This document shows, one piece after another, positions 1-50,183 of a stretch of 50,183 nucleotides of DNA. The stretch is from Nitrospinaceae bacterium (GTDB lineage: Bacteria > Nitrospinota > Nitrospinia > Nitrospinales > Nitrospinaceae), in the NCBI GenBank assembly GCA_029261395.1, contig JAJDBJ010000084.1, positions 1 through 50,183 on the forward strand, given 5' to 3'. Under the pieces are notes generated by a model. It saw only the letters and a program-made list of their open reading frames with translations, made no database searches and was not told where the DNA came from. Made by a program: the position numbers and the translations under genes. Position 1 is the stretch's first letter; every line of letters starts with the position of its first letter.

Positions 1-783
1 GCCGGCAATGCGCATGGCATCCGCCAAACCGGGACGGATGGCATCGGTCACCTTTTTGACCAGGTCCTGATCGGTATCCGCTGCCTGGATGACTGTTTTT
101 TCCTTGCCCATCATTTCCCGTAGTTTGATCTGGCCTTCCTCAATTTTTTTGACGAAACCGAGGCCGAAATCAAGCGCACTCATCATGACATCTTCGCTGA
201 GCTCGTTGGCGCCGGCTTCGACCATGACGATGGCATCGGCGGTGCCGGCCATCACCAGGTTGAGGTCACTGGCCAGGGTCTCTTCGTAAGTCGGGTTGAT
301 GATAAACGCTCCGTCTTTGCGTCCCACGCGCACACCCGCAACCGGATTCTCAAACGGAATGTCGGATACCAGCAGGGCGGCGGAAGCGCCGGAGATGGCG
401 TTCACATCGGGAGAATTTTCCTGATCGTGGGAAACCACGAAACAGACGATTTGGGTTTCATTGCGGAACTCTTTGGGGAACATGGGCCGGATAGGCCGAT
501 CGATCAGGCGGCAGGTCAGGGTTTCCAGATCGCCGGGCCGGGCTTCCCGTTTGAGGTAGCCCCCGGGAATACGTCCCGCAGCGTAAGTCTTTTCTCTGTA
601 ATCTACAGTGAGAGGGAAAAAGTCGATTCCTTCTCGTGCACTTTTCGCCATGGTGGCTGAGACCAGCACCATGGTATCTCCATATCGCACGACGACGCAG
701 CCGTTGGCTTGTTTGGCCAACCAGCCTGATTCGAGCGAAAGGGTTTTCCCATCAAGGTCTATCTCTACTTTATGTTCTTGCAT
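1..783 (-). CDS. pnp: Polyribonucleotide nucleotidyltransferase (PNPase), C-terminal part outside the window
   Basis: This is the N-terminal 261 codons of PNPase, the phosphorolytic 3'-5' exoribonuclease and degradosome component. The reading frame is open to the window edge, so most of the protein (first RNase PH core continuing, second RNase PH, KH, S1) lies outside. The visible part begins MQEHKVEIDLDGKTLSLES and carries the typical first RNase PH domain with GRIPGGYLKREARP and RLIDRPIRPMFP. The ATG at 783 is preceded by GGAGC about 7 nt upstream. It follows rpsO by 44 bp, the classical rpsO-pnp order. A small perfect hairpin in that gap (806-821) may serve in processing or autoregulation, as the rpsO-pnp junction does in E. 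coli. Identification is by family sequence and synteny; only the truncation limits it. Confidence 0.97.
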   Translation of the reverse strand, partial: MQEHKVEIDLDGKTLSLESGWLAKQANGCVVVRYGDTMVLVSATMAKSAREGIDFFPLTVDYREKTYAAGRIPGGYLKREARPGDLETLTCRLIDRPIRPMFPKEFRNETQIVCFVVSHDQENSPDVNAISGASAALLVSDIPFENPVAGVRVGRKDGAFIINPTYEETLASDLNLVMAGTADAIVMVEAGANELSEDVMMSALDFGLGFVKKIEEGQIKLREMMGKEKTVIQAADTDQDLVKKVTDAIRPGLADAMRIAG

Positions 784-805
784 TCAATAAGCTCCAATTT
801 TCTTG

Positions 806-821
806 ATCCTATAGGTAGGAT
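806..821 (-). promoter_or_regulatory. Hairpin in the rpsO-pnp intergenic gap
   Basis: A perfect 6-bp stem (ATCCTA/TAGGAT) with a 4-nt loop lies between the rpsO stop and the pnp start. No U-tract follows, so it is not a strong intrinsic terminator. By analogy with E. coli, where this gap holds an RNase III site controlling pnp, it could be a processing or autoregulatory hairpin. That role is inferred from position only. Confidence 0.35.
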
Positions 822-827
822 TCTAAT

Positions 828-1097
828 TTAACGGCGGATGCCCAATTCTTTGATGATAGTCTGATACCGCTGGGCATCCTCTCTTTTGAGATAGTCCAGA
901 AGTTTCCGCCTTCTGTTAACCATACGAATTAAGCCGTGGCGGGAATGGTGATCCTTGCCGTGGGTTTTGAAATGATCATTCAAATAATTCAATCGTTCGG
1001 TTAACAGCGCGATCTGGACCTCTGAGGATCCGGTATCTTTCTCATTTACTTGGTACTTGGTGATAACATTGGTTTTAAACTCTTTGGTAAACGACAT
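828..1097 (-). CDS. rpsO: 30S ribosomal protein S15
   Basis: This 89-residue protein binds the three-way junction of 16S rRNA helices 20-22 and nucleates assembly of the platform. It shows the family sequence throughout: [50 protein letters not shown]. The length is the family norm. I chose ATG at 1097 because a perfect AGGAGGT Shine-Dalgarno lies just upstream (1104-1110). An in-frame ATG at 1190 would add 31 residues, but those codons coincide with a folded RNA leader and encode nothing S15-like. The gene sits between truB and pnp. Regulation is probably by S15 binding to that leader. Confidence 0.97.
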
Positions 1098-1103
1098 GTA
1101 AAA

Positions 1104-1190
1104 ACCTCCTCTTTCGGTCTGTGGTGGGAGGGGTTGTTGAATGTTTTCGTAGGAGAAATTCTCCGTAGGGAATCTTCCCTGCGAAAACAT
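1104..1190 (-). promoter_or_regulatory. Putative S15 autoregulatory leader: three-way junction plus Shine-Dalgarno sequestering stem
   Basis: Read on the minus strand, 1190-1141 folds into a perfect three-way junction. P1 is AUGUUUUCG (1190-1182) with CGAAAACAU (1149-1141), 9 bp. P2 is AGGGAA/UUCCCU (1180-1167), 6 bp. P3 is GGAGA/UCUCC (1164-1152), 5-6 bp. Junction linkers are only 1, 2 and 2 nt. Downstream, CCUCC (1131-1127) can pair with GGAGG of the rpsO Shine-Dalgarno (1109-1105). S15 is known to bind three-way junctions and to repress rpsO through such leaders in several bacteria. Assignment to this mRNA is inference from structure and position. Confidence 0.7.
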
Positions 1191-1240
1191 TCCAACCTCA
1201 ACATCTCCCGTTATTTATTAAATAATTATTAGGGTTACTT

Positions 1241-2170
1241 CTAAACCAGTACTCGTTTCAATTTAAATGCAGTGTCTCCGGGGTCCAGTTTGTGAAACCC
1301 CTCTTCATCAAACAGCGGTTCAACGATTGCCGCAATTCGACCGTCTTCTCTCGTTACCCGGAGGTTCATTCCAGGTTGGAAATGTTCAGGCGTTTCCATC
1401 ACCACGCGTTTCGTTAAGGGCTTGCCGTGGGCGATGGATGCCGCATAATCCGGGGTGACTTTGATCTCCGGAAGAAAATCCAGAACCGCTTCCGTCTCCA
1501 ACAATTTTTGGGCCAGAGTCCCGTTATCCTGGGCCTGGCTCAACTCCTCAATAGTCAGTGAAGACTGCACATCAAACTGGCCGACTTGTTCCCGGACCAG
1601 TTGAGACATGTGCGCTCCGCAACCGAGGGTTTCTCCGACATCATGACACAGGGTGCGGATATATGTTCCTGCGGAGCATTTTACCCTGAAGATGACCTGA
1701 TTGTCCTCTTTTTTAAGGAAATCTATGGAATAAATCTGCAGGGTGACCGGTTTTCTTTCAGTTGTGATGCCATTTCTTGCTAATTTGTACAAAGGGACCC
1801 CATTTTGCTTCTTGGCCGAGTACATGGGGGGAGTTTGCTGCTGTTCCCCCTGAAAGCCGGCCAGAACCTCCCGGACCTGCTGTTCGGTGATTTGGCTGGC
1901 GTCTCCGGTGGCCAGCACCTTGCCGGTGGCATCCTGTGTATCGGTCGCAATTCCAAGGGTCATGGTGGCCAGATAGACCTTGGGAAGACTGACCAGAAAC
2001 TGAATCAGACGCGTCGACTGATTGATGCAGATCGGAAGCACTCCCTCGGCTTCGGGGTCCAGAGTGCCGATGTGGCCCGCTTTTTTGACCTTGAGCGTCC
2101 TTTTGACGGATTGCACCATGAAAAAGGAGGAGGGGCCCACGGGTTTGTACAGATTCAGGATATTATTCAT
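1241..2170 (-). CDS. truB: tRNA pseudouridine(55) synthase TruB
   Basis: TruB converts U55 of the tRNA T-loop to pseudouridine. The 309-residue protein opens with the family motif NILNLYKPVGPSSF and carries the catalytic aspartate in GHIGTLDPEAEGVLP (Asp38 from the chosen start). It also has KVYLATMTLG, CSAGTYIRTLCHDVG and a C-terminal PUA-like region from about residue 235. The ATG at 2170 is preferred over an in-frame start at 2209 because it matches the family N-terminus. It also gives an 8-bp ATGAATAA overlap with the rbfA stop, implying translational coupling. It is a member of the rimP-pnp operon. Confidence 0.96.
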   Translation of the reverse strand: MNNILNLYKPVGPSSFFMVQSVKRTLKVKKAGHIGTLDPEAEGVLPICINQSTRLIQFLVSLPKVYLATMTLGIATDTQDATGKVLATGDASQITEQQVREVLAGFQGEQQQTPPMYSAKKQNGVPLYKLARNGITTERKPVTLQIYSIDFLKKEDNQVIFRVKCSAGTYIRTLCHDVGETLGCGAHMSQLVREQVGQFDVQSSLTIEELSQAQDNGTLAQKLLETEAVLDFLPEIKVTPDYAASIAHGKPLTKRVVMETPEHFQPGMNLRVTREDGRIAAIVEPLFDEEGFHKLDPGDTAFKLKRVLV

Positions 2171-2510
2171 GGTTCCAGTCACCCATGATTTTGGTGATTT
2201 TTTCGACATGATCGGCCGCTCCGTCCAGCCTGAAGTGCAACTCGGGGATGCGCTTCAGGTACAGGTTCTTACCGAGGCAACTCCGGAGATATCCCTTGGC
2301 GCTGTTCAGTCCTTCGATGGAATTCTCCTTTTCCTCATCATTGCCCATAACGCTGACATAGACCCGGGCATTCTTGAGGTCGTCGCTCAACTCGATCCGG
2401 GTAACCGTGACGAAGCCGATACGGGGATCCTTCAAACCATGTTGAATCAGTTGGGAGATTTCCGAATGGATCAGTTCCTGCACTCGCTGTGATCGTTTGA
2501 ATCGAAACAT
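2163..2510 (-). CDS. rbfA: 30S ribosome-binding factor RbfA
   Basis: RbfA is a single KH-domain factor for late 30S maturation and cold adaptation, acting on the 16S 5' end. The 115-residue protein matches the family in length and sequence: an N-terminal FKRSQRVQELIHSEISQLI helix, KDPRIGFVTVTRIELSDDLKNA, VYVSV and the C-terminal HFRLDGAADHVEKI. The ATG at 2510 has a GGAAG ribosome-binding site. The gene lies 20 bp downstream of the DUF503 gene and overlaps truB by 8 bp, fitting the conserved infB-rbfA-truB order. Confidence 0.95.
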   Translation of the reverse strand: MFRFKRSQRVQELIHSEISQLIQHGLKDPRIGFVTVTRIELSDDLKNARVYVSVMGNDEEKENSIEGLNSAKGYLRSCLGKNLYLKRIPELHFRLDGAADHVEKITKIMGDWNHE

Positions 2511-2530
2511 AACGCTTCTTCCAGTGTCCT

Positions 2531-2836
2531 TTAATCCGCGTAGCTATTACTGACGTTGATGATTTCTGTTTGGCAGTCGGTCATTTCCGCCAGATTCATG
2601 TTGTCGATGAAGTTCACCAACTGCTTGAACAGTCCATCCAGATAGGGAGCGTCTGAATTGACTGCGGCGATTCCCAGATGGATGCTTTGCCAAACGTCTT
2701 GATCGCCCACTTCTGCTACCGATACATTGAATTTATTCTTCAGCCGGTCCTTGATGGATCGGACAACCTTCCGCTTACCCTTCAGGGAATTATTGCCGTG
2801 CAAATAAAACTTCAACGAACAATACCCGACATGCAT
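2531..2836 (-). CDS. ylxP: DUF503 / YlxP-like protein
   Basis: This is a 101-residue protein of the DUF503 (YlxP) family, small and commonly encoded between infB and rbfA. The recognisable features are the N-terminal CSLKFYLHGNNSLKGKRKVV strand-helix, the SVAEVGDQDVWQSIHLGIAAVN core and the C-terminal INVSNS. Its biochemical role is unsettled; a link to 30S ribosome maturation is suggested by operon position and by work on related proteins. Here it sits 29 bp after infB and 20 bp before rbfA, so it is co-transcribed with ribosome-assembly genes. Confidence 0.88.
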   Translation of the reverse strand: MHVGYCSLKFYLHGNNSLKGKRKVVRSIKDRLKNKFNVSVAEVGDQDVWQSIHLGIAAVNSDAPYLDGLFKQLVNFIDNMNLAEMTDCQTEIINVSNSYAD

Positions 2837-2865
2837 GGCGATTCCTCTGGTTTCCTAATCGGCGA

Positions 2866-5190
2866 TCAAGGCGCCACTTCTTCCAGAATATAAGGCTCGA
2901 CGATATCTCCCTGCTTCAAGTCCTGGTACTTTTCGAAAGCCAATCCGCACTCATAACCCGAAGCGACCTCTTTAACATCGTCTTTGAAACGTCTCAGAGA
3001 TTGAATTTTGCCTTCGTAAACGACCACGTTGTCCCTGACCAGCCGGGCCTGGGTGTTGCGTTCGAGGGTTCCGGAAATAACCTGACAGCCGGCAATAACG
3101 CCGATTTTCGGCATGGAAAACACCTTCCGTACCTCGGCCCGTCCCATGATTTTCTCGCGGAAGGTGGGCTCGAGCAGACCTTCCAGAGCTTTTTGGACAT
3201 CTTCGATGGCATCGTAAATAATACTGTACAGTCTCACATCCACTTGTTCCTTGCCGGCCATGGCCTCGGCTTTGAACGTGGGACGCACGTTGAACCCGAT
3301 GATAATGGCGTTGGAAGCGCTGGCCAAAAGAATATCCGATTCGGTGATCCCTCCCACCGCGTCATGAATGATTTTTACTCGCACTTTGTCGGTTTCCAGT
3401 TTGTTGAAAGCTTCCTGAACGGCCTGAATGGAGCCCTGGACATCGGCCTTGATAATCAGGTTCAACTCATGAATTTTTCCTTCGACGATTTGCTGATGCA
3501 GGTCTTCCATGGTGATGCGGGGTTTCTGGGACAGGACGGATTCCCGCTTTCGTTGAATCTTCAGATTACTGAGCTGGCGGGCCCGCTTTTCGTCCTGCAC
3601 CACCAAAAAGGAGTCGCCGGGAATCGGAACCTCTGGAAGGCCGATAACTTCCACCGGCGTACTCAGAGAAGCCTGTTGGATTTCTTTGCCCTGATCGTTC
3701 ACCATGGCGCGGACCTTGCCGAAATAGTTTCCGGCAATAAACGGATCGCCCACTTTGAGCTGACCTTTTTGGATCATCAGAGTCGCTACCGGACCCCGGC
3801 CCTTGTCCAAATGGGATTCGATGATGACCCCGCGAGCTCCGACTTTTGGGTTCGCTTTCAATTCCATGACCTCGGCCTGTAGAAGAATCATTTCGAGCAG
3901 ATGGTCGATGCCTTGTCCTTCTTTGGCGGATACCTTGGTGTAAATCGTTTGTCCGCCCCATTCTTCCGGGAGCAGTCCCTGGTCGGCCAACTGCTTTTGG
4001 ACTTCATCGGGTTTGGCGCCGGGTTTGTCGATTTTGTTGATGGCCACCATCAGGGGAACGCCCCCCGCGTTGGCGTGGTGAATCGCTTCGAGGGTTTGCG
4101 GTTTGATGCCGTCGTCTGCCGCCACCACCAGGATGACGATGTCGGTTACCTGCGCGCCGCGTGCCCGCATGGCGGTGAACGCTTCATGGCCCGGGGTATC
4201 GAGAAAGGTGATGGTCGAATTCTTGAGTTTGACCTGATACGCTCCGATGTGCTGGGTGATGCCCCCGGCTTCGCCTTCGATGACATTGGTTTTTCGTATG
4301 GCATCCAGCAGGGAAGTTTTCCCGTGATCGACATGCCCCATAATCGTAACGATCGGTGGCCGCAGGATACGATCCTTTTCCAAATCCTCCTCTTCCTCCT
4401 CCTCAAAACCGAGTTCCAACTCTGGCGAAATGACTTCAACCTCAAATCCCCTTTGATCGGCAATTTTTGAGGCGACTTCGAGGCTCAGGCTCTGGTTGAT
4501 GGTGGCCATGGAGCCCAGAGTCATGAGATCCATGATGATATCGTTGGGCGTACACTTTAATTTTTCGGCCACATCGCGCAGGGGCATGTTGTCCATCAGT
4601 TGGACGATTTCAAATTCTTCTTCCTCAACCGGCGCTTCAGTCGGTGGAGTTGCTTCCGGTTGTTTTTCCGGTGCCTTTTTGGCGGGGGCGGACTTGGGCT
4701 CTTCCTTTTTCTTTTTGGCCGCTGGTTTTTCCTGAGGAGCTTTGGTTTCCTTTTTCTTTTCCGTCTCCTCCGGTTTGACGACGACTTTCAGTCCCAGTTT
4801 TCGTGGTTTTTCGGATTCGGGCTCTTCTTTTTGGGCTTTAACGGGAGCAACGACAGGTTTTGCGGCGGGTTTGGGTTTTTTCGCATCTTCCGCGGCTTGT
4901 TTTTCCTGTTCCGCTTTCTTTATTGCGGCGGCTTTGGCGGCAATTTTGGCAGTGATGGGTTTGGAGACGGTGGATACTTTCTTGGCGACGGCTTTTTTAG
5001 TGGCCGTTTTTTTAGTGGTCTTGACCGTGGATTTGTCCGTGAACAGACCGCGAACATACTCCGCCATCTCGCCATCGATGGAGCTCATATGATTCTTGAC
5101 GGGAACATCTTTCTTCTTGAGCTCGTCGATGATCTTGTCGTTGGGGATGTTCAATTCCAACGCCAATTTATTGATTCTAATTTTTCCCAA
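2866..5190 (-). CDS. infB: Translation initiation factor IF-2
   Basis: IF-2 is the GTPase that delivers initiator tRNA to the 30S subunit. The 774-residue protein has an IF2_N module at residues 1-50 and a Lys/Ala/Pro/Glu-rich low-complexity linker at about 52-190. A second IF2_N-like module follows at 195-250, then an acidic EEEEEED stretch and the G domain: G1 GHVDHGKT (285-292), DTPGH (331-335) and NKID (385-388). Domains II, III and C2 complete it. The start is TTG at 5190, not ATG. It is supported by AGGAGA 7 nt upstream and by [13 protein letters not shown] matching the IF2_N fold. It lies 67 bp downstream of nusA in the same operon. Confidence 0.97.
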
Positions 5191-5257
5191 TGAAAGTTCT
5201 CCTAATGCTGTAAGGGAAAAGCAAGCGACAGGTTATTGACCCATGGCGATTTCCTTC

Positions 5258-6835
5258 TTAAACATTTTCAAATTTTTCCATATGCAGCCGGGCTTGTTCC
5301 ACCAGACTGGTTGCCAATTCTTCGTCTATTCCTTCCAGGACGATCAACTCTTCTATCGGGGTCACCGATAATTCCGCAATGGTTTGGAATTCATTGTTTT
5401 CCAATATTTGGATGATGGCCGGGTCCACACCGGCAAGTTCGCTGACAGGAAACTCCTGATCTTCTGTTTCGGTTTCCTCCTCTTCTGCTTGGGGAGCGGT
5501 GTCCGCCTCGTCTTCCTCAGTAGAAACTTCTTCAGCAACCGGTACTGCTACTTCGGGCCTCTGGCTGACATAGTCTTTGGAAAACTCAAAAATGGCTTCG
5601 GCTTTTTTGGGGCCAATACCGGTAATTTGGGTCAGTCCTTCGACGCCCCGGCTAATGACTTCGTCAAAGTTCACCACATTGTTGGTGAACAGGATGGCGA
5701 CGATTTTCTCTCCAAATCCCTTGGCATTTTTGATGATCTCGAGGAAATCCTCCGTGGGGGATTCCTTGAGAGGCAACAGGCCTGAAGATTCCAGTAGGCC
5801 GCCGCCCGTCTCGGACTGGTTTTTGATGTCGATTTTCCATTTGACCAATTTTGCGGCGAGCCGCACATTCTGACCTTTCTTGCCTATGGCGAGTGACATT
5901 TGGTCGTCCGCCACGATAATGGTCATGTGGTTCTCTTCCTTATTGGGGATAATCCTGGAAATTTTAGCCGGACTCAATGCGTTTCGTATGAACACTTCGG
6001 GGTCTTCGGAGTATTCAACAATATCGATTTTCTCTCCACGCAGTTCCTGGACAATGGACTGAACGCGCATACCACGCATGCCGACACAGGCACCGACGGC
6101 GTCGATATCCCGGTCATTACTGCGAACGGCGATTTTGGTGCGGCCGTTGGGCTCGCGCACGATGCCCATGATTTCTACCATGCCTTCGCTGATCTCGGGT
6201 ACTTCCAGTTCGAACAGGCACTGAATGAGTCCGATATGGGTTCGAGAAAGAATAACCAGCGCATTTTTGGAAGTCTTGCGGACGTCGACCACGTACGCTC
6301 GGATCCGGTCACCCCGGTTGAAGGTTTCGCGGAATACCTGTTCGCGCCGGGGGAGAACGCCTTCGGCTTTTCCCAATTCGACGATGATGTCACCGTGCTC
6401 AAAACGCTGGACGATGCCGTTGATCAGATCGCCTTTTCTTTCCTGATATTCGTTGTAAGTGATTTCAATTTCGGCTTCGCGGACCTTCTGTAAGATGACC
6501 TGCTTGGCCAGCTGGGCCGCAATGCGACCGAGATCCCGTATTTCCTGTTTGACCAGAACGGTTTCCCCCAGTTCTGCATCGGGAGAAATTTTGACCGCAT
6601 CTTCCAGCAGGATCTGGTTATCCGGGTCTTCAATGGCTTCAACGATGGTGTGTTCCGCCCAGATTTCCGCTTCGCCATTTTCTATGTTGAACTGGCTTAC
6701 GATATTTTCCACATGCGGAAGTTTTTTGCGCGCAGCGGCTTCCACCGCGGTTTTTACAGCACCGATCAGATAATCCTTGTCGATGCCTTTTTCCCGGCAC
6801 AATTGCTCTATAATGTGAATGACTTCAATGCTCAT
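5258..6835 (-). CDS. nusA: Transcription termination/antitermination protein NusA
   Basis: NusA binds RNA polymerase and nascent RNA to control pausing, termination and antitermination. The 525-residue protein has the N-terminal polymerase-binding domain (about 1-130), an S1 domain (about 135-200, GIVQRFEHGDIIVELGKAEG) and KH1/KH2 (about 205-345, with CVGMRGMRVQSIVQELRGE and AIGKKGQNVRLAAKL). The C-terminal extension holds two helix-hairpin-helix-like repeats (GLTQITGIGPKKAEAIFEF and a second near the end) separated by a strongly acidic stretch. That resembles E. coli-type NusA more than the short Gram-positive form. It starts 2 bp after rimP, as is usual. Confidence 0.97.
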   Translation of the reverse strand: MSIEVIHIIEQLCREKGIDKDYLIGAVKTAVEAAARKKLPHVENIVSQFNIENGEAEIWAEHTIVEAIEDPDNQILLEDAVKISPDAELGETVLVKQEIRDLGRIAAQLAKQVILQKVREAEIEITYNEYQERKGDLINGIVQRFEHGDIIVELGKAEGVLPRREQVFRETFNRGDRIRAYVVDVRKTSKNALVILSRTHIGLIQCLFELEVPEISEGMVEIMGIVREPNGRTKIAVRSNDRDIDAVGACVGMRGMRVQSIVQELRGEKIDIVEYSEDPEVFIRNALSPAKISRIIPNKEENHMTIIVADDQMSLAIGKKGQNVRLAAKLVKWKIDIKNQSETGGGLLESSGLLPLKESPTEDFLEIIKNAKGFGEKIVAILFTNNVVNFDEVISRGVEGLTQITGIGPKKAEAIFEFSKDYVSQRPEVAVPVAEEVSTEEDEADTAPQAEEEETETEDQEFPVSELAGVDPAIIQILENNEFQTIAELSVTPIEELIVLEGIDEELATSLVEQARLHMEKFENV

Positions 6836-6837
6836 AA

Positions 6838-7317
6838 TTATTTAAACTCTATTTCTAATCTAGCTTTGGCGATCTGGTCCTTGGGGATCTCCACGTGTTG
6901 ATCATCGATTTCCAGAAACAATACGTCTTCTTGAAAGCTCTGAATGGTTCCCTTAAAATTCTTTTGCTGGTGGATGGGAGTGTAGGTGGTTACGTGGACG
7001 CGTTTGCCCTTGAACCGAAGAAAATCTTCTTTCTTCTTAAGAGGACGGTCCAGCCCGGGTGAGGAAACTTCCAGGATGTAACTTGAGGGAACAGCTTCTT
7101 CCACCTCAATCAAATCTTCAATTTGGCGACTGACCCGTGTGCAATCGGCTACCGTGACCCCACCTTCCTTATCGATAAAAATTCTCAGGAACCAGTTTTT
7201 ACCTTCCTTTTTATACTCAACGTCGACCAGTTCAAGGTGTTCCTCTTTAATGATCGGAGTCACCAGCTCTTCTATGGATTCTGTAACCGAGCCTTTACCC
7301 ATTATCGGGGCTCCCAT
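6838..7317 (-). CDS. rimP: Ribosome maturation factor RimP
   Basis: RimP is required for 30S maturation. The protein of 154-159 residues shows the family signatures LELVDVEYKKEGKNWFLRI and FIDKEGGVTVADCTRVSRQI, then YILEVSSPGLDRPLK, and a C-terminal SH3-like domain. Two starts are possible. ATG at 7317 has no good ribosome-binding site. ATG at 7302 (MGKGSVTESIEELV) has GGGAG 8 nt upstream and fits the family N-terminus better; I give the longer frame and regard 7302 as likely. It is first in the rimP-nusA-infB operon, so the promoter should lie in 7303-7417. Confidence 0.93.
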   Translation of the reverse strand: MGAPIMGKGSVTESIEELVTPIIKEEHLELVDVEYKKEGKNWFLRIFIDKEGGVTVADCTRVSRQIEDLIEVEEAVPSSYILEVSSPGLDRPLKKKEDFLRFKGKRVHVTTYTPIHQQKNFKGTIQSFQEDVLFLEIDDQHVEIPKDQIAKARLEIEFK

Positions 7318-7417
7318 GATTTGAGAAAGAACAAGAACCTGTAATAAATATAGAGTGCCTTTCTAAAAATCGAAGTCTGAAAAACCGATATAAATTTTTG
7401 ATAACTAAGGCCCCTAC

Positions 7418-7444
7418 AAAAAAAGCGGGCCAGAGAGCCCGCTT
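7418..7444 (-). terminator. Intrinsic terminator after proS
   Basis: On the minus strand this reads AAGCGGGC, a 6-nt loop, GCCCGCTT, then a run of T. The 8-bp GC-rich stem plus U-tract is a textbook rho-independent terminator. It lies about 80 bp past the proS stop and upstream of rimP, so it separates the two minus-strand units. Confidence 0.88.
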
Positions 7445-7524
7445 AGCAGCCCTTATGAATTTACGTAGATTCTACATAATCCCTGCGGTGCCTGCAAGAA
7501 AAATGTCGATTTTGGATAGAGCAA

Positions 7525-9234
7525 TCAGGCGCTTTTGAGCCGATTGGGGATATCCTGGAGGCCAGCAGGGAAGTCGATAAGCTCGGAAGCACCCGTTTTC
7601 CTTGATTTTATCTCGATTTGACCGTTTTCCAGGTTTTTGGGGCCGATAATGATCTGGAGGGGAATCCCAAGGAGTTCGGAGTCCTTGAATTTGACCCCGA
7701 GACGCTCCGGCCGGTCGTCCAGCAGGGTTTCAATGCCGAGATCTCCAAGGATTTTATAGGTTTCCTCGCAAGCCGTGCGCTGGCTGTCCTCTTCAAATTT
7801 GACCGGAATGACCACGACCTGAAAGGGCGCGAGAGGGACGGGCCAGATAATGCCCTTGTCATCGTGGTTCTGTTCGACGGCCGCGGCGGCGGTGCGGCCT
7901 ACGCCAATGCCATAGCATCCCATAATCATCGAATTTTCCTTGCCGTGCTCGTCCAAAAAATGAGCTTTCATTGAGGAACTGTATTTAGTGCCGAGGATGA
8001 AGATATGCCCGACCTCAATGCCGCGTTTTACCTGATAGTGCCCGCCATCGCATTTGGGGCAGGGATCGCCTTCCTGCACTTCATGCAGATCGCCCACTTG
8101 TGCGGCCTTGATATCCCGGCTGAATTGCACGCCGGTGTAGTGGGCGTCCTTGTTGTTGGCGCCGGTCACGAAGTTGTGCATACCGGCGACTTCGTGGTCG
8201 ACGTAAATCTTCATGTCCAACGCCACCGGTCCGATGAAGCCGCAGGGGATTTTTGTTTTGGAAAAGATCAGGGCTTCGTCGGCGGAGTGGAGCCAGTCGC
8301 ACCCGATCAGGTTTTTGAGTTTGATCGGGTTGATCTGCCGGTCGCCCCGCACCAGACCTGCCACCAGCCCGTCTTCATTTTCCATAATGAGGGTTTTGAC
8401 AATTTGTTGGGGAGAGACCTTGAGGAATTTTGCCACAGCCTCCACCGATTTCTGTCCGGGAGTCGGGATTTTATTCAATTCTTCCATCTCTTTGGGTGGA
8501 GCGATTTTTTCAGGCACGCGCGCGGCGGCTTTCTCTACATTGGACGCGTAATCGCAGGTGTCGCAGAACGCGACGGCATCTTCCCCCGAATCAGCCAGCA
8601 CCATGAACTCGTGCGAAAAACTGCCGCCGATGGTGCCGCTGTCGGCTTCCACCATTTTGAAATCCAACCCGCACCGCCGGAAGATATTGGAGTAGGCCTG
8701 TTTCATGTTCTCGTACATGACCTGAACGCTGGTTTCGTCGGCATGGAAACTGTACGCGTCTTTCATCATGAACTCGCGTCCGCGCATAATGCCAAAGCGG
8801 GGGCGCACTTCGTCTCGAAATTTGGTTTGAATCTGGTAGGTGAGCAAGGGCAACTGCCGGTACGACTTGATCTCGCGGCGGATGATATCGGTGATCACTT
8901 CTTCGTGCGTGGGTCCGTAGCAGAACTCGCGGTCGTGCCGGTCCTTCATTCGCAAGAGTTCTTTGCCGTACAGTTCCCATCGGCCGCTTTCCTGCCACAG
9001 TTCGGCGGGTTGGACGCTGGGTAGGAACACTTCCTGGCCGCCAATGCGGTCCATTTCCTCGCGAATGATTTGCTCTACTTTTCTCTGCACGCGCAGGCCG
9101 AGGGGCAGGATGGAATAAATACCCGCGGCCATTTGCCGGATCATCCCGGCGCGTACCATCAGCTTATGGCTGACGACTTCGGCATCGGTCGGTGATTGTT
9201 TCAGTGTGGGTATGAACAGTTTCGAATAATACAT
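7525..9234 (-). CDS. proS: Prolyl-tRNA synthetase (bacterial type with editing domain)
   Basis: ProRS charges tRNA-Pro with proline. The 569-residue length and domain order are those of the bacterial form. The class II catalytic core has PSVQPAELWQESGRW, RPRFGIMRGREFMMKDAYSF (motif 2 region) and GCYGIGVGRTAAAAVEQ (motif 3). An inserted YbaK-like editing domain lies at about 225-385. A C-terminal anticodon-binding domain follows (FQVVVIPVKF, LLDDRPERLGVKFKDSELLG). The ATG at 9234 gives the canonical MYYSKLFIPTLKQSP start. It appears monocistronic, ending at a strong terminator; the 443 bp upstream separates it from a divergent plus-strand block. Confidence 0.97.
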   Translation of the reverse strand: MYYSKLFIPTLKQSPTDAEVVSHKLMVRAGMIRQMAAGIYSILPLGLRVQRKVEQIIREEMDRIGGQEVFLPSVQPAELWQESGRWELYGKELLRMKDRHDREFCYGPTHEEVITDIIRREIKSYRQLPLLTYQIQTKFRDEVRPRFGIMRGREFMMKDAYSFHADETSVQVMYENMKQAYSNIFRRCGLDFKMVEADSGTIGGSFSHEFMVLADSGEDAVAFCDTCDYASNVEKAAARVPEKIAPPKEMEELNKIPTPGQKSVEAVAKFLKVSPQQIVKTLIMENEDGLVAGLVRGDRQINPIKLKNLIGCDWLHSADEALIFSKTKIPCGFIGPVALDMKIYVDHEVAGMHNFVTGANNKDAHYTGVQFSRDIKAAQVGDLHEVQEGDPCPKCDGGHYQVKRGIEVGHIFILGTKYSSSMKAHFLDEHGKENSMIMGCYGIGVGRTAAAAVEQNHDDKGIIWPVPLAPFQVVVIPVKFEEDSQRTACEETYKILGDLGIETLLDDRPERLGVKFKDSELLGIPLQIIIGPKNLENGQIEIKSRKTGASELIDFPAGLQDIPNRLKSA

Positions 9235-9677
9235 GAATGTCTTTCAGGTTGAAGGGCCAAACAAACGGAGATTATGCAGAAATTTGAAGTATAAATCAAT
9301 GCGCGGATATTTCCGGCAGTATTTCAGTATGAAATCAAATGTCTCCAAACGGCCAAAAGCGGACGTTCAGCTAAGGAAAGTTTAACAGAAAGTACCTATA
9401 GCTTTTCACCTCAAGTGGTCCACTTTGCTCTGACGTCAAACATTGAGAGTATGACGCTGATACAGCCCCAGCATAAGGGTGGTTCGGGTTTTATTTAGAC
9501 ATTATATGTTAAATGTATCGTTGGGATTAAAGCAGGAGCGGGCAACTTCTACAATAATATATCCGCAAACTCCATTTATCGTGTTTTGGTGGTTTGCATC
9601 GTTGGCCGAATTGTAGGAGAATTGGATGATCTATCGATCAGTAACGCTATGAACAGACAATATGGATACCCAATCCG
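9235..9677. other. Divergent intergenic region, proS / nfeD
   Basis: This is 443 bp of AT-rich sequence between divergent genes. It must hold promoters for both proS (minus) and the nfeD-SPFH pair (plus). I found no convincing -35/-10 pair, riboswitch or ORF in it. It contains the 14-mer AAGGAAAGTTTAAC near 9375, which recurs near 16063 at the other end of the plus-strand block; this may be chance. Confidence 0.4.
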
Positions 9678-10154
9678 ATGAGTGAGTTTTTATCAGGCAT
9701 GAATCCCAGTTCCATCTGGTTGATGGTCGGCGTAGTTTTGATTATTCTTGAATTGGTTTTATTTCCAGGCATTGGTTTTCTATTCGCTGGTTTGGGAGCC
9801 ATTAGCGTGGGTGCGGGTCTTATTGCCGACTGGATAGGTAGCTTGTCTGCTCAGTTTATTTTATTTTTCCTCGCTACAGCATTCTGGACGGCCATATTAT
9901 GGAAACCCTTGAAAAAATTTATAGAGGGAAAAGAATCTGGATTCGATGATATGGTTGGAAGTACGGCCATCGTCTTTGGCCAATCTATTGAGAAAGGAAA
10001 GATAGGAAAGGTCAAGTGGTCCGGAACCATCATGAAATGTCAGTTTGATCCGGGGGCCGAAGAGCTGGAAGTGATTGGCCCTGAGACAGAAGTGATCATC
10101 ACCGGAGTTTCCAAGGGGGTGTTAATTGTCCGGGCAAAATCACCTGCCGGATGA
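9678..10154 (+). CDS. NfeD-like membrane protein
   Basis: This is a 158-residue short NfeD family protein. Three hydrophobic helices (about 13-33, 36-52 and 57-75) are followed by a soluble OB-fold domain (about 90-155) with MVGSTAIV and the C-terminal VIITGVSKGVLIVRA typical of NfeD1b. It lacks the N-terminal ClpP-like protease domain of long NfeD proteins. Short NfeD proteins are almost always encoded beside an SPFH/stomatin partner, as here (34-bp gap), and are thought to act with it in membrane microdomains. No strong ribosome-binding site precedes the ATG, so the exact start is uncertain. Confidence 0.85.
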   Translation: MSEFLSGMNPSSIWLMVGVVLIILELVLFPGIGFLFAGLGAISVGAGLIADWIGSLSAQFILFFLATAFWTAILWKPLKKFIEGKESGFDDMVGSTAIVFGQSIEKGKIGKVKWSGTIMKCQFDPGAEELEVIGPETEVIITGVSKGVLIVRAKSPAG

Positions 10155-10188
10155 ATTTGTTTCAAACCCTGAAGCCTAGAGGGAGTTT

Positions 10189-11136
10189 ATGGAAACAGAA
10201 ACAGGATTGACACTTGCGATAGCTTTCATCATTTTCCTGATGGCTTGGAGTGGTGTTAAGGTGGTGCCTCAACAGAGCGCCTGGGTTATTGAGCGCCTGG
10301 GTCGGTTTAATCAAACCTTAACGGCCGGTCTTCATTTCATAATTCCTTTCGTTGATAGAGTCGCCTACCGCCATTCTTTAAAAGAAAATGCCATCGATAT
10401 TCCCAGTCAAACAGCCATTACCAGAGATAATGTGACTTTGATTATTGACGGGATTTTGTATTTGAAAATTGTCGACCCCAAACAAGCTTCTTACGGAGTG
10501 CTCGATCCTCGATATGCTGTCAGTCAGTTGGCGCAAACGACTATGCGATCTGAGTTGGGCAAGATCACCCTGGATAAAACTTTCGAAGAAAGGGAATCCT
10601 TAAACACCAATATTGTCCAATCCATTAATGACGCAGCCAATGTATGGGGTATCCAATGTTTGCGTTATGAGATTAAGGATATAACACCACCCGACAATGT
10701 TCGGCAGGCGATGGAACTTCAGGTGGCGGCAGAAAGACAGAAGCGGGCAGAAATTCTTAATTCTGAAGGAAAGCGCCAATCGCAAATCAATATTGCCGAA
10801 GGCGGGAAAAGAGATGTGGTTTTACAATCTGAAGCGGCAATGACGGATCAGGTAAATCGGGCTAAGGGTGAAGCGGAGGCCATACTGGCTGTAGCCGGAG
10901 CCACTGCTGAAGGTATCGAGCTCGTCGCTTCTTCCATTCAAAAATCCGGCGGGGAAAAAGCCGTAGCACTCAGATTGGCCGAGCAGTATATTGAGGCATT
11001 TTCAAACTTGGCCAAGGAAACCAATACGGTGTTATTGCCTGAAAAAACCGGCGATATAGGATCTATGGTGGCCCAGGCTTTAGCTGTATTTAACAAAATT
11101 CAAGACCAAACTTCTGAGGAAAATAAAAACTCCTGA
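10189..11136 (+). CDS. SPFH/stomatin-like (slipin) membrane protein
   Basis: This 315-residue band-7/SPFH protein has one N-terminal membrane anchor (about 6-22) and an SPFH domain (about 25-185) with QQSAWVIERLGRFNQTL, GLHFIIPFVDRVAYRHSLKE and YGIKDITPP-like IKDITPPDNVR. An Ala/Glu-rich helical region (about 190-260, EAEAILAVAGATAEGI) drives oligomerisation in the family. It resembles QmcA/slipin proteins, which form large membrane rings and scaffold proteases. The ribosome-binding site GAGGGAG immediately precedes the ATG. It is paired with the upstream NfeD gene, a conserved operon. Its specific substrate or partner protease cannot be told from the sequence. Confidence 0.9.
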   Translation: METETGLTLAIAFIIFLMAWSGVKVVPQQSAWVIERLGRFNQTLTAGLHFIIPFVDRVAYRHSLKENAIDIPSQTAITRDNVTLIIDGILYLKIVDPKQASYGVLDPRYAVSQLAQTTMRSELGKITLDKTFEERESLNTNIVQSINDAANVWGIQCLRYEIKDITPPDNVRQAMELQVAAERQKRAEILNSEGKRQSQINIAEGGKRDVVLQSEAAMTDQVNRAKGEAEAILAVAGATAEGIELVASSIQKSGGEKAVALRLAEQYIEAFSNLAKETNTVLLPEKTGDIGSMVAQALAVFNKIQDQTSEENKNS

Positions 11137-11483
11137 AGGGAAGTGCTCCTCCTCAATATAAGATTTTTAAATACCGAGGATTAAATCCTAATAGGGAGAA
11201 GAGGTCCAGTAAGTAGGTTTGGATTGGGAGCCTGCAGGCAGTAGGAAATTCACAGACAGATGAATACCTGTGAGCAACGAGATTTGAGTCCCCCCCCTCC
11301 CCGTATCATGGTATGTCAGAATTAACCTTAGTCGGGATAGCAGAATTTGCTATGCATGAATGGTTGATTGGGTGATTCCAAAAGGATGTCCAATCGCATA
11401 ATCTACAAAAATAATTTTTTTATTTCAAGAATTTTCTAATTAAATGTACCCAGCACAACAAGCACTTTCCAAAAGGGTGTTTA
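11137..11483. other. Intergenic region between SPFH gene and nhaD
   Basis: This is 347 bp of AT-rich sequence with no ORF I would support. It contains a C-run near 11288-11300 with no obvious coding context. A promoter for nhaD is expected towards the 3' end, where the sequence is very A/T-rich (11406-11450), but no clear hexamer pair was identified. No terminator hairpin is evident after the SPFH gene. Confidence 0.4.
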
Positions 11484-12806
11484 ATGAACAATGTACTGAC
11501 TTCGTCTTGGGCAGGTGTTTCTGCTTTGTTCATTTTTGTAACGGCTTACATTTTCGTTGTTTTTGAAGAAAGAATCCATTTAAGAAAATCGAAGCCCGTG
11601 GTGATCGGTGGCTGTCTCATGTGGCTGGTAATTGGGGTTTTTGAAGCCATCCACGGAAATAGTCACTCGCATGAGTTCGTTGAGGAACTCATTGCTGAAA
11701 TTGGAGCACTTTTCTTTTTCCTGTTCGTCGCGATGACTTATATCAACACGCTTGAAGAAAGAAATGTTTTCAAAGCCCTCCGCACCTGGCTTTTGAATAA
11801 AGGCTGGGGATTTAGGAAATTGTTCTGGGCAACGGGTGGAATCACCTTCCTTCTGTCACCAATGGCTGACAACATGACGAGTGCCTTGCTGATGGCTACC
11901 GTCGCCCTAACCGTTAGTGGAGGAAATAAAAGATTTATCGTCTTATCTTTCATTAACATTGTAGTCGCCGCCAACGCGGGTGGAGCTTGGAGTCCTTTTG
12001 GGGACATAACCACCCTGATGGTTTGGACAGCAGGCAGAATCCAAACCAACGAGTTTATCTATCTGGTAGTCCCTTCCATAATTAACTGGTGGGTCACAGC
12101 GGCAATCATGCATCCGTTCGTTCCCAACGAAAAGCCTCCAGAAATTAATGAGAACGTTAAGATGAAACCGGGCGCCAAAGTCGTGATTGCTCTGGGCGTC
12201 TCAACGATTTCCACCGCCGTCAGCTTCCATCAATTTCTACATTTGCCTCCCTTTATGGGGATGATGTTGGGCTTGGGGATTTTAATGGCTTTTGGTTATT
12301 ACCTGAAACGCCAGGGTCAGCGAGATTATCTAACTAAAAGGAGTGGTAACAATTCGCAGGATCAGCATTTCGACATTTTCCGCAAGATCGAAGGTGTGGA
12401 GTTCGATACTCTGCTATTTTTTTTCGGGGTGTTAACCGCCGTCGGTTGCTTACAGTACATTGGTTATCTTGCCATCGCCAGTGAGGTCATTTATGGGCAG
12501 ATGGGATTCACTGTATCGAACATTCTTATTGGTTTACTTTCCGCCATCGTGGATAACATCCCTATCATGTATGCGGTCCTGAAAATGAATCCTGCCATGG
12601 GTCTGGATCAATGGCTACTCATCACTCTTACTGCGGGAACAGGGGGGAGTCTTTTGTCCATCGGTTCAGCCGCTGGCGTAGCCGTTATGGGGGTTGATCG
12701 AAATAACTACACCTTTATGAATCATTTGAAATGGGTGCCAGCTGTCGCCCTGGGTTATTTTCTCAGCATAGGCGCTTGGTATTTTATGACCACGACTCTT
12801 CGTTAA
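11484..12806 (+). CDS. nhaD: NhaD-type Na+/H+ antiporter
   Basis: This 440-residue polytopic protein of the NhaD (ion transporter superfamily) type exchanges cytoplasmic Na+ or Li+ for external H+. About 11-13 hydrophobic segments are visible. The family landmarks are LIAEIGALFFFLFVAMTYIN, LSPMADNMTSALLMATV, NAGGAWSPFGDITTLMVW and, in the second half, IVDNIPIMYAVLKMNP and TAGTGGSLLSIGSAAGVA. The ATG has AAAGGG 6-7 nt upstream. It precedes a BicA-like SulP transporter, suggesting it re-exports Na+ taken up with an anion. It shares the AT-richer composition of its plus-strand neighbours. Confidence 0.9.
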   Translation: MNNVLTSSWAGVSALFIFVTAYIFVVFEERIHLRKSKPVVIGGCLMWLVIGVFEAIHGNSHSHEFVEELIAEIGALFFFLFVAMTYINTLEERNVFKALRTWLLNKGWGFRKLFWATGGITFLLSPMADNMTSALLMATVALTVSGGNKRFIVLSFINIVVAANAGGAWSPFGDITTLMVWTAGRIQTNEFIYLVVPSIINWWVTAAIMHPFVPNEKPPEINENVKMKPGAKVVIALGVSTISTAVSFHQFLHLPPFMGMMLGLGILMAFGYYLKRQGQRDYLTKRSGNNSQDQHFDIFRKIEGVEFDTLLFFFGVLTAVGCLQYIGYLAIASEVIYGQMGFTVSNILIGLLSAIVDNIPIMYAVLKMNPAMGLDQWLLITLTAGTGGSLLSIGSAAGVAVMGVDRNNYTFMNHLKWVPAVALGYFLSIGAWYFMTTTLR

Positions 12807-12935
12807 ATCAAGCTCTGGCAAGAATCACTATGGAAACATCACAACATCTGATAATACGTTTTTAGTCATCACAGGAGTAAATGCGGCGCAAAACTATGAA
12901 AATATCTCTTGCTTACATTATCCCTTAGGAATTAC

Positions 12936-13022
12936 ATGGCTCGATCAAACAATAAAATCCGTGTTTTTATTGCAGATAGCCACTTTGTCGTGCGTCAAGG
13001 TCTGAAGGATACGGAAATTTAA
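12936..13022 (+). pseudogene. 5' stub of a NarL/FixJ-type response regulator
   Basis: A 28-codon open frame begins ATG at 12936 with TTAGGA upstream and translates as MARSNNKIRVFIADSHFVVR, then QGLKDTEI and stop. IRVFIADSHFVVRQGL closely matches the start of the receiver domain of NarL/FixJ (LuxR-type) response regulators, consensus IRVLIADDHPVVRQGL. Nothing resembling the rest of a receiver or HTH domain is readable in the following 200 bp, so the gene is a remnant. The second acidic residue of the pocket is Ser here (ADSH for ADDH). A truncated sensor kinase lies just downstream (14982-16019), its possible former partner. Confidence 0.65.
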
Positions 13023-13233
13023 AGTGTTCCCTGGACTGCGTCAGGGGGAAGTAAAGGAATTGTGAGTGAGCTTTCGTTAGGCATGACGACTATCGGTGCT
13101 CATTAGGCCCATATTCAAAAAAATGAGACTCAAAGAAATGTTACGTACTGGCTCCTAAGCCTTAAAATATAATTTCCATAGAAGGTATGGGTTATAGTGG
13201 GGCTAAATTTGAACTGTTAAAACACCTATTGAA
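13023..13233. other. Degenerate spacer between regulator stub and SulP gene
   Basis: No open frame or recognisable structure is visible. This could be decayed coding sequence of the response regulator, since the stub ends abruptly at 13022, but no receiver or HTH motif can be read in any plus-strand frame. A promoter for the SulP gene may lie here; none is clear. Confidence 0.3.
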
Positions 13234-14940
13234 ATGACAAATAAAGCCCTGGAATCAAAATTCAATTTTCATAATATAAAAGGCGATTTCTTTGGTGGTC
13301 TAACGGCGGGCGTAGTCACCTTGCCTTTGGCCTTGGCTTTTGGGTTGCAATCCGGGCTCAGCCCCATCTCAGGGCTGTATTGCGCCATTATCCTGGGTGG
13401 CATTGCCGTTGTTTTTGGGGGTACCAATACGCTTATTAGCACCCCTACCGGCCCGATGACTGTTGTGGCCGCTCTCACGATTTCTCAAGCGATCAGCATG
13501 ACAGGAAGTCTTGAAACTGCCATGGGCACCATACTCGCTATTTTTGTCCTTGCGGGCGTTGTTCAAATCCTATTTGGTTCTTTTAAAGTAGGTAACAATG
13601 TTAAATACATTCCATATCCTGTTCTATCCGGTTTTATGACAGGTATTGGGGTCATTTTGATTCTCTTTGAAATATATCCTTTGATAGGCTTATCAAGCCC
13701 TTCCACGATCAAAGGGGTTATCACTGGGTTGCCGCAGGATGTCGGTAATATGAGCTTGCAAGCACTTGGGCTTGGTGCTTTAACTCTTGCCATTCTCTAC
13801 TTGGCACCAAAATTTAGCACTAAAATTCCTGCAACCCTCATAGCCTTGATCGTAGGAACTCTTATCTCCATATTAAGTGGGTTGAGTGTTCCGCTCATTG
13901 GGGAAGTGCCGCAAGGTTTGCCCAACCTGCAATTTGGGTCCTTACTGAATGTCGATTTTTCAACCCCCTGGTTTATCGTCAGCGCGGCAGTAACCTTGGG
14001 AGCTTTAGGATGTATCGACACCTTGCTGACAGCTGTGATCGTCGATAAAATCACCGAAACCAAACATCAGAGTAATCGGGAGCTTATTGGACAGGGGCTG
14101 GGAAATATTGCCTCTGGACTCTTCGGAGGTTTGCCCGGTGCTGGAACCACAATGTCCTCAATTGTCAATGTGAAGGCCGGAGGACGCACTCGTATGTCTG
14201 GTGTCATATCCAGCCTGTGCCTACTGGCCGTGCTACTGGGCTTGGGGGCCTATGTCCAATATGTTCCCATTCCCGTTCTGGCCGCTATTCTGATCACGGT
14301 GGGCCTGGATATCATCGATTACAGTGGGCTTAAAGAAGTGGTGAAGGTGGACCGGGCGGAAGGTGCTATCCTATTGATTGTATTAGTAATGACTGTGTTT
14401 GTCGATTTGATTGCAGCGGTGGGCACTGGAATGACCTTGTCTGTCTTCGTATTCATGAAAAAAATGAGCTCTATTGGAGAAACGACTATTGCTCTCTTTC
14501 CACTTCGGGACCTCAAGGTTAGAAAACCCTGCGACTTGAGAGACGAGTTCATTTTACCTTCGGAGTATCTGGATAAAGTTTATATCAAATCCTTTACGGG
14601 TCCGATCTTTTTTGGATTTTCTCAATATATAATAGACAATCTCAAGAAGTTACCCCCAGTGAATGTCATTATTTTTGAGATGAACCGCGTTCCCTATCTG
14701 GATCAGTCAGCGGCGCATGCCCTTGAACTGGTATTTGATTATCTGAAGAAACAAGGGATCTCCGTTTATTTGGCACATGTGGGCGAAAACCCCCTTAGAA
14801 TGTTGCATAATGTTGGTCTCGTACCAAGAGTCATTCCCAAAGAACACATCTTTGACCATATTTTTGACTGCATCCAATCGTTAGAAGAAGAATTTGTCTT
14901 CAAAAAACCCAAGAAGAACTCGGATGGATACATGGTGTGA
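13234..14940 (+). CDS. SulP-family anion transporter, BicA-like (probable Na+-dependent bicarbonate transporter)
   Basis: This 568-residue SulP (SLC26) protein has a transmembrane domain of about 10-14 helices (residues 20-430) and a C-terminal cytoplasmic STAS domain (about 445-555, with FEMNRVPYLDQSAAHALELV). The N-terminal stretch NIKGDFFGGLTAGVVTLPLA, followed by FGGTNTLISTPTGPMTVV and PYPVLSGFMTGIGVILI, closely resembles cyanobacterial BicA, a Na+-dependent HCO3- transporter. Sulfate or other anions remain possible because SulP specificity is hard to predict. The ATG at 13234 lacks a strong ribosome-binding site. The flanking nhaD would restore the Na+ gradient, favouring bicarbonate uptake, which would suit an autotroph. 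Confidence 0.85.
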   Translation: MTNKALESKFNFHNIKGDFFGGLTAGVVTLPLALAFGLQSGLSPISGLYCAIILGGIAVVFGGTNTLISTPTGPMTVVAALTISQAISMTGSLETAMGTILAIFVLAGVVQILFGSFKVGNNVKYIPYPVLSGFMTGIGVILILFEIYPLIGLSSPSTIKGVITGLPQDVGNMSLQALGLGALTLAILYLAPKFSTKIPATLIALIVGTLISILSGLSVPLIGEVPQGLPNLQFGSLLNVDFSTPWFIVSAAVTLGALGCIDTLLTAVIVDKITETKHQSNRELIGQGLGNIASGLFGGLPGAGTTMSSIVNVKAGGRTRMSGVISSLCLLAVLLGLGAYVQYVPIPVLAAILITVGLDIIDYSGLKEVVKVDRAEGAILLIVLVMTVFVDLIAAVGTGMTLSVFVFMKKMSSIGETTIALFPLRDLKVRKPCDLRDEFILPSEYLDKVYIKSFTGPIFFGFSQYIIDNLKKLPPVNVIIFEMNRVPYLDQSAAHALELVFDYLKKQGISVYLAHVGENPLRMLHNVGLVPRVIPKEHIFDHIFDCIQSLEEEFVFKKPKKNSDGYMV

Positions 14941-14981
14941 CTAATTTTCTAACTGTACCAATAAACTCATAGGCTCTAGTT

Positions 14982-16019
14982 ATGAACAAACTTTCCTCCA
15001 ACAATTCTTTTTTTTCAAAATCTTCTGTCATCTATATCATAGCGATGGTCGCCTGCGCCCTGGTCATCTCCTTTACTGACAGCTTATTGCCTCAAGGTGT
15101 ATCCGTAGGCGAAGCCTATGCTCTTTTAGTCCTGATTGGTTTCATGTCCAAGGATAACAGGATGGTTATTGCTGGGGCGATAGTCGGAACAATTCTGACT
15201 TTGGAGGGGTTTTATATTTCTGAAGAGAGTGTTGCTTTATGGATCGCCTGGACCAATCGACTGTTGGCCATTTCTATCATTTGGGTGGTTGCTGTATTTG
15301 CATTTTTACAAATACGATTTTTAGAAGATCAAAAGGAATCAGAGAAGATGAAAAAGGCCTACGAACGCTTGCAAGAGGAGACAACCTATTCAAAACTACT
15401 TAAAGAGATTGTCATTCTATGCAATTCTTCTGACTCTGTGGAAGAGGTCTTAAAGCAATCCATGCAAAAGATTTGCGAATTTACAGGCTGGCCCGTTGCC
15501 CATATCTATATAAGCCATACTAGTGAAGATATGCTCAACTCCAGTAAACTTTGGGTTCTTGATGATTGGAGTCTATATAAGGAATTTAAAGATGTTACGG
15601 AATCCACGGATTTTCGTCCTGGTGTAGGCTTGCCAGGAAGAGTGTTGACGAGCAAAAAGACTTCATTGATCAAAGATTTAAGCAAGGATTCCAATTTTCC
15701 TCGCGCTCGTATCGCTTTGGGAAATGGTCTGAAGTCCGGGCTTGCGTTTCCTGTTTTAATCGGGCCGAGGATCATCGCAGTCATGGAGTTCTATAGTAAA
15801 GATCAGGTCGAAGAGGATGCGAAGATGATTGCATTCACGGAAACTCTCAGTTTTTTATTGGGTCGGCCCTTTGAGCGCGACCACGCTGGATTGAGAAAAG
15901 AAGAATACGAAAACCATTTAAGGCGGCTTTATTCGCGTATGAAAGCCGTGAGGGACGAAGAACGTGGCCAAGGAGACTCACAACGAACCGCAGATAACAT
16001 CCACGATGAGCTGAGATAA
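14982..16019 (+). pseudogene. Truncated membrane sensor histidine kinase (GAF domain, stops at the H-box)
   Basis: This 345-codon frame has four hydrophobic segments (about 15-35, 43-56, 61-80 and 85-110), a short coiled coil (about 112-135) and a GAF domain (about 140-290; VAHIYI, RPGVGLPGRV, GLAFPVLIG, AVMEFYS). It ends with the opening of a HisKA_3 dimerisation domain: LRRLYSRMKAVRDEER, a six-residue insertion, then RTADNIHDELR and stop. The phospho-accepting His would be residue 341, so the stop falls four codons later and the whole ATPase domain is missing. As written it cannot phosphorylate anything. It is a probable remnant of a NarL/NarX-type kinase; alternatively it is a membrane GAF sensor without output. 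The gene follows SulP by 41 bp. Confidence 0.7.
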
Positions 16020-16157
16020 GTATCGAAAGGGAACTGCCTTCATCTTTAATCCCTGCTTTAAAGGAAAGTTTAACCTCTTCTCAGTAAACTCATTTTACGT
16101 TTTATGAGAAAGTCCGCTTTGGGTCGATTCCAGCCGTTTAGATTCTTAGCTGAGATG

Positions 16158-17915
16158 CTACAAAACTTCCGAGGGATGTTCCTGTGCGATGAACAATTCG
16201 TTGGCCAGTTCGATGTCTTTCGGGAAATGGATTTCCAGCCAGCCTTTGTGGATTTCCAGGTAATGGACGTTGAAGCCGCGGTCGATCATCTCCTGAATCA
16301 GGTCGGTCAGGCGGATTTGGGAAATGTCCTCCGCTTCCTGTACTTTGCCTTCCAGATTTTTCAGCATGTCCTCATAGGTCTGGAGGAACTGCTCGGCTCC
16401 GGTTTTCGAAAATTTGGCGAGACCGATAAACTCGTGGGTGGCTGACGCTGGGTCAATATTTTTACCGATTTTGGCAACGGCGTTCTGGTGATCGAAGTTG
16501 ATACTGCGGCGGTTCCGGTTCTGCCGGTTGCGGCTGATCACGTAATCGGTCGCCTTGCCGTCGACCGACTCCAGGTACTGAATGGAGTTGTCCAGTGCCA
16601 GAACGATATCTTCCTTGGATGCCAGCAATTGTGCGACCACATGGTTTTCGAGCAGAATGTCCGAGTACAGCATCAGAAAACCGTTGTGCATTTTGTCCTG
16701 AGCGGTGAGCAGGCTGTCCAGCTCGGTGCCTTTTTGGTAGTCCTTGTTGGGTCGGAACGAAATTCCTTCGCCTTTCATTTTGTCGCCGGCGTAACCGGTC
16801 ACCACGGTGATATCTGTCAGATGGTTCTGGTTGAGAGTCTGGGCCTGGCGCGCGAGCAGGGTTTTGCCCGCGATATCCGCCATGGATTTGGGTGTGTCTT
16901 TGAGAACGGGTGCGATGGCTGGCGCTTCTCCGGCGGCAGGGATGATGACCGGGATGTTGGTATTGGTCTCGTCCTGCTGGTCTTTTTCTTTAACGTCCAG
17001 AAAGCCGACCGCATCGAATATTTCACGCACCGGGGCGCACAAAGGGTCCGCTTCGAGCGAGCGTTGGTTCGATAGAATGGATTTGGCAGTGTCGCGCATT
17101 GCTTTGTACGCGGCGCGTAGAAAGTGGTTGGCATAAATGATGATCTGGAATCCCGCCACCTGCAGTTCTTCTTCCAGGATATTGTTGTAGGTGGTCGGTA
17201 CGCACACCAGAGGTTTACTCATTTCCAGTTCTTTGAGGAGGCTCTGATATTTGCCGGCAAACTCCATGATCTCATCCGGTTGCTTGGACTTGGAGTGGAT
17301 CATGATGCCGTCGACCCCTGCCAGTAGATAAATCCGGGCGCGGTTGAGTGCGTCTTCCATGCCGGTGCCGGCGATGAGGCTTTCGATGCGGGCGATGATC
17401 ATGAAGTCATCGGTGGCCTGCACTTTTTTGCCGCGTTTGATTTTTTGCGCAAACACTTCGGGTTCTTGCAGGGTTTGAGTGGTTCCGGCTTCCAGGCTGT
17501 TGCGTTTGGGGAATACCTTATCTTCGATGATGACCGCCGATACGCCGGCCCGTTCCATTTTGGATACCATGTACTCGAAGGTATTCGGGTCGCCGCCGGT
17601 ATCGCCGTCAACGATCATGGGTTTTTGCGTGACGGTCAGGATTTCATGGATGGTATGCAGACGGGAATCGAAGCTGATCACTTCAATGTCGGGATGGCCC
17701 TTGGACGCGGAATCGGTCAGACTGCTCTCCCAGATGGCGTCGAACTGAAGGGTGACCGACTGGTTGCCGGACTTGCCTTCAACGCTGGTGGTGTCGGCGA
17801 CGATGCCGCTGATCCCGTTGTGGGCTTCCATAACGCGGACGAGTTTGCCCTGAGTGAGTAAAGCTTTGAGTTTGCCGCGTCGGTCTTCGGGTAAATTCTG
17901 GCTGAGCAGTGTCAT
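16158..17915 (-). CDS. pepM: Phosphoenolpyruvate mutase fused to a nucleotidyltransferase domain
   Basis: PEP mutase (PepM) rearranges phosphoenolpyruvate to phosphonopyruvate, the first step of phosphonate synthesis. Residues 15-300 form the PepM/isocitrate-lyase barrel with DGDTGG (103-108) and the diagnostic mutase signature EDKVFPKRNS (131-140, EDKx5NS), which separates it from lyases. Residues 320-560 resemble an NTP-transferase such as PntC, the CTP:phosphonoalkyl cytidylyltransferase, with GTELDSLLTAQ and a YSDI acidic motif. The nucleotide-binding loop reads AAGEAPAIAPVLKDTPKSM, lacking the Gly and Arg of the usual AAGxGxRL. No phosphonopyruvate decarboxylase or aminotransferase lies in the window. 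The start overlaps the upstream hypothetical gene by 4 bp (ATGA). It ends the envelope cluster, suggesting a surface phosphonate. Confidence 0.88.
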   Translation of the reverse strand: MTLLSQNLPEDRRGKLKALLTQGKLVRVMEAHNGISGIVADTTSVEGKSGNQSVTLQFDAIWESSLTDSASKGHPDIEVISFDSRLHTIHEILTVTQKPMIVDGDTGGDPNTFEYMVSKMERAGVSAVIIEDKVFPKRNSLEAGTTQTLQEPEVFAQKIKRGKKVQATDDFMIIARIESLIAGTGMEDALNRARIYLLAGVDGIMIHSKSKQPDEIMEFAGKYQSLLKELEMSKPLVCVPTTYNNILEEELQVAGFQIIIYANHFLRAAYKAMRDTAKSILSNQRSLEADPLCAPVREIFDAVGFLDVKEKDQQDETNTNIPVIIPAAGEAPAIAPVLKDTPKSMADIAGKTLLARQAQTLNQNHLTDITVVTGYAGDKMKGEGISFRPNKDYQKGTELDSLLTAQDKMHNGFLMLYSDILLENHVVAQLLASKEDIVLALDNSIQYLESVDGKATDYVISRNRQNRNRRSINFDHQNAVAKIGKNIDPASATHEFIGLAKFSKTGAEQFLQTYEDMLKNLEGKVQEAEDISQIRLTDLIQEMIDRGFNVHYLEIHKGWLEIHFPKDIELANELFIAQEHPSEVL

Positions 17916-18214
17916 GATGTGAAACCGGTGAGTTTAGGGTTTTCAAGGCGCTCCCGAATCCAGGAAGCGATATAGACGTCATCCAAATCGAATTGTTGGA
18001 AGATGTTGAGCAGTACCTCAATCTGATGGTGAATTGACAATCGTTTGTCCACCACGATCAATTTCTCGCCACGAACTTTACAATAACCGCTTTGAGTGGG
18101 GATTTCCGGATCGGACAAGTTGGCGAACAGGATTTCAATTGAGAGTTTGCGTGCCAAGTCCTTGAGATCTTCCAAGCGGGACAGCGTTAATGATTCTGTA
18201 TTGGATTCGAGCAT
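17912..18214 (-). CDS. Conserved-looking hypothetical protein, 100 aa
   Basis: I do not recognise a named family. The protein is soluble, with no signal or membrane segment. An N-terminal helical half (LEDLKDLARKLSIEILFANL) is followed by a short strand pair around SGYCKVRGEKLIVVDKRLS and a helical end (HHQIEVLLNIFQQFDLDDVYI). The pattern 'C-x-V-R-G-x-x-x-x-V-D-x-R' recalls small uncharacterised proteins of diverse bacteria, so it is probably a genuine conserved gene. Its start codon follows rseP by 16 bp, and its stop overlaps pepM (ATGA), so translation of pepM is probably coupled to it. Function unknown. Confidence 0.75.
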   Translation of the reverse strand: MLESNTESLTLSRLEDLKDLARKLSIEILFANLSDPEIPTQSGYCKVRGEKLIVVDKRLSIHHQIEVLLNIFQQFDLDDVYIASWIRERLENPKLTGFTS

Positions 18215-18230
18215 GGGACCTCCGGGGGCT

Positions 18231-19601
18231 TTAACTAAAGACCCTCATGATGTCATTGTAAAAAGCGAAAACCATTAGCGAGAGCAACATGAATAGCCCG
18301 ACCTGGGCGGCCCGCTCCCGGTTGGATTCGCTGATGGGTTTGCCTTTGACGATTTCGATCAGGAAAAAAAGGATGTGTCCGCCATCCAGAACGGGAATGG
18401 GTAAGAGATTCAAGAGCCCCAGATTGATGCTGAGCAGGGCGGTCAACAAGACAAAATCCAGGATCCCCTGCTCTGCATGGTCGCCATAAGCCTGGAAGAT
18501 CTGGATAGGCCCGCCGATGTTTTTCGGTGAAATAGACCCGGTGATCAGTTTTTTAATACTGGTGCCGATCAAGTGCGTTACTTCCCAGGTTTTTTCCAAC
18601 CCGCGTAGGATGGCCCCAAAGAACGAATATCGCTCGGTTATCATGACTCCGGAAATGCCCAATCCCATATAGCCGTAGCTCACATCTTTGCCTTTAAGAT
18701 CGAGGCTCGTTCTTAGTTCGGGAGTTACTTTAAGAGTTTGTTTCTGTCCATTCCTCAAGATATGAAAGTTCAGCTCCTGTCCGGGCTTATCCAAAGCGGC
18801 CGTTTTTATGTCTGAGAATCCTATGACTTGAGTGTCATCAATGGATAGAATATCGTCGCCTACCTGCAACCCGGCTCTATCTGCGGGTGAACCCGCTTTG
18901 ATAGCAGCGACCCGGCGTCCCAGCCGTTCGATGCCGATCAACCCCACGGTTTTTTTGTCGCCAAAGAGGTTGGCCACTTCTTTTGCGTTGGGTGTCATAG
19001 GGAGTGTGATAACTGTTTTTGAATCGCGCTGAATCACGAACTCCATTTGTTTGCCCGGAGCGTTGTGGATGATGTCTTGCAGTTCATGCCAGTACTGAAC
19101 TTTGTTGCCGTCAATTTCAATAATCCGATCACCCGTCTGGAGACCTGCGGCCATGGCGGGGGAGTCATCGTGAATTTTTCCGACATCCGTACTGCTTGCG
19201 GGTATGCCCACAGTATAGATGCAGACGTAAATAGCGATGGCAAACAGGACATTGAACAGGGGGCCGCCGAATGCTATGGCAAGTCTCTGATACACGGATG
19301 CCGCGGAGAAGGAGCCCTGGGTGTCCGGGAGTTCTTCTGTCGGATCTTCTCCCTTCATTTTGACGTAACCGCCCAGAGGAATGGCGGCGATCAGGTATTC
19401 GGTGTCGCCGGATTTGAAGCCGATAATCTTGGGGCCAAATCCAATGGAAAATTTTTCGACTGTCACCCCGCATTTGCGGGCGATCAGAAAATGACCCAGC
19501 TCATGGATGAAAATGAGCGCGGCCAAACCTGTCAGGAAAGCCGTCATTTTGAAACCGAAGGACAGGAAGGCGTCGAGAGAGAATGCGGTAAAATCAAACA
19601 T
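18231..19601 (-). CDS. rseP: RseP-type site-2 intramembrane zinc metalloprotease
   Basis: This 456-residue regulated intramembrane protease cleaves anti-sigma factors and remnant signal peptides. The active-site HELGH (33-37) sits in the first membrane helix. Two tandem PDZ domains follow (about 115-195 and 205-285, each with an ExG/AGLQxGD-type core: MAAGLQTGDRIIEIDG and DRAGLQVGDDILSIDD). The C-terminal membrane region holds the third zinc-ligand motif PVLDGGH. The two-PDZ form resembles E. coli RseP. It sits 11 bp downstream of lolA in an envelope cluster. No sigma-E or RseA homologue is visible here, so the substrate is unknown. Confidence 0.95.
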   Translation of the reverse strand: MFDFTAFSLDAFLSFGFKMTAFLTGLAALIFIHELGHFLIARKCGVTVEKFSIGFGPKIIGFKSGDTEYLIAAIPLGGYVKMKGEDPTEELPDTQGSFSAASVYQRLAIAFGGPLFNVLFAIAIYVCIYTVGIPASSTDVGKIHDDSPAMAAGLQTGDRIIEIDGNKVQYWHELQDIIHNAPGKQMEFVIQRDSKTVITLPMTPNAKEVANLFGDKKTVGLIGIERLGRRVAAIKAGSPADRAGLQVGDDILSIDDTQVIGFSDIKTAALDKPGQELNFHILRNGQKQTLKVTPELRTSLDLKGKDVSYGYMGLGISGVMITERYSFFGAILRGLEKTWEVTHLIGTSIKKLITGSISPKNIGGPIQIFQAYGDHAEQGILDFVLLTALLSINLGLLNLLPIPVLDGGHILFFLIEIVKGKPISESNRERAAQVGLFMLLSLMVFAFYNDIMRVFS

Positions 19602-19612
19602 GATAAGTAAAA

Positions 19613-20272
19613 CTACTCCATGGAAGAAAGATCAATGAGTTCCACCCCTTTAGGAACCTCGAACAGGAACAATTTCTCTTCAAGGCTGGGGTTGGTTCGG
19701 ATGTCTTTGAATAACATTTCTGTTTTGTTTCCTAAATTATCATACACCCGGGACCCGACGATCTGGTAGTTTTTCTTGTCGGCCAGCAGTACCATTTTGG
19801 AGAGGTTTTGCGCCTTGTCACGCGGGATCATTTCGACAACGTAAAGCCTGCGTTCTTCAGTCACTTCCCCGATGGTGAACGATTCGGTCAGCTTGCCACG
19901 ACCCGCCAGGAACAGGGCAGGGGTGTTGGAGGAGTAGATATTTTGGACTTTCATTTTAGTGACCTGCTTTTCGTCGGGCAGGTACAGCCAGAGGCCCTGA
20001 TCGTTGCTCACCAGAATTTGGCGATCCGGAGCCTTGTAATCCCATTTCATTTTACCGGGTTTTTTGATGGAAACGAAACCTTCTGCTTTCTGCGACTGTC
20101 CCAGAACCTTCAGATACGATTTTTGAACGAACCGGGCCTGAAAGGTGTCAGTGGAATCGTATTGTTTTTGGATGGCACCGACAACGGCGACGGAATCCAG
20201 AGCAAAGGCTGATCCGGGCAGGAACCCTGATAAAAACAGGATAAAAAGAACGTTACAGGTTTTAAGATTCAT
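19613..20272 (-). CDS. lolA: Outer-membrane lipoprotein carrier protein LolA
   Basis: LolA is the periplasmic chaperone that ferries lipoproteins from the inner-membrane LolCDE complex to the outer membrane. The 219-residue precursor has a signal peptide (hydrophobic residues 8-20, cleavage expected after SAFA at 24). Family features follow: FQARFVQKSYLKVLGQSQKAEG, GKMKWDYKAPDRQILVSNDQ, GLWLYLPDEKQV and FLAGRGKLTESF. The ATG overlaps the purN stop by 4 bp (ATGA), so the two are translationally coupled. Its presence confirms a diderm envelope. Confidence 0.92.
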   Translation of the reverse strand: MNLKTCNVLFILFLSGFLPGSAFALDSVAVVGAIQKQYDSTDTFQARFVQKSYLKVLGQSQKAEGFVSIKKPGKMKWDYKAPDRQILVSNDQGLWLYLPDEKQVTKMKVQNIYSSNTPALFLAGRGKLTESFTIGEVTEERRLYVVEMIPRDKAQNLSKMVLLADKKNYQIVGSRVYDNLGNKTEMLFKDIRTNPSLEEKLFLFEVPKGVELIDLSSME

Positions 20273-20898
20273 TGAGACACGCTTTCTTTGTAGGAGACCT
20301 TTCGGTTTTCAATATGCAGGCGGTTTTCGACAATCATTTGTATCGCTCTCGGATAAATGAGGTGTTCCTGGATCAAAATGCGTTCGGCCAGTATCGTTGC
20401 GTCATCGGACGGGAGGACGGGGACGACCGCCTGCAGGATGATGGGGCCGCCATCGACTTCTTCGTTGACGAAATGAACGGTGCACCCGGAGAACTTGACT
20501 CCGTAATCGATGGCCTTTTGCTGGACGTCCAGCCCCGGAAACGCAGGCAGGAGCGACGGATGGATATTGATGATTTTGTCAGGAAACATGCCGATGAATT
20601 CTGGATTGAGAATACGCATATACCCCGCCAGGCACACCAGGTCGACCCGGCGTTTTTTGAGTTCGCCGGCCAATGTCAGGTCGTATTCCTTTTTACTGGC
20701 GAATTGTTTGGGGTCGAAGTAGGCCGTTTCAATGCCCTGTTTCTGAGCCCGCTCCAGGGCAGGTGCATCTTTTTTATTGCTTAGGACCACGGCGATGTCG
20801 GCGTTCAGTTCACCCTCTTGAATGGCGTCGATGATCGCCTGCAAATTGGTGCCGCGTCCGGATACGAGTATTCCGATTTTGAAACGGTTGGAAGTCAT
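20269..20898 (-). CDS. purN: Phosphoribosylglycinamide formyltransferase (GAR transformylase)
   Basis: PurN transfers the formyl group from 10-formyl-THF to GAR in purine synthesis. The 209-residue protein has the N-terminal IGILVSGRGTNLQAIIDAI and the catalytic triad context: Asn in INIHPSLLPAFPG, His in GCTVHFVNEEVDG and Asp in the same stretch (VDGGPII). The length is typical. It lies 79 bp downstream of the LpxC fusion and overlaps lolA by 4 bp. It is a metabolic gene embedded in an envelope cluster, with no functional link that I can see beyond co-transcription. Confidence 0.96.
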   Translation of the reverse strand: MTSNRFKIGILVSGRGTNLQAIIDAIQEGELNADIAVVLSNKKDAPALERAQKQGIETAYFDPKQFASKKEYDLTLAGELKKRRVDLVCLAGYMRILNPEFIGMFPDKIINIHPSLLPAFPGLDVQQKAIDYGVKFSGCTVHFVNEEVDGGPIILQAVVPVLPSDDATILAERILIQEHLIYPRAIQMIVENRLHIENRKVSYKESVSQ

Positions 20899-20977
20899 GG
20901 CTCTGTTGGGTCCAATTGAAGATGTTTATGACACTAAGGAATAGCGGTGAAGAATGGATAGGCCGGTTCTCTCTCGA

Positions 20978-23038
20978 TCAATGAACGGTCACCGCTTGTT
21001 GGGCCAGGTCTTCCTTAATGGCTTTTAGAAGTCCGATGTTTTGGGTGTGTCCTGATTTGTGAGCTTTGATATAGCCGCGGATCGGTTTTCCCAGCAGATA
21101 AAAATCCCCGAGGACATCCAGGATTTTGTGGCGTGCGAATTCGTTGTCGTACCGCAATGTGGTGTTGAGGACTTTCTCATCCCCCAGCAGGATAAAGTTG
21201 TCCAGCTTACCGCCCACGCCGAAACCCATTTTGTTCAGCATGGCCACATCTTTCACAAATCCGAAGGTGCGTGCCGGCGCGATTTCTTCTTTGAAACTCT
21301 CGGCCCCTTTGAACTCAAAGGTGTGTTCCATGATGCCGATGGGTGCCGGATATTCCATATGGTAACTGACTTTGAAGCCGTCATAAGGCTCAATCGAAAT
21401 ATGCGCGCCACCGTCTTCTTTCGATCCGAAGGTGTACGTTTTATCAATCACCAGTTCTTCGTAAACCTCATCCTGTTCCTCGAAACCGCCATCTTCGATC
21501 AATTGGCAGAAATCTTTGGCCGACCCGTCCATCACGGGGGCCTCGTCTCCGATTTTGATCAAAAGGTTATGGACCCGGTACATGTGAAGGGTGGCCATAA
21601 TGTGTTCGATCGTGGAGACGGATGCGTAACCCTTGCGCAGACTGGTGGCGTATTCCGTAGATTGCACGTTTTCCACCTTGGCGGGGATGGTACTTCCGCT
21701 GGAAATATCACCGAAGATGATACCGCTACCCGGAGGCAAGGGTTGCATGATGAGACCGGTTTTGATTCCGGAGTGCAGTCCGCGTCCACACAGCACCACA
21801 CTGCGTTTTAAAGTGCGCTGAAGCGGACGGTCTCCCTTTTTGCCTTTTGATGCGCTTGATTTTGTCTGGGCTTGGGGGTGTTTGAGCAGGGCTGATATGT
21901 CCTTCAAGGTGATTTCTTCGTTGGGGTGTACGGTCCGGGCAATTTGATCCAGCACTGAACGCAATTCCTTGAAGTTTTCCGGCCAGTCGTATTCACAAAG
22001 AGCCCGCATGGTTTCCTCGGTGAAGTTTTTACAAACGACTTTGCCCTTGTCTTCCAAATCTTCAAAATATTCTTCTACCAGGGTTGGGATCAAGGCCCGG
22101 TTATCCCTTAAGGGCGGCACGCTGATACTGTTTTCCTTTAAAGTTTCGTACAGGTCCGGGTTGAATTCTCCGTTTTCAACCATAGCCTCCAGGTCTTTTG
22201 TGGAGGAGGCAAAAATTCTGTCGGGAATAAAGCCTTCCGATTTTCCGGGGGAAGTGGACTTTAAAGCGGTCGCCAGTTTTGCCTGAAGATCTTGGCTCAT
22301 GAAGTCGATATTTTTTAAATAGACCGCCTTTTTCCCGGCGCCTCCACGGGTTGGTTTTACTGGCTGGCCTTTTTCATCTTGATGAATGAACAGTTCGATT
22401 TGGATTTTCGGCATCGAACGGAGCGCGCAATTGATTTTGTGGAGAGGGAAATTGGACTTTTTGCTTTTGTGATGAATGGCCTGCGCGATATATTCCTTGC
22501 CGGTTCCCACTTCACCCTGGATCAGGAGGGGGGCGTCGGTTTTGGACGCTCGGGTCACCGCTTTCTTGACCTCCACCATCATTTCAAAGCAGTGAGGAAG
22601 TTCGTGCTTAACGGCATCCTTGTTGTTGATTCCGTTCATTCGGCCTTTTCTTTGCTTGAGTGCCTTCTCAACGGACAAGACCAGCTGATTGAGTGAAAAC
22701 GGCTTCTCGATAAAATCGTAGGCTCCCAACTTGGTCGCTTTCACGGCCGTGTCGATGGTTCCGTGACCGGACATCACCAATACTTCAATTTCAGGATGAT
22801 AGGTTTTGATGGCTTGCAAGACTTCGATCCCATCCATGCCTGGAATCCAGATATCCAGAAGAACCAGATCGGGGGGCTCGGACTGCACCAATTCCAGGGC
22901 ATCCAACCCGTCTTCGGCCGTGACGATATCGTATCCCTCGTCGTTTAGTATTTCCTGAAGAGAGGTCACTATATTTTTTTCGTCATCGACAATGAGGATT
23001 CTTTCTTTAGTCAAGGAAATCTCCGTGATTGGTTTCAT
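20978..23038 (-). CDS. lpxC: Fusion: response-regulator receiver + degenerate sigma54-type AAA domain + LpxC deacetylase
   Basis: One uninterrupted 686-codon frame. Residues 13-128 are an NtrC-type receiver with the acidic pocket (Asp18, Asp19), phospho-acceptor Asp62 and Lys112, all intact. Residues 145-385 match a sigma54-activator AAA domain: Walker A GEVGTGKE (175-182) is kept, but GAFTGA is absent (HQDEKGQPVKPTRGG instead). Walker B reads AVYLKNID, without Asp-Glu. After a Ser/Lys-rich linker (389-405), residues 407-680 are LpxC, UDP-3-O-acyl-GlcNAc deacetylase, the committed step of lipid A synthesis. Equivalents of E. coli Glu78/His79 (478/479), His238 (637), Lys239 (638), Asp242 (641) and His265 (664) are present. 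There is no DNA-binding domain. Neighbours are trmB (21 bp) and purN. Confidence 0.93.
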   Translation of the reverse strand: MKPITEISLTKERILIVDDEKNIVTSLQEILNDEGYDIVTAEDGLDALELVQSEPPDLVLLDIWIPGMDGIEVLQAIKTYHPEIEVLVMSGHGTIDTAVKATKLGAYDFIEKPFSLNQLVLSVEKALKQRKGRMNGINNKDAVKHELPHCFEMMVEVKKAVTRASKTDAPLLIQGEVGTGKEYIAQAIHHKSKKSNFPLHKINCALRSMPKIQIELFIHQDEKGQPVKPTRGGAGKKAVYLKNIDFMSQDLQAKLATALKSTSPGKSEGFIPDRIFASSTKDLEAMVENGEFNPDLYETLKENSISVPPLRDNRALIPTLVEEYFEDLEDKGKVVCKNFTEETMRALCEYDWPENFKELRSVLDQIARTVHPNEEITLKDISALLKHPQAQTKSSASKGKKGDRPLQRTLKRSVVLCGRGLHSGIKTGLIMQPLPPGSGIIFGDISSGSTIPAKVENVQSTEYATSLRKGYASVSTIEHIMATLHMYRVHNLLIKIGDEAPVMDGSAKDFCQLIEDGGFEEQDEVYEELVIDKTYTFGSKEDGGAHISIEPYDGFKVSYHMEYPAPIGIMEHTFEFKGAESFKEEIAPARTFGFVKDVAMLNKMGFGVGGKLDNFILLGDEKVLNTTLRYDNEFARHKILDVLGDFYLLGKPIRGYIKAHKSGHTQNIGLLKAIKEDLAQQAVTVH

Positions 23039-23059
23039 GAAACAAAATTTCTATATCTG

Positions 23060-23716
23060 TTATGCAGTGGGAGCCATTGCATAATCCTGCTCTTTGGAAA
23101 ACTCGAAATAATAAATTTTCTTTCCGGCTTCTATAAACGTCTTCTCATATTTGGTTTTGGGGATATCGTTTCGTTCATGGAGAAACCCCAAGTCCTCGTG
23201 CGGATTGTAGAATTGGGTGTTCGCCTGCATGACCTCAAGAATTTCCTGCGCATAGGATTCGACGTCCGTTGCGATGCGGACTTTCCCTTGCGGTGCCAAC
23301 TTACTCGCCAGGTTCTCCACAAATTGCGGTTTGATCAACCGTCTCTTGTGATGTCTTTTTTTGGGCCAGGGGTCCGGAAAATTAATGAATATTTCGCTGA
23401 GTTCACCCTCTTCAAAAAGAATAGGAATTTTTTCGCTGGCATTACCGTAAGCGACGCGGATGTTTTTTATATGAAGTCGATCCATGCGTGTGACGACCTT
23501 GCGAATCCCTTTGTGGTAAAAATCCATTCCGATGAAATTACTTTCGGGTTCGCGAATGGCCATATCGATGAGGAAATTGCCGTTACCGAAGCCGATTTCC
23601 AGTTTCAGTGGGTGACTGTTTTCAAACAACCCGCGCCAGTCCGGTCGTTCTTCGGGGTCCAGGAAGCAAGGATGTTCGTTGACGATTGTATCGAATGGAA
23701 TGAGTCGTTTTGCCAT
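23060..23716 (-). CDS. trmB: tRNA (guanine-N7-)-methyltransferase
   Basis: TrmB uses S-adenosylmethionine to methylate G46 in the tRNA variable loop. The 218-residue protein shows LEIGFGNGNFLIDMA (SAM-binding motif I), SNFIGMDFYHKGIRKV, IRVAYGNASEKIPILF and the signature FINFPDPWPKKRHHKRRLI, followed by a C-terminal TKYEKTF. The ATG at 23716 fits the family. It lies between greA (15 bp) and the LpxC fusion (21 bp) in one minus-strand cluster. Confidence 0.95.
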   Translation of the reverse strand: MAKRLIPFDTIVNEHPCFLDPEERPDWRGLFENSHPLKLEIGFGNGNFLIDMAIREPESNFIGMDFYHKGIRKVVTRMDRLHIKNIRVAYGNASEKIPILFEEGELSEIFINFPDPWPKKRHHKRRLIKPQFVENLASKLAPQGKVRIATDVESYAQEILEVMQANTQFYNPHEDLGFLHERNDIPKTKYEKTFIEAGKKIYYFEFSKEQDYAMAPTA

Positions 23717-23731
23717 AGGGCTTCAGGTCTC

Positions 23732-24205
23732 TCAACCGTTCTCCTGATGAATGGTTTTCAACTGGATGACTTCAAAGCTTTGCTGTTCTCCCTCGATGGG
23801 CACTTCAACCTCGTCCCCCTCCATTTTGCCGGCCAGCGTTCTTCCAACCGGGGAGGCCATGGAGAGTTTACCGGTATCAGGGTCCACTTCCTCGGGAAAC
23901 ACCAGAAAATATTCTCTTTCTTCTCCCGATTCGACATGCTTCAAGAGCAACGCGCTACCCAATCCAGACCGGTCTTTGGGAATGCGCTCGACATCAATGG
24001 AAGTGATATCTCCAATGCGTTTTTGAAGTTGCGAGATCCGGCTCTCCAGAAACATCTGGCGTTCTTTCGCCGACTTGTACTCGGCGTTTTCGCTGAGATC
24101 GCCCATGGCCGTGGCAATTTTCAAGGCCTTTGGGATGTCGACATCCAGCTCTTTTTTGGAATCCATTAACTGTTTTTCAAGTTTGTCCAGTATAGGTAAT
24201 CTCAT
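23732..24205 (-). CDS. greA: Transcription elongation factor GreA
   Basis: GreA rescues backtracked RNA polymerase by stimulating transcript cleavage through the secondary channel. The N-terminal coiled coil (about 1-75) carries the tip signature MGDLSENAEYKSAKERQ with the acidic Asp and Glu residues. The C-terminal FKBP-like domain has SPVGRTLAGKMEGDEVEV and a final FEVIQLKTI. I chose ATG at 24205 (157 aa, the family norm). An in-frame TTG at 24214 would add three residues. It starts the trmB-lpxC run and follows rlpA by a gap holding a 7-bp hairpin. Confidence 0.94.
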   Translation of the reverse strand: MRLPILDKLEKQLMDSKKELDVDIPKALKIATAMGDLSENAEYKSAKERQMFLESRISQLQKRIGDITSIDVERIPKDRSGLGSALLLKHVESGEEREYFLVFPEEVDPDTGKLSMASPVGRTLAGKMEGDEVEVPIEGEQQSFEVIQLKTIHQENG

Positions 24206-24235
24206 GACACTCAATTTCTTTTTCAGTTGTTATTA

Positions 24236-24255
24236 CCCGTAAGCCGAGTTACGGG
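24236..24255 (-). promoter_or_regulatory. Hairpin overlapping the rlpA stop codon
   Basis: A perfect 7-bp stem (CCCGTAA/TTACGGG) with a 6-nt loop includes the rlpA stop. No U-tract follows on the minus strand, so it is unlikely to be an efficient terminator. It may be a stabilising or processing hairpin between rlpA and greA. Confidence 0.35.
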
Positions 24256-25001
24256 CTCAATACGATAAAAGCTTCTTCAAATCCCCGGAGTCGCATCTGG
24301 TCCATGGGTTCCAGAGCTTTTTCGTAGTTGGAGTATTTTCCGACAAGAACTTTGTATAGTTTCCGGTTGCTTGTGTTGACTGCGAAGACCCTGCTGTTAT
24401 TAAATTGACTTGAAATGTTTCGGGCATTGTCCAGGTCCTCAAAGACGCCCACTTGCACCGAATAAATTCCATTTTTAGCGGAAGTCCCGACCGCGTTCCG
24501 TGCGGGAGGTGATTGCGCACCTCTGACAACCCGAAGGCTTACCGGGGCAGTCCCTGTTTCGGTTATGCCCAGTTTGTTGGCCGCAGTAAAACTCAGATCA
24601 ATAATCCGGTCGCCGACAAAGGGGCCGCGGTCATTGATGCGGACAGTGATACTTTTCCCACTTTCCCGGTGGGTGACCAACACGACGGAATTAAACGGCA
24701 AAGTTTTGTGCGCCGCCGTCAGGGAGTTCATATTATACACTTCCCCGTTGGAAGTGAGCTTCCCATGGAAATCCCGACCATACCACGACGCGATGCCTTC
24801 TTGAACAAATCCTGAGGAATTGCTCAAAGGGTAATAAACACGACCGTCCACCCGGTAAGGTAAAGTCTGGGCGGAATCAGAATGAGTCTCGGGACCTGGA
24901 TAGGACCTCATGGGTTGTGAGGCGCAGCCCGAACCCACACCCATCAAGATCCAAGACACTATTATAAACGGCATTGGGAAGTTCGATACAGTTGATTTCA
25001 T
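24249..25001 (-). CDS. rlpA: RlpA-like septal lipoprotein (DPBB domain plus SPOR domain)
   Basis: RlpA proteins bind or cleave denuded peptidoglycan at division sites. From ATG 25001 the 250-residue protein has a membrane/lipoprotein signal ending GVGSGC, a somewhat imperfect lipobox. A double-psi beta-barrel follows (about 65-160; GIASWYGRDFHGKLTSNGE, LPFNSVVLVTHRESGKS, VRINDRGPFVGDRIIDLS). A C-terminal SPOR domain (about 175-250; YSVQVGVFEDLDNAR, YKVLVGKYSNYEKAL) targets septal glycan. An in-frame start at 25085 would add 28 residues before the signal and is rejected. It is first in the long minus-strand envelope cluster, facing a divergent HDOD gene. Confidence 0.88.
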   Translation of the reverse strand: MKSTVSNFPMPFIIVSWILMGVGSGCASQPMRSYPGPETHSDSAQTLPYRVDGRVYYPLSNSSGFVQEGIASWYGRDFHGKLTSNGEVYNMNSLTAAHKTLPFNSVVLVTHRESGKSITVRINDRGPFVGDRIIDLSFTAANKLGITETGTAPVSLRVVRGAQSPPARNAVGTSAKNGIYSVQVGVFEDLDNARNISSQFNNSRVFAVNTSNRKLYKVLVGKYSNYEKALEPMDQMRLRGFEEAFIVLSP

Positions 25002-25345
25002 CTGATTGTAAATTTTGGCCAGTTTCAGTTGGTGATACCGGCTTCGGGAGGTTAATGGAGGCAGGACAGGCGCACGACCAGTCAAATCTCAGGAAATTCT
25101 TCGTAAAGTATTCAATAATATACGTTTATATTGGGAATACTCTCATCAATTGTATGAATATCCGGGAATCAGGTCAACACAAATTTGACCGGCTTTTCAT
25201 ATCCCCAAACCTTAAAATGTTGAAAAATGGCTTATTAGTTTTTAATTTTCACCTTATACTAGACCAAGAAGAAAATCACCGGTTGAAGCTGGGGAATCCG
25301 TCTCCAGTTTTTTAACGATCATTTTTAAGGATTTACAAGGTTCCT
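25002..25345. other. Divergent intergenic region, rlpA / HDOD gene
   Basis: This 344-bp AT-rich region should contain the promoter for the rlpA-to-pepM cluster (minus) and for the HDOD gene (plus). On the plus strand a plausible -10 (TATACT, 25255-25260) has only a weak TTATTA -35 at 17 bp spacing. An intrinsic terminator follows at 25289-25313. No ORF is supported. Confidence 0.45.
25289..25313 (+). terminator. Intrinsic terminator in the leader of the HDOD gene
   Basis: CTGGGGA, a 5-nt loop and TCTCCAG form a 7-bp stem (one G-U), followed directly by TTTTTT. It lies 33 bp upstream of the HDOD start and about 30 bp downstream of a candidate -10. It therefore either ends a very short transcript or attenuates the HDOD gene. 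Confidence 0.65.
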
Positions 25346-26224
25346 ATGCTGAATACGACTCAAGAAGGGCGGCGAAGTGCCATCCTTGCCATGGTGGAGG
25401 AAAAGGGGAATATTCCTCCTTTGCCGGATATTCTAGTACGCTTGGAGTCAAAAATTGAAGACCCCAAAAGTAATATCAGCGATATTTCCATATTGATTGA
25501 GACCGAGCCCATTTTAGCGGGCCGGATGATCCAGCTTTCCAATAGCGTATTTTTCAACCGTGGCGGCAATAAGGTTGAAAATCTGTCTCAGGCCATTATT
25601 CGACTGGGACTTAAGATGATCCTCGATTTGGCTTATACGCTAGAAATTCCTAAATTGTTCATGAAAGGCAAAGGGATCAACCAAAATAAATTTTGGCAAC
25701 ATTCTTTGGCCGTGGCCATCCTGTCGAAGATTTTAAGCCAGCGGTTGGAGGGTTTAAAAATTGAACAGGATATGTGTTACCTTTCCGGGTTGATGCACGA
25801 CATCGGCATCATGGTATTCAACTACCTGATTCCAGAGGAGTACTCAGCGTTTCTCAAGCAAGTCGGTGGAACGGACGGCCCTCTGCACGAGCTGGAAATT
25901 CAAAAGTTCGGGATTTCGCATCCTGAATTGGGCTCACTGTTTATTAAGCAATGGTGGCCCGTTCCTGAAGATGTTGTGACTTCCGTCGGCATGCATTACC
26001 TGACCATGTCGAATCAGGGGAAAAAGCACCCCACTCTTTTGGCTGTGATCATCGCCAATGCGATTGCCAATACCTATGATATGGGCAACGGCATTTCCCA
26101 TTCAGAGGAGTTGGTCAATTATAATTTCTTAATCCAACAGGGTCTTACCCGGGAAGACCTGGATGAGATTGTTGAAGAAACCCGGGAAAGTCTGTTTCTG
26201 GCTAAAGAAGTCCTTTATAAATAA
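25346..26224 (+). CDS. HDOD-domain signalling protein
   Basis: This 292-residue protein is built almost entirely of an HDOD domain (about 20-230), a catalytically diverged relative of HD phosphohydrolases found in signalling and motility regulators. The landmarks are PPLPDILVRLESKIEDPKSN, IETEPILAGRMIQLSNSVFF, IIRLGLKMILDLA and YLSGLMHDIGIMVFNYLIP; the HDIG dipeptide is kept but the wider HD metal site is incomplete, as is usual in HDOD. There is no attached receiver, GGDEF or kinase domain. It is preceded by AAGG before the ATG and by an intrinsic terminator in the leader. The output partner is unknown. Confidence 0.9.
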   Translation: MLNTTQEGRRSAILAMVEEKGNIPPLPDILVRLESKIEDPKSNISDISILIETEPILAGRMIQLSNSVFFNRGGNKVENLSQAIIRLGLKMILDLAYTLEIPKLFMKGKGINQNKFWQHSLAVAILSKILSQRLEGLKIEQDMCYLSGLMHDIGIMVFNYLIPEEYSAFLKQVGGTDGPLHELEIQKFGISHPELGSLFIKQWWPVPEDVVTSVGMHYLTMSNQGKKHPTLLAVIIANAIANTYDMGNGISHSEELVNYNFLIQQGLTREDLDEIVEETRESLFLAKEVLYK

Positions 26225-26329
26225 ACCATCCCAAGTATAATAAACCTGCTGAATTCAGGGATTCTTTCTCGCCCTGGCGGAGCTTCATCAAAACGGGCAT
26301 GAGCCTTTTCTCTCCTTCTATTTGCGACT

Positions 26330-27304
26330 ATGGATCAACAGCCATTTCTGGTTACATTTTATGGGGTTCGAGGCTCCATTCCCAGTCCTATGGTGGGGCA
26401 GGACGTGCGCGAGAAAATCGTCAAAGTTCTGGAGCAGGCCGGTCCGGAGAACCTCAAAGATGCCGCCTCACGTGAAGCGTTTGTGGATGGCCTTCCCGAT
26501 CATTTGAAAAGTTGTTATGGCGGAAATTCCTCGTGCGTTCATCTGAACGTGGGCGGCCACCATTTGATTTTTGACGGCGGATCGGGTCTCCGGGTTCTGG
26601 GCAACCATCTTCTGGAGCAGGAATTCGGAAAAGGGCAGGGCAAAGCGCATCTATTCTTATCGCACACCCATTGGGACCACATCATGGGCATCCCGTTTTT
26701 TGTCCCCTTTTATAGGAAAGGCAACCAATTCAGTATTTACGGTTCTCATCCTCACTTGGAAAAGCGGTTACTCGGCCAACAGCACTTTGATTATTTTCCG
26801 GTGTCTTTCGATTCGTGTCAGGCGGATATCAATATCGTCTCCCTGGCTGAGCAGAAAGAAATTGTACTGGGAGATGTCCGCATCACCTGGACTGAAATGA
26901 ATCATCCGGGGCAGTGTTTTGGCTACCGGGTGGAGTATCAGGGGAAGTCTTTTATTTACGCGACCGACTCGGAGTATAAAGATCTGGGGGACGAAAACCT
27001 GAAACCCACCATCGACTTTTTCAAGGATGCCGACCTGCTGGTGTTCGATTCCCAGTACACGTTCATTGAAGGAATCGAAAAAGAAGACTGGGGGCACAGC
27101 TCCATGTTTATCGGAGTGGACATTGCCCTGGAAGCGAAAGTAAGGGAAATCGCTTTTTATCATCACGAGCCGACTTACAGCGATTTCAAACTGGTTAATA
27201 TTTTTGAGCAAACCAAAAAATATCTGAAAGCCATCGATGCCGACAGCCCGCTGAAAATGCTTCTCTCCCGTGAAGGCCTCACCCTCGACATGCTGAAGGG
27301 CTGA
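26330..27304 (+). CDS. MBL-fold metallohydrolase
   Basis: This 324-residue metallo-beta-lactamase-fold protein opens with VTFYGVRGSIPSP and carries CYGGNSSCVHLNVGGHHLIF. The metal-binding signature is SHTHWDHIMGIPFF (HxHxDH), followed by MNHPGQCFGYRVEYQGKSFI, YATDSEY (late Asp ligand) and, near the end, AFYHHEPTYSD (last His ligand). This subgroup (PhnP/RNase Z-like, 'GVRGSIP' type) includes cyclic-phosphodiesterase-like enzymes, but the substrate cannot be read from sequence. It lies 105 bp after the HDOD gene on the same strand and may be co-transcribed. No strong ribosome-binding site is seen. Confidence 0.88.
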   Translation: MDQQPFLVTFYGVRGSIPSPMVGQDVREKIVKVLEQAGPENLKDAASREAFVDGLPDHLKSCYGGNSSCVHLNVGGHHLIFDGGSGLRVLGNHLLEQEFGKGQGKAHLFLSHTHWDHIMGIPFFVPFYRKGNQFSIYGSHPHLEKRLLGQQHFDYFPVSFDSCQADINIVSLAEQKEIVLGDVRITWTEMNHPGQCFGYRVEYQGKSFIYATDSEYKDLGDENLKPTIDFFKDADLLVFDSQYTFIEGIEKEDWGHSSMFIGVDIALEAKVREIAFYHHEPTYSDFKLVNIFEQTKKYLKAIDADSPLKMLLSREGLTLDMLKG

Positions 27305-27331
27305 TTCACCCGGTACTTATTTTTATCCTCG

Positions 27332-28060
27332 TCAACGTTTCTTCTTGCCGCCTTTTTTGTTTTTCCAGGTCAACAGCCAGCGTTGGATGATTCGTAGTTT
27401 CTGTGAGCCGGTGAATTTGCGTCGCCTGATTTTCGGAGTCGTCTCGTATTGTAGGCGGGCGATGACGGTTGGCGCTACAGCTTCCTCGATCAGCACACCG
27501 CGTTGCGCGTGTTCCAAATTTTTCGAGGCGCACACTTCGCGGAAGGCCACCATGAGGCGGCAGTCCAACGGCCGGTCTTCGTGAATCATGCAGGCCTCGT
27601 CCTCGTCCAGAAACGGGCACCGCTGATTGACCACCATGTGGTACCAGTCCACCGTTTCCGGATCGATCCCGGACTCCAGCGTCTTCGCCACCTTGCGGAC
27701 AGTTTTTTCGGATTTTTCGATGACTTCGTTGAGGTTGATGCCCTTGTCGCGTGCGTTGTTCATCATGCCGTCCCATTCCAGTTGGGTATGGGCGACGCCG
27801 GTGTAACAACAGTGACTGCACCCCTTGCCGCAGGTCATCGGCGGGGCCTTGGTGGAATAGGCGTGGTCGAGCACTTTCCAGAACGCTTTCAGCAGTGGAA
27901 TCTTTTCGGCCTTGGCTACGGTTTTGGTGTCGGCCAGCATTTTTTCGTAGGCGAACTGAATTTCCGCTTCGGAAAATTTCTGCTTTATAAATTGGCGCAG
28001 TTCCTCCGGGTCGGTCACTCCCTGGATAAAGGCGCCAATGTGATCGGAATATAAGGTCAT
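27332..28060 (-). CDS. YkgJ-family cysteine-cluster protein
   Basis: This 242-residue protein contains the CxxxCC-type cysteine cluster of the YkgJ family, thought to bind zinc or an Fe-S centre: CGKGCSHCCYTGV near residue 88, a CPFLDEDEACMIHEDRPLDC stretch near 150 and FREVC just after. The C-terminus is very basic (KNKKGGKKKR), suggesting nucleic-acid or acidic-surface contact. It is downstream of the DUF1844 gene by 20 bp and converges with the MBL gene. Biochemical function unknown. Confidence 0.82.
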   Translation of the reverse strand: MTLYSDHIGAFIQGVTDPEELRQFIKQKFSEAEIQFAYEKMLADTKTVAKAEKIPLLKAFWKVLDHAYSTKAPPMTCGKGCSHCCYTGVAHTQLEWDGMMNNARDKGINLNEVIEKSEKTVRKVAKTLESGIDPETVDWYHMVVNQRCPFLDEDEACMIHEDRPLDCRLMVAFREVCASKNLEHAQRGVLIEEAVAPTVIARLQYETTPKIRRRKFTGSQKLRIIQRWLLTWKNKKGGKKKR

Positions 28061-28080
28061 GGGGTAATGGGAAGTAGGAG

Positions 28081-28473
28081 TTATTTGGGTGTCTTGGCGA
28101 CGTACTTGATTTGCAGTTCGTAGATCAACTGCTCCATCAACTTGGCTTCCTCGGCATCGAGGTTGTTCTTGGTTTTGTTCTGAAGCATGATGAGAATGTC
28201 GATGGTCTGCTTGACGGCCGGCAGGTTCTCAGCTTTTTTCCCGGTCACGGGATCCGGGATGTCTCCCAGGTGGTAAAACGCGGACGAGGTCAGGGACAGC
28301 ACGAAGGTTGAAAAATTGAGTTCAAAGTCTTTGTCGGCGGATTCGGAAGCCGGTTCCTCTTTTGCATCAGGCTCTTTCTTTTGAGACTCGTCGGCGGCTT
28401 TGGCTTCCTCGTCGGACTGATTGGACGAGCGTTTGTCTTTGATGGTGAAACCTTCCCCTTCCACGTCGCTCAT
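28081..28473 (-). CDS. DUF1844 domain protein
   Basis: This is a 130-residue soluble protein. The first 50 residues are a highly charged, probably disordered Lys/Glu/Ser/Asp segment. The rest matches DUF1844: FELNFSTFVLSLTSSAFYHL, GDIPDPVTGKKAENLPAVKQ, then TIDILIMLQNKTKNNLD and a helical end. DUF1844 proteins are common in deltaproteobacteria-like lineages and have no assigned function. It shares a probable promoter region (28474-28594) with the divergent tatT gene and is followed by the YkgJ gene. Confidence 0.85.
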   Translation of the reverse strand: MSDVEGEGFTIKDKRSSNQSDEEAKAADESQKKEPDAKEEPASESADKDFELNFSTFVLSLTSSAFYHLGDIPDPVTGKKAENLPAVKQTIDILIMLQNKTKNNLDAEEAKLMEQLIYELQIKYVAKTPK

Positions 28474-28594
28474 GACTCGATCTCCCCAAGTGGTGTGTTT
28501 TTCAATAGATAGGCGAAATCATAGCAGTTTGGCTGTAGGTTGTCAAAGCAGGGTATACGTTGTTGCTTTAGCGGCATTTTGCTATGATGGGCCT

Positions 28595-29452
28595 ATGTTT
28601 ACGCGACTTACAGCAGGCTTCATTCTTCTGATTCTTCTCCACGGGTGCGCCAGCCTTGCCACTCGCATGGCACTGCCCATGGTGGAAGGCCAGGTTGCCT
28701 CCATCAACGAAGAGACCGATCCCGTGTTGGCGGAGCAGGCCATTCCCGCCAGCCTGAAAATGCTCGAGGGCCTGCTGAAGGATGACCCGGAAAACGAAAC
28801 GTTGTTACACAATCTCGCGGAAGGATTCTGTGGCTATGCCTTCAGTTTTGTGGAGGACACCGATCCCGAACGTGCTTCCCGCTTGTATCTCCGGGGGCGT
28901 GGTTATGCCGAACGACTGCTGGCGGCCGACGGTGCGCCGGAACAGCTGACCGGACAGAATCCCGAGCAATTCAAAAATACGGTGAAGACTTTAGGCGCGG
29001 ATCATTTGCCGGGACTGTACTGGATGGGGCAGTGCTGGGCGGGGTGGCTGATGCTCAACCTGGATGATCTCCAGGCGTTTGTCGCCATCTCCAAGGTGGA
29101 GGCTACTTTGCAAAGTGCGTTGGTATTGGACGAGTCCTATCACTATGCCGGACCACACCTGCTGTTAGGCGCATTTTACGGGGGCCGGTCCAAAATGCTG
29201 GGCGGGAAACCGGATAAGGCCCGCGATCATTTCGACAAATGCCTCGAATTGACACAGCAGAAATTTTTGATGGCGAAAGTGATTTATGCCAAAACCTACG
29301 CGGTTCAAATGCAGGACCGGGATTTATTCAAAAAACTCTTAAGCGCCGTCCTCAATGCCCCGGCGGATATTCTGCCCGGACAACAACTGGCCAATGCCGT
29401 GGCTAAACAGAAAGCCCAAAAACTTTTGGAGTCAGCGGATGATTTATTTTAA
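28595..29452 (+). CDS. TRAP-T (TatT) family lipoprotein
   Basis: This 285-residue protein starts MFTRLTAGFILLILLHGCAS, a lipoprotein signal with Cys18, followed by an all-helical repeat protein. It matches the TRAP-associated TatT family (Treponema Tp0956 type): LKDDPENETLLHNLAEGFCG, YAFSFVEDTDPERASRLYLR, GLYWMGQCWAGW and GPHLLLGAFYGGRSKMLGG. TatT trimers dock TatP substrate-binding proteins in the periplasm and are thought to pass hydrophobic ligands. A TTG-initiated frame from 28421 was rejected because it would bury the signal peptide. It overlaps the next gene, a DctP-type binding protein, by 14 bp. Confidence 0.85.
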   Translation: MFTRLTAGFILLILLHGCASLATRMALPMVEGQVASINEETDPVLAEQAIPASLKMLEGLLKDDPENETLLHNLAEGFCGYAFSFVEDTDPERASRLYLRGRGYAERLLAADGAPEQLTGQNPEQFKNTVKTLGADHLPGLYWMGQCWAGWLMLNLDDLQAFVAISKVEATLQSALVLDESYHYAGPHLLLGAFYGGRSKMLGGKPDKARDHFDKCLELTQQKFLMAKVIYAKTYAVQMQDRDLFKKLLSAVLNAPADILPGQQLANAVAKQKAQKLLESADDLF

Positions 29453-30557
29453 GCGCAATAAAACTTCTCATTTTAGATTGACGGAAATTAAAAAAAGGAT
29501 GACCCGACCCGCCACTCTGGGGTGCATCGTGTGCGGCATTCTGGCGTCCCTGTTGTTGGCGCTGGTCCTGCTGTTTGGGCCGGTGCCGGACGCGTCCGCC
29601 GCAAAGAAAACCCGCATCAAGTTTTCCACGCTGGCTCCTGAGGGTTCTTCGTGGATGAAGGTGATGCGCACCCTGGGAAAAGAATTGGTACGGGTGACCG
29701 ATGGTGAAGTCGGATTCAAGTTTTATCCCGGCGGGGTGTCGGGCGACGAGATCGACGTGATCCGCAAAATGCGCATCGGGCAAATTCATGCGGCAGGATT
29801 CACCGGTGTCGGCCTCGGCGAGATTCTGCCGGAGGTGCGGGTGCTGGACCTGCCGTTTCTGTTTCGCAACGATAAGGAGATCGAAACCATCTATGAAAAG
29901 ATGAGCGATCATTTCACAGCCCGCTTCGAGGAGAAAGGTTATATTCTTCTCGGTTGGGTGCCGGTGGGATGGGTTCACTTTTTTTCCAAAGAACCGGTCA
30001 CCTCCGTCGCCAGCCTGCGCCCCCAAAAAGCCTGGATGTGGGAAGGCGACCCTCTGGTGCAGGCCACCTACGGTGGTCTCGGGGTCAGTCCGCATCCGCT
30101 ATCGGTCACCGATGTCCTGCTGTCCCTGCAGACGGGAATGGTGGATACGGTTTACGCGTCACCCATGGGCGCCTTGGCTCTGCAATGGTTCACCAAGGTG
30201 AACTACATGTCGGAACTGAGGATGGCCAACGCGACTGGCGGCGTATTGATGACGAAGCGCGCGTTCAACCGTTTGCCGGACAAACACAAGCAGGCCGTGC
30301 GGGACATCAGTAAACGTTATATGAAACAACTCGTGCAGAAAATCCAGGAAGACAACAACCAGTCCATCACCGTCATGAAACAAAACGGGTTGAAGATAAC
30401 GCCCCTCCCAAACGGCAGTGAATTGGAACAATTTTACGCCGTGGGGCGAGAGGTTCAAAAACAATTGAATGGCAAGTTGTTCGGCCAGGCCGTCCTCGAT
30501 CAAGTGATGACTCACCTTAAAGAAATCCGCTCCCTACCGGGTGAGGGAACTCGTTGA
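29439..30557 (+). CDS. TRAP transporter substrate-binding protein (DctP/TatP type)
   Basis: This is a periplasmic binding protein of the DctP family of about 350 mature residues. It has IKFSTLAPEGSSWMKVMRTL, FKFYPGGVSGDEIDVIRKM, RIGQIHAAGFTGVGL, VRVLDLPFLFR and MVDTVYASPMGALALQW. A hydrophobic signal ends DASA-AKK. ATG 29439 has GGAG 7 nt upstream and overlaps the TatT stop. The alternative ATG 29499 would give a tidier signal peptide but its purine run abuts the codon. In TatPT systems the ligand is probably hydrophobic. No DctQ/DctM membrane subunits follow, so the permease must lie elsewhere or be absent. Confidence 0.88.
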   Translation: MIYFKRNKTSHFRLTEIKKRMTRPATLGCIVCGILASLLLALVLLFGPVPDASAAKKTRIKFSTLAPEGSSWMKVMRTLGKELVRVTDGEVGFKFYPGGVSGDEIDVIRKMRIGQIHAAGFTGVGLGEILPEVRVLDLPFLFRNDKEIETIYEKMSDHFTARFEEKGYILLGWVPVGWVHFFSKEPVTSVASLRPQKAWMWEGDPLVQATYGGLGVSPHPLSVTDVLLSLQTGMVDTVYASPMGALALQWFTKVNYMSELRMANATGGVLMTKRAFNRLPDKHKQAVRDISKRYMKQLVQKIQEDNNQSITVMKQNGLKITPLPNGSELEQFYAVGREVQKQLNGKLFGQAVLDQVMTHLKEIRSLPGEGTR

Positions 30558-30605
30558 GGCGTTAGGGCGCGATCAATGAGTTTTTTGCACTCCAAGGCCT
30601 TGAAA

Positions 30606-32264
30606 TTATCCGCGGCGATTCGCCGCTTTTAAATTTGCTCCGGGCCTTGCCCGGGCCCAGCGGGCGAGTTGTTCCCGTCCGATTTTGGCGTTGTGGCGGA
30701 TGTCAACTGGGAAAGAAGGGTGATACAGTACTTGTCGGATCGGTTGGGTGATGGCGTGCGATGCTCCCAGCGTTAACAATTCTTCGGTGAGTGTTTTCTG
30801 ATCAATCGCCCCCTCCGCTTCAATCACGATCACCGATGTTTGATTTCCTGCCGGACCCACTCCCACCAACGCGGATCGTTTTACTTGTTTGTGTGTGTTG
30901 AAAATCGCCTCGCAGGGAATGGTGAACAAGGTGCCTTCCACCGTTTGCACCCGGTGACTCTTGCGTCCGCAAAACCATAAACGGTTATTCTCGTCCAGAT
31001 AACCGACGTCCCCCATGCGATGCCAGAAATTTTCTCCGTCACGAATCTTTGCCAGTCGCGTGGCGTTGTCCAGATTAAAATACTGGCGCGTCACCCACGG
31101 ACTTTGCACCACCACCTCGCCGATGGTCCCCTGTGCGAGTTCCAATGAATCATCCCATTGCTCAATCGCCTCGTCGCTGATCTTGATTATTTTGAGTGTC
31201 AACCCATCCACGGCTTTACCGACACAGGTTCCCTTGCCTTCGCGGGTTTGCGCCCAGGTCTCGTCTACGATTTCGCGGTGGGAGATGGCGGCGACGGGTA
31301 AGGCTTCCGTCGCGCCATAGGGTGTATGGATCAATGCGTCCGGCGACAGGATGCAGTCGAATCGTTCCAAAAGACTGCCCGGCACCGGTGCCCCGGCCAT
31401 CAGTATTCGTTTGAGTGTCGGAAGCTGAACATTCTTTTCCAGACAGTAATTGGAAACGGTGTTCCACAGCGCAGGTGAACCAAAGCTGGTAGTTACATGA
31501 TATTCCTTAATGTGTTGGATTAGAGTTTTGGGGTCCACCTCGGCGGGTCGGGTCGGGTCCATGTCGGGAATCACGCAGGTCATGCCCAGCGCCACGCCGA
31601 ACAGCGCGAACAATGGGAAGGTGGGCAGGTCCATTTCGCCTGGCTCAATGCCGAACATTCGGCGCAGGAGTTCCACTTGCTGATAGAGCATGCGGTGGCT
31701 GTACAGCACGCCTTTTGACGGACCGGTACTGCCGCTGGTAAACAGGATGGCGGCGTCGTCGTCCGGTGCCACCTGCGCGGATTGAAAATTAACGTCACCC
31801 TGGTTGCGAATCTGATTCAGTGTCGCACCACCCCAGAACCAGCGTCGTCCCACGGTGACATTCAATTCGATGCCTTTAAACGCTTTGGGAAATACCTTGC
31901 GCGCGGCGTGGGCGAGAGGGATGGCGATCATCCCATTCGGTTTTGCAGTGGCGATGCAATTGAGAACATTGCGGCGGCCCAGGCCGGGATCGATCAGCAC
32001 CGGCACCGCTCCCAGTTTGAACAACGCAAATGTCAGGCTTATGAAATCGATGCCCGCCGGCACCATCAACAGTATTCGGTCGCCTTTCGCCATGCCGGTG
32101 CGGCGTAATCCGTCGGCTAGCCGGTTGGAATCCTGATCGATCTGCTGAAAGGTGATTCTGGAAATCGAGCCACTGCGCGGAACGATGAGGGCGTCGGATT
32201 CAGCCCGATCCCGTGCCAGTTGTTCCAGCGTGTGCGCGATATTTTCCGGGGAAGGGGAACTCAT
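30606..32264 (-). CDS. OleC-like AMP-dependent ligase (fatty acid CoA ligase family)
   Basis: This 552-residue adenylate-forming enzyme has AILFTSGSTGPSKGVLYSH (P-loop motif), TPYGATEALPVA, MGDVGYLDENNRLWFCGRK and the catalytic lysine in PVDIRHNAKIGREQLARWA. The stretch LPTFPLFALFGVALGMTCVI followed by PDMDPTRPAEVDP is characteristic of OleC-type proteins, which turn beta-hydroxy acids into beta-lactones on the way to long-chain olefins. No OleA, OleB or OleD homologue is nearby, so the reaction could be beta-lactone formation or simple acyl activation. It begins 3 bp after the Hda-like gene and is probably co-transcribed with it. Confidence 0.85.
   Translation of the reverse strand: MSSPSPENIAHTLEQLARDRAESDALIVPRSGSISRITFQQIDQDSNRLADGLRRTGMAKGDRILLMVPAGIDFISLTFALFKLGAVPVLIDPGLGRRNVLNCIATAKPNGMIAIPLAHAARKVFPKAFKGIELNVTVGRRWFWGGATLNQIRNQGDVNFQSAQVAPDDDAAILFTSGSTGPSKGVLYSHRMLYQQVELLRRMFGIEPGEMDLPTFPLFALFGVALGMTCVIPDMDPTRPAEVDPKTLIQHIKEYHVTTSFGSPALWNTVSNYCLEKNVQLPTLKRILMAGAPVPGSLLERFDCILSPDALIHTPYGATEALPVAAISHREIVDETWAQTREGKGTCVGKAVDGLTLKIIKISDEAIEQWDDSLELAQGTIGEVVVQSPWVTRQYFNLDNATRLAKIRDGENFWHRMGDVGYLDENNRLWFCGRKSHRVQTVEGTLFTIPCEAIFNTHKQVKRSALVGVGPAGNQTSVIVIEAEGAIDQKTLTEELLTLGASHAITQPIRQVLYHPSFPVDIRHNAKIGREQLARWARARPGANLKAANRRG
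30612..30630 (+). terminator. Probable terminator of the tatT-tatP unit
   Basis: GCGGCG-ATT-CGCCGC followed by TTTT: a 6-bp all-GC stem with a short U-run, 55 bp after the binding-protein stop. It lies inside the last codons of the convergent OleC-like gene. The U-run is short, so efficiency is uncertain. Confidence 0.5.
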
Positions 32265-32267
32265 AAG

Positions 32268-33017
32268 TTAAATGCCCAACGCATTCTTGACGAGAGGTAA
32301 AGTGACCTTGTGCTTTTGCCTCAGCGATTCCTCATTGATGCGGGTCACCGCGCTTTTGACGGATTGGAAATCCCTCGGAATCCGGTTCAAGAGCCAAGTG
32401 GTGATTTTGTCTGGAATATCCAGGCCCCAATCCTCCGCCAGTTTTTGAATCAGTTTGGCCGTCGCTTCGTCATCCATGGGCAGAAGCTCCGCCGTCATTC
32501 CCCATTTGAAGCGCGAGGTGAGGAAGCTTTCGGTTTGTTCCAGTTGGTCCGCCGGGGTGCGTCCGGCAAACACCATTTTGCCTCCCTGCTCAAGCGTTTG
32601 GTTATAGATACGGTACAAGGTTTCCTGAGCGGCGGGGTGATCGGTGATTCGGTCGATACCATCCAGCAGTAGAAAATCGATTTCCGAGCCGGGGGTTCCC
32701 AGACTACCGGGCAGTCCGTCATCTCCCCGGTTCAACGATTCGATCAGGTCCTGGCAATGAACATACAGGACTCTGGCGTCGGAATCGGTCTCTGCGAGTT
32801 GGTTGCCGATGGACATCAGCAAATGCGTTTTCCCCAAGCCGCTGGCGCCGGACAGGTAGAGCGATTGATACGTCACCGGATCGCCCGAGCAGAGTTCCCG
32901 CGCACAGGCCAACGCAAAGCTCGATCCCCGGGACACGATGAAGTTGGAGAACCGGTACTCCGGGTGAGCGGGAAACTGAAAGACAAATTGCTGTGAAGGG
33001 GAATCGTGTTCAGCCAT
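32268..33017 (-). CDS. Hda/DnaA-like AAA+ protein without DNA-binding domain
   Basis: This protein of about 249 residues is homologous to DnaA domain III: LYLSGASGLGKTHLLMSIGN (Walker A), IDFLLLDGIDRI (Walker B, Asp-Gly where DnaA has Asp-Asp), sensor-1 FAGRTPADQL and SRFKWGMTAELLPMDDEATA. DnaA domain IV is absent, as in Hda, which promotes DnaA-ATP hydrolysis with the DNA clamp. The N-terminus SQQFVFQFPAHPEYRFSNFI resembles the clamp-binding QLxLxL start of Hda, which supports ATG 33017. An in-frame GTG at 33071 would add 18 residues. It is followed at 3 bp by the OleC-like gene. Confidence 0.82.
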   Translation of the reverse strand: MAEHDSPSQQFVFQFPAHPEYRFSNFIVSRGSSFALACARELCSGDPVTYQSLYLSGASGLGKTHLLMSIGNQLAETDSDARVLYVHCQDLIESLNRGDDGLPGSLGTPGSEIDFLLLDGIDRITDHPAAQETLYRIYNQTLEQGGKMVFAGRTPADQLEQTESFLTSRFKWGMTAELLPMDDEATAKLIQKLAEDWGLDIPDKITTWLLNRIPRDFQSVKSAVTRINEESLRQKHKVTLPLVKNALGI

Positions 33018-33098
33018 GGGGGATTGGGGTGCGCATGAATCGATGCGAAGATTGTCACGGTAACTTAGCACATTTTATCCGCCAGAGTACCTCAAGGT

Positions 33099-33299
33099 TT
33101 AAGGGGTGTTGACCGCACCCTTGCCCACGTAAACCACGGCCAGGCCGATCAGCATCAGCACCAGTCCGATGGACCTCATTGTCGCGTTTTCGAGTTCTGG
33201 TAATTTCCGGGCCAGTTCTTTCAATTGGTCGGGGAAACAGAAAAGAGGAATCCCCTCGAAGACCATCATCAGACCTAATGCAACCAAAACCAAGTTCAT
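33099..33299 (-). CDS. DUF2065 (YjeT-like) small membrane protein
   Basis: This 66-residue protein has two hydrophobic helices (about 2-17 and 44-60) joined by a short amphipathic loop. The sequence NLVLVALGLMMVFEGIPLFC followed by FPDQLKELARKL and RSIGLVLMLIGLAVVY matches DUF2065. An in-frame start at 33395 would add 32 residues with no family match. ATG 33299 has AGGA about 9 nt upstream. E. coli YjeT sits beside hflC; here the neighbours are the Hda-like gene and a divergent htrA. The role is unknown. Confidence 0.82.
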   Translation of the reverse strand: MNLVLVALGLMMVFEGIPLFCFPDQLKELARKLPELENATMRSIGLVLMLIGLAVVYVGKGAVNTP

Positions 33300-33416
33300 A
33301 ACGGAGTATTCCTGAAATAAGGGCGATTGACCGAATGCGATTATCTTTGAAGCGGTTAGGGGAGTCAACAGGCAATTCGAGGCAGTCCTAAGCACCTAAA
33401 AGAAAGGGGCTTGTAA

Positions 33417-33494
33417 ATGAAGAAAAGGCCATTATATAATGAACTTAAATATTTAATGTTTGGAATGACCTACACCAAATATCCACTTGGATGA
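33417..33494 (+). CDS. Possible 25-aa small ORF upstream of htrA
   Basis: The frame starts ATG with AAGGGG 7 nt upstream and encodes MKKRPLYNELKYLMFGMTYT, then KYPLG and stop. The strong ribosome-binding site is its main support. No family is recognised. It lies 70 bp before the htrA start on the same strand and could be a small protein, an upstream regulatory ORF, or chance. The rest of 33300-33564 shows nothing clear. Confidence 0.25.
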   Translation: MKKRPLYNELKYLMFGMTYTKYPLG

Positions 33495-33564
33495 ATGTCC
33501 GATTCCGGGATACTCCAGATTTGACCGGATGGTTTCATTTGTTTCAATTTGCTGAGGATGATTC

Positions 33565-35043
33565 ATGATTCCCAATTCTTCTAAAGTTCTGATTCTTATT
33601 GTAATGATGGCCGTATTGGTTCTACCCCTGTCTTTTGTCGGGAATGATGGCGGCGGTCTCCTTGTTCAAAAGGCCTACGCGGTCAGTACCAAGAGCCAGC
33701 CTCTGGGAAGCAATATCTTTGTTGAGATTGCCAAGAAGCAGAACCCGGCGGTCGTCAACATCAGCACCAAAACGAAGCGGCAGGCGCGTCCGCCCCGGCC
33801 TCCGAGAGATCCCCAGGCCCCTCCGGGAGGGCAGGATCCTTTTCAGGATTTTTATGACAAGTTTTTCGGCGACCGTGAGAGAAAACCGCGAGCCGGTATG
33901 GGGTCGGGTTTTATTATCGATAAGGAAGGATATATTCTCACCAACAACCATGTCGTCGACGGCGCTCATGAAATTGTTGTTCTGATCCAGGACGGTAATA
34001 ACGGAGAAAAAGAATACGATGCCGAGCTGATTGGAACCGACTCCAAAACGGATATCGCCCTGATCAAGCTGGTTCTGAAAGACGGAGGCAGGACAAACTT
34101 CCCTACGTTGAACCTGGGCAACTCCGATAACCTGGAGGTCGGCGAATGGGTGGTTGCCATCGGAAATCCTTTTGGTCTCAGCCATACCGTCACCGTCGGC
34201 GTGGTCAGCGCCAAGGAGCGCAATATCGGCTCCGGCCCGTATGATGAATTCATTCAGACCGACGCGTCCATCAATCCCGGCAACAGTGGCGGCCCGCTGA
34301 TGAACATCAAAGGGGATGTTATCGGAATCAATACCGCCATCATTTCGGGAAATACCGGCGGCAACGTAGGTATTGGTTTCGCCATCCCGATCAACGTTGC
34401 CAAAGACATCCTGAAAGACCTGAAGGAAAAAGGAACCGTAACCCGCGGCTGGCTGGGGGTCATGATTCAGAAGATCACTCCCGATCTGGCAGAATCGTTC
34501 AACCTCGATCGTACCGAAGGCGCCCTTGTCGGGGACGTTATTCCCAACAGCCCGGCGGAGAAGGCGGGTATCAAGCGAGGGGATGTTATCGTCAAATTCG
34601 ACCAGGAAGAAGTGAGGACCATGGAAGCCCTTCCAAAGATTGTCGGTAGCACCACACCGGGTAAGGCGGTCAAGGTGGAAGTCATTCGAGACGGCAAGAA
34701 AAAAGTGTTGGAGGTGACCATCGCAGTCCTCAAGGATGAGAAAACGAAAGTGGCCGCACTGGATCCCATAGGAATTCAGGTGCAGGATATTACTGCGGAC
34801 ATCGCGCAAAGCCTGAACCTGGGCGATGTGGAAGGCGTGCTGGTTTCGGATGTGACTCCCGGGGGACCCGGCGGTGATTCGGGTCTCAAGCGCGGTGACA
34901 TTATTTCCGAAGTCAACCGGAATAAAATCAAAAACACCGGCGATTATAATGCAATCGCCAGCAAGCTGAAGTCCGGTGATACCGCTCTCATGCTGGTCAA
35001 ACGGGGTGGAACGACTATTTATATTGCGGTTAAGCTCAAGTAA
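33565..35043 (+). CDS. Do-family periplasmic serine protease (DegP/HtrA)
   Basis: This 492-residue HtrA protease degrades or refolds misfolded envelope proteins. An N-terminal signal (about 8-25) is followed by the trypsin-like domain with the triad His129 (TNNHVVDG), Asp163 (KTDIALIK) and Ser241 (NPGNSGGPL). A Pro-rich loop, RPPRPPRDPQAPPGGQDPF, lies in the LA-loop position. Two PDZ domains follow (about 280-375 and 390-485). This is the DegP/DegQ architecture. Two hairpin terminators follow its stop, then a second HtrA gene. The upstream 265 bp contains a possible small ORF and the presumed promoter. Confidence 0.95.
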   Translation: MIPNSSKVLILIVMMAVLVLPLSFVGNDGGGLLVQKAYAVSTKSQPLGSNIFVEIAKKQNPAVVNISTKTKRQARPPRPPRDPQAPPGGQDPFQDFYDKFFGDRERKPRAGMGSGFIIDKEGYILTNNHVVDGAHEIVVLIQDGNNGEKEYDAELIGTDSKTDIALIKLVLKDGGRTNFPTLNLGNSDNLEVGEWVVAIGNPFGLSHTVTVGVVSAKERNIGSGPYDEFIQTDASINPGNSGGPLMNIKGDVIGINTAIISGNTGGNVGIGFAIPINVAKDILKDLKEKGTVTRGWLGVMIQKITPDLAESFNLDRTEGALVGDVIPNSPAEKAGIKRGDVIVKFDQEEVRTMEALPKIVGSTTPGKAVKVEVIRDGKKKVLEVTIAVLKDEKTKVAALDPIGIQVQDITADIAQSLNLGDVEGVLVSDVTPGGPGGDSGLKRGDIISEVNRNKIKNTGDYNAIASKLKSGDTALMLVKRGGTTIYIAVKLK

Positions 35044-35059
35044 CCATGATTCTGTTTTG

Positions 35060-35086
35060 GTTTCATAATATGAAACGGTTTTTATT
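35060..35086 (+). terminator. Weak terminator hairpin after first htrA
   Basis: GTTTCAT-AAT-ATGAAAC, a perfect 7-bp stem, is followed by GGTTTTTATT. The stem is AT-rich, so it is probably weak, but it sits 17 bp after the stop and in tandem with a stronger hairpin. Confidence 0.5.
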
Positions 35087-35096
35087 CTGATTGAAT

Positions 35097-35132
35097 AAAC
35101 GGTGGGTCCGCTGGATCCGCCGTTTCTTTTTT
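35097..35132 (+). terminator. Strong terminator between the two htrA genes
   Basis: A 13-bp stem (AAACGGTGGGTCC with GGATCCGCCGTTT, two G-U pairs) closes a 3-nt loop and is followed by CTTTTTT. The U-tract ends just before the Shine-Dalgarno of the second htrA (start 35145). Transcripts from the first gene should mostly stop here. Confidence 0.8.
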
Positions 35133-35144
35133 GGAAGGGGTTGT

Positions 35145-36536
35145 ATGCAAAACTCTCGATGTGTTTTCTGGAGCCGAACTCTGCTTTTGGGATTGATCCT
35201 GTGGGGGGCGGTCGCCGGCCCGGCGTCCGCTTACGATACAGACAATCGAAGAACTCCCATCGTTACCGCTGTCGAACAGGTGGGCCCTGCCGTTGTCAAT
35301 ATTTTCACAGAAGAAGCGCCACGCCTGACGGAAAACCCGTTCCGGGGTTTCATGGGCGACAGCCTGTTCGAAAAATATTTTGAGGAGTTCTACCAGCAAA
35401 GAGAGTCCGACCGGCGCAGTCTCGGTTCCGGCGTGATCATCGATCCCCAAGGATACATACTCACCAACGAACATGTCGTGGCCAAGGCGGTGCGCGTCAA
35501 GGTTACTCTGATCGACAACCGGGAGTTTGAGGGCAAGGTGGTGGGGGCCGATATCAAATCCGACCTTGCCGTCATCAAAATCGATCCCGACCGGCCACTA
35601 CCCTACGTGGAAATGGGCCGCTCCAATGACCTGATGATTGGTGAAACCGTCGTCGCCATCGGCAATCCCTTCGGCCTCAAGCACACGGTGACCACCGGCA
35701 TCATCAGCGCAGTGGACCGCACCATCCGCGCCAGCGAAAAACAGGTGTTCAACGATTTCATACAGGTCGACGCATCGATCAATCCCGGCAACAGCGGCGG
35801 TCCACTGATCAATATCAACGGTTCGCTGATCGGTATCAACACCGCCATCTTTAAAGACGCGCAGGGTATTGGCTTCGCCATCCCCATCGACAAGGCACGG
35901 CGCATCGTCGACAATCTGCTCCAGTACGGCAAAGTACGACGCGGCTGGCTCGGTGTTTCGGTGCAGGATTTGACTCCCAAAGCGGCGCGCCACTTTGGCC
36001 TGGATCACGTCCACGGCGTGCTGGTGACCAACGTGTTCCGCAGAAGTCCGGCGAAACGTGCCGGTCTCCAGCCCGGAGATATTTTACTGCGCATCGACGG
36101 TCACGAAATCGCCGACAAGTCGGATTACTTCCGCCAGATCGCTTCGTACACGGTGGATGATCATTTTCGGCTCAAATATCTGCGCGACGGCCACCGGCAC
36201 AAGGCGATTGTTCATATTTCTCCCATTTCCAAAGATGCCGCTGGGGAAATGGCGAAACAATGGCTCGGCATATCGGTCAAGGAGATTAACTGGAAACACG
36301 CCAAGCGGCACCGTATAATGGCGCGTAATGGCGTGGTGGTGACGAAAGTCCGGCCAAGAGGCCCAAGCGGAGAAGTGGGTATCCTTCCCGGCGACGTCAT
36401 CCGTCAAATGAACGAAAGCAAGATACGGAACCTGGGCGAGTTCAATACGGCCATCCTGGAAGCGGGCAAACTCAGCTCCGTTTTGCTCCTCGTCCAGCGC
36501 GGAAGAAACTCCTATTATGTTACATTGGAGCCGTAA
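35145..36536 (+). CDS. Second Do-family serine protease (HtrA)
   Basis: This 463-residue HtrA paralogue starts at ATG 35145 with AAGGGG just upstream. A signal peptide (about 10-29, ending PASA) is followed by the protease domain with His110 (TNEHVV), Asp140 (KSDLAVIK) and Ser217 (NPGNSGGPL). Two PDZ domains complete it (about 255-345 and 365-455). The long Pro-rich loop of the first copy is missing, giving a DegQ/DegS-like catalytic domain with two PDZs. A TTG-initiated extension from 35091 is rejected because it runs through the terminator hairpin. It precedes ligA by 42 bp on the same strand. Confidence 0.94.
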   Translation: MQNSRCVFWSRTLLLGLILWGAVAGPASAYDTDNRRTPIVTAVEQVGPAVVNIFTEEAPRLTENPFRGFMGDSLFEKYFEEFYQQRESDRRSLGSGVIIDPQGYILTNEHVVAKAVRVKVTLIDNREFEGKVVGADIKSDLAVIKIDPDRPLPYVEMGRSNDLMIGETVVAIGNPFGLKHTVTTGIISAVDRTIRASEKQVFNDFIQVDASINPGNSGGPLININGSLIGINTAIFKDAQGIGFAIPIDKARRIVDNLLQYGKVRRGWLGVSVQDLTPKAARHFGLDHVHGVLVTNVFRRSPAKRAGLQPGDILLRIDGHEIADKSDYFRQIASYTVDDHFRLKYLRDGHRHKAIVHISPISKDAAGEMAKQWLGISVKEINWKHAKRHRIMARNGVVVTKVRPRGPSGEVGILPGDVIRQMNESKIRNLGEFNTAILEAGKLSSVLLLVQRGRNSYYVTLEP

Positions 36537-38615
<2,079 letters not shown>

Positions 38616-38781
38616 TTAACCACAGATGAACACGGATAAACACGGATAAAATCCACATTCTTTCCTTAGATAAGCTTAGACCAGGCTAATTCGCACGGAA
38701 TGACAAGAGGGGTATTGTGGGTTTCCTCTGTGCTCTCTATGGTGAGTCAGGGTTTACTTATTGCCGGGGAGAGGTACAGCG
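38616..38781. repeat. Dispersed intergenic repeat copy between ligA and DEAD-box gene
   Basis: Between two convergent genes lies the module TTAACCACAGATGAACACGG (from 38618), continuing into a second ACACGGATAAAA unit. Near 38725-38755 a CTCTGTGCTCTCTATGGTGA module follows. Both match modules in the larger element at 45740-46076. No ORF or classical terminator is visible. Confidence 0.7.
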
Positions 38782-40173
38782 TTATCGCTGGCCGGGGCGT
38801 CGCCGGCGGTTGCCGGATGAGGAGCCGGGTTTGCCGGAGGGTTTGGGTCCGCCGCTTCGACCGCCACCGCCGCTGGGACGTCTGCCGGTGGAAGAACCTC
38901 CACGATTGTTACCGCCTCGTGTCGGGGGACCACTCGGTCGTTTTCTTTTATAGACGGGCATGCCTGCCTTCGGTTCCAGAAACAGGGCGTCTTCCGGCCA
39001 ATCGACCGGGATTTTCTTTTTCAGCGTGTCTTCGATCGCCATCAGGTGCTCGGCGTAATCTTCGCAGGCGAAGGTGATGGCGTCGCCATCGCGTCCGGCA
39101 CGCGCGGTTCGCCCGATGCGGTGGATGTAGTCTTCCGGGTCCTGCGGCACGTCGTAGTTGATGACGTGGGTGATGTCGTCGACGTGCAGTCCGCGCGATG
39201 CCACGTCGGTGGCGATGAGGATGTCGATATCGCCCTCGGTGAACTGTTCCAGTACCTTGATGCGTTTTTTCTGGGGCAGGTCGCCGCTGATCTGCTGTGC
39301 GTTGTAATCGTTGTATTTGAGCTGTAATTCCAGTCGTTCGGCGGTGGATTTCATGTTTGTGAAAATAAGCGTTTTCCCAGGTGTCTCGCTTTTCAGGAGG
39401 CCCAGCAGGAGTTTGAGTTTTTCGTGTTTGCCGACGTGGTACAGGACCTGCTTGATCTTTTCAACCACGACTGTTTCCGGTTCGATCTTGATGGGAACCG
39501 GCTCGTTCATGTGCTCATAGCACAGTTCCATGACGCGGAAGTTGAGTGTGGCCGAGAACAGCATGGACTGGCGTTTCTGATACGGTGAGATGTTGCGCAG
39601 GATATAGCGTACATCGACGATGAAGCCCATGTCGAACAGGCGGTCGGCTTCGTCGATTACCAGCACCTCGACGCCCTTCAGGCTGAAGAGCTTCTGCTTG
39701 TAATAGTCAATCAGCCGTCCCGGTGTTGCGATGAGAATGTCGATCCCTTTTTCGATGGCTTCTTTTTGCTTGTCGTAATCGACTCCGCCGTAGACACAGA
39801 GAATTTTGAGTCCGCAATGTTTACCGAGCAGGAGTGCGTCGCGTTCGATCTGCAGGGCCAGTTCACGGGTGGGGGCGATAATCAGCGCACGGGGTGCCAC
39901 CCATTGTTTGCCTTTCTGCGGCATCGGGTCGTGAGTGAGCAGGCGCGTGAACGTCGAGATCAGAAACGCGGCGGTTTTGCCGGTTCCGGTCTGGGCCTGG
40001 CCGGCGACATCTTTCCCGGACAGTGAAATGGGTAGAGTTTTGGCTTGTATGGGGGTGCACTCTTTAAATCCGGCATCCCGAATGCCCTGTAGCACCGGCT
40101 CTGGGATGGGGAGGCTTGCAAATTCAATTGTTTCTGATTCGGTTATTTCTGATTCCATGCGTGTGATTGACAA
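38782..40173 (-). CDS. DEAD-box ATP-dependent RNA helicase (RhlB/RhlE-like)
   Basis: This 463-residue superfamily 2 helicase has the Q motif (FKECTPIQAKTLP), motif I AQTGTGKT, Ia PTRELALQ, II VIDEADRLFDMGF, III FSATL, V ATDVASRGLHV and VI HRIGRTARAGRDG. The last 50 residues are Gly/Arg/Ser/Pro-rich (RGG-like, ending NRRRRPGQR), typical of RNA-binding tails. The sequence is nearest to RhlB, a degradosome helicase, which would suit a genome with pnp. It converges with ligA and is followed by the repeat at 38616-38781. Confidence 0.94.
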   Translation of the reverse strand: MSITRMESEITESETIEFASLPIPEPVLQGIRDAGFKECTPIQAKTLPISLSGKDVAGQAQTGTGKTAAFLISTFTRLLTHDPMPQKGKQWVAPRALIIAPTRELALQIERDALLLGKHCGLKILCVYGGVDYDKQKEAIEKGIDILIATPGRLIDYYKQKLFSLKGVEVLVIDEADRLFDMGFIVDVRYILRNISPYQKRQSMLFSATLNFRVMELCYEHMNEPVPIKIEPETVVVEKIKQVLYHVGKHEKLKLLLGLLKSETPGKTLIFTNMKSTAERLELQLKYNDYNAQQISGDLPQKKRIKVLEQFTEGDIDILIATDVASRGLHVDDITHVINYDVPQDPEDYIHRIGRTARAGRDGDAITFACEDYAEHLMAIEDTLKKKIPVDWPEDALFLEPKAGMPVYKRKRPSGPPTRGGNNRGGSSTGRRPSGGGGRSGGPKPSGKPGSSSGNRRRRPGQR

Positions 40174-40532
40174 TCGTTCCGGTTCAGGGCAGGCGGATTG
40201 GGGTGAACCGGGTAACGGTGTGATACTCCATATGTAGGGTTGGTGTGCTTAGGGGGTATTGCTGATGGTGAATTTTCCCAATTGAGGTTCAGTATATACC
40301 AGGCGAGGAGGGTTTCAACCGTAAATCTTCATTTTTCTTGACATTGCATGGCTCAAGATGGTTCAATACCGGCTCAATTTTTGAAACTTTCCTGACATTT
40401 GCTGTGAACAACTCGCCTCTGACCAACCCTAGACTCATATCCAGTAATCGTTTGTAACTTAGGCACTTAAGGGGATTCATCTCCACTGGATAAAGTTCAA
40501 AGGGAAGAGGGCAAACGAGTCAATAGGAGATA
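40174..40532. promoter_or_regulatory. sdhABE upstream region with phased GGYTCAA repeats and candidate promoter
   Basis: This is 359 bp without a supported gene. A TTGACA hexamer (40338-40343) has TTCAAT 18 bp downstream (40362-40367) as a possible, weak -10. Over and beyond it lie three direct repeats, GGCTCAA (40350), GGTTCAA (40360) and GGCTCAA (40371), with steps of 10 and 11 bp. Helical phasing suggests an operator bound on one DNA face. A 65-codon minus-strand frame at 40289-40486 is not convincing. Confidence 0.5.
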
Positions 40533-42248
40533 GTGGTTTTGATCAAACATGATGTCTTAATAGTGGGAGCGGGCTTGGCGGGAATGCGCGCCGCTTTGGA
40601 GGTTTGCAAGGATCTGGATGTGGGTCTGCTGACCAAGGTGTACCCGTCGCGGTCGCACAGTGGTGCCGCACAGGGGGGCATTGCGGCCTCCCTCGGCAAC
40701 TCTGAGGACGACAGCTGGGAAGAGCATATGTTCGACACCATCAAGGGCGGGGACTACCTGTCCGATCAGGACGCAGTGGAGGAGTATGTTAAAGCCGCGC
40801 CCAAGGTTATTTATGAGCTTGAGCACATGGGTTGTACCTTCAGCCGTACCGAGGATGGCAAAATCGCCCAGCGCAGTTTTGGCGGCCATTCCAAACCCCG
40901 CGCCTGTTTTTCCGCCGACCGTACCGGGCACGCTATTCTTCACGCTTTGCACGAGCAGGTGTTGAAAAACGCCAAGTCCATCAAAATATATTCCGAATGG
41001 TACATGCACCAGTTGATAGTTGAGGACGGGCGTTGCGGCGGTGTGGTGGTGAGCAACATCCGCACTGGCGAAGTGGAAGTGATTCACGCCAAAGCGGTGG
41101 TCTTTGCCACCGGCGGCTACGGTCGGGTTTTTCAGATTACCACCAACGCATTTGCGGGAACGGCGGACGGGGCCATTGCGGCGTTTCGCGCCGGGATACC
41201 GCTGGAAGATTCGGAGTTTGTGCAGTTTCATCCATCCGGATTATACCGTCAGGGAATTTTGTTTTCCGAAGCGGCGCGAGGCGAGGGCGGATACCTGCTC
41301 AACGGCAAGGGCGAACGGTTCATGGAGCAGTATGCACCGTCGCGTATGGAACTGGCGCCGCGCGATATCGTGGCGCGGGCCGAGCAGAGCGAGATCGATG
41401 CCGGCCGCGGCGTCGACGGGAAAGATATTATCCATCTGGACCTGCGTCACTTGGGGGAGGCGCGCATTATGGAACGCCTGCCGCAGATTCGCCAGTTGGG
41501 AATCGATTTTATCGGCGTCGATTGCGTGACGGATCCTCTGCCGATTCAACCTTCTGCGCATTACTCGATGGGGGGCATCCCGACGGACATGTTCGGGCAG
41601 GTGGTGATCGATGAAAAAGGGACGCCGATGAAAGGCTTTTTTGCGGCGGGAGAATGTGCCTGCGTTTCGGTTCATGGCGCCAACCGTTTGGGCACCAACT
41701 CATTGTTGGAAGCAACAGTGTTTGGAGAACGCACCGGGAGGTCGGCCTTGAAATATGCAAGAAATGCTGAGTTTAGCAAGGTTAACGAAAGTCATGAAAA
41801 GGCCCGGGTGTTGAATCAGGTGGAAGAGATATTTCAGCGGGATGGCTCTGAAAGTTACAACGATATCCGCAATGAGATGAAAGAAGTGATGATGGCCAAG
41901 TGTGGGGTGTTTCGTGACGCAGAAAAACTCAAATCCTGCATTGCCACCATTCAGGACTTGAAGGAGCGTTATAAAAAAGGCAAGGTAACGGATAAGGGCC
42001 AGTTGTTCAATACCGAGTTGTATGAAATTATCGAATTGGGCAACATGCTGGAGATGGCGGAAATTATCAGTACCGCCGCGTTGGCGCGACAGGAAAGCCG
42101 GGGCGGTCATTTCCGAACGGATTTCCCGAAGCGTGATGACAAGGATTTTCTAAAGCACTCTCTGGTGTCTCGTAACGAGAGTGGAATGGAGTTGAAATAC
42201 AAGCCGGTGGTAATCACCCGATATCAACCCAAAGAAAGAACGTATTGA
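40533..42248 (+). CDS. sdhA: Succinate dehydrogenase/fumarate reductase flavoprotein subunit
   Basis: This 571-residue flavoprotein interconverts succinate and fumarate. It has the N-terminal FAD motif [18 protein letters not shown], the FAD-linked histidine in [21 protein letters not shown]-type [12 protein letters not shown], the active-site stretch [10 protein letters not shown] and [15 protein letters not shown]. The start is GTG at 40533 with AGGAG only 3 nt upstream; TTG at 40539 with 9-nt spacing is an alternative. It overlaps sdhB by one base (TGATG). Direction (oxidative or reductive TCA) cannot be told from sequence. Confidence 0.95.
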
Positions 42249-43192
42249 TGGCAAAGTTTCGAATCAAGCGATACAACCCGGAAAAGCAGGCAGAGCCTTA
42301 TTACGAGGAGTTCGATTACGATATTCCCGAGGGTGCGACCCTGCTCGACTGTCTGAATCATCTCAAATGGAACGTGGACGGGACGCTGACCTATCGCATG
42401 TCCTGCCGCAGTGCCATCTGTGGGTCGTGTGCGATGAAGGGCAATGGCCACGCCTTGCTGGCTTGTCAGAAACAGGCGGCTCATCTGTTGAAGGACGGAA
42501 GCGATACCATCACCATCGAACCGCTTGGGAATATGCCGGTCATCAAGGATCTGGCTACCGACTTCCAGCAGTTCTGGGACAAGGTCGATCAGGTGAAGCC
42601 TTATCTCCAGAACAAAGAAAAACCGCCGGAGCGGGAGCGTCAGCAAAGTCCCCAGCAGTTTAGGAAAATTGACGATGCCACCACCTGCATCATGTGCGGC
42701 GCCTGTTATTCCGATTGTAATGTTTTGGAAGTGGACAAGAATTTCCTGGGACCGGCGGCGCTGGCGAAGGCGCAACGGTTCGTGGGCGATTCGCGTGACC
42801 AGGCCACCCGCGATCGCATCAAGGAATTGAGCAAGCCGGGCGGTATGTGGGATTGCACTCACTGCGGGGAATGCGTGGAACGGTGCCCCAAACCGGCGGA
42901 ACCGTTTTACCGCATCAAGGAATTGATGGCTGTTGGGTTGGAGGAAGGCGTGACCAATAACGTTGGTGCCCGGCATGCGTTGTCATTCGTAAAATCGGTG
43001 AAACACAGCGGCCGCCTGAACGAGAGCAAGATTCCCATCGAGTCGATGGGGTATTTCAACATCAAGGGACTTCTGGATCTGGTTCCCGTCGGACTGCGGA
43101 TGTTGTTGAAGATGAAGATACCGCCCATCATTCACAAGCCCATTGACGATGCGAAGGATGTGCGACGAATTTTTGAGGAGTTTGGCGAATGA
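42248..43192 (+). CDS. sdhB: Succinate dehydrogenase/fumarate reductase iron-sulfur subunit with ferredoxin-type distal cluster
   Basis: This 314-residue subunit passes electrons from FAD towards the quinone side. The N-terminal 2Fe-2S domain has [15 protein letters not shown]. The C-terminal domain has [11 protein letters not shown] and [14 protein letters not shown]. In ordinary SdhB the last motif binds a 3Fe-4S cluster and lacks one cysteine; here it has the full CxxCxxCxxxCP ferredoxin pattern. That is as reported for archaeal class-E enzymes (Acidianus, Sulfolobus), so a second 4Fe-4S is likely. The ATG overlaps the sdhA stop, and the stop overlaps the next gene. Confidence 0.94.
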
Positions 43193-44073
43193 AGTTTGCA
43201 TTGTTTACCGGTTGCGTGGCCAAAGGGGCGACGCGTGAGTTGATGTTGGCTACGATCAAATCCGCCGAGGCGCTTGGAATCGATTTTATCGAGATGAAAA
43301 GTGCCGCCTGCTGTGGTGCAGGGGTGATCTCTGAGAAGAATCCGGTACTGACCGATGCCATCAATGCGCGTACGTTTGCGCTGGCGGAGGAACAAGGTCT
43401 GGATATCATCACCATCTGCTCGACCTGCCAGGGCAACCTCAAAAAATCCGAATGCCACCTCGATGAAGATGTGGAGTACAAGGACAAGATCAATCATGTT
43501 CTCAAGGATGGCGGCCATCAGTACGAGGGTGGCAAGATCAAGATCAAACATTTTTCCAACATCCTGGCGACGCCGGAAGGCAAGGCCCTGCTCAAGGAAA
43601 AAATCAAACGTCCGTTGACCGGCCTCAAGACGGCGGGATTTTACGGTTGTTATGTATTGCGTCCTTCCGAATTGTCGGAGTACGAGGATCCGGACAACCC
43701 CAAAGAACTGGAAGAGTTGTTTGAAATTCTCGGCGCCACGCCGGTTTACTATCCCAGCCGAATCAAGTGTTGCGGGTTTCCCATCATCATGATGAATAAG
43801 GATGCATCGCACGCCATGGCGGGGAATGCGCTGATCGAAGCGGTGGAAGGCGGGGCCGATTGCGTGGTCACCGGTTGTCCGTTGTGTCATCTGAGTCTCG
43901 ACTCCTACCAGCCCGAAATCGAAAGTATGCAAAAGAAGCATTACTCCATCCCCATTCTGCACCTGCCGCAGTTGGTGGCTTTGGCCCTGGGATTCAGTCC
44001 GGAAGAAATCGGCATGGACAAACATATCGTGTCCACCGTCGGACTGGATAAGATTCTCGCCCAACACGCCTGA
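43189..44073 (+). CDS. SdhE-type HdrB-like CCG-domain subunit
   Basis: This 294-residue protein carries two complete cysteine-rich CCG motifs. The first is Cys9, Cys41-Cys42, Cys77/Cys80 (Cx31CCx34CxxC). The second is Cys154, Cys194-Cys195, Cys230/Cys233 (Cx39CCx34CxxC). This is the fold of heterodisulfide reductase subunit B and of SdhE in non-classical succinate:quinone oxidoreductases, where it replaces the usual haem-bearing membrane anchors. It overlaps sdhB by 4 bp, so it is the third subunit of this complex. No SdhC/D-like membrane protein follows. Membrane attachment is probably by amphipathic helices; the quinone-reducing role is inferred from archaeal homologues. Confidence 0.88.
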
Positions 44074-44179
44074 AGTTCAACGCAGAGACCGCGCATAAAC
44101 ATTCAGGTTGGGTTTTGCCTGGCCAGCGAGTGACTCCACTTGTTGTTCTCAAAAGCGTTCCCTGCTACACTTTCAGGCG

Positions 44180-45739
44180 ATGGATGAAATTATTTTTGTT
44201 TTAAAAAAGAAGCTGATAGTGCTTCTCGGTGGTTTGGGCCTGTTCGCCCTGATGCTGGTCATGCCGACCCCCGACGGGGTTTCGCCTGAAGGCCAGAGGA
44301 TGGCCGCCGTTGCCATGTTAATGGCACTCTGGTGGATCGGCGAGGCGGTGCCACTGGCCGTCACCGCCCTGATGCCGCTCGTCCTGTATCCACTCCTCGG
44401 TATCCTTCCCAGCAAGGACGTCGCACCCAACTACACCAACCACCTCGTGTTCCTGTTCATGGGGGGATTCATGATCGCCCTCGCCATGGAGAAGTGGAAT
44501 TTTCATAAACGGATCGCGCTGGTGATCATCCGCTTCATCGGCACCAGCCCGTCGCAAATCATTTTGGGATTCATGGTGGCCACCGCGATTTTGTCGATGT
44601 GGATCTCCAACACCGCGACCACCATGATGATGCTCCCCGTTGCCATCGCCGTCGTCAAACAGATCGCTTCCCAGGCCAGCATCAAAGGTGAGCGCAATGA
44701 TTCGACCCGCCATAAGGTGGAGCGTCATTTCGGATTGGCGCTGATGCTGGGCCTCGCGTACTCCGCGAGCATCGGCGGGGTAGGGACGTTGATCGGCACT
44801 GCGCCCAATATCGTGTTCGCCGGATTCTACAAAAACAGCTTTCCCGATCAGCCGGAGATTACTTTCCTGCAATGGATGACGGTGGCCCTGCCGATTGTCA
44901 TTATTTTTCTGCCCTTGGTATGGCTGTACCTGTGCCGATGGGTGACCCGCGTGCCGATCCGCGATATCGAAGTGCATAACGGTACGTCGGATTTAATCGA
45001 GGAGGAATTGCATGCACTGGGACCGATGCATCGTGCCGAGAAATTTGTCGCGGTCATTTTTTTGATGACAGCATTGTTGTGGATTTTTCGCCAGCCGATT
45101 AACCTGGGGTCCGTCACCATTCCCGGCTGGTCCTCGCTCTTTTCGTGGGGCAGTAGTTATATCCACGATTCCACCGTTGCCATGTTCATGGGCCTCGTGC
45201 TACTGCTGGTGCCGCTGGGCTATCCGCGTGGTATGGAACTGCAGGGCAAGAAAGAATACTTCGCGCTCGACTGGAAAACCGTTCAGGAAAAACTGCCGTG
45301 GGGGATTCTGCTGTTGTTCGGTGGCGGATTCGCGCTGGCGGCTGGATTCAACAGTACCGGGCTGGATGTGTGGATCGGCCAGCAGTTGACCGGCATTCAG
45401 GCACTACCCATCTGGATGATTATCCTGACACTGTGCCTGGGCATCACGTTTTTGACCGAGTTCACTTCGAACACCGCAACGGCGACCATGATCCTGCCGG
45501 TCATCGCCGGGGCCGCCGTGATGATGGACACGCATCCGCTTCTGCTGATGGTGCCGGTGACCATCTCCGCGTCGTTTGCCTTCATGATGCCCGTGGCGAC
45601 ACCGCCCAACGCCATCGTGTTCGGTAGCGGCTGGGTGACCGTACCGCAGATGTCCCGCGCCGGCTTCATCCTCAACCTCCTCGGTGCCGCCCTCGTTACA
45701 GGAGCCATCCTGCTCCTGGTTCCTCTATTGATTTCTTAA
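44180..45739 (+). CDS. SLC13/DASS-family sodium:anion (dicarboxylate) symporter
   Basis: This 519-residue polytopic membrane protein belongs to the divalent anion:Na+ symporter family. The two SNT signatures are present: SMWISNTATTMMMLPVAIAV (N-terminal half) and TEFTSNTATATMILPVIAG (C-terminal half). There is also GGVGTLIGTAPNIVFAGF and a final PVATPPNAIVFGSG. Substrates in the family are C4-dicarboxylates, citrate or sulfate. Its place 106 bp after sdhE favours succinate/fumarate/malate, but this is context only. ATG 44180 is chosen because the extension from 44108 adds 24 non-membrane residues with no match. Confidence 0.88.
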   Translation: MDEIIFVLKKKLIVLLGGLGLFALMLVMPTPDGVSPEGQRMAAVAMLMALWWIGEAVPLAVTALMPLVLYPLLGILPSKDVAPNYTNHLVFLFMGGFMIALAMEKWNFHKRIALVIIRFIGTSPSQIILGFMVATAILSMWISNTATTMMMLPVAIAVVKQIASQASIKGERNDSTRHKVERHFGLALMLGLAYSASIGGVGTLIGTAPNIVFAGFYKNSFPDQPEITFLQWMTVALPIVIIFLPLVWLYLCRWVTRVPIRDIEVHNGTSDLIEEELHALGPMHRAEKFVAVIFLMTALLWIFRQPINLGSVTIPGWSSLFSWGSSYIHDSTVAMFMGLVLLLVPLGYPRGMELQGKKEYFALDWKTVQEKLPWGILLLFGGGFALAAGFNSTGLDVWIGQQLTGIQALPIWMIILTLCLGITFLTEFTSNTATATMILPVIAGAAVMMDTHPLLLMVPVTISASFAFMMPVATPPNAIVFGSGWVTVPQMSRAGFILNLLGAALVTGAILLLVPLLIS

Positions 45740-46076
45740 AAAGAAATTAACCACAGATGAACACAGATAGACACGGATAAAACCTAGATCCTTCACTTCG
45801 TTCAGGATGACAAACACTATAAATTGTCATTCTGAGGAGCGAAAGCGACGAAGAATCTGTGTTTTGATTTTAGCTCCCCCTTTGTGAAGGGGGCTGGGGG
45901 GATTTAGCGCCACAGAGGGCACAGAGTCCACGGAGAAAACCTCGATCCTTCGCTTCGCTCAGGATGACATCTTCTGAATTCAATTTGTCGTTCTGAGGAG
46001 CGAAAGCGACGAAGAATCTGTGTTCATCTGTGGTCTATTAATTTTTTTCTCTGTGCCCTCTGCGGTGAAATTTCCC
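45740..46076. repeat. Nested inverted-repeat element between convergent genes
   Basis: A perfect 19-bp inverted repeat, ACCACAGATGAACACAGAT (45750-45768) and its complement (46016-46034), bounds about 285 bp. Inside are two related units, 45787-45861 and 45944-46021. Each starts GATCCTTCrCTTCGyTCAGG and ends GAGCGAAAGCGACGAAGAAT, so each can fold into a long hairpin. An AGCTCCCCCTTTGTGAAGGG module lies at 45873-45906. CCACAGAGGGCACAGAG (near 45910) has a near-perfect complement at 46049-46067. No transposase is present. The pattern is MITE- or REP-like; the sequence is not coding. Confidence 0.8.
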
Positions 46077-47570
46077 TCACGCAGACTTCCACCTCAACAC
46101 CGGCTTCCTGGCGGCGCGGGCTTCGTCGGGGCGGGAGACTTTCGATAAGTAGGGTGCATCGTGAAAACTCTTCGGATTTTGCTCGGCTTCTTTCGCAATG
46201 GACTGCATGGCTTCGATGAACTGGTCGAGGGTTTCTTTTGATTCCGATTCGGTCGGCTCCACCATCAACGCGCCTTTCACGATCAATGGAAAGTAAACGG
46301 TAGGCGGATGGAACCCGTGATCGATCAGCATCTTGGCGATGTCTAAAGTTTTGACGCCGTGCTTGAGTTGTTCCTTATCGTTGAACACGCATTCGTGCAG
46401 GCTGGGCCCGGGGTAGGGCAGGTGGTACTCATTTTTTAACTTTTCCTTGATGTAGTTGGCGTTCAGGACCGCCGACTCGCAAGCTTCGCGGATGCCGTCG
46501 GGTCCCAGTGTCCGGATATAGGTGTAGGCCCGCACCAGCACGCCGAAGTTGCCGTAAAAGGTTCTGACCTTGCCGATACTTTGCGGCTTATCAAAGTTAC
46601 AGAGATAGCGCTCTCCTTCACGCTCAATGTGAGGCACGGGTAAAAAGGGAGCCAGGAAATCTTTCACGCCGACCGGACCCGCCCCCGGTCCGCCGCCGCC
46701 GTGTGGCGTCGAGAACGTTTTGTGCAGGTTGAAGTGCAGAACGTCGACTCCGGTATCGCCCACCTTGCACATTCCCATGAGGGCATTGAGGTTCGCGCCG
46801 TCGCAATACACCAAGCCGCCTTTGGCATGAACGATCTCGGTGATCTCCAGAATATTTTTTTCGAACATGCCGAGCGTGTTGGGATTGGTCAGCATGATGG
46901 CGGCGGTGTCTTCGTCCATCAACGTTTTTAATTTAGCCATGTCGATCTGGCCTTCGGCGTCCGATGGAATCTGCACCACGTCGTATCCGCACAGGGCCGA
47001 GCTGGCCGGGTTGGTGCCGTGGGCGGAGTCGGGCATCAATACCTTGTGTCTTTTTTCACCGCGTGATTCGAGCCAGGCTTTGATGACCAGCATGCCGGTC
47101 ATTTCGCCGTGGGCACCGGCGGCGGGTTGCAGGCTGACTGCATCCATGCCGCTGATTTCCATTAAATATTCCTGAAGCTCGAACATCAATTGCAGACTGC
47201 CTTGAGACAACGATTCGGGCACGTAGGGATGGTGCTGGCTGAGGCCGGGCAGGCGCGCCATGTCCTCGTTGAGTCGCGGGTTGTATTTCATGGTGCAGGA
47301 GCCGAGCGGATAGAAGTTGCCGTCGATGCTGAAATTCCATTGCGAGAGGCGCGTGAAATGGCGCACCACGTCGAGTTCCGTCAACTCCGGCAAGTCGTCG
47401 ATGGGACCGCGAATTTCATCTGGCGGCAGTAGCGTTTCCGGGTCGACGTCGGGAATCGCGCTGGACGGCAGGGAGTAGGCTTTCCGGCCGGGCGAGCCGA
47501 GGTCGAACAGGGCCGGTTCGTCGCAGATCAAACCTTTAATGCCGGGGCGGTGAACGGTGTTTTGTGTCAT
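46077..47570 (-). CDS. gcvPB: Glycine dehydrogenase (decarboxylating) subunit 2 (P-protein, beta part)
   Basis: GcvPB is half of the two-subunit P-protein that decarboxylates glycine and transfers the aminomethyl group to lipoyl-GcvH. The 497-residue protein has GSCTMKYNPRLNEDMARLPG, SLQPAAGAHGEMTGML, PDSAHGTNPASSALCGYDVV, YCDGANLNALMG and the PLP-lysine motif NLHKTFSTPHGGGGPGAGP. Length and sequence fit the split form. Neither gcvPA, gcvH nor gcvT is in the window; the adjacent upstream gene is a Trm112-like protein. In autotrophs this system can also run towards glycine synthesis, which sequence cannot decide. Confidence 0.95.
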   Translation of the reverse strand: MTQNTVHRPGIKGLICDEPALFDLGSPGRKAYSLPSSAIPDVDPETLLPPDEIRGPIDDLPELTELDVVRHFTRLSQWNFSIDGNFYPLGSCTMKYNPRLNEDMARLPGLSQHHPYVPESLSQGSLQLMFELQEYLMEISGMDAVSLQPAAGAHGEMTGMLVIKAWLESRGEKRHKVLMPDSAHGTNPASSALCGYDVVQIPSDAEGQIDMAKLKTLMDEDTAAIMLTNPNTLGMFEKNILEITEIVHAKGGLVYCDGANLNALMGMCKVGDTGVDVLHFNLHKTFSTPHGGGGPGAGPVGVKDFLAPFLPVPHIEREGERYLCNFDKPQSIGKVRTFYGNFGVLVRAYTYIRTLGPDGIREACESAVLNANYIKEKLKNEYHLPYPGPSLHECVFNDKEQLKHGVKTLDIAKMLIDHGFHPPTVYFPLIVKGALMVEPTESESKETLDQFIEAMQSIAKEAEQNPKSFHDAPYLSKVSRPDEARAARKPVLRWKSA

Positions 47571-47621
47571 CAGAAAGTCACCTTTATATAGAATAGAAAT
47601 ATTTTAGTTCAGACGGAGCTT

Positions 47622-47792
47622 TTATTCGACCGGTTCGGCCTCATCGACCAGCATCACCGGAACGTCGTCGCGGATCGGGTATTTCAGTTTGCAGGCCGGG
47701 CAGACCAACCCGTCTTCTTCCGACGTGAGGGTGAGTTCCCCTTTGCATTGGGGGCAGGCCAGGATTTCCAAGAGTTCTTTGTTGAAGCTCAT
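47622..47792 (-). CDS. Trm112-like (YcaR/UPF0434) zinc-ribbon protein
   Basis: This 56-residue protein, MSFNKELLEILACPQCKGEL onward, has four cysteines as CPQC (13, 16) and CPAC (31, 34) and ends with KYPIRDDVPVMLVDEA. This is the Trm112p/UPF0434 pattern. In E. coli YcaR lies between lpxK and kdsB, and eukaryotic Trm112 activates methyltransferases; the bacterial role is unclear. A good ribosome-binding site (AAGGAAG) precedes the ATG. It begins 15 bp after the PAP2/GT9 gene stop and is probably translated from the same mRNA. Confidence 0.88.
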   Translation of the reverse strand: MSFNKELLEILACPQCKGELTLTSEEDGLVCPACKLKYPIRDDVPVMLVDEAEPVE

Positions 47793-47807
47793 AACCGGGC
47801 TTCCTTG

Positions 47808-49421
47808 TCAGAAGGTGCGCGCGTTGACGTGTTCCTGAACGCTTTTTTGCACGGCGGTAAAGACATCGTCCACCGTGATGGCGGTCATGCATTCGATCTG
47901 TGTCGGGCAACTGTGCTTGTGACAGAAACTGCACGGCTGAAGTTTGACGACCACTTCGTGATTATTGCCGTGCGGTCGGCTGTAGACCGGATTGGTCGGG
48001 CCGAACAGTGTCACCGTGGGTACCCCCTGCGCCGCCGACAGGTGCATCGGCCCGGTATCGCATCCGATACACAAACTCATTCGCTTGAGCATGGCGATCG
48101 ATTCATGCATCGTATTTTTGGGAGACACCCAATGCTTCTCTTTCATCATATCAGAAAGTTTTTGAACCGCCTCCTCCTCGCCGGGGCCCCAGGTGAACAG
48201 GACATTGAATCCCAGTTCCCGGGTGATGCGGTCTCCCAGTTCAGCGAACCGTTCCATCGGCCAGCGTTTGGTGGGGAATCCCACTCCATGATGAATGGCG
48301 ACGGTGGGTTTCGCGGATAGTTCCGGGTTGGCTTTCCAGTACGCCTCGATATGCGCTTCGGCGGCTTCGGGAACCACCAGCGGAAATTCACCAGACACCG
48401 TTTCGGCACCGAGGGCCTGGATCATTGACAGGTATCGGTCAACGACATGAACCTTTTTCCCCATAAACGGAATTTTTTCGTGAGTGAACCAGGCGTTGGG
48501 GCGTTCCCGGCAATCGTGTTTGTCGAATCCGACAATGCGCGGAGCCTGGGTGAGAAAAGCGATGACGCCGGTTTTGATCAGTCCCTGCATGTCGACGACC
48601 AGATCGAAGCGGCCTCGTATCTGCTTGAGACTGGCCCTGAATTCCCGCCAGCTTTGCAGGTTCCAGTATTTGCGCCAGTGACGGATGCGCACCACGATCA
48701 ACTCGTCCAGGTCCGGGTTGTTGTACAAGAGATCCTTGCACTTTTCCTCGACGATCCACGCGATGTGAGCTTTCGGATACAGTTGGCGCAGGGTTCTCAA
48801 CGCCGGCAGAGCGTGGATCACATCACCCAATGAACTGAGTTTGATCAGTAGAATATTTTGCGGGGGTAGGCTCATGTCAGCAGTGCGGGGTTTGAAATCA
48901 TATGAAGGAAACAGCGACCGGTAAAGTCGGCAAAACAGAATTCCTATCATAATACCACACAAGGCCCCCAACAGAATATCGGAAGGATAGTGGACGCCGA
49001 AATATACGCGGGTCAGGCTGCCCAGGAGCGCCAGAGGAAAAACCACCCAGCCCGATCCCCTGAAAAACAGAGCCGCTACCGTGGCGAGTGCAAACAGATT
49101 TCCCGCCTGAATGGACGGCAGTGAGTAAGAGTGGGTGCAGTGGACGGCATTAAGAATACTCAGGGCATGGCAGGGGCGGGGCCGGGCAAACAACGGCTTC
49201 AGGATTTGGTGGGCAATAAAATCGTTGATCATGATTGCCAGGAGGGCAACGATGATAAACCAGAGCCCCTGTTTTTTCCTCAATACCAAAAGAGCGACAA
49301 CAGTGGCTATTGCCGGAACCGGATAAATGTTTTTATCGGTGAGCAGGTCAACCCAAGCGTTCAAGGTCAGGGATTGCAAATGTTCCTTGATCCAGTAGAA
49401 TACCGCGGTGTCGAAATCCAT
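47808..49421 (-). CDS. Fusion: PAP2-family membrane phosphatase domain + GT9 heptosyltransferase-like domain
   Basis: From ATG 49421 (GGAAG upstream) the protein has 537 residues. Residues 1-185 are a PAP2 (phosphatidic acid phosphatase 2) membrane domain with about five helices. Motif 1 KPLFARPRP and motif 3 TRVYFGVHYPSD are present, but motif 2 reads SLPSIQAGN, with Gln where the general-acid His of PSGH belongs. Residues about 190-537 are a family 9 glycosyltransferase of the WaaC/WaaF/WaaQ kind: ILLIKLSSLGDVIHALPALR, DLVVDMQGLIKTG, IGCDTGPMHLSAAQGVPTV and TLFGPTNP. GT9 enzymes add heptose to LPS core. It probably acts at the inner-membrane cytoplasmic face, with the PAP2 part on the lipid carrier or lipid A side. 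Confidence 0.87.
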   Translation of the reverse strand: MDFDTAVFYWIKEHLQSLTLNAWVDLLTDKNIYPVPAIATVVALLVLRKKQGLWFIIVALLAIMINDFIAHQILKPLFARPRPCHALSILNAVHCTHSYSLPSIQAGNLFALATVAALFFRGSGWVVFPLALLGSLTRVYFGVHYPSDILLGALCGIMIGILFCRLYRSLFPSYDFKPRTADMSLPPQNILLIKLSSLGDVIHALPALRTLRQLYPKAHIAWIVEEKCKDLLYNNPDLDELIVVRIRHWRKYWNLQSWREFRASLKQIRGRFDLVVDMQGLIKTGVIAFLTQAPRIVGFDKHDCRERPNAWFTHEKIPFMGKKVHVVDRYLSMIQALGAETVSGEFPLVVPEAAEAHIEAYWKANPELSAKPTVAIHHGVGFPTKRWPMERFAELGDRITRELGFNVLFTWGPGEEEAVQKLSDMMKEKHWVSPKNTMHESIAMLKRMSLCIGCDTGPMHLSAAQGVPTVTLFGPTNPVYSRPHGNNHEVVVKLQPCSFCHKHSCPTQIECMTAITVDDVFTAVQKSVQEHVNARTF

Positions 49422-49538
49422 AAAGCTTCCGGTATGGGAGATAAAAGGCAGGTGTCCCAGTTTAGGATTAAATCGGCTCAAGTCTATTGAGATTAAAAGA
49501 GTGAGTCAATTGATTTATTGTATGGGGATTATTCTTTA

Positions 49539-50183
49539 ATGAAACGAACCTCGGATCAGGCGTTGATCCTGTTTGCGAAGGACCCGGTGGAAGGTCAGGT
49601 GAAAACCCGTTTGGGATCCCTTCTGGACGCTCCAGCCACGCTTAGCCTGTACCATCATTTTTTGAGAGACAGTATAGAGAAGATTGGCTCCGTCGCTGAG
49701 GGAGACCGTTTTATAGGTATAGCGTCCGATCCGAAAACCGGTTACTTCGATGACGTGTCCCGGAACCATCCGGTTCAATTGTTTGTGCAGGAGGGCGGCA
49801 ATCTCGGAGAGCGTATGAGGCGGGCCTTTGAGGACCGCTTTAAGGAGGGATACGAACGGGTGGTGATCATCGGTGCCGACAGTCCGACCCTGCCCACTGC
49901 GTACATTGAGCAGGCCCTGAAGTCGGAGAAGGAGGTCGTGATCGGACCCAGTACCGACGGCGGGTATTATCTGATCGGCATGCGGGGCAAGGTGACCGAT
50001 ATTTTCGAAGGTGTTCCCTGGGGCACTGACCGGGTTTTGTCGGAAACCTTGAATGTGTTGAAGGACCGACGTGCGGAAGCGGAGCTGTTACCCGTATGGT
50101 ATGATGTCGATCTTCCGGAAGACCTTCGCTTTCTGAAGACTCATTTGGAATGGATGGTTCATGCAGGCTCGCTCAAGGGCAAT
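49539..50183 (+). CDS. DUF2064/TIGR04282-type glycosyltransferase, 3' end outside the window
   Basis: The frame is open from ATG 49539 to the window end (215 codons). It starts MKRTSDQALILFAKDPVEGQ and continues VKTRLGS, the signature of the TIGR04282 (DUF2064) arsenosugar-biosynthesis-like glycosyltransferase family. It then has GGNLGERMRRAFEDRF, VVIIGADSPTLP, IGPSTDGGYYLIGMRG and VPWGTDRVLSETL. This family has a GT-A-like nucleotide-sugar fold; the substrate is unknown. It is often next to a second glycosyltransferase, which may lie beyond the edge. It is divergent from the PAP2/GT9 gene, with a 117-bp shared promoter region. Confidence 0.88.
   Translation, partial: MKRTSDQALILFAKDPVEGQVKTRLGSLLDAPATLSLYHHFLRDSIEKIGSVAEGDRFIGIASDPKTGYFDDVSRNHPVQLFVQEGGNLGERMRRAFEDRFKEGYERVVIIGADSPTLPTAYIEQALKSEKEVVIGPSTDGGYYLIGMRGKVTDIFEGVPWGTDRVLSETLNVLKDRRAEAELLPVWYDVDLPEDLRFLKTHLEWMVHAGSLKGN

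Follow-up and report, generated by a model that had tools for sequence, protein, structure and literature searches.

LpxC, a drug target, commits the cell to lipid A synthesis and is the point at which that pathway is controlled; it is essential in most bacteria that make lipopolysaccharide (LPS), and its control outside the Enterobacteria is poorly understood. Response regulators with an enzymatic output include the CheB, HD-GYP, and GGDEF types, whose targets are signalling molecules or receptors. Studies of two-component systems, NtrYX among them, have tied signalling to lpxC at the level of the gene. Loss of NtrYX in R. sphaeroides raised lpxC mRNA 8.8-fold and increased LPS, and NtrX was not found to be bound at lpxC (PMC7240162). 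Inhibition of lpxC transcription by NtrYX has been described in two Alphaproteobacteria (2025 review, PMC12444477). In D. vulgaris, lpxC is the sole target of one response regulator, and the Syntrophobacter fumaroxidans operon orthologous to that of the D. vulgaris regulator has lpxC as its immediate upstream neighbour (PMC3333781). A DUF4390 protein, PlrP, was proposed to be a third component, besides NtrX and NtrY, in some NtrYX systems (PMC13001219).

The locus described here lies in a window (the whole stretch of DNA that was analysed, 50,183 nucleotides from a Nitrospinaceae bacterium), and encodes a receiver (REC), a sigma54-type AAA+ domain, and LpxC in one protein. As in NtrYX, the REC-AAA part is NtrX-like, NtrY is encoded adjacently in basal lineages, and a DUF4390 gene lies beside ntrY; the output, however, is an enzyme rather than sigma54 activation or DNA binding, and the GAFTGA motif and arginine finger are gone. 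Like ordinary LpxC, the fusion has the full domain with all catalytic residues, is predicted to be an active deacetylase, and is the only LpxC of its genome (97% complete), which also carries LpxB; unlike ordinary LpxC, it is extended at the N-terminus by about 400 residues that include a receiver, and is set apart by one long branch. The bifunctional LpxC-FabZ enzyme is also a natural LpxC fusion, but its partner is C-terminal and enzymatic, whereas no FabZ domain was matched in the window protein by Pfam, and PRK13188 scored far below the NCBIfam cut-off. The CheB, HD-GYP, and GGDEF regulators likewise place a receiver ahead of an enzyme, but the output of the fusion is biosynthetic. Alphaproteobacterial NtrYX and the D. 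vulgaris regulator target the same step through transcription, whereas the fusion unites regulator and target in one polypeptide (PMC7240162, PMC3333781).

A preliminary description of the locus knew of no characterised enzyme of this architecture, and the open-access literature on the fusion, on Nitrospina LpxC, and on surveys of response-regulator outputs likewise yielded no description; automatic entries for the architecture, with no description attached, may exist in domain databases. The present analysis adds a probable kinase (NtrY), the NtrX origin, the spread of the fusion, and its likely single origin.

The fusion gene and its conserved residues

The fusion gene occupies positions 20978-23038 of the minus strand (no strand had been given before), and all features of the protein described below lie on that strand. 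The earlier claim that one 686-codon frame joins receiver, AAA, and LpxC was borne out: the frame begins with ATG and has zero internal stops, the four Pfam matches (REC, AAA+, lid, and LpxC) are all well above cut-off, the NCBIfam lpxC model TIGR00325 agrees, and 60 intact homologues were found in Nitrospinota. The receiver (residues 14-123; 22670-22999) matches PF00072 Response_reg at 2e-33, and its phosphorylation residues had been assigned correctly as D18/D19, D62, S90, and K112. D19, D62, S90, and K112 are invariant across 60 family members, including the predicted phosphorylation site, Asp62 (22853-22855), and the D18 position is Glu in four.

The sigma54-type AAA+ domain (residues 153-305; 22124-22582; PF00158 Sigma54_activat, 2e-21) is degenerate. 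In the window protein it has neither GAFTGA nor the arginine finger, and its Walker B segment reads VYLKNID, whereas the Walker A motif, GEVGTGKE (residues 175-182; 22493-22516), is kept here and in almost every AAA-bearing member, and nucleotides may therefore still be bound. The lid (AAA_lid_14, residues 314-396; 21851-22099; PF25601, 8e-12) and a variable linker (approximately residues 385-406; 21821-21886) lead into the LpxC domain (residues 407-675; 21014-21820). The latter scored 270.5 bits against a cut-off of 27 for PF03331 (2e-80), and 234.6 bits against a cut-off of 187.25 for TIGR00325, and matched PDB LpxC at 1e-53. Its metal and catalytic residues, also recognised in the preliminary description, are invariant across the 60 members: Glu478-His479 (catalytic base and zinc ligand; 21602-21607), His637, Lys638, and Asp641 (zinc ligands and the lysine; 21116-21130), and His664 (21047-21049). 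Residues peculiar to the LpxC of the fused clade include S413, V415, T427, G428, K495, E515, and P564, the leading candidates for a surface that would contact REC.

Production of LpxC as a separate product from an internal start was considered and rejected. Only 17 of the 60 members have an ATG in frame close to where LpxC begins, a start of any kind with a ribosome-site-like sequence is present in 4 of 60, and the window gene has one TTG without such a sequence.

Spread of the fusion

An LpxC was detected in 65 of 77 genomes of Nitrospinota, a marine phylum, in one copy each. In all 60 ORFs uncut by contig ends it stands behind a receiver, the other five ORFs being cut by contig ends, and no stand-alone LpxC was seen in the 77 genomes searched. 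The search across genomes called for earlier thus showed a spread far wider than the window, covering all uncut Nitrospinota genes and other phylum-level groups. A sequencing or assembly error joining two genes, the artefact named at the outset, is ruled out, since 60 Nitrospinota genomes, including metagenome-assembled genomes (MAGs) separately named and from separate projects, read through an intact fusion.

About 100 family sequences were located. A "phylum" of the relatives is here the grouping assigned in the genome set, and the groups outside Nitrospinota share only the domain label with the window. In the phylum of G117, the fusion was found in 4/4 genomes, with LpxC frames of 731-755 residues; in that of G138 and G279, 20/20 LpxC lie in frames of at least 538 residues, and REC was confirmed in the seven that were checked. 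Further carriers beyond Nitrospinota are G148, G315, G106, G123, G213/G375, and G162. Among the matches listed for the remaining genomes of two broad samples (291 and 386), the fusion was not found, and weaker cases may escape such a search. The long frames of G144, G174, G247, and G269 were rejected as further fusions because a REC match is absent; that of G144 continues into FabZ-like sequence.

Three genomes deserve separate mention. The genome G023 (96% complete, in 10 contigs) yielded matches to LpxB and NtrY and none to LpxC, although its genus-mates carry the fusion; a gap in the assembly is more likely than loss of LPS, since LpxB is retained. G022 is a reduced genome with an AAA-less REC-LpxC (L073), and neither full-length NtrY nor LpxB was found in its fragmented assembly. 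In G294, the fusion frame (L170:1058-3943) is open for about 290 codons upstream of REC.

Origin from NtrX

The best NCBIfam regulator model for the REC-AAA part was found to be that of NtrX (NF051870), at 260.5 bits, below its full-length cut-off of 600; unfused NtrX proteins likewise fall below this cut-off (487-521 bits). The best solved structure was 5m7n, deposited as "Nitrogen assimilation regulatory protein", which we take to be Brucella NtrX. The AAA domain had been called NtrC-like, but both the model and the structure place REC-AAA as NtrX-like rather than generically NtrC-like. By this sequence kinship, the REC-AAA part derives from NtrX. No separate NtrX was seen among the response-regulator matches to the fusion in the window's genome, because the second-best response regulator matches it at only 33% identity.

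In a tree of LpxC (72 rows), one long branch with 100/100 support lies between the fused and the unfused sequences; a single origin is enough to explain this, and is likely. Three unfused genomes (L193, L194, and L195) carry lpxC, ntrY, and ntrX as separate neighbours in that order, and their NtrX proteins retain GAFTGA and the arginine-finger segment FREDLYYRLN. A rearrangement would also have been needed, since lpxC lies upstream of ntrY in these genomes but behind ntrX in the fusion.

Decay of the AAA domain and constraint on the receiver

The identity between phylum-level groups is 59% for REC and 57% for LpxC, but 27% for AAA, and AAA identity is lower than REC identity in 372/372 pairs; among the three unfused NtrX, AAA identity is 58-61%. 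Within the window's own genus, dN/dS values of 0.03-0.06 (REC) and 0.02-0.06 (LpxC) compare with 0.10-0.19 (AAA) and 0.4-0.8 (linker). The earlier statements that the Walker B acids are lost and that no helix-turn-helix (HTH) follows are true of the window protein but not of the whole family: some fused members retain the acid pair, and others (e.g., L024, L046, and L108) have a Fis-type HTH remnant, located in the linker region.

The retention of Walker A in nearly all AAA-bearing members, and of a Fis-like HTH in some, could be taken to mean that the fusion continues to activate sigma54-dependent transcription while also carrying an enzyme. GAFTGA and the arginine finger, both present in the three unfused NtrX, were missing from every fused AAA checked, however, and the window protein has no HTH; such a role is scarcely credible, and the earlier conclusion that sigma54 activation has been lost stands.

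AAA is missing altogether from four members. A variable linker, about 50 residues long, connects REC with LpxC in G022, G067, and G068, and in G001 an HTH remnant sits between REC and LpxC; the L042 protein is a compact AAA-less REC-LpxC. On the LpxC tree, AAA was lost at least two times inside the fused clade, and REC was kept each time. Decay of AAA and HTH would be expected if the fusion were a frozen accident, in which LpxC was joined to a dying regulator whose domains persist at the N-terminus only for translation or folding. Such an accident is very improbable, however, given that REC is constrained like the enzyme and outlives the deletion of everything between it and LpxC. The constraint on REC, the decay of AAA, and the AAA-less members together argue that the receiver is the selected control element, and that AAA is dispensable.

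The NtrY kinase and the gene neighbourhood

An NtrY-like kinase gene lies directly upstream of the fusion, often overlapping it, in three Nitrospinota families (f5, f7, and f9) and in the majority of the other fused groups. The fullest cluster (L105) reads mutS, DUF4390, ntrY, fusion, purN, lolA, rseP. In the window's order this cluster is split: mutS-DUF4390-ntrY lies at G000:C17, and the window holds trmB-fusion-purN-lolA-rseP, all on the minus strand and identified by Pfam and NCBIfam. Here trmB (23060-23716) is the upstream neighbour, in the place of NtrY in basal lineages, and purN (20269-20898), lolA (19613-20272), and rseP (18231-19601) are neighbours conserved in relatives; purN has the same order in L105, L106, L166, L189, and L191.

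The unlinked ntrY of the window's genome (G000:C17:56979-59108) encodes a membrane kinase with NtrY_N, HAMP, PAS, HisKA, and HATPase domains and the motif HEIKN, which is typical of kinase/phosphatases (PMC13001219). Of 31 near-complete Nitrospinota genomes, 30 gave long NtrY matches, that of G001 in two contig-end pieces; the sole exception, G022, has no full-length NtrY in its fragmented assembly, though REC is kept. NtrY is thus the probable kinase for the fused receiver. Since NtrY is a membrane protein, the receiver might instead be a tether, which docks on NtrY in the inner membrane and holds LpxC close to the kinase or to membrane-bound enzymes without switching its activity. Surfaces for docking of REC on the kinase would be conserved in this case too, but docking alone leaves the retention of Asp62, Lys112, and the acidic residues unexplained, which makes a pure tether improbable.

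Other features of the window include a 557-residue ORF on the minus strand (47808-49481) that joins a PAP2 phosphatase domain to a GT9 heptosyltransferase, with a score above the cut-off of the heptosyltransferase I model, and is another lipid/LPS fusion. A PEP mutase fused to a nucleotidyltransferase domain (16158-17915, minus strand) suggests phosphonate synthesis. On the plus strand, genes for a succinate dehydrogenase/fumarate reductase flavoprotein, an iron-sulfur subunit, and an HdrB-like cysteine-rich subunit follow one another (40533-44073), and two HtrA/DegP-like trypsin-PDZ proteases are encoded in tandem (33565-35043 and 35091-36536).

A proposed mechanism for receiver control of LpxC

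These findings suggest that an envelope sensor controls the LpxC enzyme itself, rather than its gene. In the proposed mechanism, the fusion is an NtrX response regulator whose output was swapped for LpxC. The NtrY-type membrane histidine kinase (NtrY_N sensor region, HAMP, PAS, and HEIKN core), probably modulated by the DUF4390 protein, would phosphorylate and dephosphorylate Asp62, and the phosphorylation state of Asp62 would set the activity or amount of LpxC post-translationally. We place the probability that LpxC is the output of an NtrYX system in this sense at about 0.62. The larger reading, in which this circuit also had one origin and became fixed across several phylum-level lineages, is held more tentatively and, taken jointly, falls somewhat short of an even chance. 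Several points weigh against the NtrYX-output reading: NtrY is unlinked in the window's order, no full-length NtrY was seen in the fragmented assembly of G022 although REC is kept there, the receiver of G067 has a short deletion just past the acidic pair, and an AlphaFold model of the fusion (10-row alignment) was of low confidence, too poor to reveal a REC-LpxC interface.

The preliminary description had proposed that phosphorylation of the receiver probably controls the deacetylase directly, by oligomerisation or by exposing the active site. Control by the receiver is the most economical reading, because REC is constrained like LpxC, while AAA decays and is outlived by REC when deleted. Oligomerisation through AAA, on the other hand, is unlikely as a general mechanism, since AAA is absent from some members, in which a non-conserved linker of about 50 residues connects REC and LpxC. 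Such a long linker favours reversible REC-LpxC docking, REC dimerisation, or a proteolysis switch over a rigid lever.

A sub-case of two-component control is that the receiver sets the amount of LpxC rather than its catalysis, by recruiting or repelling FtsH, Lon, or ClpXP in a phosphorylation-dependent manner, in cis, like an RssB-type adaptor. LpxC of E. coli is under proteolytic control, and other proteases have been reported elsewhere (review, PMC12444477). In the fusion, the tail past the LpxC domain is short and non-conserved, and thus shows no evident E. coli-like degron, whose part the N-terminal domains could play; a degradation switch would also suit a flexible linker. No adaptor or degron has been identified, however, and control through proteolysis specifically is judged somewhat unlikely, though a serious contender. 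Whichever way the receiver acts on LpxC, signalling by NtrY is expected to restrain it, by analogy with the Alphaproteobacteria, in which NtrYX restrains lpxC expression.

Implications

The fusion would place the NtrYX-lpxC link inside one protein, and so give a physical form to a connection between NtrYX and lipid A that has so far been based on transcript and LPS measurements. Regulator and target stand on one polypeptide, with a candidate kinase (NtrY) and a single residue (Asp62) through which control can be tested. The family offers a natural case of a signalling circuit that shifts from control of a gene to direct control of an enzyme, with intermediates of the shift preserved as HTH remnants, half-dead AAA domains, and AAA deletions. 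Such a circuit may also be a means by which the outer membrane is tuned in nitrite-oxidising and related uncultured bacteria.
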